A stretch of 45,310 bases of DNA, taken from Nitrospiria bacterium (GTDB lineage Bacteria; Nitrospirota; UBA9217). Below are positions 1 through 45,310 of this stretch, piece after piece; position 1 is the stretch's first letter, and each line of letters opens with the position of its first letter. The position numbers and the translations under genes are program-made. The notes beneath the pieces were generated by a model. It did not search any database, was not told the DNA's origin, and saw only the letters and a program-made list of their open reading frames with translations. The DNA lies in contig CAKKRC010000048.1 of NCBI GenBank assembly GCA_919902495.1, positions 1-45,310 on the forward strand. Reading direction: 5' to 3'.

Positions 1-136
1 ATTCAGAGGCAATGAACCTGCAGTTAAACACCGTTTCAAGGTTCTTTTCGATGAGAGCCTGGATTTCCTTTTCCTGATTGATATTCGTCGGTCTCGTCAA
101 CGATAATTTAGTTCCAGCAATCTGAAATAGCGGCAT
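1..136 (-). CDS. COG3586/DUF5655-type protein, N-terminal fragment
   Basis: The first 45 residues of a protein that runs off the left edge of the window. It starts MPLFQIAGTKLSLTRPTN and continues with a helix rich in charged residues (QEKEIQALIEKNLETVF) and NCRFIASE. This arrangement is typical of proteins annotated as predicted transport protein/DUF5655 (COG3586), where the following part is a PD-(D/E)XK-like nuclease fold; that part lies outside the window. A good ribosome binding site (CGGAGGAC) sits about 7 bases before the ATG. It follows the DisA-like gene by 77 bp on the same strand, so it is probably the third gene of the restriction-modification operon. The assignment rests on a short N-terminus and is moderate. 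Confidence 0.55.
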   Translation of the reverse strand, partial: MPLFQIAGTKLSLTRPTNINQEKEIQALIEKNLETVFNCRFIASE

Positions 137-213
137 GTTTTTGTCCTCCGTACATCATTAAACCGAAATAATCTCTACGATAAAGGCACAGCATCAAGAA
201 ATTAAACGTGTCA

Positions 214-1410
214 CTATGAATCCAGAAAAAAGGTATTTAAACAATCTGGCCAAATTACAATACTATTTTCATGCCGCATCATCGTGCGAACAGGTCCGTC
301 CTCAGATATAACAAACGCAACTGCTCCTGAGCATTCTGCAACAAAATCTATGGCAGAGCTATGTCTCGTCCCAAAACGTGACGTATCATAGGTTTCGAAA
401 GCTTCTGCCGGGATAGTATTGTCGATTATACTTTTGTTCACTGTCCCGCTCCACTTATTGTGAATCGCTATTTTACTTCGGAAGCGAAGGGGCTTTAATT
501 CATCATCAATAATCAATGCCCCATCAACGCAGCTTAGATTTGCAAGCAAATCAATATATTCGGCCAGCATTTTTTTACTATCTTCTCTCAACGCGAAAGT
601 AGAGGCCCTGTCGATCAATTCTCTTATAAGCGTACTCCCACATTGTTTACCTGTAACCACAGTCCCCTCGCGAAGACAACCAAAAGCCTTCTCACGGATT
701 GCAGAGGGAGCCCATAAAATAGTGCCGCCGCGACCCTTTTCAGCGGCAGTTGAATATAGTCGTCGAAGGCAGTCTCGATAAAACAACCAATAATGTGGTT
801 TGTAGAGATCGTATTTCTCATGTTGTGAAATAATACTAATGATGTGACCGCAGAAGATGGACGAACCCCAGGGATCGAGGTTCGTCGGAACAAATTCTCC
901 CCCTTCAAATCTTCCGACGACAGAATCGCCATAGGCGATAGCGACGCAACCAGGTGCTCGAACACTCAAAGTCAAAGCCTGCGGGCGTACACGACTTCCC
1001 TGCCCCTGACTTAGGCTCGACCCTCCCTTGCCGTAGAAAATCAACCCCATGAGTGCATATTGGCATTTTTTCCCCCGCGTCACTAAGAGCGCGGATAGTT
1101 CTTGATCGAACGCAGGTGCTAATTTTGCTAAGTTCTCGGGGGTAAATGTAATCTCGCTGTTGAAAACCATGAGGTCGAGTCTCGGCATTTTCTCGCTCAT
1201 AGTCGCAACTGTTTCTTCAGCCATAAAAACAACACGGGTTTGAGATGAGACTCCTTCTTCTTTCTTGATGCTAGCTAAATAGCTAATCTCAAGGAGAGCC
1301 TTTAAATCGATGCTATCCGGCAAAGCATCGACAATCTCGCGCTGATTGCGCAATTTACCATAAACGACCCATTCAGAACGGATATCTTCAATGATTTTAT
1401 CTTCAATCAT
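214..1410 (-). CDS. DisA-like diadenylate cyclase-fold protein (DACNV-like?)
   Basis: A 398-residue protein with a C-terminal DisA_N/diadenylate cyclase-like domain. Two hallmark regions are visible: VDGALIID near residue 295 (the DGA motif) and FGTRHSSAIDF near residue 348, followed by GAVAFVISEDGPV. Known cyclases (DisA, CdaA) join two ATP into c-di-AMP using DGA and RHR motifs; here the second motif reads RHS. The first 250 residues are not a known membrane or DisA helical region and resemble the uncharacterised N-terminal sensor regions (DACNV type) described in bacterial conflict systems. A reading frame continues upstream to a TTG at 1452, but ATG 1410 with GGTGA six bases before it is the better start. 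It lies directly downstream of the restriction-modification gene and is AT-richer than the core genes. Activity and product are inferred, not shown. Confidence 0.7.
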   Translation of the reverse strand: MIEDKIIEDIRSEWVVYGKLRNQREIVDALPDSIDLKALLEISYLASIKKEEGVSSQTRVVFMAEETVATMSEKMPRLDLMVFNSEITFTPENLAKLAPAFDQELSALLVTRGKKCQYALMGLIFYGKGGSSLSQGQGSRVRPQALTLSVRAPGCVAIAYGDSVVGRFEGGEFVPTNLDPWGSSIFCGHIISIISQHEKYDLYKPHYWLFYRDCLRRLYSTAAEKGRGGTILWAPSAIREKAFGCLREGTVVTGKQCGSTLIRELIDRASTFALREDSKKMLAEYIDLLANLSCVDGALIIDDELKPLRFRSKIAIHNKWSGTVNKSIIDNTIPAEAFETYDTSRFGTRHSSAIDFVAECSGAVAFVISEDGPVRTMMRHENSIVIWPDCLNTFFLDS

Positions 1411-1458
1411 ACAATTCACCGTTGCCCACCGGGCCGATGAAGCCACTCGCAATTATTC

Positions 1459-4400
1459 CTAACATTCTTTCTGGACCAACCTACACTCTGCTTCTGTTAC
1501 CCCATACAACCCATACACAATCCCATCTATCTTTTCATCCATCACCGCGATCTCGCGTTCGATCTTTTCGCGCTCGGCGGACGGAGGAAGGGCGGCTTTC
1601 TTTTTGTGAAGGTCGAGCATGCGCTCAACGATGAAGATGAGTTTTTCGTGGATGGCTTTTTCGGACGGGCTGCTGAAGTCAATAGTGCGGATGGGAAGCT
1701 TTTCTAGATATTGCGTAAAAAATCTAAGATATCCTCCTCGATAGGCAGCGAAGGAGTTTCTATAGAAGAATGTCATCAACGCTGAATTCAGAATGCCAAG
1801 CAGATATCTATCATCACTGATAATAAGGTAAGTTGTATTTGCTGAAAATAATCCGTTGCTCTGGTCGAGTGTAAAATTGCCTCTTACGGAAATATCCGGC
1901 AGCATTATCTTGGGCTTATCAAACTCTTCATAATAATCAATTGAATCCTGAATCTCATGCCATTTATACGATCCGGGTTTTCGTCCGGGCCATTCGCCAC
2001 CCTTCCAATCTGAGGGTTTTGGTATGAGCTTCTTCTTGAATGGCAATAAATGCTCTTCAATTGCAGGATACTTTTTTATATCAATACCACGTCGTGTAAA
2101 GATTAAATAGCTTTTGATGTTTGGCTCTTCATAGCGCTTGATGTCACGGCCAAATAAAAAGGGCTTTATCAATTCTGCGCTGTTCCTATCTTTTTTAATG
2201 AGTTCTTTTCTGGTGTCAGCATCTATGATAAAAGCTTCATTTAGACCGGTTAATACGCCTCTGTACATCTGTCCCTTTACATATTCGCCGAGTAGAACTC
2301 CAACTCCTTGCAATCTGGTCAGCAGCGACTGAGCCTGTTCATTCACCAATGACCACCCTTCATCGCTAAGGGCGGTTTTATTAACAGTGTATGAATTTTC
2401 GCTCACATAGGCGGCGAGGTCGTTGAAGTCGAGCGTCTTTACCTGTGTAGCGGAGAACTTGTTTGCTGCGGCACCTTTTCGCATACGCAGGATGCACGGA
2501 TATGTTGTCGCAGTCTCGAAGACTTGAAGATCACCGAAGTCGGTAATTTCTTCGATGCGCTGCTTCTTCATCCATTTACGAAGTGGCTCGCCGTAGTTAG
2601 CGCGCATCCACTTGTTGGCAACGATATAGCTGAAGAGACCGTCTTTCCTAAGCAGTGATACGCCCTTCTCGATGAAATAGGCATAGAGATCGGCGGTCCC
2701 ATGATAGACCTCATAATGCTGCTGGAAGTAGTCTTTGAAATCGCCGAGCAACTCTTGTCTTACATACGGCGGATTGCCGATGACCGCGTCGAAGCCGCCG
2801 TTCTCGATGATTTCGCCGAATCCGGCAGTCTTCGAAGTCCAATCAAAGGGATTGATCTTGTCCTTCGCAGCATCGTCCAGGGCGAAGAACCCCCCTTGCA
2901 TTCCCCCCTTGCTAAGGGGGGACAAAGAGGGGTCAACAATGTCATACCCGATCAGGCTGTTGCCGCACTTGATGTTATTGCCGAGGGCCGGGAGAAGATG
3001 CTGCTTCCGTGGCAATAAGCCGCGCTCGCCTTCGAGGGCCTTGAGATACAGGCTCATCATCGTTACTTCGACCGCCTGGGCGTCGATGTCCACACCGAAG
3101 ATGTTGTTCCTGAGGATCTTCGCTTTCTCGCGCAGGGGCAGGGCGAATTCCTCTGCATTGAAGGGCATGTAAATGTTAAGGCTGAGGGTTGTTGCGTCCT
3201 TGGGATGGTCGCGGTAGTAACTGAGGTGATAGTCGATGAGATATTGATACGCCCCGAGAAGGAACGAACCGGAGCCGCAAGCGGGATCGAGTATCTTTAT
3301 CTTCTCGATCTGCTTCGGCGTCTTTCCCTCGACCAGTTTGCCCACGGTGTTCTTGACGATATAATCGACAATGAACTTTGGCGTGTAATAGACGCCGCCC
3401 GCCTTCTTTATCTCCGGCTTTTCCTCAACCTTCACCCGCTGGGGCGTGACACGGATGGTGCTGCCGAGATACCGTTCGTAGATGCTGCCCAACAGCTCCA
3501 CGGCAATCACGTCGAAACGGTACCGGCAATCAGGAAAATAGAGCTTATTGATGATGTCAGCTAATAGCTCAGAATCAACTTCCACGCTCTCGCAGGCATG
3601 GGGTTTGAAGATGTCGCCATTCAGATCGTCGTTCACCTCGCGGAACAGGTCAACAAGGGCGGGCATCATGGACTTGCGCTTGCCCTCTGCCCTCCATTGC
3701 GCCACGATCTCCCAAAGCTCCCGCTCCGGCCTGATCTTCCGGTCTTCGGCAATGCGGATGAAGATGATGCGGTCGAGCAGCTTCTGGACCACGTCGTTCA
3801 GCACATGGACATCGAGGTCATGATTCAGCTTGTTGATGTCCTTGGCCAGGTCCGTGCGCCACCCGGTCAGGTCTTCGAGGAATGACTTGTCAGGAGGTAT
3901 CCTGAGCCGTTTGCTCTTCGGGTCCCGGGGCAGCAGGGCTTCGAGCGACCCCTGTTCGACCCGCTCTTTTGAAAGCTCCCACAGCTTCTCAATATTGGTG
4001 AGATAATCGGCGTACTTGAGATCGTAGAGCAGGCCTTCCTTCGGATATTTCGGATTCGGTTTGAGGGATGCATCGAAGAGCTTGAATTCCTCAAAGTCCG
4101 TCAGGATGACGAAGGATACCTGCTGCGTGTTCCACGCATAGTCCTTCGCCTGGAGGATATGGTTCACATCGTCGAGCGCCACTGAGGGGGCCTTGGCCTC
4201 GACGAAGAACTTGGTATTGCCGTTTATGCGGAAGCTGTAGTCAGGCCGGAGGTTGGAGGTGACGCGCTTTTCACCTGTGGGAAGAATCTCGATGACGACA
4301 TCGCGCTTATCCGGCGGTTTGTGGGAATTGTTCTCGATGTCCCAGCCGAGAGCAGCGAAGAAGGGGTTCAGGAAGTCGATCCGTACCTGGGCCTCGGGGT

Positions 4401-4491
4401 AGCCCTTCTGGAGATAATGGTTTTTGTCCTGTTCGAACTTCCGGACCAAGGACTGAACGTCTTGCTTGAATGAATGCAGATCAGCCACCAA
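1459..4491 (-). CDS. Eco57I-like type IIG restriction-modification enzyme
   Basis: A single-chain restriction endonuclease and adenine-N6 methyltransferase of 1010 residues. The N-terminal 120 residues carry a PD-(D/E)XK nuclease signature (RPDYSFRINGN then FFVEAKAPS). The central methyltransferase has motif I DPACGSGSFLLGAY near residue 400 and motif IV NPPYVRQE near residue 572. The last 320 residues match a TaqI-like target-recognition domain (FGRDIKRYE, then Y-rich segments ending in a coiled helix). The start is GTG, preceded by GGGGGC at six bases. A 17-bp-spaced promoter lies upstream. It should methylate and cleave a specific DNA site. Two oddities: an in-frame GC-rich palindrome encoding SPLSKGGMQGG (about residues 520-534), and a visible drop in GC content for the recognition domain. 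Family assignment is confident; the recognition site is unknown. Confidence 0.9.
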   Translation of the reverse strand: MVADLHSFKQDVQSLVRKFEQDKNHYLQKGYPEAQVRIDFLNPFFAALGWDIENNSHKPPDKRDVVIEILPTGEKRVTSNLRPDYSFRINGNTKFFVEAKAPSVALDDVNHILQAKDYAWNTQQVSFVILTDFEEFKLFDASLKPNPKYPKEGLLYDLKYADYLTNIEKLWELSKERVEQGSLEALLPRDPKSKRLRIPPDKSFLEDLTGWRTDLAKDINKLNHDLDVHVLNDVVQKLLDRIIFIRIAEDRKIRPERELWEIVAQWRAEGKRKSMMPALVDLFREVNDDLNGDIFKPHACESVEVDSELLADIINKLYFPDCRYRFDVIAVELLGSIYERYLGSTIRVTPQRVKVEEKPEIKKAGGVYYTPKFIVDYIVKNTVGKLVEGKTPKQIEKIKILDPACGSGSFLLGAYQYLIDYHLSYYRDHPKDATTLSLNIYMPFNAEEFALPLREKAKILRNNIFGVDIDAQAVEVTMMSLYLKALEGERGLLPRKQHLLPALGNNIKCGNSLIGYDIVDPSLSPLSKGGMQGGFFALDDAAKDKINPFDWTSKTAGFGEIIENGGFDAVIGNPPYVRQELLGDFKDYFQQHYEVYHGTADLYAYFIEKGVSLLRKDGLFSYIVANKWMRANYGEPLRKWMKKQRIEEITDFGDLQVFETATTYPCILRMRKGAAANKFSATQVKTLDFNDLAAYVSENSYTVNKTALSDEGWSLVNEQAQSLLTRLQGVGVLLGEYVKGQMYRGVLTGLNEAFIIDADTRKELIKKDRNSAELIKPFLFGRDIKRYEEPNIKSYLIFTRRGIDIKKYPAIEEHLLPFKKKLIPKPSDWKGGEWPGRKPGSYKWHEIQDSIDYYEEFDKPKIMLPDISVRGNFTLDQSNGLFSANTTYLIISDDRYLLGILNSALMTFFYRNSFAAYRGGYLRFFTQYLEKLPIRTIDFSSPSEKAIHEKLIFIVERMLDLHKKKAALPPSAEREKIEREIAVMDEKIDGIVYGLYGVTEAECRLVQKEC
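2890..2933. repeat. in-frame palindromic element inside the methyltransferase
   Basis: A run of C-rich and G-rich blocks (CCCCCCTTGCATTCCCCC, then CTAAGGGGGGAC and AGAGGGG) that can fold into a hairpin. In the gene's frame it encodes a SPLSKGG..GG peptide between the methyltransferase motif I and motif IV segments. Peptides of the type PLSKGGxGG are a known sign of small dispersed palindromes landing in coding regions of several environmental lineages. The surrounding protein is intact, so the insert is tolerated. Confidence 0.6.
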
Positions 4492-4530
4492 TCAGCCCCC
4501 TTAAGCCCCGTCAGATATTCATTGGCGGAT

Positions 4531-4559
4531 AGAATATCATTCAGGCCAGCTTATGACAA
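4531..4559 (-). promoter_or_regulatory. sigma70-like promoter of the restriction operon
   Basis: On the minus strand TTGTCA (4559-4554) and TATTCT (4536-4531) are separated by exactly 17 bp and lie about 40 bp upstream of the GTG start at 4491. The -35 box has one mismatch from consensus and the -10 box two. No other promoter of similar quality was seen between this gene and the DisA-like gene, so the three genes probably share it. Confidence 0.5.
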
Positions 4560-4645
4560 GCTGTTATTTTTGTATCGACAGGGTCTGACATGGACAATCA
4601 GAGATGAAAGAATTGATGCATGTGTGGCAATAAACACAACAAGGC

Positions 4646-5617
4646 TCAGAAGTATTGCACGATATACCTTATCGCAAGGAACATGATCGCAGTGCCTACG
4701 AATATTTTGATTAACTTCTGCGGCATGTATTTCTGCGTCTTCGCGCCAAGGTACATGCCAAGGAACCCGCCGGTGCCGAAGAGGATTCCCAAAGGCCAGT
4801 CGGGCACGGGTGACGCGCCGTGGGCCGCAGGGAGCACGCTGAAGAACAGGGCGCCCGCGACGGATGTGATGAACGTCCCCATCAAAGTGGCTCCGGCTAT
4901 CGTATAGACAGGGAGACGGAAAAAGGCCACGCAGAACGGCGCGATGATCGCGCCGCCGCCGATCCCGTAGGCCCCGCCGATGATACCGACGATGAACGCC
5001 AGGGCGAACATGCCGAGCGTATTGAACGAGAAACGCTCACCCCAGAATTCGTACTCGACCTTCTTAAGCGATACGCTGATCGTCTTCACGACAGCGTCCG
5101 CGGGAATGCCGGCAGCCATCCTCGCATGCTGTTCTTTCTTCATTTCCGCCGCCCGGGCCTTGAATTTCTCTTCAAGGACCTTTGCGCCTGCCGACTGAGC
5201 TTTACTGCCGCTTCGCAGCTCGTTAAATATCCTGATGCCGATATATAACAGGACGCAGCCGACAAATAGTTTGAATGTCTTCGGATCGGGAAGGAACAGG
5301 ACACGGAGATAATACCCGATGAAGACCCCGGGCAGCGTTCCGGCAATGACCACCCAGGTGAGCGGCCACGCCATGCGCCCTTCTTTGATATATCGATAAA
5401 CGCCGCTCGGGATCGCGACGATGTTATAAACGTGGTTCGTCCCGCTCACGGACGGGGCTGTATAATTGAGGACACTCATCTGATACGGGAGAAGCAGAAA
5501 AGCGCCGGAGATACCGCCCATGGATGTAAAGAACGAAATGACCAGGGAAACCAACGGCGGGAGAAGAATGTTGATGGTCGCTCCCGAAATGGGAAAGGTC
5601 ATTGTCAAGAAGTCCAT
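4646..5617 (-). CDS. sulfite exporter TauE/SafE family permease
   Basis: A 323-residue integral membrane protein of the TauE/SafE (DUF81) family, which exports sulfite, sulfoacetate or related anions, or imports organosulfur compounds. The N-terminal half has FTSMGGISGAFLLLPYQ and GTNHVYNIVAIPSG; the C-terminal half repeats the fold with GIIGGAYGIGGGAIIAPF and GTFITSVAGALFF, the two glycine-rich repeats expected of the family. A soluble loop of about 60 charged residues separates them (KAQSAGAKVLEEKFKARAAE). ATG 5617 is preferred over an upstream TTG because GGGGG sits five bases before it. It is transcribed alone from its own promoter. The substrate cannot be read from sequence. Confidence 0.88.
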   Translation of the reverse strand: MDFLTMTFPISGATINILLPPLVSLVISFFTSMGGISGAFLLLPYQMSVLNYTAPSVSGTNHVYNIVAIPSGVYRYIKEGRMAWPLTWVVIAGTLPGVFIGYYLRVLFLPDPKTFKLFVGCVLLYIGIRIFNELRSGSKAQSAGAKVLEEKFKARAAEMKKEQHARMAAGIPADAVVKTISVSLKKVEYEFWGERFSFNTLGMFALAFIVGIIGGAYGIGGGAIIAPFCVAFFRLPVYTIAGATLMGTFITSVAGALFFSVLPAAHGASPVPDWPLGILFGTGGFLGMYLGAKTQKYMPQKLIKIFVGTAIMFLAIRYIVQYF

Positions 5618-5639
5618 TGACACCCCCAACAGAGAACAG

Positions 5640-5671
5640 AAAAAAATCCCGACCCATAACTACGAGTCGGG
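5640..5671 (-). terminator. hairpin with U-tract in the tauE leader
   Basis: On the minus strand CCCGACTC (5671-5664) pairs with GGGTCGGG (5655-5648), with one G-T wobble and an 8-base loop, and is followed by ATTTTTTT. It has the form of an intrinsic terminator but lies between the tauE promoter and the tauE start, overlapping the predicted transcription start. It could stop read-through from upstream or act as an attenuator. Confidence 0.6.
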
Positions 5672-5675
5672 CTTG

Positions 5676-5704
5676 AGTATATTCCCGTACAACGGTCAAG
5701 TCAA
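5676..5704 (-). promoter_or_regulatory. strong sigma70-like promoter of the TauE/SafE gene
   Basis: TTGACT (5704-5699) and TATACT (5681-5676) on the minus strand, 17 bp apart, each with one mismatch from consensus. The expected transcription start is near 5669, about 50 bases before the ATG at 5617. Confidence 0.6.
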
Positions 5705-5751
5705 CCACGGGCATTCAGCTTCTGTTTCCTGGGAAACGACAATCCCCAACA

Positions 5752-5783
5752 AATTAAAAACGGGACCCCCGATCGGGGTCCCG
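5752..5783 (-). terminator. intrinsic terminator (copy of the glnA terminator)
   Basis: A perfect 9-bp stem (5761-5769 with 5775-5783, CGGGACCCC arms, 5-base loop) followed on the minus strand by TTTTT. It ends the transcript of the outer-membrane protein gene at 5911. The stem and about 45 neighbouring bases are almost identical to the terminator region of glnA at 14410-14456. Confidence 0.85.
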
Positions 5784-5816
5784 GCCATAAACGCACCTGG
5801 TTATGGTTTGCAATGT

Positions 5817-5870
5817 TTAGATATCGGAGCACAGCAAAAACTCGCAGAGATGGGTCCGCAACCGGAGCGC
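5817..5870 (-). pseudogene. remnant of a glutamine synthetase 3' end
   Basis: The last 18 or so codons of a glnA-like gene, read on the minus strand as ALRLRTHLCEFLLCSDI and stop. The intact glnA ends [17 protein letters not shown] and stop. Over these roughly 54 bases about 42 match and there are no gaps. Downstream, the 3' untranslated region and terminator are nearly identical to those of glnA. Upstream of 5870 the similarity fades. It has no start and no body, so it is a fragment, probably the displaced original end of glnA. Confidence 0.75.
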
Positions 5871-5910
5871 TATAGTGGGGGCTACTCCTGTCTTCACCCT
5901 ATTCACCGCA

Positions 5911-6714
5911 TTAGAACAATGGATGTTCAAATGATAAATACAACAGCGCTCCATACTCTCCATGGGACGTACCGATCCCGATAGGGATTGAAAGACCGGG
6001 AACGATCTGGAGACCGGACTTGTAGTTCTTGGCGAACCGCACCCCGGGATTGACAAAGAACGTTGTTTCCCGCACCTTCGAGCCGCCGGGCTGGACTGCT
6101 TCCATGGAATTCCAGACAACCTCGGTCATGATGTTGAAGGTCTCTTCGGCAAGCCAGATGACGCTCGCGCCCAGATTGTAGCCCAACGTATCGGCTGTTG
6201 AACCGGAAGACTCCTTTGCATCGGGAGTGAACGTGGCGCCCGCATTCCAATGCGTCACCCATTGATGGCCGATCTCGACGCTGACCGGAAGATTTACCTG
6301 ATACCCGGTCGCGCCTGTTCCCATTCCCTTCTTTTCATCGCCCGTCGGCAGGATCAGCGAGAACCTCGGCGACACGGCAAGAGGTCCGTTCATAATGAGC
6401 TGATAGCGATAATTGATCGCAATGTCGCCCAGACCGGTAGTGTCCCCCTCCTGGAAACGGGCGATGGGGATGGTGTAGGACAACTGGTGCGCCTGCTTCG
6501 GCACAGGCCACTCCTGCGTGAACGAGTAGAGCCAGTCCCGGGTCTTCTTATTATAAATATAGGATTGGATGTGCTGGATCACGCCGTCTTCCTGATTGTA
6601 TGCCTCCTCAAGCAGAAAGGCATTGTCCTGTATCTTCTTGACCTCTTCAGCGTCGACCGGACCTGCCATCCCGATACATATCAGCGCCACCAGCATAGTT
6701 GCAAACCATCGCAT
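5911..6714 (-). CDS. outer-membrane beta-barrel (MetA-pathway/transporter-like, PF13557 type)
   Basis: A 267-residue exported protein. The first 22 residues form a signal peptide (MRWFATMLVALICIGMAGPVDA, cut near VDA/EE). The rest alternates polar and hydrophobic residues in strands such as GDIAINYRYQL, SPRFSLILPTGD, VNLPVSVEIGHQW and GLQIVPGLSIPIG, and ends in an aromatic residue (EHPLF), as expected of an outer-membrane barrel. Family members are annotated as putative transporters of unknown substrate. It has its own consensus promoter with a Fur-box-like sequence and its own terminator, and it lies at the end of a metal-efflux block, so a role in metal or siderophore handling is possible but inferred. 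Confidence 0.7.
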   Translation of the reverse strand: MRWFATMLVALICIGMAGPVDAEEVKKIQDNAFLLEEAYNQEDGVIQHIQSYIYNKKTRDWLYSFTQEWPVPKQAHQLSYTIPIARFQEGDTTGLGDIAINYRYQLIMNGPLAVSPRFSLILPTGDEKKGMGTGATGYQVNLPVSVEIGHQWVTHWNAGATFTPDAKESSGSTADTLGYNLGASVIWLAEETFNIMTEVVWNSMEAVQPGGSKVRETTFFVNPGVRFAKNYKSGLQIVPGLSIPIGIGTSHGEYGALLYLSFEHPLF

Positions 6715-6739
6715 TTCCGCTGCCCCCCTTTAATGATCT

Positions 6740-6754
6740 TGATAACCATTTTCA
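6740..6754 (-). promoter_or_regulatory. Fur-box-like operator
   Basis: TGAAAATGGTTATCA on the minus strand matches the 15-base Fur 7-1-7 motif TGATAATCATTATCA at 12 positions. It lies just downstream of the -10 box of the promoter at 6766-6794, where a bound repressor would block initiation. Regulation by Fur is inferred. Confidence 0.4.
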
Positions 6755-6765
6755 TTACGGAGGAC

Positions 6766-6794
6766 ACTATACCAATCGCTCTGCCGTCTGTCAA
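6766..6794 (-). promoter_or_regulatory. consensus sigma70-like promoter
   Basis: TTGACA (6794-6789) and TATAGT (6771-6766), 17 bp apart on the minus strand, about 50 bp before the start at 6714. It immediately follows the hairpin that ends the lipoprotein transcript. Confidence 0.6.
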
Positions 6795-6799
6795 GGCCT

Positions 6800-6830
6800 T
6801 TTTGAAAAGAAATGCCGTTCCGAAACGGTC
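6800..6830 (-). terminator. probable intrinsic terminator of the lipoprotein gene
   Basis: CCGTT-TCGG-AACGG (6828-6815) on the minus strand, a 5-bp stem with a stable tetraloop, followed by the T-rich run CATTTCTTTTC. It lies about 50 bp after the lipoprotein stop. Confidence 0.5.
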
Positions 6831-6879
6831 TTTATCTCACAATCCGCCATGAAATCCTGACAAAGACTTTCAACACGCT

Positions 6880-7485
6880 CTATTTGATCTTTACTCCATT
6901 AAAATAGATCTCATACTTGTTTATTCCCTCAAGAAACGTCGGGATTCTCGTCGGTTGGATCTTATACCGGTATACTGGTTTGAATTCCAATGCCGCTTCT
7001 TCCCCATCGCGAAGAGCGATTTCCGCTTCCACGTGATATTCATCCTGCGGCAGCCCAAAGAATACCTTGTGCGTACCAGGACGAAGGCGAAGCTTTTTTT
7101 CCAGCACATACTTCATACCGTCTCCCGCCTCGGGATCGAGGCTCGTTTTGCCGTCCTTGTCATAGGCGGGTTTGGCATCCTTCTGTCCGTCTACCTTCCA
7201 AACCAAAGCATGGCCGTCGATGTTGAGCACAAAGGGATAGCCCGGCTTACCGTGCAGGCTCTTTCCCGACTCGCCGAGATAATAGCCCACTGCATGGGTT
7301 TTAATGTTCGCTTTCACGATCATGTCCGCAAAGCCCTGAGGCCTCGCTCCGACATCTGACACTTCGGTAAAAACATCCGTCCTCTCACTCTGTGACTTCG
7401 TCTGGGTCATTTTTGCCGATGCCCCGCAGCCCGAAAGGACCACAAACAACAGGACAACCGAAACATATGCTGTGTATTTTTTCAT
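6880..7485 (-). CDS. lipoprotein of unknown function
   Basis: A 201-residue protein with a lipoprotein signal: MKKYTAYVSVVLLFVVLSGC, the cysteine at position 20 being the acylation site (LSGC lipobox). The mature part contains GYPFVLNIDGHALVWKVDGQ, LRLRPGTHKVFFGLPQDEY and ALEFKPVYRYKI. This beta-rich pattern resembles PEGA or carboxypeptidase-like folds that anchor to the envelope, but no named family was recognised. The ribosome binding site AAGGAGGAATGAA is strong. It follows the PII-like gene by 88 bp without a visible terminator, so it is probably the last gene of the efflux operon. Residue 21 is Gly, which favours the outer membrane. Confidence 0.6.
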   Translation of the reverse strand: MKKYTAYVSVVLLFVVLSGCGASAKMTQTKSQSERTDVFTEVSDVGARPQGFADMIVKANIKTHAVGYYLGESGKSLHGKPGYPFVLNIDGHALVWKVDGQKDAKPAYDKDGKTSLDPEAGDGMKYVLEKKLRLRPGTHKVFFGLPQDEYHVEAEIALRDGEEAALEFKPVYRYKIQPTRIPTFLEGINKYEIYFNGVKIK

Positions 7486-7573
7486 TTCATTCCTCCTTGT
7501 TTTATACGGCGCTTTCGCCTCGCTCCCTGGTCTTGATCCTGACCGCAGCAGCGCATCAACTGATTACCGAACA

Positions 7574-7915
7574 TCATATCGCATCTTTTCCGCGTTCATT
7601 TGTTCTTATTTTTACTGCTTCTTCCACATTTATCACGAAAATTTTCCCATCACCCGTATTTCCCGTATGGGCGACTTTCTGGATCACGTTGACAACATCA
7701 TCAGCCATCTCATCATGTACAACAACTTCCAATTGTATTCGCGGAACAAATTCCACCATCTCATATACGATCTTGTCTTTCGCATTCTTGGCCTTGCTTT
7801 TACCGAAACCTTTGATCTCCGATACAGTTACACCCGGCAAGCCTTTAATTTTATGAAGTTCTTCCGTTACCTCCAGCAATCTGAACGGCCGTATTATTGC
7901 TTTTATCTCTTTCAT
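7574..7915 (-). CDS. PII-like protein of the CzcA-linked group (PII-NG)
   Basis: A 113-residue PII-fold protein (MKEIKAIIRPFRLLEVTEEL, then VTVSEIKGFGKSK and the C-terminal HTGNTGDGKIFVINVEEAVKIRT). The phosphate/ATP-binding segment TGxxGDGKIF is present. The T-loop differs from classical GlnB: the [11 protein letters not shown] stretch with the uridylylated tyrosine is replaced by AKNAKDKIVYEM. This fits the published PII-NG group, whose genes sit next to heavy-metal RND pumps; the function is unproven but sensing of nucleotides to tune efflux is suspected. It begins 25 bp after the CzcA stop with GGGGAAAC as ribosome binding site, so it is co-transcribed with the pump. Confidence 0.85.
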   Translation of the reverse strand: MKEIKAIIRPFRLLEVTEELHKIKGLPGVTVSEIKGFGKSKAKNAKDKIVYEMVEFVPRIQLEVVVHDEMADDVVNVIQKVAHTGNTGDGKIFVINVEEAVKIRTNERGKDAI

Positions 7916-7940
7916 AGTGTTTCCCCTGTCCTTTCATTGA

Positions 7941-10900
7941 TTACATTTCAGCTTCGACCTGTCTCTTTTCAAACCAGCTGTAAACCGAAGGAATGATCAA
8001 CAGCGTCAGCAGCGTTGAAGTAAACAGCCCTCCCACAACAACCGTAGCCAATGGTTTTTGTATCTCAGAGCCGGCCCCGCCGGCCAGCAGCATCGGTAGT
8101 AAACTGAAAATTGATATTGATGCCGTCATCAATACCGGCCTCAATCGGTCAAGACTTCCCTTTCTGATCGCCTCCTGCAGATCAAGTCCTTCTTCCCGCA
8201 ATTGCGAGATGCGCGATACCAGCACAAGCCCGTTCAAAACCGCAACGCCAAAAAGAACGATAAATCCAACTGACGCCGGCACGGACAAATATTGTCCGGA
8301 CAGGTAGAGAGCGAAGACCCCGCCGATGAGGGCGAACGGCAGGTTGGAAATGACCAGCAGAGACAAGCTGACCGATCTGAACGATAAATACAGGAGAAGC
8401 ATGATCAGGCCCACTGCGGCAGGTCCGATGATCATCAGTTTGTTCATCGCCCGCTGCTGGTTCTCAAATTGACCGCCCCACGTAAGGTAATAACCGGCCG
8501 GCAGCTTGACCTGCGCACCGATCTTCTGTTTTGCTTCGGCCACAAAGCTGCCGATATCCCGGCCCGTTATGTTCATCTCGATGCCGATGCGGCGCATCCC
8601 GTCCTGGCGGCTGATCTGGACCGGCCCTTCGATCATCTTCACTTCAGCCAGATGTTCGAGCGGAATATTGGTGCCGGTTTTCGTGGTGATCATCAGGTTC
8701 TTGATCGCTTCCAGGGAATTGCGTTTCTCCTCCGGCAGGCGCACCGCGATGGGAAAGTTGCGGTTTTCCTCGTACAACTGCGATGCCGCCTTGCCGGCCA
8801 CGGCGATCTCGATCACCTTCTGAACGTCGCTGATGTTCAGGCCATAACGGGCGATCTTCGAGCGGTCGATGTTGACGGTCAGGTAAGGCTGCCCGGATAC
8901 CTTTTCCGCGTTCAGGTCGGTGCCTCCTTTGATCGTGGAAAGCACCTTGGCGATCTTCGCCGATCTTTCGCTGAGCACATTGATATCCTCGCCGAAAAGC
9001 TTGACTATCAGCTGCGCCCTGGTGCCTGCCACCAGTTCGTCGATGCGGCACTGGATCGGCTGGCTGAAGCCGAAGGTGATACCCGCGATCGACTCCAGCG
9101 ACTCCCGCATCTCATTGGTCAGCTTTTCCTTTGATATGTCCCGTTTCCATTCGCTTTTCGGCTTAAATATCCCCACGTAGCCGGTCTTGTCCGTGCCCCG
9201 CGTGTCCAGCGCGACCCCGGTCTGACCGATCCGCCCCACGACAGTCTCCAGTTCCGGGAACTCTTTCAGCTTGGCTGCGGCATGCTGATTCACCTCCATC
9301 GCTTTTGCCAGGGAAACACCGGGGAGCATGGACACATCCATATCGAAAGCGCCCTCATCCATGATCGGGATGAATTCCGTCCCCAGCCGGGTTGCCAGAA
9401 AGAGCGACACGACGAGGAAGGCTCCCGCTACACCCAATACCACCCGCTTCCTGTTCATGGCATAGTCGAGCAGCGGCAGATAGAGCCGGTTTGCATGCCG
9501 CATGATGTAGCTCTCCTTTTCAGGGTGCGGTTTCAGGAACAAGATGCAGAGAGCTGGTATGACGAGTACAGAAAGGAACAACGAGGCGAGTAGGGCGATG
9601 GCGACCGTGATCGCTAGTGGCCCGAACATTTTTCCTTCGATCCCTTCCAAGGAAAGGATCGGGATAAAGGTGAGCGCGATAATTAGTTCGCCGTAGATAC
9701 TCGGTTTTCTTACCTCCATGACCGCCCTGAGCACCGTATACAATTTGGGGTGTTGTGCCCCCTCATCGCTCAGGTGCCGCTGGACGTTCTCGACCTGAAT
9801 AATGGCGGTGTCGATGATCATTCCTATGGAAATGGCCAGCCCGCCGAGAGACATCAGGTTTGCGCTGATCCCCGCAAGCTTCATGACGATGAACGTTGCC
9901 AGGAGCGACAGCGGCAATGCTATGAGGACCACGATACTGCCCCGGATGCTGTTCAGCAGCAGATAGAGCACGATCAGGACCAGCAGGGAACCCTCGATCA
10001 GCGCCTTGTTCACCGTGCTGACGCTCGCTTTCACAATATCGCTTCTGTCGTAATAAGGGACGATCCTGATCCCCTCAGGCAGTACGTTGTTTTCGTTGAT
10101 CTCCCTGACCTTTTCCGCAACCCGGCGCACCACGTCGCGGCTGTTTTCGCCGCGCAACATCATGACGATGCCGCCGACACATTCATCCTTGCCGTTCTTT
10201 ATGGCGGCGCCCATGCGGACAGCCTCGCCGATCTTTACCTGGGCAACGTCACGGATAGAGGTTGGCGTGCCTCCCGCCGATTTCAGGACGATGTTTTCGA
10301 TGTCCTTAACATCCTTGATCAGCCCTACTCCCCGGACAATGAACTGGTCCGCACCCCGTTCAAGCAGGTTCCCGCCGACGTTTTCATTGTTGTTGCCTAT
10401 AGCCGAATAGACATCGTCCACGGTGATGCCATACTTCAGCAGTTTTTCCGGAAAAACAACCACCTGGTACTGCTTGAAATATCCGCCGAAGGAGTTGATC
10501 TCGTTCACTCCTGCGACACTCTTCAGCTGCGGCGTGATGATCCACTCCTGAATGGTCCGCAGGTTGGTCAGGTAGGTGATTTTTTGCGCCGGGTCATTCG
10601 GCATGTTGCCTTCAAGGGTATATTGATAGATCTCCCCCATGGCCGTGCCGATAGGCCCCATGGCGACCTCTACACCCTTCGGGACCTTTTCCCGTGCCTC
10701 CGCCAGCCGTTCGAACACGAGCTGCCGGGCAAAATAGATGTCAACATTATCCTTGAACACGACCGTTACGATCGAGAGCCCGAACTTCGTGACCGAACGC
10801 ATCTGCTCGATATCGGGCAGGCCGCGCATTGCCATCTCGATCGGGTAGGTCACATTCCGTTCGATCTCTATTGCCGAAAGCCCGTCCGCGTGGCTGACAA

Positions 10901-11045
10901 CCTCGACCTGGATGTTCGTAACGTCAGGAAAAGCGTCGATCGGCAACTTCCAATAGGAGTACAATCCGATTACGACAATCAGAAGCGAAAGAAATATGAC
11001 CATCCCTTTCTGCTTCAGCGTATATTCGATAATTCTTTCCAGCAT
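7941..11045 (-). CDS. heavy-metal efflux RND pump (CzcA/CusA family)
   Basis: A 1034-residue inner-membrane proton/metal antiporter of the HME-RND family, which forms a trimer with a periplasmic adaptor and an outer-membrane channel to expel divalent or monovalent metals. Visible features: N-terminal LERIIEYTLKQKGMVIF with the first membrane helix; SHADGLSAIEIERNVTYPIE; the transmembrane-4 signature GMIIDTAIIQVEN; a second membrane bundle with FGVAVLNGLVLVSRI. Substrate class is not certain from the signature; the His/Glu-rich partner suggests Zn, Co, Ni or Cd. The start at 11045 (MLERII) is chosen because 29 upstream codons are not conserved-looking and GGGAGA precedes the ATG. A repeat-filled gap of 248 bp separates it from czcB. 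Confidence 0.9.
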   Translation of the reverse strand: MLERIIEYTLKQKGMVIFLSLLIVVIGLYSYWKLPIDAFPDVTNIQVEVVSHADGLSAIEIERNVTYPIEMAMRGLPDIEQMRSVTKFGLSIVTVVFKDNVDIYFARQLVFERLAEAREKVPKGVEVAMGPIGTAMGEIYQYTLEGNMPNDPAQKITYLTNLRTIQEWIITPQLKSVAGVNEINSFGGYFKQYQVVVFPEKLLKYGITVDDVYSAIGNNNENVGGNLLERGADQFIVRGVGLIKDVKDIENIVLKSAGGTPTSIRDVAQVKIGEAVRMGAAIKNGKDECVGGIVMMLRGENSRDVVRRVAEKVREINENNVLPEGIRIVPYYDRSDIVKASVSTVNKALIEGSLLVLIVLYLLLNSIRGSIVVLIALPLSLLATFIVMKLAGISANLMSLGGLAISIGMIIDTAIIQVENVQRHLSDEGAQHPKLYTVLRAVMEVRKPSIYGELIIALTFIPILSLEGIEGKMFGPLAITVAIALLASLFLSVLVIPALCILFLKPHPEKESYIMRHANRLYLPLLDYAMNRKRVVLGVAGAFLVVSLFLATRLGTEFIPIMDEGAFDMDVSMLPGVSLAKAMEVNQHAAAKLKEFPELETVVGRIGQTGVALDTRGTDKTGYVGIFKPKSEWKRDISKEKLTNEMRESLESIAGITFGFSQPIQCRIDELVAGTRAQLIVKLFGEDINVLSERSAKIAKVLSTIKGGTDLNAEKVSGQPYLTVNIDRSKIARYGLNISDVQKVIEIAVAGKAASQLYEENRNFPIAVRLPEEKRNSLEAIKNLMITTKTGTNIPLEHLAEVKMIEGPVQISRQDGMRRIGIEMNITGRDIGSFVAEAKQKIGAQVKLPAGYYLTWGGQFENQQRAMNKLMIIGPAAVGLIMLLLYLSFRSVSLSLLVISNLPFALIGGVFALYLSGQYLSVPASVGFIVLFGVAVLNGLVLVSRISQLREEGLDLQEAIRKGSLDRLRPVLMTASISIFSLLPMLLAGGAGSEIQKPLATVVVGGLFTSTLLTLLIIPSVYSWFEKRQVEAEM

Positions 11046-11123
11046 GATCGATGATCTCCCGGTAACAAAAGGTTGATAAAGCAAAGTCTCAGACCGATGG
11101 AGCAGAACCAACATCAAAAGCAT

Positions 11124-11227
11124 CTCTCGCAAAGCCGCAAAGGCGCAAAGGAAATCCTTAACCGACGGGGGTGTAAACCCAATAATAGCTGGAGCTTATC
11201 TTTGCGGCTTGGCGACTTTGCGCGAAA
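11124..11227. repeat. CGCAAAG-type imperfect inverted repeat, copy 1
   Basis: Left arm TCTCGCAAAGCCGCAAAGGC (11124 onward) and right arm CTTTGCGGCTTGGCGACTTT (from 11200) are mirror copies separated by about 50 bases. A related element lies at 23580-23690. Here it sits inside an operon, between the adaptor and pump genes. Confidence 0.7.
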
Positions 11228-11293
11228 ATTGGTTTCTGGTTTTGACTCAACACTTGACTCAAAATATAAGACGTTGGTTCGTAACGTACTTAT

Positions 11294-12586
11294 TTACTTG
11301 CCATGGCCATGCTCGTCGACGAGCTCACCCTTTTTCAGCTCTGATTTGAGAATGAACGCACCCTTTACGGCGACCGACTCTCCTTTTTTGATTCCACCGA
11401 TCACTTCCAGACGCTTGCCCAGCGTCCGGCCCGCTGTTATCTCGCGCATTTCAAATTTCTCCGGCGCGGTTTGGATGAAGACATAGTTCCTGGAACCGTC
11501 GAGAAATACCGCTTCCTCGGGCAGCATGATCGCTTTCTCCATCTGCGCGCCCTTTGCATCGATGGTCACAGTGGCGAACATGCCCGGTTTCAGGAGACGG
11601 TTCGCGTTCTCAACTTCCACGCGGGCCTTCACGGTCCGCGTCTTTTCATCCATGACCTCGCCGAGATAGGATATAAAGCCCCGAAAGCTCTTGTCGGCAT
11701 AGGCCGTTGTCGACACTTTGACCGCCGTTCCCGACTTTATCCGGCCGAGGTCTTTCTCGTAGATATCGATGATCACCCAGAGTTTCGACAGGTCGGCGAC
11801 GGTGAAGAGCGGTTTTTCAGGGCTCACGACTTCTCCCTGTGTTGCCGTGCGCTCGATGACCGAACCGCTGATCGGCGAGGTCACGGCGATGAGCGGATGT
11901 TGGTCGCCTTCGTGCTTTTTCTCGTACTGGTCGATGTCGATACCGAGCAGATGGAACCGCTCGCGCGCAAAGGCGAGATCAGCCCCGGCCTCGGCAAGCT
12001 CCTGCCTCGCCCGGATCACGTCCTTTTCCGGGGATATCTTCTTCGAGAACAAGGTTTCCTCGCGCTCAAGGTTCTTGCGGGCAAGATCGGCCCTTCCTTT
12101 TGACTTTGCGTATTCAGCCAATGCCTGCCCGAGCTCGGGGCTGTCGAACCAGGCAAGCGCCTGACCGGTCTTTACCGCATCGCCCTGGGACGCCGCGATC
12201 CTCACAAGACGTCCCGAAGTGCGCGCGCTGATCTTCGCAATCCGGTCTCCGTCCAGCTCGATCGCGGCCGTTGCCTCGATGGGGGCCGAAAAAGGCTCCA
12301 GCGCCGCAGCCATGACTTCGACGCCTGATGCCTTCTGCGCTTCTTTTGACAGATGAACTACGGTTTCTTCCCCGTGTTCGCCTTCCTTGTGTTCATCTTC
12401 TCTGTGTGCTGCTTCTTTGCCGCGCTCTTCACCATGTTCTTTACTCGCCGTCGAAATATAAAAAGACAGGACCGCTACCACGAGCGCGATCGCGCCGACG
12501 GCTATGAGCGCTGTTTTTTTGTTGTGCCGCGCCGTATCTTCCATAGTGCTCCAAATCTCCCGTATCAATTCTTTCGCTCCGCTCAT
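11294..12586 (-). CDS. RND periplasmic adaptor (CzcB/CusB family)
   Basis: A 430-residue membrane-fusion protein that links the CzcA pump to the TolC channel. After a short cytoplasmic segment there is one membrane helix (TALIAVGAIALVVAVLSFYI), then a periplasmic linker rich in His and Glu (EHGEERGKEAAHREDEHK), a biotinyl-lipoyl half (ARTSGRLVRIAASQGDAVKTGQ), an alpha-hairpin coiled coil (ARKNLEREETLFSKK to ARERFHLLG), the second lipoyl half (VTSPISGSVIERTATQGEVV) and beta-barrel domains. It ends DEHGHGK. The acidic/His linker probably binds metal. ATG 12586 overlaps the tolC stop as ATGA and has GGAGGAAG seven bases before it, so it is preferred to an upstream in-frame start at 12616. Confidence 0.9.
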   Translation of the reverse strand: MSGAKELIREIWSTMEDTARHNKKTALIAVGAIALVVAVLSFYISTASKEHGEERGKEAAHREDEHKEGEHGEETVVHLSKEAQKASGVEVMAAALEPFSAPIEATAAIELDGDRIAKISARTSGRLVRIAASQGDAVKTGQALAWFDSPELGQALAEYAKSKGRADLARKNLEREETLFSKKISPEKDVIRARQELAEAGADLAFARERFHLLGIDIDQYEKKHEGDQHPLIAVTSPISGSVIERTATQGEVVSPEKPLFTVADLSKLWVIIDIYEKDLGRIKSGTAVKVSTTAYADKSFRGFISYLGEVMDEKTRTVKARVEVENANRLLKPGMFATVTIDAKGAQMEKAIMLPEEAVFLDGSRNYVFIQTAPEKFEMREITAGRTLGKRLEVIGGIKKGESVAVKGAFILKSELKKGELVDEHGHGK

Positions 12587-13806
12587 TTCAGGCTTCCTCC
12601 CGTTGCTTTTTCCCACGCATTCAGCGCAAGCTGCAGCCGCACCTGCGACTCCAGATAGGCGAACTGGGCGTCGATGGTGTCCTTTTGCGCAAACCGCACT
12701 TCAAAAAATCCGAATTTACCCTCCTTGAAGGCAAGGTTCATGAGGCCCAGATTTTCCACGGCTTTGCCGAGAACCTCTTTTTTGAACAGGGACAGCTCTT
12801 CCGCCGCTGCAGCAAGGTTCGCGTGTGCTGCCTCGATCTCTCCTTCGATCGCCCGCTCAAGCGACGCCTGCTTGATCAGTGCCTGACCCGCTTTTGCGGC
12901 GGCCTCCTTCCTGTCCGCCTGCTTGCGGTCAAAGAAAGGAAGGGGGAACGACAGCATGACACCGGCCTCGTTCAGTTTATCGTCCTGATTGTAAAAACCA
13001 GTTACCGTGACGCTCGGGATCGCCTCGCGGCTTGCGACCTTCATCGCGGATTTTGCCTGCTGAACCTCGGCTGCGGCGGACTGCACATCGGGCCTTTGAA
13101 AGGATGCCGCTGTGATCTTTCCCCTGTCCGGGATGACCGGCGCTTCCGATGGCAGTGCGCCTTCAACGGTGAAACCGGCCGACGGTTTCAAGCCGAGAAG
13201 CTCCTGCATCCTGAGCAACGCCTCCCGCCTCTCACGCTCCGCGAGCATGCGGTCCCGCCTGGCCTTGCCGAGCTCCACGTCCGCGAGATTCTGTTCAAGC
13301 GCCGAAATATCGCCCGTCTGGTATTTTACGGCAGCCGAAGCGACCAGTTCCTCCTGGAGTTTGAGCACTTCCTCTGCCAATTCTATTTTTCGATTCGCGG
13401 CAAGGGCTCGCGCAAAGGCGTCCTTGACCCCTGCGATCAGAACGCGCTCCTTGTCCCGAATATCCTGGAGCACTTTCTCACGTCCGCTCCTTGCGGCATC
13501 GACGCGGAGGCCCCGCTGTCCTGCCAGCTCGAATTCCTGGGAAAGACGCAGACCATAGTTCTTGACCTTCTCGCCACCCTCGGGCAGCGTGTCCTTCCTG
13601 GATACACTTCCCTCGATGACGGGATTGCTCTTAAGCAGCAGCCCGGCTTGGTCAAGCCTGCCCTGTGCTGCTCCCTCCTCAAGCCTGACAATCTGTACAT
13701 CGGGATTGTTTTTCAAAGCGGTTTCGACCGCGTCGTTAAGCGTCATGGCGTGCGCAGAAGGCACAAACAGTAAAAGTGCGCACGTAAAAATGATCATTCG
13801 CGTCAT
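12583..13806 (-). CDS. TolC-family outer-membrane efflux protein (CzcC-like)
   Basis: A 407-residue outer-membrane channel of the RND efflux system. A signal peptide (MTRMIIFTCALLLFVPSAHA) precedes MTLNDAVETALKNNPDVQ, the standard start of the OEP/TolC repeat. The two OEP halves are long helices (EQNLADVELGKARRDRMLAER; GEIEAAHANLAAAAEELSLF) with amphipathic strands (YGLRLSQEFELAGQ; GVMLSFPLPFFDRKQADR), the FELAG and FPLPFF patterns being typical of CzcC-type members. GAGGTG before the ATG supports the start. Its stop overlaps the adaptor start by 4 bp, which shows translational coupling. Confidence 0.9.
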   Translation of the reverse strand: MTRMIIFTCALLLFVPSAHAMTLNDAVETALKNNPDVQIVRLEEGAAQGRLDQAGLLLKSNPVIEGSVSRKDTLPEGGEKVKNYGLRLSQEFELAGQRGLRVDAARSGREKVLQDIRDKERVLIAGVKDAFARALAANRKIELAEEVLKLQEELVASAAVKYQTGDISALEQNLADVELGKARRDRMLAERERREALLRMQELLGLKPSAGFTVEGALPSEAPVIPDRGKITAASFQRPDVQSAAAEVQQAKSAMKVASREAIPSVTVTGFYNQDDKLNEAGVMLSFPLPFFDRKQADRKEAAAKAGQALIKQASLERAIEGEIEAAHANLAAAAEELSLFKKEVLGKAVENLGLMNLAFKEGKFGFFEVRFAQKDTIDAQFAYLESQVRLQLALNAWEKATGGSLK

Positions 13807-13923
13807 GAATACACCTCACTTCGATTCTTATGATGGGAAACAGGTGCGTGAGCACGCGATAGTACAACGGGTGACAGGTATCACTCGCGGTACAATGCGG
13901 CTACATGAAGGAAACTATGGGGT

Positions 13924-14283
13924 TTAGTTATGAGGCGGCTTGGTGATGGAATACGAGGGGTCTGAGAATGCAATAAGCTTCGGAAGATGATTCGTATGGC
14001 TGATCATTAATGGAGCGCCGCAGCATGCGGTACCCATGGCAGCGCCGATATTGGCGCAAACCGGGCAGAGGTCCTGAGCGCTTGCCGTCCTCTGAGAATT
14101 CGAGGCTCCGGAATTAGACGACAAGAGATTGTCATCTGAATGATCCGCGCCATTCGTCGAGCGCAGTTGCATATCACGAACCGGGACGAAATCGCGGCAG
14201 TCATCGCAGGCTATCGCGTCCACGACGGGGGCGGCAATGACGATCACCAGAAGTGACACTATGAGGTGCACATTCAGTCGCAT
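13924..14283 (-). CDS. small exported Cys-rich protein heading the efflux operon
   Basis: A 119-residue protein with a signal peptide (MRLNVHLIVSLLVIVIAAPVVDA). The mature part holds ACDDC, LCPVC and ACCG motifs, a Ser/Asn/Asp-rich spacer, and a His-containing tail (ISHTNHLPK, KPPHN). No named family was recognised. Its position, first in an RND metal-efflux operon, is that of the small periplasmic helper proteins (CzcI/CnrX-like in role, not in sequence) that bind or sense metal. The reading frame extends to a TTG at 14304; ATG 14283 gives a clean signal peptide. No clear ribosome binding site was found, so the start is uncertain. It is separated from tolC by 117 bp. Confidence 0.6.
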   Translation of the reverse strand: MRLNVHLIVSLLVIVIAAPVVDAIACDDCRDFVPVRDMQLRSTNGADHSDDNLLSSNSGASNSQRTASAQDLCPVCANIGAAMGTACCGAPLMISHTNHLPKLIAFSDPSYSITKPPHN

Positions 14284-14324
14284 GACGTAAACATGGTACG
14301 TCAATTTTCAGCGTAAAGCAAGTG

Positions 14325-14353
14325 CAACTTCGTCCGTTGTCAACTTCGTCCGT
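14325..14353. repeat. 13-bp tandem direct repeat upstream of the efflux operon
   Basis: CAACTTCGTCCGT occurs at 14325-14337 and again at 14341-14353, 16 bp apart, about 40 bp before the first gene of the efflux operon. A TTGACA-like hexamer (14343-14338, minus strand) overlaps it. This is a plausible binding site for a metal-responsive regulator, but no matching regulator gene is present in the window. Confidence 0.4.
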
Positions 14354-14401
14354 CATCTGCAAGGTTCCAGTAATATCCCCTGAGCGTAGCAAATACTACA
14401 G

Positions 14402-14434
14402 AAAAAAAACCGGGACCCCCGATCGGGGTCCCGG
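14402..14434 (-). terminator. intrinsic terminator of glnA
   Basis: A perfect 10-bp stem (14410-14419 with 14425-14434) with a 5-base loop, followed on the minus strand by TTTTTTTT. It lies about 30 bp after the glnA stop and is duplicated at 5752-5783. Confidence 0.88.
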
Positions 14435-14465
14435 CCATACACGCACCTGGTTATGGGTGTGCTGC

Positions 14466-15878
14466 TTAGATGTCGTAGTACAGGAAGAACTCGTACGGAT
14501 GGGGGCGGAGCCGGAGCGCGTCCACTTCCTTGGTCCGCTTGTAGTGGATCCACATCTCGATGGCGTCCTTGGTGAACACGTCGCCCTTCAGGAGGAAGTC
14601 ATGGTCCGCCTCGAGGTTGTCCAGCGCCTCTTCCAGAGAACCCGGCATGGACGGCACACCGGCGAGCTCCTCGGGCGCCATATCGTAGATGTCCTTGTCC
14701 AGCGGCTGACCCGGATCGATCTTGTTCTCGATGCCGTCGAGGCCCGCCATCAGCATGGCCGCGAAGGCCAGGTAGGGGTTGCACGACGGGTCGGGGAACC
14801 GCACCTCGACGCGCTTTGCTTTGGGATTAGCGCTGTACATGGGGATGCGGATGGAGGCCGAGCGGTTCCGGCTGGAGTAGGCCAGGTTCACCGGCGCTTC
14901 GAAGCCCGGGGTCAAACGCTTGTATGAGTTCATCGTCGGATTGGTGAAGGCCGCGATCACCTTCGCGTGCTTCAGGATGCCGCCGATGTAGTGCAGCGCC
15001 ATCTGGGACATGCCGGCGTACTGGTCGCCGTGGAACAGGGGCTTGCCGCCTTTCCAGATGGACTGGTGGCAATGCATACCGGACCCGTTATCGCCGAAAA
15101 GCGGCTTCGGCATGAAGGTCACGGTTTTGTTATGGCGCTTGGCAACGTTCTTGATGATGTACTTGAAATACATGACCTGGTCTGCGCACTTGACCAGGGG
15201 GTTGAACCGGATGTCGATCTCGGCCTGGCCCGCGGTCGCGACCTCATGGTGTTGACGCTCGACGTAGATGCCGACCTTCTGCATCTCCATGCACATCTCG
15301 GAGCGGATGTCCTCCTGCGAGTCGATGGGCGGGACCGGGAAGTAGCCTTCCTTGTGGCGCGGCTTGTAACCGAGGTTCGGCTTTTCGTCGCGGCCGGTGT
15401 TCCAGACGCCTTCGCTGCTGTCAATATGGTAGTAGCCTTCATGCGAGTTCTGATCGAAGCGGACGTCGTCGAAGATGAAGAACTCGGGTTCAGGGCCGAA
15501 GAAGCAGGTGTCGCCGATGCCGGTGGACTTGAGGTACGCCTCCGACTTCTGAGCGATGAAGCGCGGGTCGCGCGAGTAGCGCTCCTTGGTGATCGGGTCA
15601 ACGATGTTGCAGATCAGCGAGAGCGTCGCATACTGGGTGAAGGGGTCCATCACCGCCGTCTCCGCATCCGGCACCACGAGCATGTCAGAAGTATGGATCG
15701 ACTGCCAGCCGCGGATGCTCGAACCGTCGAAGCCGAGGCCTTCCTCGAAGATCCCCTCGGTCAATTCGTCCACGGGCACGGAAAAGTGCTGCCACAACCC
15801 TGGAAAATCCATGAACTTGAAGTCCACCATCAACGCCTTGTGCTCTTTTGCCATTGCCAGTACATCTTTGGGTTTCAT
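14466..15878 (-). CDS. glnA: type I glutamine synthetase
   Basis: A 470-residue GSI enzyme that makes glutamine from glutamate, ammonia and ATP, active as a dodecamer in the cytoplasm. It has the N-terminal [19 protein letters not shown], the metal and substrate region [18 protein letters not shown]-like H-bond region, [30 protein letters not shown], and the adenylylation site [10 protein letters not shown] with tyrosine near residue 396. That site marks the beta subtype controlled by GlnE, which is not in the window. A good ribosome binding site (AGGAGGGC) precedes the ATG. It follows glnB by 144 bp, mostly a repeat, and ends in a strong terminator. The 3' end of this gene is duplicated at 5817-5870. 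Confidence 0.97.
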
Positions 15879-15910
15879 TGAGCCCTCCTCTTAAAATAAA
15901 TTCCAAATCT

Positions 15911-16020
15911 CAAGCATCAAATCCCAAATAAGCTCCAAATTCGAATAATCAAACCGTTTGGCATTTGAATATTGGGGTTTGCAATTTATTTGTAATTTGG
16001 TTCTTGGGATTTGGTGCTTG
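15911..16020. repeat. AAATTTGG/GGTGCTTG-type inverted repeat, copy 1
   Basis: An AT-rich imperfect palindrome: CAAGCATCAAATCCCAAATA (15911 onward) is mirrored by TTCTTGGGATTTGGTGCTTG ending at 16020. It fills the glnB-glnA gap and ends 2 bp from the glnB stop. A related copy lies between def and fmt. Confidence 0.75.
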
Positions 16021-16022
16021 CC

Positions 16023-16421
<399 letters not shown>

Positions 16422-16435
16422 TCAACGATTTAATG

Positions 16436-16478
16436 CGATAAAAATGAGGATCGGCTGCCTATTATGTAAGCAGCCGAT
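16436..16478 (-). terminator. intrinsic terminator of the TPR gene
   Basis: On the minus strand ATCGGCTGC pairs perfectly with GCAGCCGAT (9 bp, 11-base loop, 16478-16450), followed by CCTCATTTTTATC. It lies 24 bp after the TPR gene's stop. Confidence 0.8.
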
Positions 16479-16501
16479 TAAATTATGGGCAAAAGTAAAG
16501 C

Positions 16502-19500
16502 CTATTTCTTGATCTTCTTGGTCTTTTCTTCTCGTTCTATGCGAGCCCCCTCTTCCAGGAACTTGAAGGAGATCTCTTTTTCTATGTCCTCCTTGATCGC
16601 GTCAAGGGAGATAAAGTCGCCTTGCTGAAGTTCCTGGACCTTGGTAGCCACATCGCGATAGGCTGGATCGATGGCAAAGACCTTCTGGAACTCCTCGAGG
16701 GAGGACGCGTTGTTCCCGACGCCCTGGTAGGCAAGGCCCAGGTCGTAGTGCATCCCGACGCGTTCCTCGCTGGCTTCTCCGAAACTATAGGAATAACCGA
16801 GCGCGTTCTGTATCTCCAGGATCGCAGCCTCGTAGTCCCCCTTCTCCAGATAGCAGAGGCCGAGCATATAGCGGCTCTGTATGAACTTGGGCTCCCCCTC
16901 GTTGGTCATGTTGAACTCGGAGACGGCGTCGTCGAGGAGACCCATTTCACGATAGGCAACGCCCAGATTGTAATGGGTGTCCTCGTCCTCCTTCCTCTCG
17001 TGGTCCTCAACACCCTTCTTGAACTCCTCGAAGATCTCATCGAGGCTCTGATCGTGGGACGTTGCCGACGTCTTCTGGGCCGGTGCGGCGCTCAGTTCAT
17101 CCCGCAGCTCTGCGGCAAGATCGAAGAACTCGCTGGATTCTGCCGCTTCCTCGGGCTCCTCGGACGGCCGCGGCGAAGGGACCTTGGGGACCGCGGTGCC
17201 CTTGAGGTCCCGTGCGATATCGGCGAAGGAGTCTTCGAACTCCGAGGTCTCGTCGACCGGTTCCGGGGCCTTCCTGGCCTCGGAGGCAGCGGTGCTCTTG
17301 AGCTCCCGTTCAATATCGGCAAAGGAATCTTCGAACTCCGAGGTCTCGTCGACCGGTTCCGGGGCCTTCTTCACCGGTCTCTTTTCGGCAGGGGCGGCCT
17401 TCTTCCCCTTCCGCATCTCGGTGATCTCCTGCATCAGGGACTTGACCGAGTCAACATCGGTCGCGGTAACCTTTTCCTCGGTTGTCCCGGCGGGTCCTGC
17501 CTCGACCATGCTTTCAAGGCCCTCCACGGCGTCGGCAAGACGGGAGAACTCCTGGTACTCTTCCTTCTCCCGGGTGATCTCGACGACGCGGTCCATGGCG
17601 CGGCGGTCTCCGGGTTTCAGCTCCAGGATCCGTTCATAGTGCTTCCGGGCCTCGTCGAACAATCCCTGCTGGTAATAGAACTCCGCTTCGGACCAGAGCT
17701 CGGCAGTGTCCGTTTCAGTGATGTGCTCATGTACAGGGGCCTCCTCGGCCTCATCAAAGGGCACTTCTTCTCCAAAGGAAACCTCCTCGGCCTCCTCCGG
17801 CTCAGCAGGGGCGCGGCGGATTTTTGCCGCTTTCGGAGGTTCAGCGACAGGCGGTGCTTCGAACGAAAGCCCTTCTTCATCGAGCCCCGCATCAGGTATC
17901 TGGAGCTCCTCGAAGGCTTCATCTGCGGGCGTTTCCAGCTGCAGGTCGGGAACAGCGAGGTCCGGAATTTCCGGGATCGTCTCAATGACCTCGGGCTCTT
18001 CGATCGTCTCTATGACCTCGGGTTCCTCAGCCGCCCCCATGCCCAGCTTGGCCATGATCTGAACGTTCCCGGGCGCCAGCTGCAAGGCGGCCTGGAGCAC
18101 GGACCGGCTCTCCTGCTCACGCCCGAGCTTCTCGTACAGCTCCGCGAGCATCAGCGCCTGGACCACTGCCTTCCCGGTGTTCTTCTGCTCACGATACAGA
18201 TCGAGAAGCCTGGCGCGCAGCTTCGGATTCTCGGGGTAGATCCGGATGACCCCTTCGAGCTGCTCTACCGCCTTGGCCCCGAGGCCATACTTGATGAGCA
18301 CGTCCACTTCGGTAAGCGCCTCGACGATAGAGTGGTCTTCCTCCTCGGACGGCGCTACCCTGACCGGCGGCGGGGCGATCCCGGGCTCCCCGGGCAGTTC
18401 TTCGAGGACGGCGGCAGGCTCTTCTTCCGCAGTGAGTTCCTGTGCTGGTGGGGTGCCGGACGCCTTTGCTGCCGCCGGTGAGGCAGATAGTTCGCTGAGC
18501 TTCTCCTTGACCTCGTACAGGTCCGGGGCCAGGATGCCGGCCTTGGCGAGCACCTCGCGGGCATCGTCGGGACTTCCGGCCGCAATGAGAGCATCTGCAG
18601 CCTTCACGAGCTCCCGCGCGCCCTCTGATGCGCGGCCGAGCCTGGAGAAGAGTTCTGCAAGGGCCGAAGCGCCTGCGACCGGATCATGCGTAACGGCTAT
18701 GAAACCCTTCAGGATATCAGCGGCTCCAACGAAATCCACGGTCTCCGCTTTGTGCTCGGCGAGGGCGACGGCCTGTTTCAGCGCCCGGTCGTAGTCTTTC
18801 TTGGAAAGATATATCTGGTAGAGCTTCTCGCGAAGATCGATCCGGGTCGGATCGAGCACCAGGAGCTTCTTATAGACCTCACTGGCATCCTCCGCACGAC
18901 CGGCCTTCGTGAGGGCCTCCAGGTAAAGATTGATGAGGTCCTGGTTCTCCGGATCGTTCTCGAAGGCCGGCTTGAGCGCCTTACAGGCCTCGACGAACTT
19001 CCCCTCCTTGAAGTACACGATGCCGGCCTTGTGATAGACCTCTTTGTTGTTCGGCTCGACGGCCAGGACCTTCTCGAACATCTGACGCGCGTCCTGGAAC
19101 GCGTCCTTGGTCACATGCTGATCGGCCGCGTCGAGGTAGGCCTTGACACCCTCCTTCTGCATGCCCTCCTTGAGATACATATCCGCCAGCTTCATGCGGA
19201 AAGCAACATTGGCGGGGCTCAGATCGGCCATCTTCTGGTAGATGCCCAGGGCCTTGGGCATATCGTTCTTCTTTTTGAAATGGTCGGCGACGATCTTGTA
19301 GCTTTCGAGGGCGTTCCCGGTGAGGCCTTTGTCGGCGTTCATGTCGCCGAGGGCGAGATGGGCCTCGACCTTGTCAGGGTCGATATTGAGGACCTTCTTA
19401 TAGAGGGCTATTGCCTTGGACGTGAAGCCGTCCTCGGCGAGAAGGTCGGCGGCGCGCTTGTACGCGTCCACAGCTTCTTCCTTGGAGTTCTTCTTGAGGC

Positions 19501-19645
19501 ACAGGTCGCCGATGGTATTGAAGAGTGTGGCGTCGTTCGGCGATTCCTTGACGAGCTTCCGCCATTCGGCAATGGCCTTGTCGAACTGGCCTTTGCTCGC
19601 GAACTTCTGCGCTTCTTTGATAACTGTATTTCTGTCAACTGCCAT
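16502..19645 (-). CDS. large TPR-repeat protein
   Basis: A 1047-residue, probably cytoplasmic scaffold. It begins MAVDRNTVIKEAQKFASKGQ and carries about ten TPR units in the first 400 residues (LFNTIGDLCLKKN, AIALYKKVLNIDPDKVEAHLALG, DARQMFEKVLAVEPNNKEVYHKAG), further TPRs near residue 500-600, an acidic Pro/Glu-rich spacer, and a final TPR block (THYNLGVAYREMGLLDDAVSEF). The spacer contains two copies of a 32-residue unit (APEPVDETSEFEDSFADI) and a doubled EEPEVIETI. TPR proteins bind partners; in Geobacter and Nitrospirota such proteins accompany motility or secretion genes, none of which are here. No strong ribosome binding site precedes the ATG at 19645; the start is chosen from the family-like N-terminus, over a longer frame to 19939. 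Confidence 0.85.
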   Translation of the reverse strand: MAVDRNTVIKEAQKFASKGQFDKAIAEWRKLVKESPNDATLFNTIGDLCLKKNSKEEAVDAYKRAADLLAEDGFTSKAIALYKKVLNIDPDKVEAHLALGDMNADKGLTGNALESYKIVADHFKKKNDMPKALGIYQKMADLSPANVAFRMKLADMYLKEGMQKEGVKAYLDAADQHVTKDAFQDARQMFEKVLAVEPNNKEVYHKAGIVYFKEGKFVEACKALKPAFENDPENQDLINLYLEALTKAGRAEDASEVYKKLLVLDPTRIDLREKLYQIYLSKKDYDRALKQAVALAEHKAETVDFVGAADILKGFIAVTHDPVAGASALAELFSRLGRASEGARELVKAADALIAAGSPDDAREVLAKAGILAPDLYEVKEKLSELSASPAAAKASGTPPAQELTAEEEPAAVLEELPGEPGIAPPPVRVAPSEEEDHSIVEALTEVDVLIKYGLGAKAVEQLEGVIRIYPENPKLRARLLDLYREQKNTGKAVVQALMLAELYEKLGREQESRSVLQAALQLAPGNVQIMAKLGMGAAEEPEVIETIEEPEVIETIPEIPDLAVPDLQLETPADEAFEELQIPDAGLDEEGLSFEAPPVAEPPKAAKIRRAPAEPEEAEEVSFGEEVPFDEAEEAPVHEHITETDTAELWSEAEFYYQQGLFDEARKHYERILELKPGDRRAMDRVVEITREKEEYQEFSRLADAVEGLESMVEAGPAGTTEEKVTATDVDSVKSLMQEITEMRKGKKAAPAEKRPVKKAPEPVDETSEFEDSFADIERELKSTAASEARKAPEPVDETSEFEDSFADIARDLKGTAVPKVPSPRPSEEPEEAAESSEFFDLAAELRDELSAAPAQKTSATSHDQSLDEIFEEFKKGVEDHERKEDEDTHYNLGVAYREMGLLDDAVSEFNMTNEGEPKFIQSRYMLGLCYLEKGDYEAAILEIQNALGYSYSFGEASEERVGMHYDLGLAYQGVGNNASSLEEFQKVFAIDPAYRDVATKVQELQQGDFISLDAIKEDIEKEISFKFLEEGARIEREEKTKKIKK
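17215..17370. repeat. tandem 96-bp intragenic repeat
   Basis: Two copies of a 96-bp unit inside the TPR gene. The stretch TTCGAACTCCGAGGTCTCGT and about 25 bases on each side match between positions near 17225-17273 and 17321-17369. They encode the duplicated 32-residue acidic segment. Confidence 0.8.
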
Positions 19646-19726
19646 AGCGTAACAAAATACCATACTTAGCGGGAAACTGTCAACACTGATTCGACCGTAA
19701 AAGCCATCTTTCCCTTGATTTTTCAA

Positions 19727-19732
19727 TATAAT
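19727..19732 (+). promoter_or_regulatory. -10 box of the def-fmt transcript
   Basis: A perfect TATAAT lies 20 bp before the def start. No good -35 box was seen at 16-18 bp. Its position rules out the GTG at 19734 as the def start, because that codon would precede the transcription start. Confidence 0.4.
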
Positions 19733-19751
19733 CGTGGTAAACATGGAACCC

Positions 19752-20270
19752 ATGGCAATTCGAGAGATAAAAACGTTTCCCGACCCCGTCCTGCGCAAAA
19801 AAACAGCCGCCGTCGGGGCCATCGATGAGGAACTCTGTCGACTGATCGACGACATGGTGGAAACCATGCACGCGGCTCCGGGCGTCGGCCTTGCTGCCAA
19901 CCAGGTGGGAGTTCCCCTGCAGGTCGCGGTCATCGACATCGGCGATCATGAGGAAGAAGGGAAGAAACGCCCCCTCGTGGTCCTGATCAATCCCGAGGTC
20001 GTTTCCCTGGAAGGTACCGTCGTTGCCGAGGAGGGCTGCCTGAGCGTCCCTGACCTCACCGAGAAGGTGAAGCGCGCGGCGCGGATCAAGGTCCGGGCGA
20101 AGGACCGCGCGGGCAAGACCTTTGAACTGGAAGCCGACGGCCTCATGGCGAAGGCCCTCCAGCATGAGATCGACCACCTCAACGGCATTCTGTTCATCGA
20201 CCGGTTAAGCCCCATCAAGAAGAGCATCTTCCGGCGAAGAATGAAAAAGGCCATGGCGGAGACCGCATAA
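19752..20270 (+). CDS. def: peptide deformylase
   Basis: A 172-residue metalloenzyme that removes the formyl group from the N-terminal methionine of new proteins. All three family motifs are present: GVGLAANQVG (motif I), EGCLSVP (motif II, the cysteine is a metal ligand) and QHEIDHLNG (motif III with the HExxH histidines and catalytic glutamate). The N-terminus MAIREIKTFPDPVLRKKTA is standard. ATG 19743 is a possible alternative. It is followed by fmt, the enzyme that adds the formyl group; the two are separated by an AT-rich repeat. Confidence 0.97.
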   Translation: MAIREIKTFPDPVLRKKTAAVGAIDEELCRLIDDMVETMHAAPGVGLAANQVGVPLQVAVIDIGDHEEEGKKRPLVVLINPEVVSLEGTVVAEEGCLSVPDLTEKVKRAARIKVRAKDRAGKTFELEADGLMAKALQHEIDHLNGILFIDRLSPIKKSIFRRRMKKAMAETA

Positions 20271-20273
20271 CGG

Positions 20274-20404
20274 CAAGCACCAAATTTCAATAAACAAATC
20301 CCAAATAATGACCAAGTTCAAATTTCCAATTTCCAATCCACTGGAATTTGGTGCTTTGAGTTTGAGTATTATTTGGGATTTGCTATTTCGTATTTGGGAT
20401 TTTC
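20274..20404. repeat. AAATTTGG/GGTGCTTG-type inverted repeat, copy 2
   Basis: Starts 4 bp after the def stop (CAAGCACCAAATTTCAATAA) and ends 5 bp before the fmt start (TGCTATTTCGTATTTGGGAT). ACAAATCCCAAATAATG is mirrored by ATTATTTGGGATTTG. It shares CAAGCA(C/T)CAAAT and CAAATCCCAAATA blocks with the copy at 15911-16020. The whole def-fmt gap is this element. Confidence 0.75.
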
Positions 20405-20408
20405 CTTC

Positions 20409-21347
20409 ATGAAGATCGTCTACATGGGCACCCCTCCCTTCGCCGTCCCGCCGCTCCAGTCGCTGATCACGGCCGGTCATGAGGTCGTCGGCGTGGTCAC
20501 GCGGACCGACAGGCCGGCGGGACGGGGCAAGGTCCTGACGCCGCCGGCGGTCAAGGTCGCTGCTGAGCGCTCCGGGCTGCCCGTGTTCCAGCCGAAGCGG
20601 GTACGGGAACCCGAAAGTGTCGCCAGGATCGCGGCCATGAGACCGGACGTCATCGTCGTCGCTGCCTACGGCCAGATCCTGCCCCGGGAGGTCCTGTCGC
20701 TGCCACGCCTTCAGCGTGGCTGCGTCAACATCCACGCATCGCTCCTGCCGGCCTATCGGGGCGCGGCACCCATCAACTGGGCCATTATCAACGGCGAAAC
20801 GCGAACCGGCGTCACCATCATGCAGATGGACGAAGGCATGGATACCGGAGCGGTCCTCGCGCAGGAAAGCATCCCCATCGGCCCCGGCGACACGGCAGGC
20901 GGCCTGACGGCGAAGCTCTCCGAATTGGGCAGCCGGCTTCTCGTCGACACCCTGTCCCGCATCGAGGCGGGCGGGTTGACAGCAGTACCGCAGGACAATA
21001 GCAAGGCGACGATCGCCCCCCTCCTCAAGAAGGATGACGGGCTGGTCGACTGGACGATGAGCGCCCGGGAGATCCATAACCGCGTTCGGGGACTGTCTCC
21101 CTGGCCCGGGGCGCATGGCTACCTTGACGGAAAACTGATCAAGGTCCTCGGGACCGAGGTCATCGAAGGCGCGGGCGAGCCGGGAGCGCTGTATGAAAAG
21201 GACCGGGACGGCCTGGCCATAGGCACCGGCAGCGGCCTGCTCCGAATTGTGACCATCCAGCCCGAGGGAAAGAAACCCATGACCGCGGCAGAATTCCTGC
21301 GGGGACACCGGAGGATAGTGGGGGGAAAATTTTGCGTACGTCGGTGA
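20409..21347 (+). CDS. fmt: methionyl-tRNA formyltransferase
   Basis: A 312-residue enzyme that formylates initiator Met-tRNA using 10-formyltetrahydrofolate. Its N-terminus MKIVYMGTPPFAVPPLQSLI is canonical. The formyl-transferase motif NIHASLLPAYRGAAPINWAI contains the catalytic Asn and His, and the following GVTIMQMDEGMDTGAVL with its Asp completes the site. The C-terminal tRNA-binding barrel runs from about residue 205 (IHNRVRGLSPWPGAHGYL). No clear ribosome binding site exists, because the region before the ATG is the palindromic repeat. Same operon as def. Confidence 0.97.
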   Translation: MKIVYMGTPPFAVPPLQSLITAGHEVVGVVTRTDRPAGRGKVLTPPAVKVAAERSGLPVFQPKRVREPESVARIAAMRPDVIVVAAYGQILPREVLSLPRLQRGCVNIHASLLPAYRGAAPINWAIINGETRTGVTIMQMDEGMDTGAVLAQESIPIGPGDTAGGLTAKLSELGSRLLVDTLSRIEAGGLTAVPQDNSKATIAPLLKKDDGLVDWTMSAREIHNRVRGLSPWPGAHGYLDGKLIKVLGTEVIEGAGEPGALYEKDRDGLAIGTGSGLLRIVTIQPEGKKPMTAAEFLRGHRRIVGGKFCVRR

Positions 21348-21444
21348 CGAAGCCCGTTTCGGTCACGTGTCACGTCGTTCGTCTTTAATACATTACCGAT
21401 AGACGCCCGACGATACGGGCATCGTTACCGTTCCCTTTAAGAAT

Positions 21445-22224
21445 ATGCCTGAACCGAAAAAAAGAATCTTCATCGGCCTCATCGTCTTCACGGTCTTCCT
21501 CATCACGGCGATCACCGTGGGGCTCTATCTGATCCCCTACATCGGGTTGAGGAACATCCACCCCCTTGCGCCGACGGTGGTCTGCGTCACGATGGGCCTG
21601 GTCATCGGAACGCTCATCGTGGGCGTGACGCTCCTGATCTCCACGCTTATGGCGGGAAAAGAGATCTTCTTCGCGTCGAAACTCCGGGGCGTCGTGGTCG
21701 AGGTGCTCTTCCCCATCATGATCCTGGTGGGCAGGCTCCTCGGCATATCCAAGGAAAAGATCCAGCAGTCCTTTGTGGAGGTGAACAACCTCCTCGTCAG
21801 GGCCAAATGCAATGCCGCCCGACCCGAGCGGATCCTGCTCCTGATGCCCCACTGCCTTCAGTTCAGCGACTGCGGCATCAAGATCACCAGCGACGTCAAT
21901 AAGTGCCAGGCCTGCGGCAAATGCAAGATCAAGGACCTCGTTGAACTGGCGCACCGGTACAACGTCCACCTCTCCGTCGCCACCGGCGGGACCCTGGCCC
22001 GGCGGCGCGTGGCCGAAGCGAAGCCCCAGGCGATCATTGCGGTGGCCTGTGAACGCGACCTTACCAGCGGCATCCAGGACTCCTATCCCCTGCCCGTCAT
22101 CGGCATCCTGAACGACCGGCCATTCGGACCCTGCTTCAATACCAGTGTGGACATTTCCAAGGTCGCCGAGGCCCTTGAATATCTTGCGCGTGGGCGATGT
22201 GAAACCCCAGTCTCAAAGGGATAG
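21445..22224 (+). CDS. DUF116 membrane protein
   Basis: A 259-residue DUF116 protein. Two N-terminal membrane helices (IFIGLIVFTVFLITAITVGLY; VVCVTMGLVIGTLIVGVTLL) are followed by a soluble domain with MPHCLQFSDCGIK, a CxxCxxC cluster (NKCQACGKCKIKD) and VACERDLTSGI, which together probably bind an iron-sulfur cluster or metal. The function of the family is not known. It commonly sits between fmt and rsmB in Nitrospirota and Geobacter-like bacteria, as here. A 97-bp gap with no recognisable signal separates it from fmt, and its end overlaps the start of rsmB. Confidence 0.85.
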   Translation: MPEPKKRIFIGLIVFTVFLITAITVGLYLIPYIGLRNIHPLAPTVVCVTMGLVIGTLIVGVTLLISTLMAGKEIFFASKLRGVVVEVLFPIMILVGRLLGISKEKIQQSFVEVNNLLVRAKCNAARPERILLLMPHCLQFSDCGIKITSDVNKCQACGKCKIKDLVELAHRYNVHLSVATGGTLARRRVAEAKPQAIIAVACERDLTSGIQDSYPLPVIGILNDRPFGPCFNTSVDISKVAEALEYLARGRCETPVSKG

Positions 22225-23539
22225 ACCGCGAGAGCGGTCCCTCGCCGTCCTCTGCGGGGCGGAACGGGGCACCTTCGCCGACTCCCTGCTGGAGGCCGCC
22301 CGCAGGGAGTTTGACGGCCGGGACAGCGCCTTTATCCTTGAACTGGTCTACGGCGTCCTCCGGCACCGCTCGTGGCTCGATTGGACCCTTGATCGATTCT
22401 CGGCGAATCCCCTGGGAACGACCGATATCGAGACGCGGAACATCCTTCGCCTCGGCGCCTACCAACTCCTGCTCCTTGACAAGGTGCCTGCCAGCGCCGC
22501 CGTGAATACCTCGACAGAACTGGCAAAAGAATACGGAAGAAAATCGGGCTATGTGAACGGCCTCCTCCGGAACCTGGAGCGGAACAGGAACGCCCTTCCC
22601 CGTCCCGCCTATGACGAACCGGCACGGCAGCTCAGCGTGCTGTACTCGCACCCTGAGTGGCTGGTCAGGCGCTGGGTCGCGCGGTTCGGGCAGGAACGGA
22701 CCGAGAAGCTCCTCACCGCGTGCAACCAGCACGCTCCGTTCGTCATTCGGGCGAACACCCTGAGAACGACCCGCGATGAGCTCAAGCAGGCACTCGCAGC
22801 GGAGGGCGCGGAAGCGCGTGAAACGCCGTATTCGTCAGCTGGTCTCGAGCTGCTGTCATCGCCGGGGCTGAACAATCTCGTTGCTTTTCGGGAAGGCCGG
22901 TTCCTCGTCCAGGACGAGGCCGCGCAGCTCGTAGGCATGATGGTGGCGCCGGCGCAGGGAGATACGGTGCTCGATGCCTGCGCGGCCCCCGGCGGCAAGG
23001 CAACCCATCTCGCCGAGCTCATGGGCAACCAGGGCAGCGTGACCGCCCTGGACAGCGATGCGGGCAGGCTCAACCGGGTGGCCGAGAACATCACCCGGCT
23101 CGGAACGACCATCGTCCGGCCCGTGGTCGGAGACGCGGCGAAATACCGGGATGACCTCTTTGACAAGGTGCTGGTGGACGCGCCCTGCTCCGGGCTGGGG
23201 GTCCTCCGGCGGCATCCCGACGGAAGATGGACCAAGAGCGAGAAGATCGTGGCGGAACGGCAGACCGTCCAGAGGAACATCCTGGCGAACTGCGCCGCGC
23301 TCCTGAAGCCGGGCGGCGCGCTGGTCTATGCGACCTGCACGACGGAACCCGAGGAGAACGAGGACCTCATCAATGCTTTCATCGCCTCAGGGCGCGGCGA
23401 ATTTCGGGTCGATGATCCCCGGCCGTACCTCCCGCCCTCGGCTGGCCCGCTTATTGGTCCCGAGGGATTTTTCCGGACCTTTCCCGATGAACCGTCCCTG
23501 GACGGGTTCTTCGGAGTGAGACTGGTAAGGAATAGATAG
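22199..23539 (+). CDS. rsmB: 16S rRNA (cytosine-967 C5) methyltransferase
   Basis: A 446-residue SAM-dependent rRNA methyltransferase. The N-terminal 140 residues are a NusB-like RNA-binding domain (SFILELVYGVLRHRSWLDW-like, RLGAYQLLLLDKVPASAAVN). The catalytic part has SAM motif I LDACAAPGGKATHLAELM, motif IV DAPCSGLGVLRRHPD and motif VI YATCTTEPEENE; the PC and TCT cysteines are the catalytic pair. GTG 22199 overlapping the DUF116 end by 26 bp is the best guess; GTG 22190 is equally possible and a longer frame reaches 22145. Fourth gene of the def-fmt cluster. Confidence 0.93.
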   Translation: MKPQSQRDRPRERSLAVLCGAERGTFADSLLEAARREFDGRDSAFILELVYGVLRHRSWLDWTLDRFSANPLGTTDIETRNILRLGAYQLLLLDKVPASAAVNTSTELAKEYGRKSGYVNGLLRNLERNRNALPRPAYDEPARQLSVLYSHPEWLVRRWVARFGQERTEKLLTACNQHAPFVIRANTLRTTRDELKQALAAEGAEARETPYSSAGLELLSSPGLNNLVAFREGRFLVQDEAAQLVGMMVAPAQGDTVLDACAAPGGKATHLAELMGNQGSVTALDSDAGRLNRVAENITRLGTTIVRPVVGDAAKYRDDLFDKVLVDAPCSGLGVLRRHPDGRWTKSEKIVAERQTVQRNILANCAALLKPGGALVYATCTTEPEENEDLINAFIASGRGEFRVDDPRPYLPPSAGPLIGPEGFFRTFPDEPSLDGFFGVRLVRNR

Positions 23540-23579
23540 TCAGTTAAGAATCAAATACTACTCGCAAGGGCAAGAAATT

Positions 23580-23690
23580 TTCTCGCAAAGACGCCAAGCT
23601 CGCAAAGAAAGGCAATATCCTTTGGTTTTAAAAACCAGGATTTCAGGATTTAAGGATTTCTTTGCGTCCTTTGCGGCTTTGCGAGAGAGC
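23580..23690. repeat. CGCAAAG-type imperfect inverted repeat, copy 2
   Basis: TTCTCGCAAAGACGCCAAGC (from 23580) is mirrored by TTTGCGGCTTTGCGAGAGAG near 23688, with a short inner palindrome in between. It belongs to the same family as 11124-11227. The rest of the 323-bp gap between rsmB and the PASTA gene contains no convincing gene; a 98-codon frame on the minus strand is only a translation of this repeat. Confidence 0.72.
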
Positions 23691-23815
23691 GCTTTTGCTT
23701 TTGGTTTCGCCTTGTCCCGGTTAGGGTCGAAGAGTACGTGATTTCCGTGACAATCTGGAGGATGTTCCCTCGTCCATCCTTTGTTCTGTGCTCCGGGTCC
23801 CCACCCGTTCTTCTC

Positions 23816-23844
23816 TTGCATATTCTCTTTACTGTTGGTAAAAT
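23816..23844 (+). promoter_or_regulatory. sigma70-like promoter of the PASTA gene
   Basis: TTGCAT (23816-23821) and TAAAAT (23839-23844) with a 17-bp spacer, 18 bp before the ATG. It suggests that the PASTA-rpe part is transcribed separately from rsmB. Confidence 0.45.
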
Positions 23845-23862
23845 ACGACCTCATCTTTCGTC

Positions 23863-24579
23863 ATGAACCGGTTTATTAAAGGCATCGGGATATTTTTTAC
23901 GCTGATCGTGGTCGGCGTGGTCAGCGCCTTTGCGGTCATCGCCCTGCTCCTCCGCCAGGAGGAGGTCCGGGTCCCGGACCTGGCGGGCCAGGACATTGTC
24001 TCGGTCATCGAGGTGGTCGGTCAGCTGGGCCTGCAGCTCAAGGTAGACAGGCGGGTCCCGAGCCAGGCCGTTCCTCGGGATGCCGTGATCTCCCAGACCC
24101 CGCCTCCGGGGACCGGCCTCAAAAAAGGCCGCGCCCTGCGGGTGGTGGTCAGCCAGGGTCCCAGCGAGCTGCTGGCCCCACGGGTGGTCGGCGAACAGTA
24201 TCGCAAGGCAGAGATCATCCTGCGGCAGGGCGGCCTCCTTTTTCTCGATATAGCCCGGGTATGGTCCGATGCGATCGAGCGTGATGTGGTGATCGCCCAG
24301 GACCCTCCGGCAGGTACGCCGATCGAAAAAGGCGGCGGGGTCAGCCTCCTGGTCAGCCTCGGGAAAAAAGGCAGGACGTATGTCACACCAAAGCTTCTGG
24401 GGAAAAAAGCTGAAGAGGCGGTGCGGCTCATAGACCGGATGGGACTTCAGCATAGTGTGCTGTCGCGAACCTCGACGTCCGGCGCCCCGGGAAGCGACCG
24501 GATCATCGTGAGCCAGAAGCCGCATCCCGGCTATCCGCTCGCTGCCGACGGCGTGGTAGAACTGATCGTGAGCAAGTGA
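23863..24579 (+). CDS. PASTA-domain membrane protein
   Basis: A 238-residue protein with one N-terminal membrane helix (IFFTLIVVGVVSAFAVIALLL) and three PASTA domains facing the periplasm: EVRVPDLAGQDIVSVIEVV to RVVVSQG, LLAPRVVGEQYRKAEIIL to VSLLVSLGKKG, and TYVTPKLLGKKAEEAVRL to VELIVSK. Each ends in the typical P(P/H)xGTP/PL(A/E) segment followed by a short strand. PASTA domains bind peptidoglycan or muropeptides. Unlike Gram-positive PASTA kinases or PBPs, there is no kinase or transpeptidase attached. It has no Shine-Dalgarno sequence. It is followed by rpe, as in related genomes. Confidence 0.88.
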   Translation: MNRFIKGIGIFFTLIVVGVVSAFAVIALLLRQEEVRVPDLAGQDIVSVIEVVGQLGLQLKVDRRVPSQAVPRDAVISQTPPPGTGLKKGRALRVVVSQGPSELLAPRVVGEQYRKAEIILRQGGLLFLDIARVWSDAIERDVVIAQDPPAGTPIEKGGGVSLLVSLGKKGRTYVTPKLLGKKAEEAVRLIDRMGLQHSVLSRTSTSGAPGSDRIIVSQKPHPGYPLAADGVVELIVSK

Positions 24580-24603
24580 GCCCGGAAAGGCATTGGAAAG
24601 GTT

Positions 24604-24691
24604 AAATTAGAAATTGTAAATTTCAAAAGTAACGTCGCGGAGATGTCATCTTCAATTTGCTGTTTGCTATTTACAATTTGCATTTTACAAT
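24604..24691. repeat. CAATTTGCATTTT-type repeat, copy 1
   Basis: An AT-rich stretch in the PASTA-rpe gap. TTACAATTTGCATTTTACAA at its right end is the reverse complement, with few changes, of ATTGCAAAATGCAAATTGTA at the left end of the next copy (25384). It ends 21 bp before rpe. Confidence 0.65.
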
Positions 24692-24712
24692 AGTGACCAA
24701 GGACCTGTTTCT

Positions 24713-25372
24713 ATGACAAAAAAAATCAAGGTAGCACCCTCGATCCTTTCCGCCGACTTCTCCCGCCTGGGTGAGGAGATCAGGGCCGTTGAAGCGGCCG
24801 GCGCGGACCTCATCCATATCGACGTCATGGACGGTCACTTCGTGCCGAACATCACCATCGGCCCTCTGATCGTGCAGGCCGCCCGGAAGGTAACGAAACT
24901 GCCGTTGGACGTGCATCTCATGATCGACAATCCCGAGCTGTACATCGCCGACTTCGCGAAGGCGGGCTCGGATTACATAACCGTTCATGTGGAAGCCGCA
25001 ACACACCTTCACCGCTTGATCCAGAACATTCGCGAGCACAAGGGCGTGAAGGCCGGCGTATCGCTCAATCCCGCCACGCCGCTCGATACGGTGGATTATA
25101 TCCTCGGCGACATCGACCTGGTGCTGATCATGTCCGTGAACCCGGGCTTCGGCGGCCAGGCATATATTCCCTCGGCAACGGACAAGATCCGCAGGCTCCG
25201 GAAGATGATCGACGACCGGAAACTGTCTGTGGAGATCGAGGTGGACGGCGGCGTCAAGCCGGAGAACGCCGCGGAGATCGCCGGGGCCGGGGCCGATATC
25301 CTCGTTGCGGGATCGGCGGTCTACGGCGCAAAGGACTACGCCGCGGCGATCCGGAAAATACGGGGAACGTAG
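24713..25372 (+). CDS. rpe: ribulose-phosphate 3-epimerase
   Basis: A 219-residue TIM-barrel enzyme that interconverts ribulose-5-phosphate and xylulose-5-phosphate in the pentose phosphate and Calvin pathways. The N-terminus [18 protein letters not shown], the metal and substrate site [24 protein letters not shown], the flexible loop [13 protein letters not shown] and the phosphate site [11 protein letters not shown] are all intact. AAGGAC precedes the ATG at about nine bases. It lies between two copies of an AT-rich repeat. Confidence 0.97.
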
Positions 25373-25383
25373 GACCGAAAATC

Positions 25384-25478
25384 ATTGCAAAATGCAAATT
25401 GTAACTTGCAAATTGAAAAATGAAATCAAAGCTCATGCAATTTACAACTTGAAATTTCCAATCTTCAATTTCCAATTC
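25384..25478. repeat. CAATTTGCATTTT-type repeat, copy 2
   Basis: An AT-rich imperfect palindrome filling the gap between rpe and the next gene. GCAAATTGTAACTTGCAAAT and CAATTTACAACTTGAAATTT face each other. It is related in reverse orientation to the copy at 24604-24691, so the two flank rpe as an inverted pair. Confidence 0.65.
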
Positions 25479-25501
25479 ATGTGTTGTACTCGGAGGTCGC
25501 A

Positions 25502-27289
25502 GTGACGATGAAGAAGCAGAACGTAAAGATCCCTTATGAGCTCAAGGACGTGAAGGAACCCGTCCTCTACCGGGACATTTTCCCGTACTCCAGCGTGCCG
25601 AAGATCGAATTCGAGGACCGGCTCATCCAGATCAATATGCCCAAGGATATCTGGCTCACCGACACGACCTTCCGCGACGGCCAGCAGTCCAGGCCGCCCT
25701 ACACGCCCAAGCAGATCGCCGACATCTTCGACTTCATGCACCGCATGAGCGGACCGAACGGCGTGATCCGCCAGACGGAGTTCTTCCTCTACTCGGAGAA
25801 GGACCGGGAGGCGGTGCGGCTCTGTCTGGAGCGGGGTTACCAATTCCCCGAGGTCACCGGCTGGATCCGGGCGAACAAGAACGACTTCAAGCTCGTGAAG
25901 GAGATGGGGCTCAAGGAAACAGGCATCCTCACCTCCTGCTCGGACTACCACATCTTCCTGAAGATGAACCTGTCCCGCAAGGACGCGCTCAAGGCGTACC
26001 TCGACATCGTGGCCACGGCCCTGGAGCAGGGGATCGTGCCCCGTTGCCATCTTGAGGACATTACGCGGGCGGACTTCTATGGGTTCGTCATCCCTTTCGT
26101 GCAGGACCTCATGAAGCTGTCCGAGGCCGCCAAGATGCCCGTGAAGGTCCGGGCCTGCGATACCATGGGCTACGGATTCCCCTTCCCGGGAACGTCGCTG
26201 CCGCGGGGTGTGCCCGAGATCTTCTACGCGCTGATCCACGAAGGAGGCGTCCCGTCGGAGCTCCTCGAATGGCACGGCCACAATGACTTCCACAAGGGCC
26301 TCGTGAACGGCACCGCGGCGTGGCTGTACGGCTGCTCGGCCGTGAACGGCGCGCTGCTCGGTTTCGGTGAACGCACGGGCAACACGCCGATCGAGGCCAT
26401 GCTCATCGACTACATCAGCCTCACCGGGAACGACGCGGGCATCGACACCGCGGCGATCACGGACATGGCGGAATACTTCCGGCGGGAGATGGGTTTTGAC
26501 ATCCCCTCCAACTACCCCTTCGTGGGCTCGGAGTTCAATTCCACGGCGGCAGGAATCCATGCGGACGGCATGATGAAGAACGAGGAGATCTACAACATCT
26601 TCGACACGACCAGGATCCTCAAGCGGCCCATGGGCGTGATCATCACGGACAAGTCCGGGATCGCCGGCATCGCCCATTGGGTGAACAGCCACCTCGGCCT
26701 CGATGCGGACAAGAAGATCGACAAACGCCATCCCGGCCTCACCAAGATGAACAAGTGGGTCCTTGAGCAGTACGAGCAGGGCAGGACCACGAGCATGTCT
26801 CATGATGAATTGCAGGAGAAGGCGAAGAAATACCTGCCCGAGTATTTCATCTCCGATCTCGACCGGCTCAAGAAAAAGGCCTCGGAGGTCGCGCGGCACA
26901 TCGTCGAGGAATTCGTGGAGCGGAAGGAGATCCGGACCATGGAACCGGCGAAGCAGGAGCCGGTGATGGAGAAGCTGCAGAAAGAGGACCCGTACATCCA
27001 GTTCGCGTACGTGGTGAACGCGAAAGGCAAAAAGATCACGCGCAACATCACGGACGTCGAGAACAAGGCAAAGTTCGAGATCGCCGGCCTCGGCGACGAC
27101 TTCTCGGACCGCTCCTGGTTCATCAACCCCATGAAGGACGGGAAGAGCTTCGTCTCGGACTTCTACACCTCGAAGATCACGGGCGCCCTTTGCATCACCG
27201 TATCGGCGCCCATTGCCGACGACGAGAGCAACATCATCGGCGTCTTCGGCGTGGACATCCGGTTCGAGGACCTTGTGCGGGCGGAATAG
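25502..27289 (+). CDS. HMGL-like carboxylic acid synthase fused to a Cache-like domain
   Basis: A 595-residue protein. Residues 30-330 form a DRE-TIM barrel of the isopropylmalate/homocitrate/Re-citrate synthase superfamily, with the DRE motif DIWLTDTTFRDGQQSR and the metal-binding EWHGHNDFHKG. These enzymes condense acetyl-CoA with a 2-oxo acid; its resemblance to proteins annotated as Re-citrate synthase is inference. The C-terminal 120 residues (SWFINPMKDGKSFVSD, ISKITGALCITVSAPI-like, IIGVFGVDIRFEDL) look like a Cache/PDC ligand-binding domain, which is unusual without a membrane helix. The C-terminal LeuA regulatory domain is replaced by it. GGAGGT lies 5 bases before GTG 25502 and 11 before ATG 25508; either may be used. 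A perfect hairpin terminator follows. Confidence 0.75.
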   Translation: MTMKKQNVKIPYELKDVKEPVLYRDIFPYSSVPKIEFEDRLIQINMPKDIWLTDTTFRDGQQSRPPYTPKQIADIFDFMHRMSGPNGVIRQTEFFLYSEKDREAVRLCLERGYQFPEVTGWIRANKNDFKLVKEMGLKETGILTSCSDYHIFLKMNLSRKDALKAYLDIVATALEQGIVPRCHLEDITRADFYGFVIPFVQDLMKLSEAAKMPVKVRACDTMGYGFPFPGTSLPRGVPEIFYALIHEGGVPSELLEWHGHNDFHKGLVNGTAAWLYGCSAVNGALLGFGERTGNTPIEAMLIDYISLTGNDAGIDTAAITDMAEYFRREMGFDIPSNYPFVGSEFNSTAAGIHADGMMKNEEIYNIFDTTRILKRPMGVIITDKSGIAGIAHWVNSHLGLDADKKIDKRHPGLTKMNKWVLEQYEQGRTTSMSHDELQEKAKKYLPEYFISDLDRLKKKASEVARHIVEEFVERKEIRTMEPAKQEPVMEKLQKEDPYIQFAYVVNAKGKKITRNITDVENKAKFEIAGLGDDFSDRSWFINPMKDGKSFVSDFYTSKITGALCITVSAPIADDESNIIGVFGVDIRFEDLVRAE

Positions 27290-27313
27290 CCTTACAGCGA
27301 TAGGGAACACACA

Positions 27314-27350
27314 AAAGGGATGCGGAAACTCCGCATCCCTTTGCTATTTT
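27314..27350. terminator. bidirectional intrinsic terminator
   Basis: A perfect 13-bp stem (AAAGGGATGCGGA, loop AAC, TCCGCATCCCTTT) between two convergent genes. A T-rich run follows it on both strands (GCTATTTT on plus, TTGTGTG after TTT on minus). Confidence 0.85.
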
Positions 27351-27380
27351 CGCTATCCGCTATACTTCACGGTCGATATG

Positions 27381-27827
27381 TTAATCCTTGTCCCGGCCTT
27401 TTCCCTTCCCTTTCCCCTTGCCCTTTCCGTGGCCTTTTCCGCCGCCGCCATCAAGGTCATGGCCCCGCTTCAGAGCGTGGAACTCCGGCGATCCGGGCTT
27501 GATGCCCAGGCTCTTTGCCAGGTTGCCCCATCCCTGCCCCTTCCCGGTCCGGTACTTTTCGGCTACGCGGTCCGTAGGCTGCCCCGACATCTCCCCGAGA
27601 CGCAGCACCATGTAGGCGTCAGCGGGCTTCTCGACATTGCTCAACACCGTCGTTATCTGCGCGTCGCCGATCTTGAAGCGTGCGGCAAGGCGTGCCTTGA
27701 AGCCCGACGGATCGGCCTGGGCCTGAATGTTCAGGTCTTTGAGCCACTCGAAATCCTTCGCCGCTGCCGCCGACGCGATGGATAATACCATCAGCGATAC
27801 AACCAATACCGTGCGAAACGTTCTCAT
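27381..27827 (-). CDS. small exported protein with basic Gly-Lys tail
   Basis: A 148-residue protein with a signal peptide (MRTFRTVLVVSLMVLSIASAAAA). The mature part is helical (LAARFKIGDAQITTVLSNVEKPADAYMVLRLGEM, then VAEKYRTGKGQGWGNLAKSLGIKPG) and ends in a run of GK repeats (GGGGKGHGKGKGKGKG) with DKD at the end. Similar proteins of unknown function occur in Geobacter-like genomes. The Lys/Gly tail could bind nucleic acids or polyanions, which is inference. An AGGAGGAG ribosome binding site precedes the ATG. It is transcribed convergently with the upstream synthase gene. Confidence 0.7.
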   Translation of the reverse strand: MRTFRTVLVVSLMVLSIASAAAAKDFEWLKDLNIQAQADPSGFKARLAARFKIGDAQITTVLSNVEKPADAYMVLRLGEMSGQPTDRVAEKYRTGKGQGWGNLAKSLGIKPGSPEFHALKRGHDLDGGGGKGHGKGKGKGKGKGRDKD

Positions 27828-27906
27828 TCTCTCCTCCTGGATGCAACAAGATACCTGTCGGCACTGCAGCCGGCAGATGGTGATCGACAGTTCTGCTCCC
27901 TCTGAA

Positions 27907-29517
27907 CTATTTCCTCATCATCACAGCGGTCGCTATAAGCAGCACAGCTGTCAGCCCGCCCGCCCACATGGCCTCGGTGTTCAGCCCGCCCAGCCGGAAC
28001 AGGACGGCCGCGCCTCCCGCGCCCACCGTAAGGATGGCTAAAATAAAGGCTCTGCCGATGCGGCGGATGCCGCTCAACTCCCGCACGATGTCCCGCGAAG
28101 TGATCTCCACGCGCGTCTCGCCGCGGCCGGTCGTAACGAGGAACTCGGAAAGCAGTTTCGGGATCTTTGCGAGCGAACGGACCGTTCCGGCCGCCTGCCG
28201 GAAAAGACCCGCGGGCGTCATTTCCTCGGCCTGGATGAATCGCCGCGCGTAGGGCGTGGATATCTCGATGATGTTGGTTACCGGATCCAGCTGCGAACCG
28301 AGGCCGTTCAGCATGCCCACGACGCGCCCGAACAGGATGAAGTCGTTGGGGATCTGGATGGACGGATTGAGCTGCACCGCCTGCTGGATGTCGCGGCCCA
28401 TCTCCTCGATGTCCATGGCCTTGAACTCGCCGGGAGAGATGTCGCGGTATTTCTGGAACATCCGCTCCACGAACTGCACCAGCGGCTGGATGTCCTTGGT
28501 GAGCGGAATGAACCCCATGTCCACCATAGCCCGCACCAGTCCCAGGCTGTCGCGTTCCACGATGGCGATGAACGCCCGCCGGAGTTCCTCCTTCTTCGGG
28601 GCTGAGATGCGGTCCACCATGCCGAAGTCCACCAGGATCACCTCGGGCCCCCGCCGGACGAAGATGTTCCCGGGGTGGGGATCGCCGTGGAAGAACCCGT
28701 CCACAAAGAACATCTGGGCATAGGCCTCGGCAAGGATGCGCGCCACTTCCTTCCGGTCGATGTCGCGCCGGTCGATCTCGTCAAAGTCGGTGATCTTGAT
28801 GCCCTCGAGGTACTCGAGCGTCAGCACCTTGGACGTGGTATAGGGCCAGTACACGATGGGGATCTTGATGCGGTCGTTCTTAGCGAAGTTCCGGGCAAAG
28901 GTCTCGGCGTTCTTCCCTTCCAGCAGGTAATCCAGCTCCTCGGACACGATGCGGGAGAACTCGGAAAAGATGACGTCGAGGTTGATCTGCGTGTAGAGCA
29001 TCCGGAGGATCCGGACCACGAACTTGAGGGCCCGTATATCGGCGGCGATCACCTCTTCGATCCCCGGATACTGGACCTTGACCACGATGCAGTCGCCGTC
29101 CCGGAGGCAGGCCCGGTGCACCTGTCCCAGGGACGCCGAGGCGATGGGTATCTCACTGAACGAGGAGAATACTTCATCCATCGGCCCCAGTTCTTCGGTG
29201 ACGCGCTTCACGATGTCGGAGAACGGCGCCGGCGGCACCTGGTCCTGGAGCTTGGAGAGCTCGGTCGTATATTCTTCGGGGAGGATGTCGACGCGTGAGG
29301 AGAGGAACTGTCCGATCTTGATGAGGATTCCCCGCTGTGCAAGCATCCGCTCGCGCAGGAGACGTGCATTCTTCCCATGAAGCAGCTTATACCGCTCCTG
29401 TCGCACGGGGGGAGACGTGAAAATATTTCTGAGCGAGAAAAACCTATAGCTCAGGAGGACCCTGAGGAACAGGGTCACCCCCTTGATGACCCGTCCTCGA
29501 TAGCGGAACATGTGCAT
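27907..29517 (-). CDS. ABC1/UbiB-family atypical protein kinase-like protein
   Basis: A 536-residue UbiB/ADCK-type protein. The family supports ubiquinone synthesis and lipid handling, through an atypical kinase fold with ATPase activity. Visible: the KxGQ motif KIGQFLSSRVDILPEEY, the A-rich loop ASASLGQVHRA, VVKVQYPG (kinase lysine), LTLEYLEGIKITD, the catalytic FFHGDPHPGNIFV and metal-binding VDFGMVDRI, and two C-terminal membrane helices (AFILAILTVGAGGAAVLF, AGGLTAVLLIATAVMM). A perfect -10 box TATAAT sits 6 bp before the first ATG, so the mRNA may be nearly leaderless or ATG 29511 may be used. It stands alone. Confidence 0.92.
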   Translation of the reverse strand: MHMFRYRGRVIKGVTLFLRVLLSYRFFSLRNIFTSPPVRQERYKLLHGKNARLLRERMLAQRGILIKIGQFLSSRVDILPEEYTTELSKLQDQVPPAPFSDIVKRVTEELGPMDEVFSSFSEIPIASASLGQVHRACLRDGDCIVVKVQYPGIEEVIAADIRALKFVVRILRMLYTQINLDVIFSEFSRIVSEELDYLLEGKNAETFARNFAKNDRIKIPIVYWPYTTSKVLTLEYLEGIKITDFDEIDRRDIDRKEVARILAEAYAQMFFVDGFFHGDPHPGNIFVRRGPEVILVDFGMVDRISAPKKEELRRAFIAIVERDSLGLVRAMVDMGFIPLTKDIQPLVQFVERMFQKYRDISPGEFKAMDIEEMGRDIQQAVQLNPSIQIPNDFILFGRVVGMLNGLGSQLDPVTNIIEISTPYARRFIQAEEMTPAGLFRQAAGTVRSLAKIPKLLSEFLVTTGRGETRVEITSRDIVRELSGIRRIGRAFILAILTVGAGGAAVLFRLGGLNTEAMWAGGLTAVLLIATAVMMRK

Positions 29518-29522
29518 GATTG

Positions 29523-29528
29523 ATTATA
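29523..29528 (-). promoter_or_regulatory. -10 box TATAAT of the UbiB gene
   Basis: TATAAT on the minus strand preceded by TGG, an extended -10 form. The nearest -35 candidate (TGGAAC, 18 bp upstream) is poor. Only 5 bp separate it from the ATG at 29517. Confidence 0.45.
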
Positions 29529-29564
29529 CCAGATTAACGGATTTTCGTTCCAGGAATGAAGAGA

Positions 29565-29742
29565 TCAGACGCGGAGACACGGTGACGGGGAGACAAAGTC
29601 CCTTCTGTGATCACGAATGTCACGAATGCAATACTTCATTGCTTCTCTGTGACCTCTGTGCTCCCTGTGGTGAAAAGCCCTTGCCTGAAGAACAAAAACA
29701 GGCCGTTCTCCGCGCTCTCTGCGTCCTCTGCGGTAAAATAGC
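29565..29742. repeat. CTCTGTG/CGCGGAGAC-type repeat
   Basis: GCGGAGACACGGTGACGGGG on the left faces TCTCCGCGCTCTCTGCGTCC on the right, with TCTCTGTGACCTCTGTGCTC in the middle. This is an imperfect palindrome of a type common in Geobacter- and Nitrospirota-like genomes. It fills most of the 273-bp gap between the UbiB and hydrolase genes; no gene was found there. Confidence 0.6.
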
Positions 29743-29790
29743 CGTTATTTATTTGATTCAAAGGTGTCTCAGACGGGCATTGGGCAGGGC

Positions 29791-30597
29791 CTACTTCACA
29801 ATATCGCCGTATTCCGAAGGCCTGCGGCGGCGGAGAAACCCCCAGGTCTCGGCTGCCTCATCGCGGTCCTTCAGGTCGATGTCGGCAATGACGATGGCGT
29901 CCTTGCTCCCGGCCAGTTCAGAGACCATCTCCCCCCAGGGCCCGGCGCAGAAGCTCCTGCCGTAGAAGGAAAGCCCATCCTCCTGGCCCACGCGATTGAC
30001 CCGGAAGACAAAGAGGTTGTTGGCAAAGGCATTGGCCGTCACCGCCCGCTCCCACAGGGCATGGGTGTTGAGCGATGCCGCGGTAGGCGCGAAGACCACA
30101 TCGGCCCCGTTCAAGGCCAGGATCCGGGTCCCTTCGGGAAAGAGGTTGTCCCAGCAGATCTGGATGCCGATCCTGCCCCGGGAGGTCTCGAAGACAGGGA
30201 ACCCGGTGTCGCCGGGAGAGAAGTAGAACTGTTCCTTATAGAGAGGGAGATCGGGAAGGTGGACCTTGCGGTACATGCCGGCGATCCTGCCGCAATCAAT
30301 GACGACAGCGCTGTTAAAGTATCGGTCCCCGTCCTTCTCGAAGAATGGGAGGACGATGACGACCTGGTGCTTGATCGAGGACTTCACAAAGGCGCTGATC
30401 GCCTCGCCGGAGACCTCGTGGGCGAGCGAGAACCGCGACCGGTCCTCCTGCCGCGGGAACCACGGCGTGAGGCAGAGCTCGGGGAAACCGATGACCTTGG
30501 CGCCCTTTTCTGCGGCGACATCGGCCATTTCCACGCCGCGGGCGACGTTCTTCTCAACGTCAGGTCCCGCGTTCATCTGTATGCCGGCGATTCTCAT
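29791..30597 (-). CDS. carbon-nitrogen hydrolase (nitrilase superfamily)
   Basis: A 268-residue amidohydrolase of the nitrilase superfamily. The catalytic triad is visible: Glu40 (GFPELCLTP), Lys111 (YRKVHLPD) and Cys148 (GIQICWDNLFPEG). The C-terminus FLRRRRPSEYGDI resembles N-carbamoylputrescine amidase and omega-amidase members. The substrate is probably a linear amide or N-carbamoyl amine, which is inference. It has no visible ribosome binding site. It is followed at its 3' side by a repeat and flanked upstream by the higBA pair, with no operon partner that would define its pathway. Confidence 0.85.
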   Translation of the reverse strand: MRIAGIQMNAGPDVEKNVARGVEMADVAAEKGAKVIGFPELCLTPWFPRQEDRSRFSLAHEVSGEAISAFVKSSIKHQVVIVLPFFEKDGDRYFNSAVVIDCGRIAGMYRKVHLPDLPLYKEQFYFSPGDTGFPVFETSRGRIGIQICWDNLFPEGTRILALNGADVVFAPTAASLNTHALWERAVTANAFANNLFVFRVNRVGQEDGLSFYGRSFCAGPWGEMVSELAGSKDAIVIADIDLKDRDEAAETWGFLRRRRPSEYGDIVK

Positions 30598-30695
30598 AGG
30601 TCAGATGATGAAACTATCGGATCGGAAACCGGAGGAGAACCGTAAAAATATTTCCCCCGTCCTCCCATGCTCCCCTCTAAGGTTTTTCCGGGCTA

Positions 30696-31010
30696 TTACG
30701 CAGCTCTTTTGCCCTGCAGCGGTTTTATCGCGTCTATCGCCTTCTTTGATTTCATCCTGGCCCAGTACAGATCGTAATCCGCCTGAAGGCCGATCCAGAC
30801 ATCGGGTGATGTCCCGAAGTAGCGTGCGAGGCGAAGCGCCATGTCAGGACTGACGTTCCGCTTCTCGTTCAGGATCTCATTGACCGTTCGAAAAGAAGTC
30901 TTGAGCGCCTTGGCAAGCTGAACCTGGGTGAGCCCGAGCGGTACAAGAAAGTCCTGTTTCAGGACCTCCCCGGGATGAGTTGGATTTCTTTTGAGTTCAT
31001 ACCTGGCCAT
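30696..31010 (-). CDS. higA: HigA-family antitoxin
   Basis: A 104-residue antitoxin with a helix-turn-helix (LTQVQLAKALKTSFRTVNEILNE) and the VSPDMALRLARYFGTSPDVWIGLQADYDL segment typical of the VapI/HigA family. The start HPGEVLKQDFL is canonical. It binds and neutralises HigB and represses the operon. It begins 12 bp after the higB stop, with AAGGAG eight bases before the ATG. The order toxin then antitoxin is that of higBA. Confidence 0.92.
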   Translation of the reverse strand: MARYELKRNPTHPGEVLKQDFLVPLGLTQVQLAKALKTSFRTVNEILNEKRNVSPDMALRLARYFGTSPDVWIGLQADYDLYWARMKSKKAIDAIKPLQGKRAA

Positions 31011-31022
31011 GGCAATATCTCC

Positions 31023-31304
31023 TTAGTGGTAATCGGTCACCTCAACTTCCGATGCATCGCCATCGGTGAAGCGAAATACGATCCGGAACTGTTCATTGAT
31101 CCGGATGCTGTATTTTCCTTTCAGATCGCCCTTCAAGGCCTCCAGATGATTGCCCGGCGGTGCCTGCAGATCCTGTAGCCCTTTGGCCTTGTTCAGATAG
31201 TCGAGCTTTCGCAAGGACGTCTTACCGATGCTCGCAGGAAATCGCCTGCTCTTTCCCGTGACATACAGGCGTTCCGTTTCCTTGTCGGCAAAGCTCACGA
31301 TCAC
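31023..31304 (-). CDS. higB: HigB-family mRNA-interferase toxin
   Basis: A 93-residue RelE-superfamily toxin that cleaves mRNA on the ribosome. Visible: IVSFADKETERLYVTGKSRRFP, the helical RKLDYLNKAKGLQDLQAPPGNHLEALKGD, and GKYSIRINEQFRIVFRF with the basic and aromatic active-site residues; it ends EVEVTDYH. A frame starting at ATG 31313 is excluded because that ATG lies inside the -10 box; GTG 31304 gives an N-terminus matching HigB. Co-transcribed with higA. Confidence 0.9.
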   Translation of the reverse strand: MIVSFADKETERLYVTGKSRRFPASIGKTSLRKLDYLNKAKGLQDLQAPPGNHLEALKGDLKGKYSIRINEQFRIVFRFTDGDASEVEVTDYH

Positions 31305-31310
31305 GAAGCA

Positions 31311-31339
31311 CATTATAACACTTAGCGTTATAATGTCAA
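31311..31339 (-). promoter_or_regulatory. consensus promoter with embedded operator of higBA
   Basis: TTGACA (31339-31334) and TATAAT (31317-31312) with a 16-bp spacer, both perfect. A perfect inverted repeat, CATTATAAC and GTTATAATG with a 7-base spacer (31311-31335), covers the -10 box. It is the expected binding site for HigA or the HigBA complex. The predicted transcription start falls on the GTG start codon, which implies a leaderless mRNA. Confidence 0.75.
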
Positions 31340-31421
31340 GGATGCATCGGGACGGAAGTTAACATTTAAACAACCTGATCCGAGAAGTTTTACAGCAGTA
31401 GAACTATACTCCCTGTCGCTG

Positions 31422-32780
31422 TCAAAAATAGTACCGCGCCCGCATCTCCACGCGATAGTCGTACGGTTTCTCGCCGTATTCGCTCAGCCGGTCTCCGGCC
31501 AGAGCCATCGCCCTGAGCCTCAGTTCAAGGTTCGTGATCCCTGTGTACGAGATCTCCGGTGAAAGCGAATAGCTCCTGTCTTCGGCGTTCACGATCGCCG
31601 TTACCGCGGGCGTCCAATAGAGAATGTCGAAGGGGTCCTTCTGGCTCACGCGCAGGTACAGATATGCCTGCCCCGCGTTCGGTCTGCCATAGTTCTTGTC
31701 GGTCACTGCCGTCGCCTTCCGGAGGAGCGCTTCATTTCCCGTCGAACGATAGGAATCGTAGGCATTGTGCACGAAGGTGAGGTAATCCCGCGTCTCCTGT
31801 TCGGTGAAGCCCGTCCCGTTCCGGTAGTATTCGAAGATGTATGTCGTGTCCTGTTCGGTGAGATACCGGAGCCCGAGGAGCCAGTTCGTGGCTTCATAGA
31901 TGGTCTGATGCGTGGTCCCGTCTGCGGCGATGAAACTCCGCGTGAAATCGTTTATACGGGCGAACTCTCCATGGACCTCGAGGTTCGTCGTGATGTTCCG
32001 GGAGAGGTCCATGCCGTAGCGCCGCGGCCTGCTGGCGCCCGTCAGGAACAGGAAGTCGATGTCCGTGTCGTAAAGAAGGAGATAGATCTTTCCGGCCGTG
32101 TTCAGGTGGGTCGTTGTTCCTAAGTCGTCGTTCACGTGCTCCGAGACCGGCACGAGCACGGGCGTGACGGAAAGCGTCTTGAGCAGCGGCCCGCGGAAGC
32201 TTCTGATGTAGTCCGCAGAGACCACGACGAAGCCTTCGAGATTCAGGTCGGGATCGTCGGGATTCTTCGGCCGGTCCACGAATGCCACGGGGTTCCAGGC
32301 ATAGCCCTTGCCCCACTTGAGCGTCTTTTTGCCGGCGTCGATCGTGAAGGACGGCGATGGTTTGACGGACAGGAAGGCCTCGTAGACCGTCGTTGTGGAT
32401 GTCGCGCCGAGATAGGAATCCTGATAGGCGGTGTTTGTTCTCACGAAGAGCTTCGTTATGCCTTTTTCTATACCGCCTTCAAGCTGGATCGCAGCATTGT
32501 ATTCGGGCAGGGTATGATCTTCGTCCCGGTTATAGAACCGGAGCTGGTACAGGGCCGCGTCCCGGTCGAGTCCGTATAAGATCGGCCTGATCTCCGCGTA
32601 CCCGCCGAGATGGTAGGGTTTTTTATCGACCTCCGAAAGATCGAAAGAATAGTCTTCGGCGAAAGCAGGAGACGGAAAGCCGCAGAGTGGCAACAGAAGA
32701 CTGAAGGCAGACATCAGCAGAGAGACCACAGAAAATGCGGCAGGTGTCTTTTTTGATATCTGTTCTCCGACGTCTGTCAT
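31422..32780 (-). CDS. outer-membrane beta-barrel partner of the ABC exporter
   Basis: A 452-residue exported protein with a long signal region (residues 1-41, ending PSPAFA). The mature part has many beta strands with alternating aromatics (GGYAEIRPILYGL, AAIQLEGGIEKGITKLFVRT, GKKTLKWGKGYAWNPVAF, VVVSADYIRSF, LEVHGEFARIND, YRVEMRARYYF) and ends in Phe, as expected for an outer-membrane barrel of the DUF1302/porin kind. It lies 12 bp downstream of the LolA-like gene with AGAGGAC before the ATG. Its operon position suggests it is the outer-membrane acceptor or exit of the cargo moved by the exporter, which is inference. Confidence 0.7.
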   Translation of the reverse strand: MTDVGEQISKKTPAAFSVVSLLMSAFSLLLPLCGFPSPAFAEDYSFDLSEVDKKPYHLGGYAEIRPILYGLDRDAALYQLRFYNRDEDHTLPEYNAAIQLEGGIEKGITKLFVRTNTAYQDSYLGATSTTTVYEAFLSVKPSPSFTIDAGKKTLKWGKGYAWNPVAFVDRPKNPDDPDLNLEGFVVVSADYIRSFRGPLLKTLSVTPVLVPVSEHVNDDLGTTTHLNTAGKIYLLLYDTDIDFLFLTGASRPRRYGMDLSRNITTNLEVHGEFARINDFTRSFIAADGTTHQTIYEATNWLLGLRYLTEQDTTYIFEYYRNGTGFTEQETRDYLTFVHNAYDSYRSTGNEALLRKATAVTDKNYGRPNAGQAYLYLRVSQKDPFDILYWTPAVTAIVNAEDRSYSLSPEISYTGITNLELRLRAMALAGDRLSEYGEKPYDYRVEMRARYYF

Positions 32781-32792
32781 ATGTCCTCTGGA

Positions 32793-33518
32793 TTACCGCA
32801 AGGATTCGAGATTCGGCATGAAAGTCAGGGTGAATACCTCGTCCTTGAAGTCCCGCGCCTTGATCTTCGCCAATATCATGATCGATCTGTAATTTTTATA
32901 GAGCGGGCTGTCGGTCTCGATGACAGCGGGCCGCACAATGCCGCCGAAATCCTTTATATCCTTGAAGTAGAGGGTCTTGATCAACATGCCGGCTTCCGTC
33001 AAACACTCGATCTTCGTCGGGAGTTTTGTTTCCTTCCCGGCCCGGAGACGTATCCGGTCGTAGGCAACGGTCTTCGTCTTTGCTTTGAGATGGAGGAGGT
33101 ATTCGTTCCCCTGCTCTTCCACCTTCTCGACGATATATTCCGCAGTGTAATCGAGCTGCAGGATGTCGGCGTTGTTGAACACCCCGCCCACCACGGACTG
33201 GAGACTTGTAATGCGGATGGGCTTGCCCACGTTCGGGATGTAAAACCACATGTTGTCCCCAAGCCGCAGGGTGCTCCTGCCTTTTTCGCTGGCAGGCGCG
33301 ATAAAGAGCGACACGACCTTGTCCGCGCCCTTCTTGACGGTGTACAGAGTGAATTCCTTCTTCCTGCCGTCAGGCTCGATGTTGATGAGCTTCCGGTAGG
33401 ACTCGTAGGACTCGGGATTCAGGTTGCGGTCCACCTCTTTGAGCAGTTCCGTGCCGTCAACGGCGTACGCGGGAACAGTGAACAGCATCACTAAGATGAC
33501 GATCAGTGCTTTCCACAT
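32793..33518 (-). CDS. LolA-like outer-membrane lipoprotein-sorting protein
   Basis: A 241-residue periplasmic protein with a signal peptide (MWKALIVILVMLFTVPAYA). The mature fold is LolA/LppX-like (DUF4292-type): TELLKEVDRNLNPESY, EFTLYTVKKGADKVVSLFI, RLGDNMWFYIPNVGKPIRI and LYFKDIKDFGGIVRPAVIE. Proteins of this group carry lipid-linked cargo across the periplasm. ATG 33518 is preferred because AGGAG lies seven bases before it; the frame also extends to 33536. Its neighbours, a FtsX-like permease and an ATPase upstream and a barrel downstream, complete a four-gene envelope transport module. Confidence 0.87.
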   Translation of the reverse strand: MWKALIVILVMLFTVPAYAVDGTELLKEVDRNLNPESYESYRKLINIEPDGRKKEFTLYTVKKGADKVVSLFIAPASEKGRSTLRLGDNMWFYIPNVGKPIRITSLQSVVGGVFNNADILQLDYTAEYIVEKVEEQGNEYLLHLKAKTKTVAYDRIRLRAGKETKLPTKIECLTEAGMLIKTLYFKDIKDFGGIVRPAVIETDSPLYKNYRSIMILAKIKARDFKDEVFTLTFMPNLESLR

Positions 33519-33528
33519 GCTATTTCTC

Positions 33529-34767
33529 CTATACATGCCTCAATGCCTCGATGGGCTCCATCCGTGACGCCTTGAACGCCGGCTGGAGGCTGGCGATCAC
33601 CGAAACGATTATTACCGTTATCGATATAATGAAAAGATCGGCCGGCCTTACCGTTGCCTGCAGGACCAGGCCCTGCTGCATTCCGAAATTGAAGGTGATC
33701 CTGGAGATATTGATGATGGAGACCAATACCGCCCCGACAATATTCCCTATGACCGCTCCCACAATGCCGAGACAGAATCCTTCGATCACGAACATGCCGA
33801 GTATTGTTTCCGGCAGGGTCCCGATGGCCGCGATCGTGCCGATCTCCCGTATACGCTCATAGACGGCCATGATCATCACGTTCATGATGCTGATCAGGAC
33901 AATGGCGATGAGCATGAGCTTGATGAAGAACGTCATCACATCGATCATACGCGCGATATTATAGAATGGCGAGAGCTGCTCCCAGGTATGTACCTCGAAG
34001 ACAGGCTTGCCATCTTTGTTCAACTCCTGCGCGAGCCGGACATCCAACGCCGCCGTGAAAACATGAAGCCCGTCGAACTTTTTCAATCGAATGGCGAATT
34101 CGCTCACCTCCGGCTCCTCCATCCGCAGGACCTCCACGGCGTCGTCGAAGTGGATGTAACCGTCCCGGCCGCCGGGGCCGGTCACGCTCTGGAGGATGCC
34201 GCCGACCTTGAACTGCTTGCCGTTCACGGAACCGTCTTTGTTCGTGGCCACGATGACCACCACATCTCCAACCTTCACCTTCATGCCCTTTGCAAGAAGC
34301 TCGGGAATAAGTATCGCGCCCCGCTTCATCTCCTTCTCGCCTTCAATGATCCGGGAGGTGAGCAGCGGCACGACGGCAAACTCCTTCTCGGGGATGACGC
34401 CGTTCAGCCTGATGTTCGTGGTCTCCGCGAAGTTGCTGAACATGCCGCCGAACTTGATGCGCGGCGACCAGGCCGCGATCTCGGGCCGATCGTCCAGGAC
34501 CGCCCCGACACGTTTTGCGGCGCCTTCCGTGAGGTTCAGGTTCAAGGGCAGGTTGTCGATGGACGCGACGTAGCCCGTGCGGTGCACCTGCGCGTGGCCG
34601 AGCATGGAATCGGTGATCTGGCCGATCATCATGTTCTTGAAAGAGCCCGACACGGACATGAACACGAGTACAAAGATCACGCCGATGGTAATGAGCGAGG
34701 CGGTGAGCAATGTCCTTCTTTTATATCGCAATAGGTTCCTGACGGCTATTTTGAAGAGATTACCCAT
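33529..34767 (-). CDS. FtsX/LolC/MacB-type ABC permease
   Basis: A 412-residue inner-membrane protein. The N-terminal segment NLFKIAVRNLLRYKRRTLLTASLITIGVIFVLVFM is the typical MacB/LolCE start with the first membrane helix. A large periplasmic domain (about residues 45-270) follows, then three membrane helices with the FtsX motifs (FFIKLMLIAIVLISIMNVMIMAVYERIREIGTIAAIG). It couples ATP hydrolysis in the cytoplasm to cargo release on the periplasmic side. It overlaps the ATPase stop by 8 bp and ends just before the LolA-like gene. Substrate unknown, but the LolA-like partner suggests a lipid or lipoprotein. Confidence 0.9.
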   Translation of the reverse strand: MGNLFKIAVRNLLRYKRRTLLTASLITIGVIFVLVFMSVSGSFKNMMIGQITDSMLGHAQVHRTGYVASIDNLPLNLNLTEGAAKRVGAVLDDRPEIAAWSPRIKFGGMFSNFAETTNIRLNGVIPEKEFAVVPLLTSRIIEGEKEMKRGAILIPELLAKGMKVKVGDVVVIVATNKDGSVNGKQFKVGGILQSVTGPGGRDGYIHFDDAVEVLRMEEPEVSEFAIRLKKFDGLHVFTAALDVRLAQELNKDGKPVFEVHTWEQLSPFYNIARMIDVMTFFIKLMLIAIVLISIMNVMIMAVYERIREIGTIAAIGTLPETILGMFVIEGFCLGIVGAVIGNIVGAVLVSIINISRITFNFGMQQGLVLQATVRPADLFIISITVIIVSVIASLQPAFKASRMEPIEALRHV

Positions 34768-35464
34768 TGTTCTTCCCTCCCTGTACCTGCCTGTCCATCA
34801 GTTCGCCGTCCTCGAGGGAATAGATGATCTCGGCCTCTTTTACGATCTTCTGGTCATGGGTCGAGAAGATGAACGTCGTCTTGAACTCGTCCCGCATCTT
34901 CTTCATCAGATCGATGACCATATACGCTGTTGTATGGTCCAGGTTGGCCGTCGGCTCGTCGGCAAGCACGAGCTTCGGGTTTGTGACCAGTGCGCGCGCC
35001 ACCGCTACCCGCTGTTTCTGGCCGCCCGATATCTGGTCGGGGTATTTGTCCTTCTGTTCGCTCATGCCGACGGCAGCCAAAAGGGCCGCTACCCTCGTTT
35101 TCCGTTCCTCTACTGGCGTGTTTTGGACCATCAAGAGCGGGTACTCGATGTTCTCATACACCGTGAGCACCGGGATGAGATTGAAGTCCTGAAAGATAAA
35201 ACCGATGTTGTTACCCCGGAATGCCGCGCTCTGTTTCCGGTCAAGAGCCGCGGTGTCCGTATCGGCGACAATGAGCTTGCCGCCGGTGGGCCTGTCGAGG
35301 CAGCCGATCAGGTTCAGAAGCGTGGTCTTGCCGCTCCCCGACGGCCCGACGAAGGAGACAAACGATGCGGGCTCGATCTCAAAACTGACCTCCTTGAGCG
35401 CCGCGATGCTCACCTCACCCGCCTGATAGTCTTTCCGGATCTTTTCCGCTTGTATCAATACCAT
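34760..35464 (-). CDS. LolD/MacB-type ABC transporter ATP-binding protein
   Basis: A 234-residue ATPase. Walker A is GPSGSGKTTLLNLIG, the Q-loop GFIFQDFNLIPVLTVYENIEYPL, signature ISGGQKQRVAVARAL, Walker B LVLADEPTANLD and the H-loop STHD are intact. The EVSFEIEPASFVSFVGPSGSGK start matches LolD and MacB ATPases. It pairs with the FtsX-like permease that follows with 8 bp overlap. AGGGAGTGCTAT precedes the ATG. The 267 bp upstream, before the arsenite pump stop, hold no gene; a -10-like TATACT near 35567 on the minus strand is the only candidate promoter seen. Confidence 0.95.
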   Translation of the reverse strand: MVLIQAEKIRKDYQAGEVSIAALKEVSFEIEPASFVSFVGPSGSGKTTLLNLIGCLDRPTGGKLIVADTDTAALDRKQSAAFRGNNIGFIFQDFNLIPVLTVYENIEYPLLMVQNTPVEERKTRVAALLAAVGMSEQKDKYPDQISGGQKQRVAVARALVTNPKLVLADEPTANLDHTTAYMVIDLMKKMRDEFKTTFIFSTHDQKIVKEAEIIYSLEDGELMDRQVQGGKNNG

Positions 35465-35731
35465 ATAGCACTCCCTTTCTGGATACCCTTCACCTGATGG
35501 ATTGCAGGGTGCATACTTCTATTAAGTCACACGTTTCGATCACCTGTTGCTTATTTGTATCAGTATATCAGAATGGGGAGCTGCATCACCGGTTAGAAAG
35601 CCGAACAGGCAATCCTTTCAGATGCAAATTGTAATTCATTGATAATAGCCTCATATATATTTCTTCAGGCTTCCTCAATTCATGATCAACCTCATGCCTC
35701 GACGTTGAGCAGGATTTTACGGCACATCGGG

Positions 35732-36796
35732 TCACTTGCCCCTGCAGTACTCGATGCTGAAATAGGTGCGTTGAAAGTACCTGGCTACGGTCACCAGGCT
35801 GATCAATACCGGCACCTCGACAAGTGGTCCGATGACGGCGGCGAAGGCGGCTCCTGAGTTGATGCCGAAGACGGCGACGGCTACCGCAATGGCGAGCTCG
35901 AAGTTGTTGCTCGCGGCGGTGAATGCAAGCGTCGCGGTCTTCGGGTAGTCTGCGCCGATCCTCTTTCCGAGATAGAACGAAACAAGGAACATGACCACGA
36001 AGTAGATCAGCAGGGGAATCGCTATCCGCACGACGTCCAGAGGCAACTTGACGATATAGTTGCCTTTCAAGGAGAACATCACCACGATGGTGAACAAGAG
36101 AGAAATGAGGGTGATCGGGCTGATCCGCGGGATGAAGACCGTCTCGTACCAGTAGCGGTCCTTGAGCTTGATCAGGACGAACCGGGTCAACAAACCGGCG
36201 ATGAAGGGTATTCCCAGGTAGATGAACACGCTCTCGGCGATCTGGCCGATCGTAACATTGACGACCACTCCCTTGAGTCCGAACCAGACCGGAAGCACGG
36301 TAATGAAGATGTAGGCGTAGACAGAGAAGAAAAGGACCTGGAAGATCGAATTGAACGCCACAAGACCGGCTGCGTATTCCGTATCGCCGCAGGCGAGGTC
36401 GTTCCAGACGATCACCATCGCGATGCAGCGCGCAAGGCCGATCATGATAAGGCCGACCATGTATTCGGGATAGGACCGGAGGAAGATGATCGCGAGAACG
36501 AACATCAGGACCGGGCCGATGATCCAGTTCTGTATGAGCGAGAGACCGAGTATTTTCTTGTTCCGGAAGACCTCACCGAGCTCCTCATACTTGACCTTGG
36601 CAAGAGGCGGGTACATCATGAGGATCAGGCCGATGGCGATGGGGATATTGGTCGTGCCTATCTGAAAACTGTTGATGAAGGCTTCCGTTCCCTGAATGAA
36701 GTGGCCCAAGCCCACACCGAACGCCATTGCCGCGAAGATCCAGAGCGTAAGAAAACGGTCCGCAAAGGAGAGCTTTTTGTCCTTTTTTTCAGCCAT
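35732..36796 (-). CDS. acr3: arsenite efflux pump Acr3
   Basis: A 354-residue membrane protein of the ACR3 family, which expels arsenite (and sometimes antimonite). The signature [21 protein letters not shown], with the conserved cysteine, is present, as are [27 protein letters not shown] and [13 protein letters not shown]. About ten hydrophobic segments are visible. ATG 36796 is chosen for its GGGGA ribosome binding site, over an in-frame ATG 60 bases upstream. The gene is last in the arsenic operon, 50 bp after arsR. Confidence 0.95.
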
Positions 36797-36846
36797 TGAA
36801 TGTCCCCTTTTTACAAAGACTAACGGCGGGTCATTCGGCAGCAACA

Positions 36847-37221
36847 TCAACCGCAACAGCGGCCTTTGCTCCTCAACGACACAACTTTGCCATCGGTATT
36901 TTTTGTCCTGAGAAAAGCCTTCAGTCGTTTACTGTCCCCTGCTATGCTACTGTCCTGCATCCGCTCGCAGGCTGAGAGGAGCAGCATTCTTCTGAAGAGG
37001 TCTTTTTCGTTCAGGCTGTAATGGATCCATTTCCCCTGCTTGCGGTCCTTGATGAGCCCGGCTTCCTTCAGCGCACTGAGATGGAATGACACCTTCGGCT
37101 GCACCATGTCCAGCGCAGCCGTTATGTCGCACACGCACAGTTCGCCCTGCTCCAGGAGCTTTATGATCCGGAGTCGGGTCTCCTCCGAAAGGGCTTTAAA
37201 TACGCTCAGAAGTTCTTCCAT
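36847..37221 (-). CDS. arsR: ArsR-family arsenic-responsive repressor
   Basis: A 124-residue winged-helix repressor. It starts [23 protein letters not shown]; the metal-sensing CVC pair in [14 protein letters not shown] is the classical As(III) site; the recognition helix is [17 protein letters not shown] and the wing [11 protein letters not shown]. The tail ends SKGRCCG, and these extra cysteines may add to the binding site. GGAGTG before ATG 37221 supports this start, so a longer frame to 37257 is not used. It probably controls the operon through the inverted repeat at 38934-38955. Confidence 0.93.
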
Positions 37222-37256
37222 GATTTTCACTCCGAACTCATCACTCCGCACTGACA

Positions 37257-37499
37257 TTACGCTTCGCCCTTGATCAGTTCCTTCACCATCTCCAAGCTCG
37301 GGAGCGGTTTCCCCGAATGTTTGATCTTGCCGTTAACCATAAGACCCGGCGTGGATAGAATGCCGTGCATGGCGATCTGTCCGATGTCGGTGATCTTCTC
37401 GATCCTTGCCTCGATGTCGAGCTCCCTCACCGCGGTCCTGGCCAGTTCCTCCATTTTAAAGCAGCTTACGCATCCAGGACCGAGCACTTTGATCTCCAT
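37257..37499 (-). CDS. small thioredoxin-fold redox protein (CxxC)
   Basis: An 80-residue thioredoxin-fold protein of the TM0996/MTH895 type. The active site is CVSC (GPGCVSCFKMEELARTAV), and STPGLMVNGKIKHSGKPLP contains the cis-proline. Such proteins occur in arsenic and organoarsenical operons beside ArsP-like permeases, where they probably supply reducing power, though this is inference. It is 12 bp downstream of the DUF2703 gene and 35 bp before arsR. Confidence 0.85.
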   Translation of the reverse strand: MEIKVLGPGCVSCFKMEELARTAVRELDIEARIEKITDIGQIAMHGILSTPGLMVNGKIKHSGKPLPSLEMVKELIKGEA

Positions 37500-37511
37500 G
37501 ACTGAATCCTC

Positions 37512-37961
37512 CTATACTTTCTTGAACATTAATTTCAGCACCGGTATTCTCTCACGCATCTGCGGCGGCTGTATTTTGAACAGATAGGCGGCGGCAGTAA
37601 TGCCCGCCCTGACGATCAGTTCGGCGGGGATCGCTTCATGAGTGTCACCGCCGTATTCTACTGTTCTGCAGTCGGCATCGCCGCAGGTTTCACAGCATTT
37701 GCTCTGACCCGTTGTTGCCCCCAGCCATTCTTCGAGTGTTTTCCCGGCGATGAGGATCTTGTTGGACTCTAACGCATCCTTCTTGAAGGTCTCCGGGTCG
37801 ATCGCTTTCTTGACAAGGTTGACGGCTATATCAGAAGGAGCCAGCATCTGGTTGAGATCCTTAACCGCCTTTTCAACCTCCTGCTCCGTGGAGCCGCAGC
37901 GGGAACAGGTTTCTTTCTGTCCATCAAGGAGCCGTTGCCATTCAATTGCAAGTGTCTTCAT
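37512..37961 (-). CDS. DUF2703 Cys-rich protein
   Basis: A 149-residue cytoplasmic protein starting MKTLAIEWQRLLDGQKETCSRCG, the typical DUF2703 opening. Two further cysteine groups follow (SKCCETCGDADCRTVEYGG), giving seven or more cysteines suited to binding soft metals or arsenite. The family is of unknown function but recurs in arsenic operons. The frame is open upstream to 38003; ATG 37961 begins the conserved part. It overlaps nothing and lies 13 bp after the permease stop. Confidence 0.85.
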   Translation of the reverse strand: MKTLAIEWQRLLDGQKETCSRCGSTEQEVEKAVKDLNQMLAPSDIAVNLVKKAIDPETFKKDALESNKILIAGKTLEEWLGATTGQSKCCETCGDADCRTVEYGGDTHEAIPAELIVRAGITAAAYLFKIQPPQMRERIPVLKLMFKKV

Positions 37962-37974
37962 ATCAGCTCGCCTT

Positions 37975-38922
37975 CTATAAGATCGCGTTGAACAGATAAC
38001 CAACGATGACTATTCCGATTGCCACGATCCCGAAAAACGTATAGATGAGACGCATCTTAAGCACATTCTTGAGAATGACCGCCTCGGGAAATGATATCGC
38101 CGTAACCGACATCATGAAAGCCAGCACCGTGCCCATGGCCATTCCCTTTCCCACAAGGGCCTGTACAACAGGAATCATGCCGGCAGCGTTGCTGTAAAGC
38201 GGGACGCCGATCAGGACCGCGACCAGGACGGCAAGGGGGTTATCGCGCCCTGCATATTTGACCACAAAGTCAGTAGGAATATAGCCGTGGACAATCCCGC
38301 CCAGCGCAATGCCGATGACCACATAAGGCCAGATCCTTTTCAGAAGCTCCGTTGTATAGTCTCGGGCATAAACGAGTTTCTCGCGGAAGGTTGTCTGTAC
38401 GATCTCCCCTGCACCCGCCTTGATTTCCCAGACATAGTCCTGAACGTACTTTTCCATCTTGAGCTTGCCTATGATGATGCCGGACACGATTGCAAGCACG
38501 ACCCCGGTGCCGGTGTAGATAAGGGCGATCTTCCACCCGAACAGGCCCCAGAGCATGATCAGGGCGATTTCGTTCACCATGGGCGACGAGATGAGGAACG
38601 AGAACGTGACGCCGAGAGGAACGCCCGCTTCCACGAAGCCGATAAAGAGCGGGACTGCGGAGCAGGAGCAGAACGGTGTGACGATCCCGAGCAGCGCCGC
38701 CATGGCATTGCCGATGTATTCCCGCTTGTGAGACAGCATGCGTTTGGTCTTTTCGGGCGGGAAGTATGCCCGGATGATTGCTACCGCGTAGACGATAGTG
38801 GTGAGCAGCAGGAATATCTTGAGAGTGTCGTAGATAAAGAAATTGAGAGCATCCCCTAAATGGCTGGTCGGCTCCAGTTTCAGCAAGGCATAGGTAATAT
38901 AGTCGGCAAATTGCTTGAGCAC
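37975..38922 (-). CDS. ArsP/DUF318-type permease
   Basis: A 315-residue membrane permease of the DUF318 family, whose best-known member ArsP exports trivalent organoarsenicals. The conserved loop GIVTPFCSCSAVPLFIGF with its paired cysteines, FLISSPMVNEIALI and the second-half VPLYSNAAGMIPVVQALVGKG are present. It is the first gene of the arsenic operon; GTG start at 38922 preceded by GAGGAG. An inverted repeat resembling an ArsR operator lies just before it. Other members move metals, so the organoarsenic role is inference. Confidence 0.88.
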   Translation of the reverse strand: MLKQFADYITYALLKLEPTSHLGDALNFFIYDTLKIFLLLTTIVYAVAIIRAYFPPEKTKRMLSHKREYIGNAMAALLGIVTPFCSCSAVPLFIGFVEAGVPLGVTFSFLISSPMVNEIALIMLWGLFGWKIALIYTGTGVVLAIVSGIIIGKLKMEKYVQDYVWEIKAGAGEIVQTTFREKLVYARDYTTELLKRIWPYVVIGIALGGIVHGYIPTDFVVKYAGRDNPLAVLVAVLIGVPLYSNAAGMIPVVQALVGKGMAMGTVLAFMMSVTAISFPEAVILKNVLKMRLIYTFFGIVAIGIVIVGYLFNAIL

Positions 38923-38933
38923 GGCGGTCTCCT

Positions 38934-38981
38934 CATATAAACTTATTTTTATATGTTATACGCGGAGAACGTCTTTGTCAA
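38934..38981 (-). promoter_or_regulatory. promoter and ArsR-like operator of the arsenic operon
   Basis: TTGACA (38981-38976) is followed by TATAAC (38960-38955) at 15 bp, slightly short. A perfect inverted repeat, CATATAAA and TTTATATG with a 6-base AT spacer (38955-38934), lies at the transcription start. It is a likely ArsR binding site, 12 bp before the GTG start at 38922. Confidence 0.55.
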
Positions 38982-39021
38982 GCCGTTTATTGGCTACTAT
39001 TTATGTTACATATAATCTTCT

Positions 39022-40038
39022 TTATCCTCCTATTTGCGACATAGGAGACATGGCGGGATGGAGCAAAGAACCCTCGTGAAGAGCATGGCGGGCAGGTTTG
39101 GACAAGACAGCGTTGCGATAGAGGTTTTCCAGCTCTTCGTCGGACGCGCCGTTCCTGAGATGGGCTTTTATGTCCACGGAGGTTTCGGAGAAAAGGCACG
39201 GCCTGAGCTTGCCGTTCGCCGTAAGCCGCAACCTATTGCAGGAACCGCAAAAACAGTCGCTTATGGGGCTGATGAAGCCGATCATGCCTTGCGCGCCCTC
39301 TATGCGATAATTACGCGATGGACCGCCACCTTTGAACGGAAGCTGGACAAGTTTCCCCACGGATGCCACACGCTCCATGATCTCGTCTTTGCTCAGATAC
39401 GCGTCAGGCTGCCATGTGCTGTGCTTTCCAACAGGCATGAACTCGATGAACCGGATATGAACGTCCTTATACAGTGTAAGGGCCGCGAACCGGGAGACTT
39501 CATCGTCGTTGACTCCCCGCACAGGCACCATATTGATCTTGACCGGCGAGAGACCGGCTGACTCGGCTTCCGATACCGCTTCCCATACTCGATGAATGTC
39601 GCCGCCCCTCGTCATCTCCCGGTAACGCTCCGCGATGAGCGTATCGAGACTGATATTCACCCGGTCGAGCCCGGTTTTTTTTAGCAATCCTGCCATTCCG
39701 GCAAGACGTTGCCCGTTGGTGGTCATACTGAGGTCTTGAATACCAGCAGTCTTGATGCTCGAAATAAGATGAATGATATCCTCTCGCAGAAGCGGCTCGC
39801 CACCGGTGAGACGGACCTTTCTGACGCCGTATTTGGATGCAATGCGCACGATCCTGATGATCTCATCGGTGGTAAGTATTTCGGCTTGATTGAATAGTTT
39901 GAGTCCCTTTTCCGGCATGCAATAGATGCATTTCAGATTGCACTTGTCGGTGATGGATATCCTGAGATAGTCTATCTGACGGTTGAAGGAGTCCCTGAAA
40001 GGCTCATCTGTCATGTGCATATCCGTTGAGGCTTTCAT
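39022..40038 (-). CDS. moaA: GTP 3',8-cyclase
   Basis: A 338-residue radical-SAM enzyme that begins molybdenum cofactor synthesis by converting GTP. The N-terminal cluster CNLKCIYC and SAM-binding LTGGEPLLRED are intact. The second cluster is in CFCGSCNRLRLTANGKLRPC, and the protein ends in the conserved MSQIGG. It is the last gene of the molybdoenzyme operon, starting 6 bp after the MoeA-like stop. A moaA located beside the enzyme it serves suggests a dedicated supply for this enzyme. Confidence 0.97.
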   Translation of the reverse strand: MKASTDMHMTDEPFRDSFNRQIDYLRISITDKCNLKCIYCMPEKGLKLFNQAEILTTDEIIRIVRIASKYGVRKVRLTGGEPLLREDIIHLISSIKTAGIQDLSMTTNGQRLAGMAGLLKKTGLDRVNISLDTLIAERYREMTRGGDIHRVWEAVSEAESAGLSPVKINMVPVRGVNDDEVSRFAALTLYKDVHIRFIEFMPVGKHSTWQPDAYLSKDEIMERVASVGKLVQLPFKGGGPSRNYRIEGAQGMIGFISPISDCFCGSCNRLRLTANGKLRPCLFSETSVDIKAHLRNGASDEELENLYRNAVLSKPARHALHEGSLLHPAMSPMSQIGG

Positions 40039-40044
40039 GCTGCG

Positions 40045-41109
40045 CTACCCCAGCTTCCCGAAGGGACAAACAGGATACCTGCACACATCGCACTTCATAC
40101 ACAGCCCGCCGTGCCCAAGCTCTGACAGCTCACGCCGCCCGATCTTTTCACCGGCAAGAATGCGGGGAAGGACCAGGTCGAATATCGTCGTCCTCGCGTA
40201 CATACCGCAAGCAGGGATGCCGAGGATGGGAACGATGCCTACATAGGCGACGAGGAACATCGCGCCCGGAAGGACTGCTGAACCGTAGGTGATATCCCCG
40301 GCGCCTAGTTCCCTGATCGCGAACCGCGTTACGTCATCGGGATCAACGGACATGCCGCCCGTGGTGATCAGGAGGTCAGCCCCGGCCTTCAGCAACTCCC
40401 GCAGCCTGTCCACGATGATTGCCTTGTCGTCCGGCGCGTAATAGACGCCGACAAGTTCGCCGCCGATCTCCTCGATCTTCTTCGTAATGACCGGGGCAAA
40501 GGCGTCCTTGATCTTGCCGTGGTATACCTCGTTTCCGGTGATCACGACGCCGACCTTCGGCTTTTTGATCTCCTTCACCTGGATGATCTTTCCTGCGCTT
40601 TCACCGATAGTGACTGCCGCCTGAACGACATATTTCTTAACAACTAACGGGATCGCCCTCGTCCCCGCCAAGGTCTGCCCTTTCTTCACGACCGTATTGT
40701 CATGAAGCGTTGCACACATCACTTCACCGAGCATGTTGAACGCAAGCAGCGCATCACGGTCGATCTTCAGAAGACCGTCCCGCTCCGCAATGATGCTGAT
40801 CTTGCCTTCTTTCGGCTCGCCTTTGATAGTGACCCCTTCTCCCATGAGCGCCTTGGCGAGCGCATACGCCGCGTCGTTCTCGTGCATCTCGTCCTCGGCG
40901 ACATGGAGCACATAGAGATGTTCCTTGCCGAGCCGCTGAAGGTGACAGACATCCTCTTCGCGTATAAGGTGACCCTTCCTGAACGCGCGGCCCTTGAATT
41001 CACCCGGCCTGATCTCGGTTATGTCATGAGCGAGGATCGTGCCGACCGCCCGCGCGACCGGAATAGCTTTCATTGTGGAATCCTGAGCTTCATGCGTATC
41101 GTCACACAT
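40045..41109 (-). CDS. MoeA/MogA-like molybdopterin-binding protein with Cys tail
   Basis: A 354-residue protein with the molybdopterin-binding fold (KPKVGVVITGNEVYHGKIKDAF, LLITTGGMSVDPDDV, GIPACGMYARTTIFDLVLPR). It resembles MoeA/CinA-type enzymes that adenylate or load molybdenum on the cofactor, but the first 150 residues are shorter than in MoeA. The C-terminal LCMKCDVCRYPVCPFGK has four cysteines (CxxCxxCxxxxC) that could hold an iron-sulfur cluster, which is not part of MoeA. ATG 41109 has GGGAGG five bases before it and overlaps the modE-like stop by 8 bp. Confidence 0.85.
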   Translation of the reverse strand: MCDDTHEAQDSTMKAIPVARAVGTILAHDITEIRPGEFKGRAFRKGHLIREEDVCHLQRLGKEHLYVLHVAEDEMHENDAAYALAKALMGEGVTIKGEPKEGKISIIAERDGLLKIDRDALLAFNMLGEVMCATLHDNTVVKKGQTLAGTRAIPLVVKKYVVQAAVTIGESAGKIIQVKEIKKPKVGVVITGNEVYHGKIKDAFAPVITKKIEEIGGELVGVYYAPDDKAIIVDRLRELLKAGADLLITTGGMSVDPDDVTRFAIRELGAGDITYGSAVLPGAMFLVAYVGIVPILGIPACGMYARTTIFDLVLPRILAGEKIGRRELSELGHGGLCMKCDVCRYPVCPFGKLG

Positions 41110-41467
41110 ACGATCCTCCCTGGAAAAGGGCTTTAAACTTCTCATCAACCACTTCGCGTATGCCTGTTTCCATTTGCTCGAATTTGTTCAGAAATACTCT
41201 GGCCTCATCGGTAATACGCGCACCGCCGCCGTTCTTACCGCCTGTCTGACGCTCGACAAGTTGAACGCCAAGACGTTCTTCCATGGCCTTAATGTGACAC
41301 CACGCCTTCCGATAGGAAATGCCCACATCTTCCGCAGCCCGAGTGATCGAGCCGTGCGTTTCTATCGCTTCGAGCAGGAACCGCCTGCCCCTGCCGAACA
41401 CGGGTTCGCCGTCCATCTCAATCCATATCTTTGACCGGATTGATAGTCCGTTATGACTTTTCCGCAT
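41102..41467 (-). CDS. ModE-type DNA-binding regulator (single domain)
   Basis: A 121-residue winged-helix protein matching only the N-terminal domain of ModE: GRGRRFLLEAIETHGSITRAAEDVGISYRKAWCHIKAMEE, then LVERQTGGKNGGGARITDEARVFL. The C-terminal molybdate-binding domain is absent, so molybdate sensing would need a partner or is not used. It overlaps fmdE by 17 bp and the MoeA-like gene by 8 bp, so the three are tightly coupled. Role: probable regulator of the molybdoenzyme operon. Confidence 0.9.
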   Translation of the reverse strand: MRKSHNGLSIRSKIWIEMDGEPVFGRGRRFLLEAIETHGSITRAAEDVGISYRKAWCHIKAMEERLGVQLVERQTGGKNGGGARITDEARVFLNKFEQMETGIREVVDEKFKALFQGGSYV

Positions 41468-42077
41468 AACGCACCGCCAAAAAAGGTTCTTTCACTGCAT
41501 AGTAGCCGCCCTGAGCACAGGCAACACACAGGATCTTTCCGTCCTGATAGACTTCCCTCATATCCTGGACGTGCTCCCCGCAGGAGTCGCACTGTACTCT
41601 GCGCATCGGTCTCCCCGGCATGTCCTGGGGCGCGATGTTGATGGCAACTTCCATCACGTCGAACAACTCTTCATCCGGCATGATCTTGTATGCCTCAAGC
41701 TGTCCGGCATATTTATTCTCGATCTCCGGGAAGCGCTCCTTTGCCTTCTCGCGAGAGTCCTCACGAGCAAAGATCCTTACTGCCTTGTTTGTTTTGAGGT
41801 TCAGAAACGTCACCGCCATCTTTCCGTAGTCCAGGAACTTCATGCTTCTCTTCCCCAGACTGCACCCCGTAACAGACTGGACCGCGTCGGTGGCGCAGCG
41901 GTCCATCTCGACGAAGACAATGATGTTTTTGCGATCTTTTCCTTTCGGGTCGCTGATGCCGATCTCCCGAAGGCCAAGCATTGACATGCGGACACCCAGC
42001 ACCTGCCCGGCGCAGAGGTGGCCGTGGATCTTTACCGATTCATTCAGCAGCGACTCATAATCCAACGCTATTTCCAT
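41451..42077 (-). CDS. FmdE-family protein with zinc ribbon
   Basis: A 208-residue FmdE-like protein (IHGHLCAGQVLGVRMSMLGL, VEMDRCATDAVQSVTGCSLGKRSMKFLDYGK). FmdE was named from formylmethanofuran dehydrogenase operons and its function is unclear, with a role in molybdenum or tungsten enzyme maturation suspected. The C-terminus carries a zinc ribbon (VQCDSCGEHVQDMREVY to LCVACAQGG). ATG 42077 is preferred on the basis of the protein; a GTG at 42110 just after the previous stop is also possible. Confidence 0.88.
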   Translation of the reverse strand: MEIALDYESLLNESVKIHGHLCAGQVLGVRMSMLGLREIGISDPKGKDRKNIIVFVEMDRCATDAVQSVTGCSLGKRSMKFLDYGKMAVTFLNLKTNKAVRIFAREDSREKAKERFPEIENKYAGQLEAYKIMPDEELFDVMEVAINIAPQDMPGRPMRRVQCDSCGEHVQDMREVYQDGKILCVACAQGGYYAVKEPFLAVRYAEKS

Positions 42078-42112
42078 AGAAGACCAGACCTCATTCGCCC
42101 GTAATTTCACCG

Positions 42113-43144
42113 TTACTGTTTTCCCGCCACGGCATGTTCGGTAAAAGCTTCAACAGTGCAACGATCATGTTCAAAATAACTGTTTCCGAAATATCCCGGA
42201 TAAACGCTCACTGCCTCAGCAGGGCAAAAATCGCAGCACAGGCCGCATCCTGTGCATAATGAAGGATTAAAAAGCAGACCCGGTCCCTCCACGTCTTTTT
42301 TGATCTTCAGCGCGCCGGTCGGGCACATGCCGATGCAGGCAAAACAATGAGTGCATGACGATCCGGCATTCACCGTGAAAGCATAATTGTGCAAAATGCC
42401 CGCGGCCACATTACCAGCAGATAGCTTCTTTACAACGGTATTGAGCAAATCACGCTTCAAAGGAAGTCTTTTCGCCGTATACGACGCAGGTATTTCGACC
42501 TCGGCTTTGTCAAGCCCGGCTACCTGCGTAAAGCCCATTGTCTTAAGCGCCTGGAAAAAACCCCGCCTGTCCAGGGAAACATCTTCAAAGACCAGTTCCT
42601 CATTGTTTTCGGCCAATATGATTCTTTTCCCGACATCGAGCGATGTTTTCATCTGCGCGCTTTGGATGCGTTCTTTGAGCGTATCAACAATGAACGAGTT
42701 CCTGCATCCACTGCAAGCGGTCAGGTTGAGAGTGATCGGCTTGCCGAGATATCCCGTTAGCGAGATTATGTGCTCCTCGGACAGAAAGCCAAGACAGCTG
42801 GTTCTTTCGTGGGCCTCTGTGTCCCGGGCGTGTTTGCAACCAAGCACGGAATGCGTGATGGAATTCTGATTTTTTCGCAACCTGTAAAGAAGAGCGGGGA
42901 AGTCCTCGTCCGCGATAGAAAAACAACCCGAGGGGCACTCGGATACGCACTGCATGCACTCCGTGCATTTCCCCTCGTCAATGGCGATGCCGCCGTCGAT
43001 GGTTATTGCCTTGGTCCTGCAGCTCTCAGTGCATATCGCGCAGGCGCTTTTATTGAAGCGCATCCTAACGCAACGCGACCGGTCCGCTGAAATCCGCGGT
43101 TCATCTTTGCTTAAGGCCAAATTGATGATCGTGTCCTGCAGCAT
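42113..43144 (-). CDS. multi-cluster 4Fe-4S ferredoxin-like protein
   Basis: A 343-residue protein with about four 4Fe-4S motifs. N-terminal: SACAICTESCRTKA and GKCTECMQCVSECPSG. C-terminal: SSCTHCFACIGMCPTGAL and SLCTGCGLCCDFCPAEAV. The middle contains LGCKHARDTEAHERTSCLGF and LTACSGCRN, a cysteine-rich part typical of ferredoxins linked to molybdoenzyme operons rather than of simple ferredoxins. It could pass electrons to or from the oxidoreductase, or take part in its maturation. It lies 7 bp downstream of torD and 35 bp before FmdE's start. Confidence 0.8.
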   Translation of the reverse strand: MLQDTIINLALSKDEPRISADRSRCVRMRFNKSACAICTESCRTKAITIDGGIAIDEGKCTECMQCVSECPSGCFSIADEDFPALLYRLRKNQNSITHSVLGCKHARDTEAHERTSCLGFLSEEHIISLTGYLGKPITLNLTACSGCRNSFIVDTLKERIQSAQMKTSLDVGKRIILAENNEELVFEDVSLDRRGFFQALKTMGFTQVAGLDKAEVEIPASYTAKRLPLKRDLLNTVVKKLSAGNVAAGILHNYAFTVNAGSSCTHCFACIGMCPTGALKIKKDVEGPGLLFNPSLCTGCGLCCDFCPAEAVSVYPGYFGNSYFEHDRCTVEAFTEHAVAGKQ

Positions 43145-43151
43145 TTTTATA

Positions 43152-43820
43152 TTAAACTCGCGCCAGGCTGTCCCGCAGTTCTTCCGGCATAGCGCAGCGG
43201 TCTGCTTTCGAGATAAAAACCGACAGACATCCCGCAAGGGCACGGTAAAATCCGTTTTCCGTCCCCTCTGTTATCTTTTCGCAGAAGGGAACGACCCATC
43301 CGTCCAGGAATGTCCGCCGGAAGACTTCCTGTCTATTCAAAAAATGCACCGCCTTTTCCCTATCGTTCTTCTCAAGAGCTTCGACTGCCTGGTATGCGAG
43401 ATAATACATGAATTCCATTTCCGCCGTGATATGGTCCGGCAGATTTTGAAACTCCTCGTCCATGGACAGGCCTTCCGCCTTGTAGAATTCCAGGGCCCTG
43501 GCCGTGGACTCGCCCATCACTTTTCTGCCCTCTTCCAGATATACGGAGCCGTACGGAGGGGCCAGCAGTTCGTTAGGCCCCACAAAAAGCCGCGCGTACT
43601 CCACCAGCAGTTCCTCGTCATCATATTGCATTACCGACGCTGCCATTATCTCCGAAAACGGCGCAGCATCCGGGCAGACGCCGGACAGCATATTACCAAG
43701 ATCTGCAAAAACGTTCGCATTCAAAAGCATCGCTTTTTGCGGCTGATAGAAACAGGCTGCGAGCAATTTATAACAATCGCGCCGTGCCCGCTCAAATCCA
43801 ATGAACTGCTCGATATCCAT
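43152..43820 (-). CDS. TorD/DmsD-family molybdoenzyme chaperone
   Basis: A 222-residue all-helical protein of the TorD family, which binds the twin-arginine signal or core of the molybdopterin enzyme and holds it for cofactor insertion. Visible: RRDCYKLLAACFYQPQ, YARLFVGPNELLAPPYGSVYLEEGR (the LFxGPxxLxxPPYxSVY motif is the family signature) and LPDHITAEMEFMYYL. ATG 43820 has GAGGGG five bases before it. It lies between the iron-sulfur subunit gene and the polyferredoxin, supporting a role for the enzyme at 44743. Confidence 0.93.
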   Translation of the reverse strand: MDIEQFIGFERARRDCYKLLAACFYQPQKAMLLNANVFADLGNMLSGVCPDAAPFSEIMAASVMQYDDEELLVEYARLFVGPNELLAPPYGSVYLEEGRKVMGESTARALEFYKAEGLSMDEEFQNLPDHITAEMEFMYYLAYQAVEALEKNDREKAVHFLNRQEVFRRTFLDGWVVPFCEKITEGTENGFYRALAGCLSVFISKADRCAMPEELRDSLARV

Positions 43821-43873
43821 GCGCACCCCTCTCAGTTTTTTTAGTGTTTCCTGAGCTAGTTAAACGATCGAGC

Positions 43874-43906
43874 GATGGGGACCGGTCTTTAGGCCGGCCT
43901 CCCATC
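43874..43906 (-). terminator. hairpin between the enzyme genes and torD
   Basis: GATGGG and CCGG segments pair with CCGG and CCCATC (imperfect stem of about 10 bp with a 7-base loop). No U-tract follows, so it may be a processing or partial-termination hairpin that raises the enzyme subunits above the accessory genes. Confidence 0.35.
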
Positions 43907-43926
43907 ACTCCATGACCAATTTGTAA

Positions 43927-44724
43927 TTACGCTTTACTTGCCGCAGGCTTGTAACTCCTGACATAATACACATTTGGCTTTGTGCCTTTTTCACCGGCCT
44001 TCAAAAGCAAGCCCTTGTTGTTCTTGAGCTGGACCGGTTTGTACTTCTTGAGGACCTGGCTGATCTCGCTGTTCGGATCGTCCTGATCGCCGAAGATGCG
44101 GGCCTTTGCCGGGCAGGAAACCACGCAGTACGGCAGATCGCCCTTCTTCACCCGGTGCTCGCATAATATGCATTTCTCCACAATGCCGCTCCTCCGGACA
44201 CTCTCATATTCCGGATGTTTGTAGAGAGTGCGATGCGGAGGTGTGTCCCCAGCCGCTTTGGACACCTCCACACCTGAGGAGGTGCAGCCGGGGATCATCT
44301 CCTTTGCGTCATGGTAGAATGGATGGGTCGTGCCACCGTGGGCATTGAAGCTCAGCACGCTGTATGCAGCCTTGTCCTTCACGGCATCAGCGGTGCTGTA
44401 GGGACATGCCCGCTGGCAATTCTGGCAGCCTATACACCGTTCGTCGTTGTGCATGGTAATGCCGTCGGGCGTTTTGAACATGGCCTTGGGCGTCACCGGG
44501 CAGGCCTTCACGCACGGGGCGTCGGTGCAGTGGTTGCAGAGCACCGGCATTGTGCTTGCCTTGATGTTCGGGAACTTCCCTTCCTCTTTCATGATGTAAT
44601 CGGCCCAGTTGAAGGTCTGTCCGTCAGCCCGGTCCTGGGTATTATTCTCCGTCTTGCAAGCGAGGGCGCATGCGCCGCAGCCAACGCATTTCTGCAGATC
44701 TATCACCATTCCGTATTTAGACAT
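43927..44724 (-). CDS. 4Fe-4S dicluster subunit of a DMSO-reductase-family enzyme
   Basis: A 265-residue electron-transfer subunit of the DmsB/NrfC/PhsB/ArrB type, with four 4Fe-4S cluster motifs: KCVGCGACALACKTENN, LCNHCTDAPCVKACP, RCIGCQNCQRACPYST and the split KCILCEH/YCVVSCPAKAR. Its start GMVIDLQKCVGCG and its end NVYYVRSYKP resemble ArrB and related respiratory subunits. A roughly 50-residue insertion (HGGTTHPFYHDAKEM to PPHRTLYKHPEYESV) between the third and fourth motifs distinguishes it. It carries no signal peptide, so it would be co-exported with its partner. It lies 18 bp after the large subunit stop. Confidence 0.92.
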   Translation of the reverse strand: MSKYGMVIDLQKCVGCGACALACKTENNTQDRADGQTFNWADYIMKEEGKFPNIKASTMPVLCNHCTDAPCVKACPVTPKAMFKTPDGITMHNDERCIGCQNCQRACPYSTADAVKDKAAYSVLSFNAHGGTTHPFYHDAKEMIPGCTSSGVEVSKAAGDTPPHRTLYKHPEYESVRRSGIVEKCILCEHRVKKGDLPYCVVSCPAKARIFGDQDDPNSEISQVLKKYKPVQLKNNKGLLLKAGEKGTKPNVYYVRSYKPAASKA

Positions 44725-44742
44725 GTGTTATCTCCTCCTTTC

Positions 44743-45310
44743 CTATATCTTCTCGATCTTGACGCCGGTAAAGCCGCCGTTGCGGGCCGTGGCGCCGCTC
44801 AACCGGTCGTAGTCGTCAACGAGCAGTTCGTTGTTGTTGCCGCCGCGAGGCTGCGCTTTGGCGTAATCCTTGGCAGCCACGCGACCGTAGGCCCAGTGGC
44901 CCTGACCGTAGCACTTGGCAACCGTGCCGGGGCGCACGCCTTCCCACAACTTCGCCTTGGTGACGATTGAGCCGGTGGTGGAGGTTAGGCGGATGGAGTC
45001 ACCGTTCTTGATCCCCAGCTTTTTGGCATCGCTCGGGTTGATCTTGGTCACGTCGTCCCAGCTCACGTCTCCCTGGTCCATCTTCTTGAATTCGTGGTAC
45101 CACGTCGTGTTCTGGCTCCGGCCCTCCCGGTTGAGCCTCGACTTGTAATCGATGAAGGTGAAGGGATATTCCTCGGCGCTGCCATGACGCTTTGGAGACT
45201 CGTAATGGGGTACAAAAACCAGCTCGCCCTGCGCCTCGTAACCGCTTCCTTTCAGTACCTCGTCAATGCTGATCTTATGTTTGGCGGCAAACAGGGTGAG
45301 GGTTTTCTTT
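44743..45310 (-). CDS. molybdopterin oxidoreductase large subunit, C-terminal part
   Basis: The last 188 residues of a DMSO-reductase-family catalytic subunit, cut by the right edge of the window. It holds the molybdopterin dinucleotide-binding domain: INPSDAKKLGIKNGDSIRL, TSTTGSIVTKAKLWEGVRPG, then CYGQGHWAYGRVAAKDY and GGNNNELLVDDYDRLSGATARNGG. The substrate is decided in the missing N-terminal part. The similarity to arsenate, tetrathionate or other oxyanion reductases, together with the neighbouring ars genes, makes an arsenic or sulfur oxyanion plausible but not shown. Confidence 0.85.
   Translation of the reverse strand, partial: KKTLTLFAAKHKISIDEVLKGSGYEAQGELVFVPHYESPKRHGSAEEYPFTFIDYKSRLNREGRSQNTTWYHEFKKMDQGDVSWDDVTKINPSDAKKLGIKNGDSIRLTSTTGSIVTKAKLWEGVRPGTVAKCYGQGHWAYGRVAAKDYAKAQPRGGNNNELLVDDYDRLSGATARNGGFTGVKIEKI

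What the first reader, a model, noticed from the sequence alone, without database searches (positions are those of the whole stretch)
214..4491. Candidate new defence operon: type IIG restriction enzyme, DisA-fold protein and COG3586-type gene
Three genes in a row on one strand share one good promoter (4531-4559). The DisA-fold gene starts 49 bp after the restriction gene stops, and a COG3586-type gene follows by 77 bp. Restriction-modification and cyclic-nucleotide signalling are established anti-phage strategies, but their direct linkage through a diadenylate cyclase-fold protein is not a system I can name. The AT-rich composition against GC-rich neighbours indicates acquisition.
Basis: partly seen in the sequence, partly recalled or inferred. 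Interest (0 to 1): 0.75.

Follow-up and report, generated by a model that had tools for sequence, protein, structure and literature searches.

The report
Restriction locus with inserted diadenylate-cyclase gene
A bacterial DNA-restriction gene and an associated putative nuclease gene flank a gene for a probable signalling-molecule synthase, but comparison with many other genomes indicates that the synthase is an exchangeable passenger rather than part of a new three-gene defence system.

Summary
The three genes are real and lie on one strand. 1459-4491 is an intact-looking type IIG enzyme. 217-1410 is a DACNV-DAC protein of diadenylate-cyclase fold. 1-136 is the first 45 codons of a COG3586/DUF5655 putative PD-(D/E)XK nuclease, cut by the contig end.

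Among 77 distinct other DACNV loci in five bacterial groups, none has a relative of this type IIG enzyme nearby. None of the type IIG homologues with visible downstream sequence (about a dozen) has a DAC gene. The decisive locus is in a relative of the same family (G003:C91). There the same type IIG (about 60%) and the same COG3586 gene (40/45 residues) lie in the same order on one strand. Where the window has the DAC gene, it has three unrelated genes. DNA similarity stops at window base 155 and resumes at 1493, so the DAC segment behaves as a replaceable module.

COG3586-restriction linkage is real but already known (7 of 11 plasmid loci).

Best reading: a mobile restriction locus with variable cargo, here a divergent diadenylate cyclase. 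A DAC was recently shown to be needed for defence in a CBASS-like system, so a defence role is possible but unproven.

The parts
1459..4491 (-). Type IIG restriction enzyme-methyltransferase, 1010 aa: N-terminal PD-ExK-like region (RPDYSFRINGNTKFFVEAK), N6-adenine methylase motifs DPACGSGSF and NPPYVRQE, TaqI-like specificity domain (residues 776-934), conserved C-terminal tail
   Evidence: PADLOC PDLC03604 E 4.8e-193 over 8-1004; Pfam Eco57I, TaqI_C, HSDR_N; motifs read in the translation
214..1410 (-). DACNV-DAC protein, 398 aa, predicted diadenylate cyclase; DGA (residues 296-298) and GTRHS (347-351) motifs; the ORF is open upstream to TTG 1452
   Evidence: Pfam DACNV E 5.2e-17 and weak DAC; fold matches DisA, CdaA and DacM; alignment with 18 homologues
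1..136 (-). 5' 45 codons of a COG3586/DUF5655 putative PD-(D/E)XK endonuclease gene, cut by the contig end
   Evidence: PDC-S18 E 2.6e-10; 40/45 identical to the full-length homologue in G003; remainder not found in the assembly
4531..4559 (-). Promoter-like site TTGTCA-17-TATTCT with TG before the second hexamer, upstream of the IIG gene
   Evidence: Consensus scan; not clearly above chance for the region
156..1492 (-). Segment without DNA similarity to the G003 locus: contains the whole DAC gene; similarity on both sides (1-155 at 87.7%, 1493-1700 at 83.7%)
   Evidence: blastn against L229

Best explanation
This is a mobile restriction locus with exchangeable cargo. The type IIG enzyme alone would methylate host sites and cut unmodified DNA (inferred from family and intact motifs). 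The COG3586/DUF5655 gene is a predicted PD-(D/E)XK nuclease of a family often beside restriction genes; its exact role is unknown, most likely an accessory nuclease. The gene between them encodes a DACNV sensor domain joined to a diadenylate-cyclase domain, which probably makes c-di-AMP or a related nucleotide in response to an unknown signal. It sits in a slot that holds unrelated genes in a relative, so it is probably co-transcribed by position but not needed for restriction. Shown: identities, fold, order, replaceability in one relative, lack of recurrence. Inferred: enzymatic activities, co-transcription, any defence role of the DAC.
For: In G003:C91 the same IIG and COG3586 genes lie in the same order with TPR, 114-aa and Bro-N genes in place of the DAC. 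Similarity breaks at window 155 and 1493. 0 of 77 distinct other DACNV loci have a relative of this IIG. 91 neighbours of window-clade DACNV genes are mostly housekeeping. IIG homologues are found in 64 of 346 phylum genomes; those with visible downstream sequence carry varied genes and no DAC, including other recurrent ones. COG3586 genes lie by restriction or methylase genes in 7 of 11 plasmid loci.
Against: The replaceability rests on one relative. The window DAC has no relative above about 32% identity in the genomes searched, so a close family linked to this IIG could exist unsampled. The 48-bp spacing would fit an operon. The COG3586 gene and all that follows it are cut off by the contig end.
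Confidence: 0.66

Rival explanations
1. The DAC is an independent defence signalling unit (sensor plus nucleotide synthase) that moves between defence islands and here joined a restriction locus; it would act with an effector that is cut off or located elsewhere.
For: A diadenylate cyclase is needed for defence by DS-2, a phospholipase-cGAS-DAC system, as shown by catalytic mutants (PMC13092281). Some other DACNV genes lie by defence genes: L136 (HEC-02 pair 140 bp downstream), L158 (type II CBASS genes on the other strand), L017 (Tn7-like element with a C5-methylase). The window DAC is on a long branch (1.74), as expected of a gene under changed selection.
Against: Only 3 of 77 other loci show this, by a partial survey without a background rate. 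Its own clade sits among housekeeping genes. No effector is linked in the visible sequence.
Confidence: 0.18
2. The three genes are a new defence system in which restriction damage or phage infection triggers the DAC, and its nucleotide product activates the COG3586 nuclease.
For: Same strand, gaps of 48 and 77 bp; intact IIG motifs; DAC motifs DGA and GTRH retained; COG3586 is a putative nuclease (PMC1189080).
Against: Found once. IIG and COG3586 occur without a DAC. Most COG3586 genes by restriction systems lie by type I systems without a DAC. No IIG homologue read has a DAC.
Confidence: 0.07
3. The DAC is an ordinary chromosomal c-di-AMP or osmotic-stress gene that happens to lie by a restriction island, with no functional tie.
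For: Homologues in its clade are chromosomal and beside metabolic or transport genes.
Against: It lies between two restriction-associated genes. No DACNV gene is present in the two other genomes of the same genus or eleven others of the family, so it is not a core gene here.
Confidence: 0.09

Closest known systems
Type IIG restriction enzymes (PADLOC PDLC03604; Eco57I methylase with TaqI-like specificity domain)
   Same: Single-chain nuclease, methylase and specificity architecture over the full length; usually a solitary gene
   Different: Followed by a DAC gene here; no other locus examined has that
DACNV-DAC proteins (Pfam PF21751; a DAC-CBASS association is credited to Galperin 2023, J Bacteriol, not held, cited through PMC13092281)
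   Same: Domain order, DGA and GTRH motifs, about 400 aa
   Different: Only about 32% identity to the nearest relative; long branch; third RHR position is Ser; restriction context
DefensePredictor system DS-2 (phospholipase, cGAS, DAC; PMC13092281)
   Same: A diadenylate-cyclase protein in a defence locus
   Different: No CD-NTase or phospholipase in the window; partner is a restriction enzyme
COG3586/DUF5655 (PADLOC candidate PDC-S18) beside restriction-modification systems
   Same: COG3586 gene downstream of restriction genes; association already noted in PMC1189080
   Different: Partner is type IIG rather than the usual type I; gene incomplete here

Membership tests
Type IIG restriction enzyme | One chain with nuclease, N6-adenine methylase and specificity domains | tested here: met
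   Full-length PADLOC match; HSDR_N, Eco57I and TaqI_C domains
Type IIG restriction enzyme | Site-specific cutting and methylation | not testable with these tools
   Needs enzyme assay or methylation sequencing
Diadenylate cyclase (DAC) | DAC fold | tested here: met
   All 24 PDB fold matches at E<=0.001 are diadenylate cyclases; Pfam DAC is below cut-off
Diadenylate cyclase (DAC) | DGA and RHR active-site motifs | tested here: inconclusive
   DGA and GTRH kept, last Arg of RHR is Ser (Asn in most relatives). RHR to AAA abolishes activity in M. tuberculosis DacA (PMC3328451); effect of the single change not known
Diadenylate cyclase (DAC) | Makes c-di-AMP | not testable with these tools
   Needs biochemistry
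DACNV-containing proteins | DACNV domain above the Pfam cut-off | tested here: met
   62.3 bits against 27
CBASS / DS-2-like system | CD-NTase and effector beside the DAC | tested here: not met
   Neighbours are a type IIG enzyme, a COG3586 fragment and a TauE transporter; sequence beyond base 1 not available
COG3586/DUF5655 family | PD-(D/E)XK-like N-terminus and DUF5655 C-terminus | tested here: inconclusive
   Only the first 45 codons present; the 40/45 identical homologue has DUF5655 and a RIDTLALSEDNNPVIIEYKK motif
Conserved IIG-DAC-COG3586 system | Recurrent linkage in unrelated genomes | tested here: not met
   0 of 77 distinct other DACNV loci have this IIG; no IIG locus with visible downstream sequence has a DAC

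The most novel reading that the evidence does not exclude
A type IIG restriction locus has taken up a diadenylate cyclase as a backup signalling arm, so that failed restriction raises a cyclic nucleotide which activates the neighbouring COG3586 nuclease or another effector cut off by the contig end.
Probability: 0.07. Interest if true: 0.75.

Novelty: new member of a known kind. Interest (0 to 1): 0.3.

Why it matters
A real coupling of restriction to cyclic-dinucleotide signalling would be new. The comparison indicates instead that the slot downstream of these type IIG genes takes varied cargo. That makes the slot, rather than this trio, the thing to mine for defence genes, and it adds a divergent DACNV cyclase in a defence context to test.

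Tried and rejected
Single-sequence scans for the DAC in genome contigs, viral contigs and phages found nothing; plasmids gave one Hymenobacter hit. Alignment-based scans of viral contigs with A1, A2 and A3 found nothing. A promoter and terminator scan was not informative. Synteny of the TauE neighbour in relatives did not show an empty insertion site: flanks differ everywhere. The Hymenobacter patatin beside a DACNV gene was considered as a CBASS phospholipase, but it carries an Omp85 domain and only weak PADLOC matches. mad3, mad8, PDC-S04, SoFic, TIR and PycC matches among 91 neighbours were not traced to individual genes. Galperin 2023 was not available to read. No background rate of defence genes near random genes was computed.

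Full report
What is there. The window is the whole of contig C48 of a 110-contig genome, so base 1 is an assembly end. On the minus strand, 1459-4491 encodes a 1010-aa protein that matches a PADLOC type IIG profile end to end (E 4.8e-193). Its Pfam domains are HSDR_N, Eco57I and TaqI_C, and intact-looking motifs RPDY...EAK, DPACGSG and NPPY can be read in the translation. Forty-eight bases after its stop, ATG 1410 begins a 398-aa protein with DACNV (above cut-off) and DAC (below cut-off) domains. Seventy-seven bases after that gene, ATG 136 begins a COG3586-type protein cut after 45 codons. Those codons match PDC-S18 and a full-length DUF5655 protein at 40/45 residues. The rest of that gene is not in the assembly.

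The DAC protein. A model built from the window and 18 homologues (pLDDT 81.4) matched only diadenylate cyclases (DisA, CdaA/DacA, DacM) among 24 PDB hits at E<=0.001. DGA and GTRH are kept; the last residue of the RHR motif is Ser, and Asn in most relatives. In M. tuberculosis DacA the RHR-to-AAA mutant is dead (PMC3328451), but the effect of this single change is unknown, so activity is inferred. A tree of 78 DACNV proteins puts the window in an 11-row clade (95/83) with Desulfobacterota and Myxococcota sequences on a long branch of 1.74; the best identity is 32%. The placement of long branches is uncertain.

Is the linkage recurrent? DACNV genes were gathered from Nitrospirota, Desulfobacterota, Myxococcota, Magnetococcales and Bacteroidota. 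The window phylum is called Nitrospirota by inference: two of its genomes hold the same loci as records titled Nitrospirae. Eighty-two other loci were read; after removal of copies of the same locus, 77 are distinct. In none is a neighbour a relative of the window type IIG (blastp); some of these loci are short because their contigs end nearby. Ninety-one neighbours from the window's own clade gave mostly housekeeping families, such as sulphite reductase, MFS, ZnuABC and ETF-QO, and few PADLOC matches, none of them to restriction families. Defence genes near DACNV were seen in three loci: a HEC-02 pair in L136, a type II CBASS set on the opposite strand in L158, and a Tn7-like element with a C5-methylase in L017. 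This survey was partial and has no background rate.

The type IIG side. Relatives occur in 64 of 346 phylum genomes. Twenty loci were read. About eight are cut by contig ends on the downstream side; the rest carry varied genes after the IIG and no DAC. Two small unknown families recur there: 67% identical between L226 and L231, and 93% between L228 and L231.

The decisive comparison. In G003:C91, from the same family, the IIG (about 60% identical) and a COG3586 gene lie on one strand in the same order as in the window. Between them are a TPR protein, a 114-aa protein and a Bro-N protein instead of the DAC. DNA similarity covers window 1-155 at 87.7% and resumes at 1493 inside the IIG 3' end. 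The Bro-N protein is itself a PADLOC candidate, PDC-S13. The DAC segment therefore behaves as a replaceable module, on the evidence of one relative.

The COG3586 side. Eleven plasmid loci with DUF5655 homologues were read. Six lie beside or inside restriction operons, mostly type I, one lies beside a methyltransferase, and four have no adjacent restriction or methylase gene. A 2005 survey already calls COG3586 a putative PD-(D/E)XK endonuclease family and reports one near a type I system (PMC1189080). That part of the linkage is known.

Interpretation. The parsimonious reading is a mobile restriction locus with variable cargo, here a divergent DACNV cyclase. DefensePredictor showed that a DAC is required for defence in DS-2, a CBASS-like system (PMC13092281), so a defence role for this one is plausible but rests on analogy.

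Composition and promoter. GC is 45.1% in the DAC, 46.3% in the 3' half of the IIG, 54.9% in its 5' half and 55.6% in TauE, so the whole block is not uniformly foreign. The promoter-like site is real but of a quality expected by chance several times in 5 kb.

Noticed in passing
G000:C51:25185-28010 (L224 7186-10047) against window 1459-4491: The genome holds a second type IIG gene nearly identical to the window's over most of residues 51-650 but diverged in the specificity domain (about 700-950), as expected of specificity-domain exchange; it is cut by the contig end.
   Followed up: partly
L226 4222-5283; L231 4811-5881; L228 2287-3201; L231 3857-4768: Two families without Pfam or PADLOC matches recur directly downstream of type IIG genes in other genomes of the phylum (67% and 93% identity between copies); candidate cargo or partner genes.
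   Followed up: partly
L136 4881-7788: A DACNV gene lies 140 bp upstream of a HEC-02 ATPase-nuclease candidate defence pair on the same strand.
   Followed up: partly
L158 5657-10975: A DACNV gene in a Myxococcota genome lies next to type II CBASS genes (JAB, E1-E2, cyclase) on the opposite strand.
   Followed up: partly
L017 1961-15570 (same contig as L035): A Tn7-like element (TnsA, TnsB, TniB-like ATPase) borders a DACNV gene, a sigma-like protein, a C5-methylase and an Mrr-like protein.
   Followed up: partly
G964, G991, G1029 and other genomes of the Magnetococcales group: Many carry three DACNV genes, several in open frames of 600-700 aa that suggest extra domains.
   Followed up: no

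Follow-up and report, generated by a model that had tools for sequence, protein, structure and literature searches.

The window studied here, a stretch of DNA of 45,310 nucleotides from a Nitrospiria bacterium, holds a gene for a protein made of two parts, an HMGL-like catalytic part (residues ~46-445) and a Cache domain (residues ~446-593). We computed the architecture, conservation, Cache fold and pocket motif of this protein, as well as the TCA context of its relatives. The open reading frame is the one that the sequence-only reading had placed at 25502-27289, with a different start: the ATG at 25508 was taken (Table 1), and 25502 is a GTG, an alternative start two codons upstream, the GGAGG found at 25492-25496 being compatible with either of them. 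The gene is preceded by rpe and followed by an ABC1 kinase gene and a nitrilase-family gene, a neighbourhood uninformative on function, and tblastn with TCA and aspS queries found none of these genes in the 45-kb window. At positions 27384-27827 the minus strand has an ORF of 148 aa with a signal-like N-terminus and a Gly/Lys-rich tail, without NCBIfam or Pfam match. The highest Kyte-Doolittle mean over 19 residues in the 593-aa protein is 1.12, so we place no membrane segment in it, in agreement with its earlier description as soluble. The AlphaFold2 model of the whole protein (593 aa) reached a mean pLDDT of 91.0 and a pTM of 0.76.

Table 1. Features of the HMGL-Cache gene, in positions of the window.
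Feature	Position	Strand	Basis
HMGL-Cache protein gene, 593 aa	25508..27289	+	ATG start; ORF listing; full-length orthologues
HMGL-like (DRE-TIM) catalytic barrel, residues 50-322	25655..26473	+	Pfam PF00682, E 4.6e-26
DTTFRDGQQ signature, residues 52-60	25661..25687	+	R56, D57, Q59, Q60 invariant
EWHGHND signature, residues 254-260	26267..26287	+	Invariant; two presumed metal-ligand histidines
Post-barrel helical subdomain, residues 323-445	26474..26842	+	Weak HCS_D2 match; helices in model
Cache (PDC) domain with long N-terminal helix, residues 446-593	26843..27286	+	Pfam, alignment, model, fold
DRSWF, residues 534-538, pocket motif R535/W537/F538	27107..27121	+	Conservation; PctA/KinD alignment
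YTS, residues 553-555, pocket Y553 and S555	27164..27172	+	Conservation; PctA alignment
D583, equivalent of PctA D173	27254..27256	+	D in 52/52; aligned to PctA

Relatives were collected by scanning public genome contigs with the patterns EWHGHND and DTTFRDGQ and keeping the best 80 of 590, in such a way that distant and Cache-less members (e.g., clostridial) are under-sampled. By length, these best 80 of 590 are 65 intact long forms, 11 short forms of 446-468 aa without Cache, and 4 truncated or frameshifted genes. The alignment of full-length members (A2) contains the window protein and 51 of the 80 loci, all 11 Cache-less forms, the truncated ones and many near-duplicates being omitted; the sets of neighbours contain 59 of 76 immediate upstream ORFs (A4), and 63 of 75 downstream ORFs, to which a second gene from locus L103 was added (A5).

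The modelled residues 45-447 superpose on the catalytic domain of the Sulfolobus homocitrate synthase (6ktq) with Z 34.4 and rmsd 3.0 over 370 aligned residues. The HCS_D2 match of residues 323-445 has an E value of 0.0027 (Pfam), and the alignment of the Cache-less relatives stops at residues 440-450 of the window protein. Among the 52 members of A2, drawn from the best 80 of 590, R56, D57, Q59 and Q60 do not vary and EWHGHND is identical in all. Both signatures are also found in the Cache-less relatives, with DTTFRDGQQ in 11 of 11 (best 80 of 590), a conservation that is partly selected because DTTFRDGQ, and likewise EWHGHND, was a scan pattern. The paralogues from the same genome differ at the first signature, with RDGEQ in LeuA and RDGAQ in CimA. 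The histidines of EWHGHND presumably bind the metal, a role that we carry over from structures of LeuA and homocitrate synthase.

Two Pfam Cache families match the C-terminal part above their cut-offs: dCache_1 at residues 463-589 (E 1.9e-14, 54.3 bits vs a cut-off of 45) and MCP-like_PDC_1 at residues 501-589 (E 1.1e-13, 52 bits vs 27). Both match the 52 members of A2 at E <= 0.01 (loci from the best 80 of 590). As the dCache_1 match spans only profile positions 30-155 of 240, the protein has one module, a single Cache resembling the membrane-distal half, and not the two modules of dCache_1. In the whole genome of the window (G000), MCP-like_PDC_1 (PF22673) occurs once, in this enzyme. A PDB profile search with the domain returned Tlp3 (4.4e-11), KinD (4.4e-10), PctA (4.7e-7) and YkuI (5.2e-4). 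The C-terminal 148 residues (446-593) were also modelled alone, with pLDDT 89.2 and pTM 0.85, giving helices at 5-24 and 35-48 and strands at 52-59, 116-125 and 131-140 in the numbering of the isolated model, that is, a long N-terminal helix followed by a PAS-like sheet, the arrangement of the Cache superfamily. The closest folds were those of WalK (4ywz, Z 15.9), KinD (4jgo, Z 15.7), CitA (1p0z, Z 14.7), KinD with pyruvate (4jgp, Z 14.6), DctB and Tlp3, and Foldseek also placed KinD on top (E 2.7e-9). The usual trait of Cache domains, extracytoplasmic and membrane tethered, is not a strict one, and it is absent here, where no hydrophobic segment was found. The sequence-only reading had proposed a Cache-like domain from two motifs, SWFINPMKDGK and GVFGVDIRFEDL, located at residues 536-546 and 578-589 of the 593-aa protein, and had asked for structure prediction of the C-terminus; Pfam, the PDB profile search and the fold all confirm a true Cache domain, and a fold unrelated to Cache did not occur.

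The only invariant columns of the Cache part in the 52-member alignment (best 80 of 590) are W537, F538, S555, L561 and D583. Position 535 is R in 47 of the 52 A2 members and position 553 is Y in 45; R535, W537, [FY]538, Y553 and D583 co-occur in 43 of the 52, and 9 of the 52 are without R535 or Y553 (all counts within the best 80 of 590). Aligned to PctA, R535/W537/F538/Y553/D583 fall on R126/W128/Y129/Y144/D173, with the same spacing of 16 residues between W and Y, and R535 aligns with KinD R131, the arginine replaced in the KinD R131A structures. The pocket set of PctA comprises Y121, R126, W128, Y129, Y144 and D173. Its Y121 position corresponds to residue 530 of the window protein and is not conserved across members, so the Cache pocket is not a full amino-acid motif. 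R126, W128, Y129, Y144 and D173 are residues of the amino-acid motif or motif-equivalent positions according to the available text of PMC10104139 and PMC11245519. As far as the alignment indicates, R535-x-W537-F538...Y553...D583 would represent most of the pocket motif of amino-acid-receptor Cache domains.

When the genome of the window and those of its relatives, 99 in all, were searched, 32 had orthologues with at least 57% identity, full-length or split (families f1, f3, f4, f7 and f8), one of these 32 Nitrospirota carriers having only a 60-residue fragment. The long forms of the contig scan come from records titled Nitrospirae, Deltaproteobacteria, Thermodesulfobacteriota, Spirochaetes, Omnitrophota, Elusimicrobia, Lentisphaerae, Fibrobacteres, Erginobacter (Auribacterota), Termititenax and UBP15, mostly MAGs, and the Cache fusion members of A2 represent about nine phyla (from the best 80 of 590). 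In the family of G116, the genome of a locus titled Syntrophaceae (L061), the gene was found in 27 of 51 genomes, all with the Cache part and one in two pieces, with open frames mostly of 630-650 aa. The HMGL-Cache fusion is old and conserved, being present in 52 of 52 aligned full-length members (best 80 of 590). A chance motif or a frameshift fusion was ruled out, since all 52 selected full-length members (best 80 of 590) carry the Cache domain and this is under purifying selection. At locus L075 (5941-7647) the frame of the homologue ends after 84 aa and the similarity runs on to residue 591, through either a frameshift or an assembly error.

A quick tree was built with 77 family members and two outgroups, omitting L067, L075, L082 and L095 (truncated or frameshifted) and labelling Cache forms by a length > 550 aa and not by Pfam. 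The short forms need two state changes on it and, rooted in this way, have Cache forms around them, a hint that the Cache domain was lost; the outgroup branches are very long and clostridial short forms are unsampled, so gain and loss of the domain cannot be ordered. Locus L106, titled Betaproteobacteria bacterium, nests among Desulfovibrionaceae in this tree and is probably a mislabelled bin.

The Cache part is constrained by purifying selection though it evolves faster than the catalytic part, with dN/dS of 0.083-0.252 vs 0.035-0.129 and Cache the faster in 5 of 6 close relatives. This difference bears on an alternative that we regard as unlikely, in which the same enzyme, a Re-type citrate synthase as argued below, carries its Cache as a module for assembly or stability, without a regulatory ligand. 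The faster evolution and the variation at R535 or Y553 in the nine members mentioned speak for it, as does the dimerisation role that Cache/PAS domains also play (PMC8694187, in its available part), whereas the best conserved residues (W537, F538, S555, L561 and D583) are of pocket type, which a structural role explains less well.

The reaction was approached through NCBIfam scores. The best was that of the NifV homocitrate synthase (TIGR02660), with 124.5 bits vs a cut-off of 462.9; LeuA (TIGR00973) gave 76.2 bits vs 598.7 and citramalate synthase (TIGR00977) 44.1 bits vs 450, none of these cut-offs being reached, and an identity as homocitrate synthase was rejected for lying far below the equivalog cut-off. 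Separate LeuA and CimA genes, above their cut-offs and both with a LeuA_dimer domain, are present in the same genome, so those two roles are already filled. No LeuA_dimer domain was found by Pfam in the HMGL-Cache protein, leading to rejection of a LeuA-type feedback domain, the second finding that could have spoken against the sequence-only reading.

Relatives without Cache are 61-67% identical over residues ~2-450, with Kuenenia/Brocadia-type genes at 61-62% (loci from the best 80 of 590), and their existence makes catalysis probably independent of the Cache domain. A succinyl-CoA ligase gene comes next in eight of the 11 loci with a short form (best 80 of 590; Pfam on representatives). The same context is reported for KSMBR1_RS10820, a candidate Re-citrate synthase of anammox bacteria with 55.1% identity to the C. 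kluyveri enzyme, whose host runs the oxidative branch according to 13C labelling without an annotated citrate synthase (PMC8027424, available part). Members of the Re-citrate synthase family are described as often misannotated as isopropylmalate or homocitrate synthase (PMC12016533, available part). By these likenesses to Kuenenia/Brocadia-type genes and their context, the close Cache-less relatives appear to be of the anammox Re-citrate synthase type. The Re-citrate synthase of S. aciditrophicus, from Kim and co-workers in 2013, is said to be a homotetramer of 73-kDa subunits. We take this size to fit the Cache-bearing form and not the 460-aa form.

The gene context of the Cache-bearing relatives was also studied. 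Leaving the short forms aside, 19 of 69 loci (best 80 of 590) have a TCA gene, of the type of aconitase, isocitrate dehydrogenase, malate dehydrogenase or succinyl-CoA ligase, in the flanking sequence retrieved, which extends to 6 kb at most: L032, L033, L034, L039, L042, L045, L049, L051, L060, L062, L063, L066, L074, L081, L083, L086, L088, L089 and L097, a count that includes weak matches (L089, aconitase-type, 28% identity; L074, IDH-type, 32-40%) and related, non-independent loci. As the Pfam families Aconitase and Iso_dh also hold LeuC and LeuB, ten neighbours were run on NCBIfam, after which a leucine operon context (LeuC, LeuD and LeuB neighbours) was rejected. The NADP-isocitrate dehydrogenases beside L042 and L097 are above the equivalog cut-off, and as LeuB they score 134 and 132 bits vs a cut-off of 353; equivalog cut-offs were also reached by the aconitases beside L062 and L066 and the malate dehydrogenase beside L033. 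None was reached by the 424-aa aconitase-family protein and the 164-aa small subunit of L042, nor by the IDH-like neighbours of L039 and L062, and the 785-aa neighbour in L097 is a hydratase of the aconitase superfamily. Among the Nitrospirota loci with intact genes (best 80 of 590), three of four (L032, L033 and L034) have a TCA gene immediately downstream, and in L034 an Sdh_cyt gene is directly downstream; no TCA gene adjoins the gene in L031, the nearest to the window, or in the window itself. Of the 80 loci (best 80 of 590), 31 have aspS, the gene for aspartyl-tRNA synthetase, upstream of the Cache-type gene and on the same strand; they lie between L035 (77-1864) and L087 and are mostly labelled Deltaproteobacteria, a 32nd match in L072 being weak (28%).

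Si-type citrate synthase was surveyed with Citrate_synt (PF00285) in 50 genomes, reached through 50 of the 80 loci (best 80 of 590), whose completeness is not given. A match was found in 14 of the 50; the partial one in G101 looks like ATP-citrate lyase and was not counted as Si-type, which leaves 13 genomes with a Si-type gene and 37 without. Within the same best 80 of 590, 32 of 42 Cache-bearing genomes are without it and 10 of 42 have it, and it is present in 3 of 8 short-form genomes. In a separate set of control genomes, 13 of 14 have it. In the Nitrospirota carriers, counting matches of E 1e-40 or better, a strong PF00285 gene is present in 17 of 32 and none in 15 of 32. The five genomes titled Desulfovibrio (L081, L086, L089, L096 and L097) are all without Si-citrate synthase, and in four of these loci (L081, L086, L089 and L097) an isocitrate dehydrogenase-type gene is immediately downstream; D. 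vulgaris is named as a user of Re-citrate synthase (PMC12016533, available part).

Two Si-type PF00285 genes are present in the window's own genome. The first, in a methylcitrate (prpB-prpC) cluster, has methylisocitrate lyase (prpB) as its neighbour and exceeds the cut-off of a bifunctional 2-methylcitrate/citrate synthase model; an aconitase-family gene is found near the second. A Re role is therefore not forced in this genome, to which a Re enzyme would add one more citrate synthase. At L114 (G000:C75:56000-59500) methylisocitrate lyase adjoins a gene of 2-methylcitrate synthase type, and an aconitase-family frame of 910 aa follows ~2 kb further on, a set that likely serves the methylcitrate cycle. 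The assignment as Re-citrate synthase, which the sequence-only reading had offered as a possibility, appears well supported by the family, the neighbourhood and the missing Si enzyme in many carriers, with the Si-type genes of the own genome speaking against it; Re stereochemistry is what we infer for the window enzyme.

These data were weighed against an acyltransferase of the same fold, also regulated by its Cache, which would make another product (homocitrate, 2-isopropylmalate, citramalate or 2-methylcitrate). We consider this improbable: it could draw on the NifV model being the best scoring one, on the aconitase-family neighbour in L042, of the two-subunit type and below every equivalog cut-off, and on the own Si-type genes, but no LeuA, CimA or NifV equivalog is reached, LeuA and CimA are encoded separately, the dehydrogenase neighbours in L042 and L097 are isocitrate dehydrogenases by score and far under the LeuB cut-off, and the anammox and TCA contexts point elsewhere. 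Very improbable indeed is a citrate cleavage enzyme working mainly in reverse in the reductive TCA cycle, with a Cache that senses citrate or acetate, for although Nitrospirota include users of that cycle, ~600-aa frames of family-f8 relatives with a weak Citrate_synt match look like ATP-citrate lyase, and CitA, a sensor of citrate, has one of the nearest folds, many carriers bear the labels of deltaproteobacterial sulfate reducers or syntrophs. In these groups the Re-citrate synthase is reported to start the oxidative branch (PMC12016533, available part).

We thus think it likely that the protein works in the cytosol as a Re-type citrate synthase and has its C-terminal Cache domain as ligand-binding regulatory module. 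Through its metal-dependent HMGL/DRE-TIM fold the enzyme would convert oxaloacetate and acetyl-CoA into citrate with Re specificity. Its Cache would sit where the LeuA allosteric domain sits in isopropylmalate and citramalate synthases, and a small carboxylate or an amino acid could bind there via R535, W537, Y553, S555 and D583, in such a way that the ligand state would reach the catalytic assembly by way of the long N-terminal helix (residues ~446-470), in the manner of the LeuA domain of the paralogues, and would set the flux into citrate, 2-oxoglutarate and glutamate. Judged from position and conserved pocket, a role as allosteric sensor is plausible; ligand binding and allosteric control of the window enzyme are what we infer, and we know of no effector or allosteric effect for an HMGL-Cache enzyme. 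If the domain works as a receptor, its ligand is probably a small carboxylate or an amino acid, for which the end product glutamate comes to mind; that the ligand stands at the end of the pathway or at its entry (glutamate or another amino acid, or else pyruvate) is offered as a tentative guess. In more general terms, we lean towards a Cache receptor in the cytosol through which many anaerobic phyla exert allosteric control on citrate synthase, and which has convergently replaced the LeuA feedback domain.

If true, central metabolism would have a Cache regulator fused to one of its enzymes, a sensor of extracellular type used in the cytosol. The soluble enzyme that carries it would stand where the TCA cycle begins, and its bearers include sulfate reducers, syntrophs and Nitrospirota besides other anaerobes. 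Should the Cache respond to a metabolite, the control of citrate synthesis could be tested directly, and the binding screens used with chemoreceptors could serve for the ligand search. The Cache also provides a domain-based label for the genes of an often misannotated family.

Cache domains are described as the main extracellular sensors of prokaryotes, with outputs in signal transduction (PMC4822843). In the available part of the same work (Upadhyay 2016), 78% of them are confidently predicted as extracellular, so cytosolic exceptions are possible in that set, and only Diacid_rec and YkuI_C are given as principally intracellular. No report of an HMGL-Cache fusion was recognised in the literature searched; primary papers on Re-citrate synthase, outside that search, may mention it, and the available text of PMC5861303 and PMC6469976 holds nothing on a Cache domain of this enzyme. 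The window protein shares the HMGL/DRE-TIM catalytic part with the Re-citrate synthases of Clostridium kluyveri and Syntrophus aciditrophicus and with KSMBR1_RS10820; those of anammox type end at ~457-468 aa without Cache, whereas the window protein has one. With LeuA and CimA it has in common the catalytic fold and the position of a C-terminal regulatory domain, which is LeuA_dimer in them and Cache in the window protein, far below the LeuA and CimA cut-offs. The Cache resembles those of KinD (pyruvate in 4jgp) and of PctA, Tlp3 and CtaA (amino acids) in fold and in the R-x-W-[FY]...Y...D pattern, but these are extracytoplasmic receptor domains and the window Cache is one soluble module on an enzyme; moreover, PctA Y121 is not kept in it and PctA D146 aligns with the invariant S555. 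A comparable arrangement is that of the Bacillus EAL protein YkuI, in which YkuI_C is likewise a cytosolic Cache behind a barrel domain (fold match 2w27, Z 12.7; profile match, E 5.2e-4), although it belongs to a different Pfam family and follows an EAL signalling domain, whereas in the window protein the Cache is attached to a metabolic synthase.
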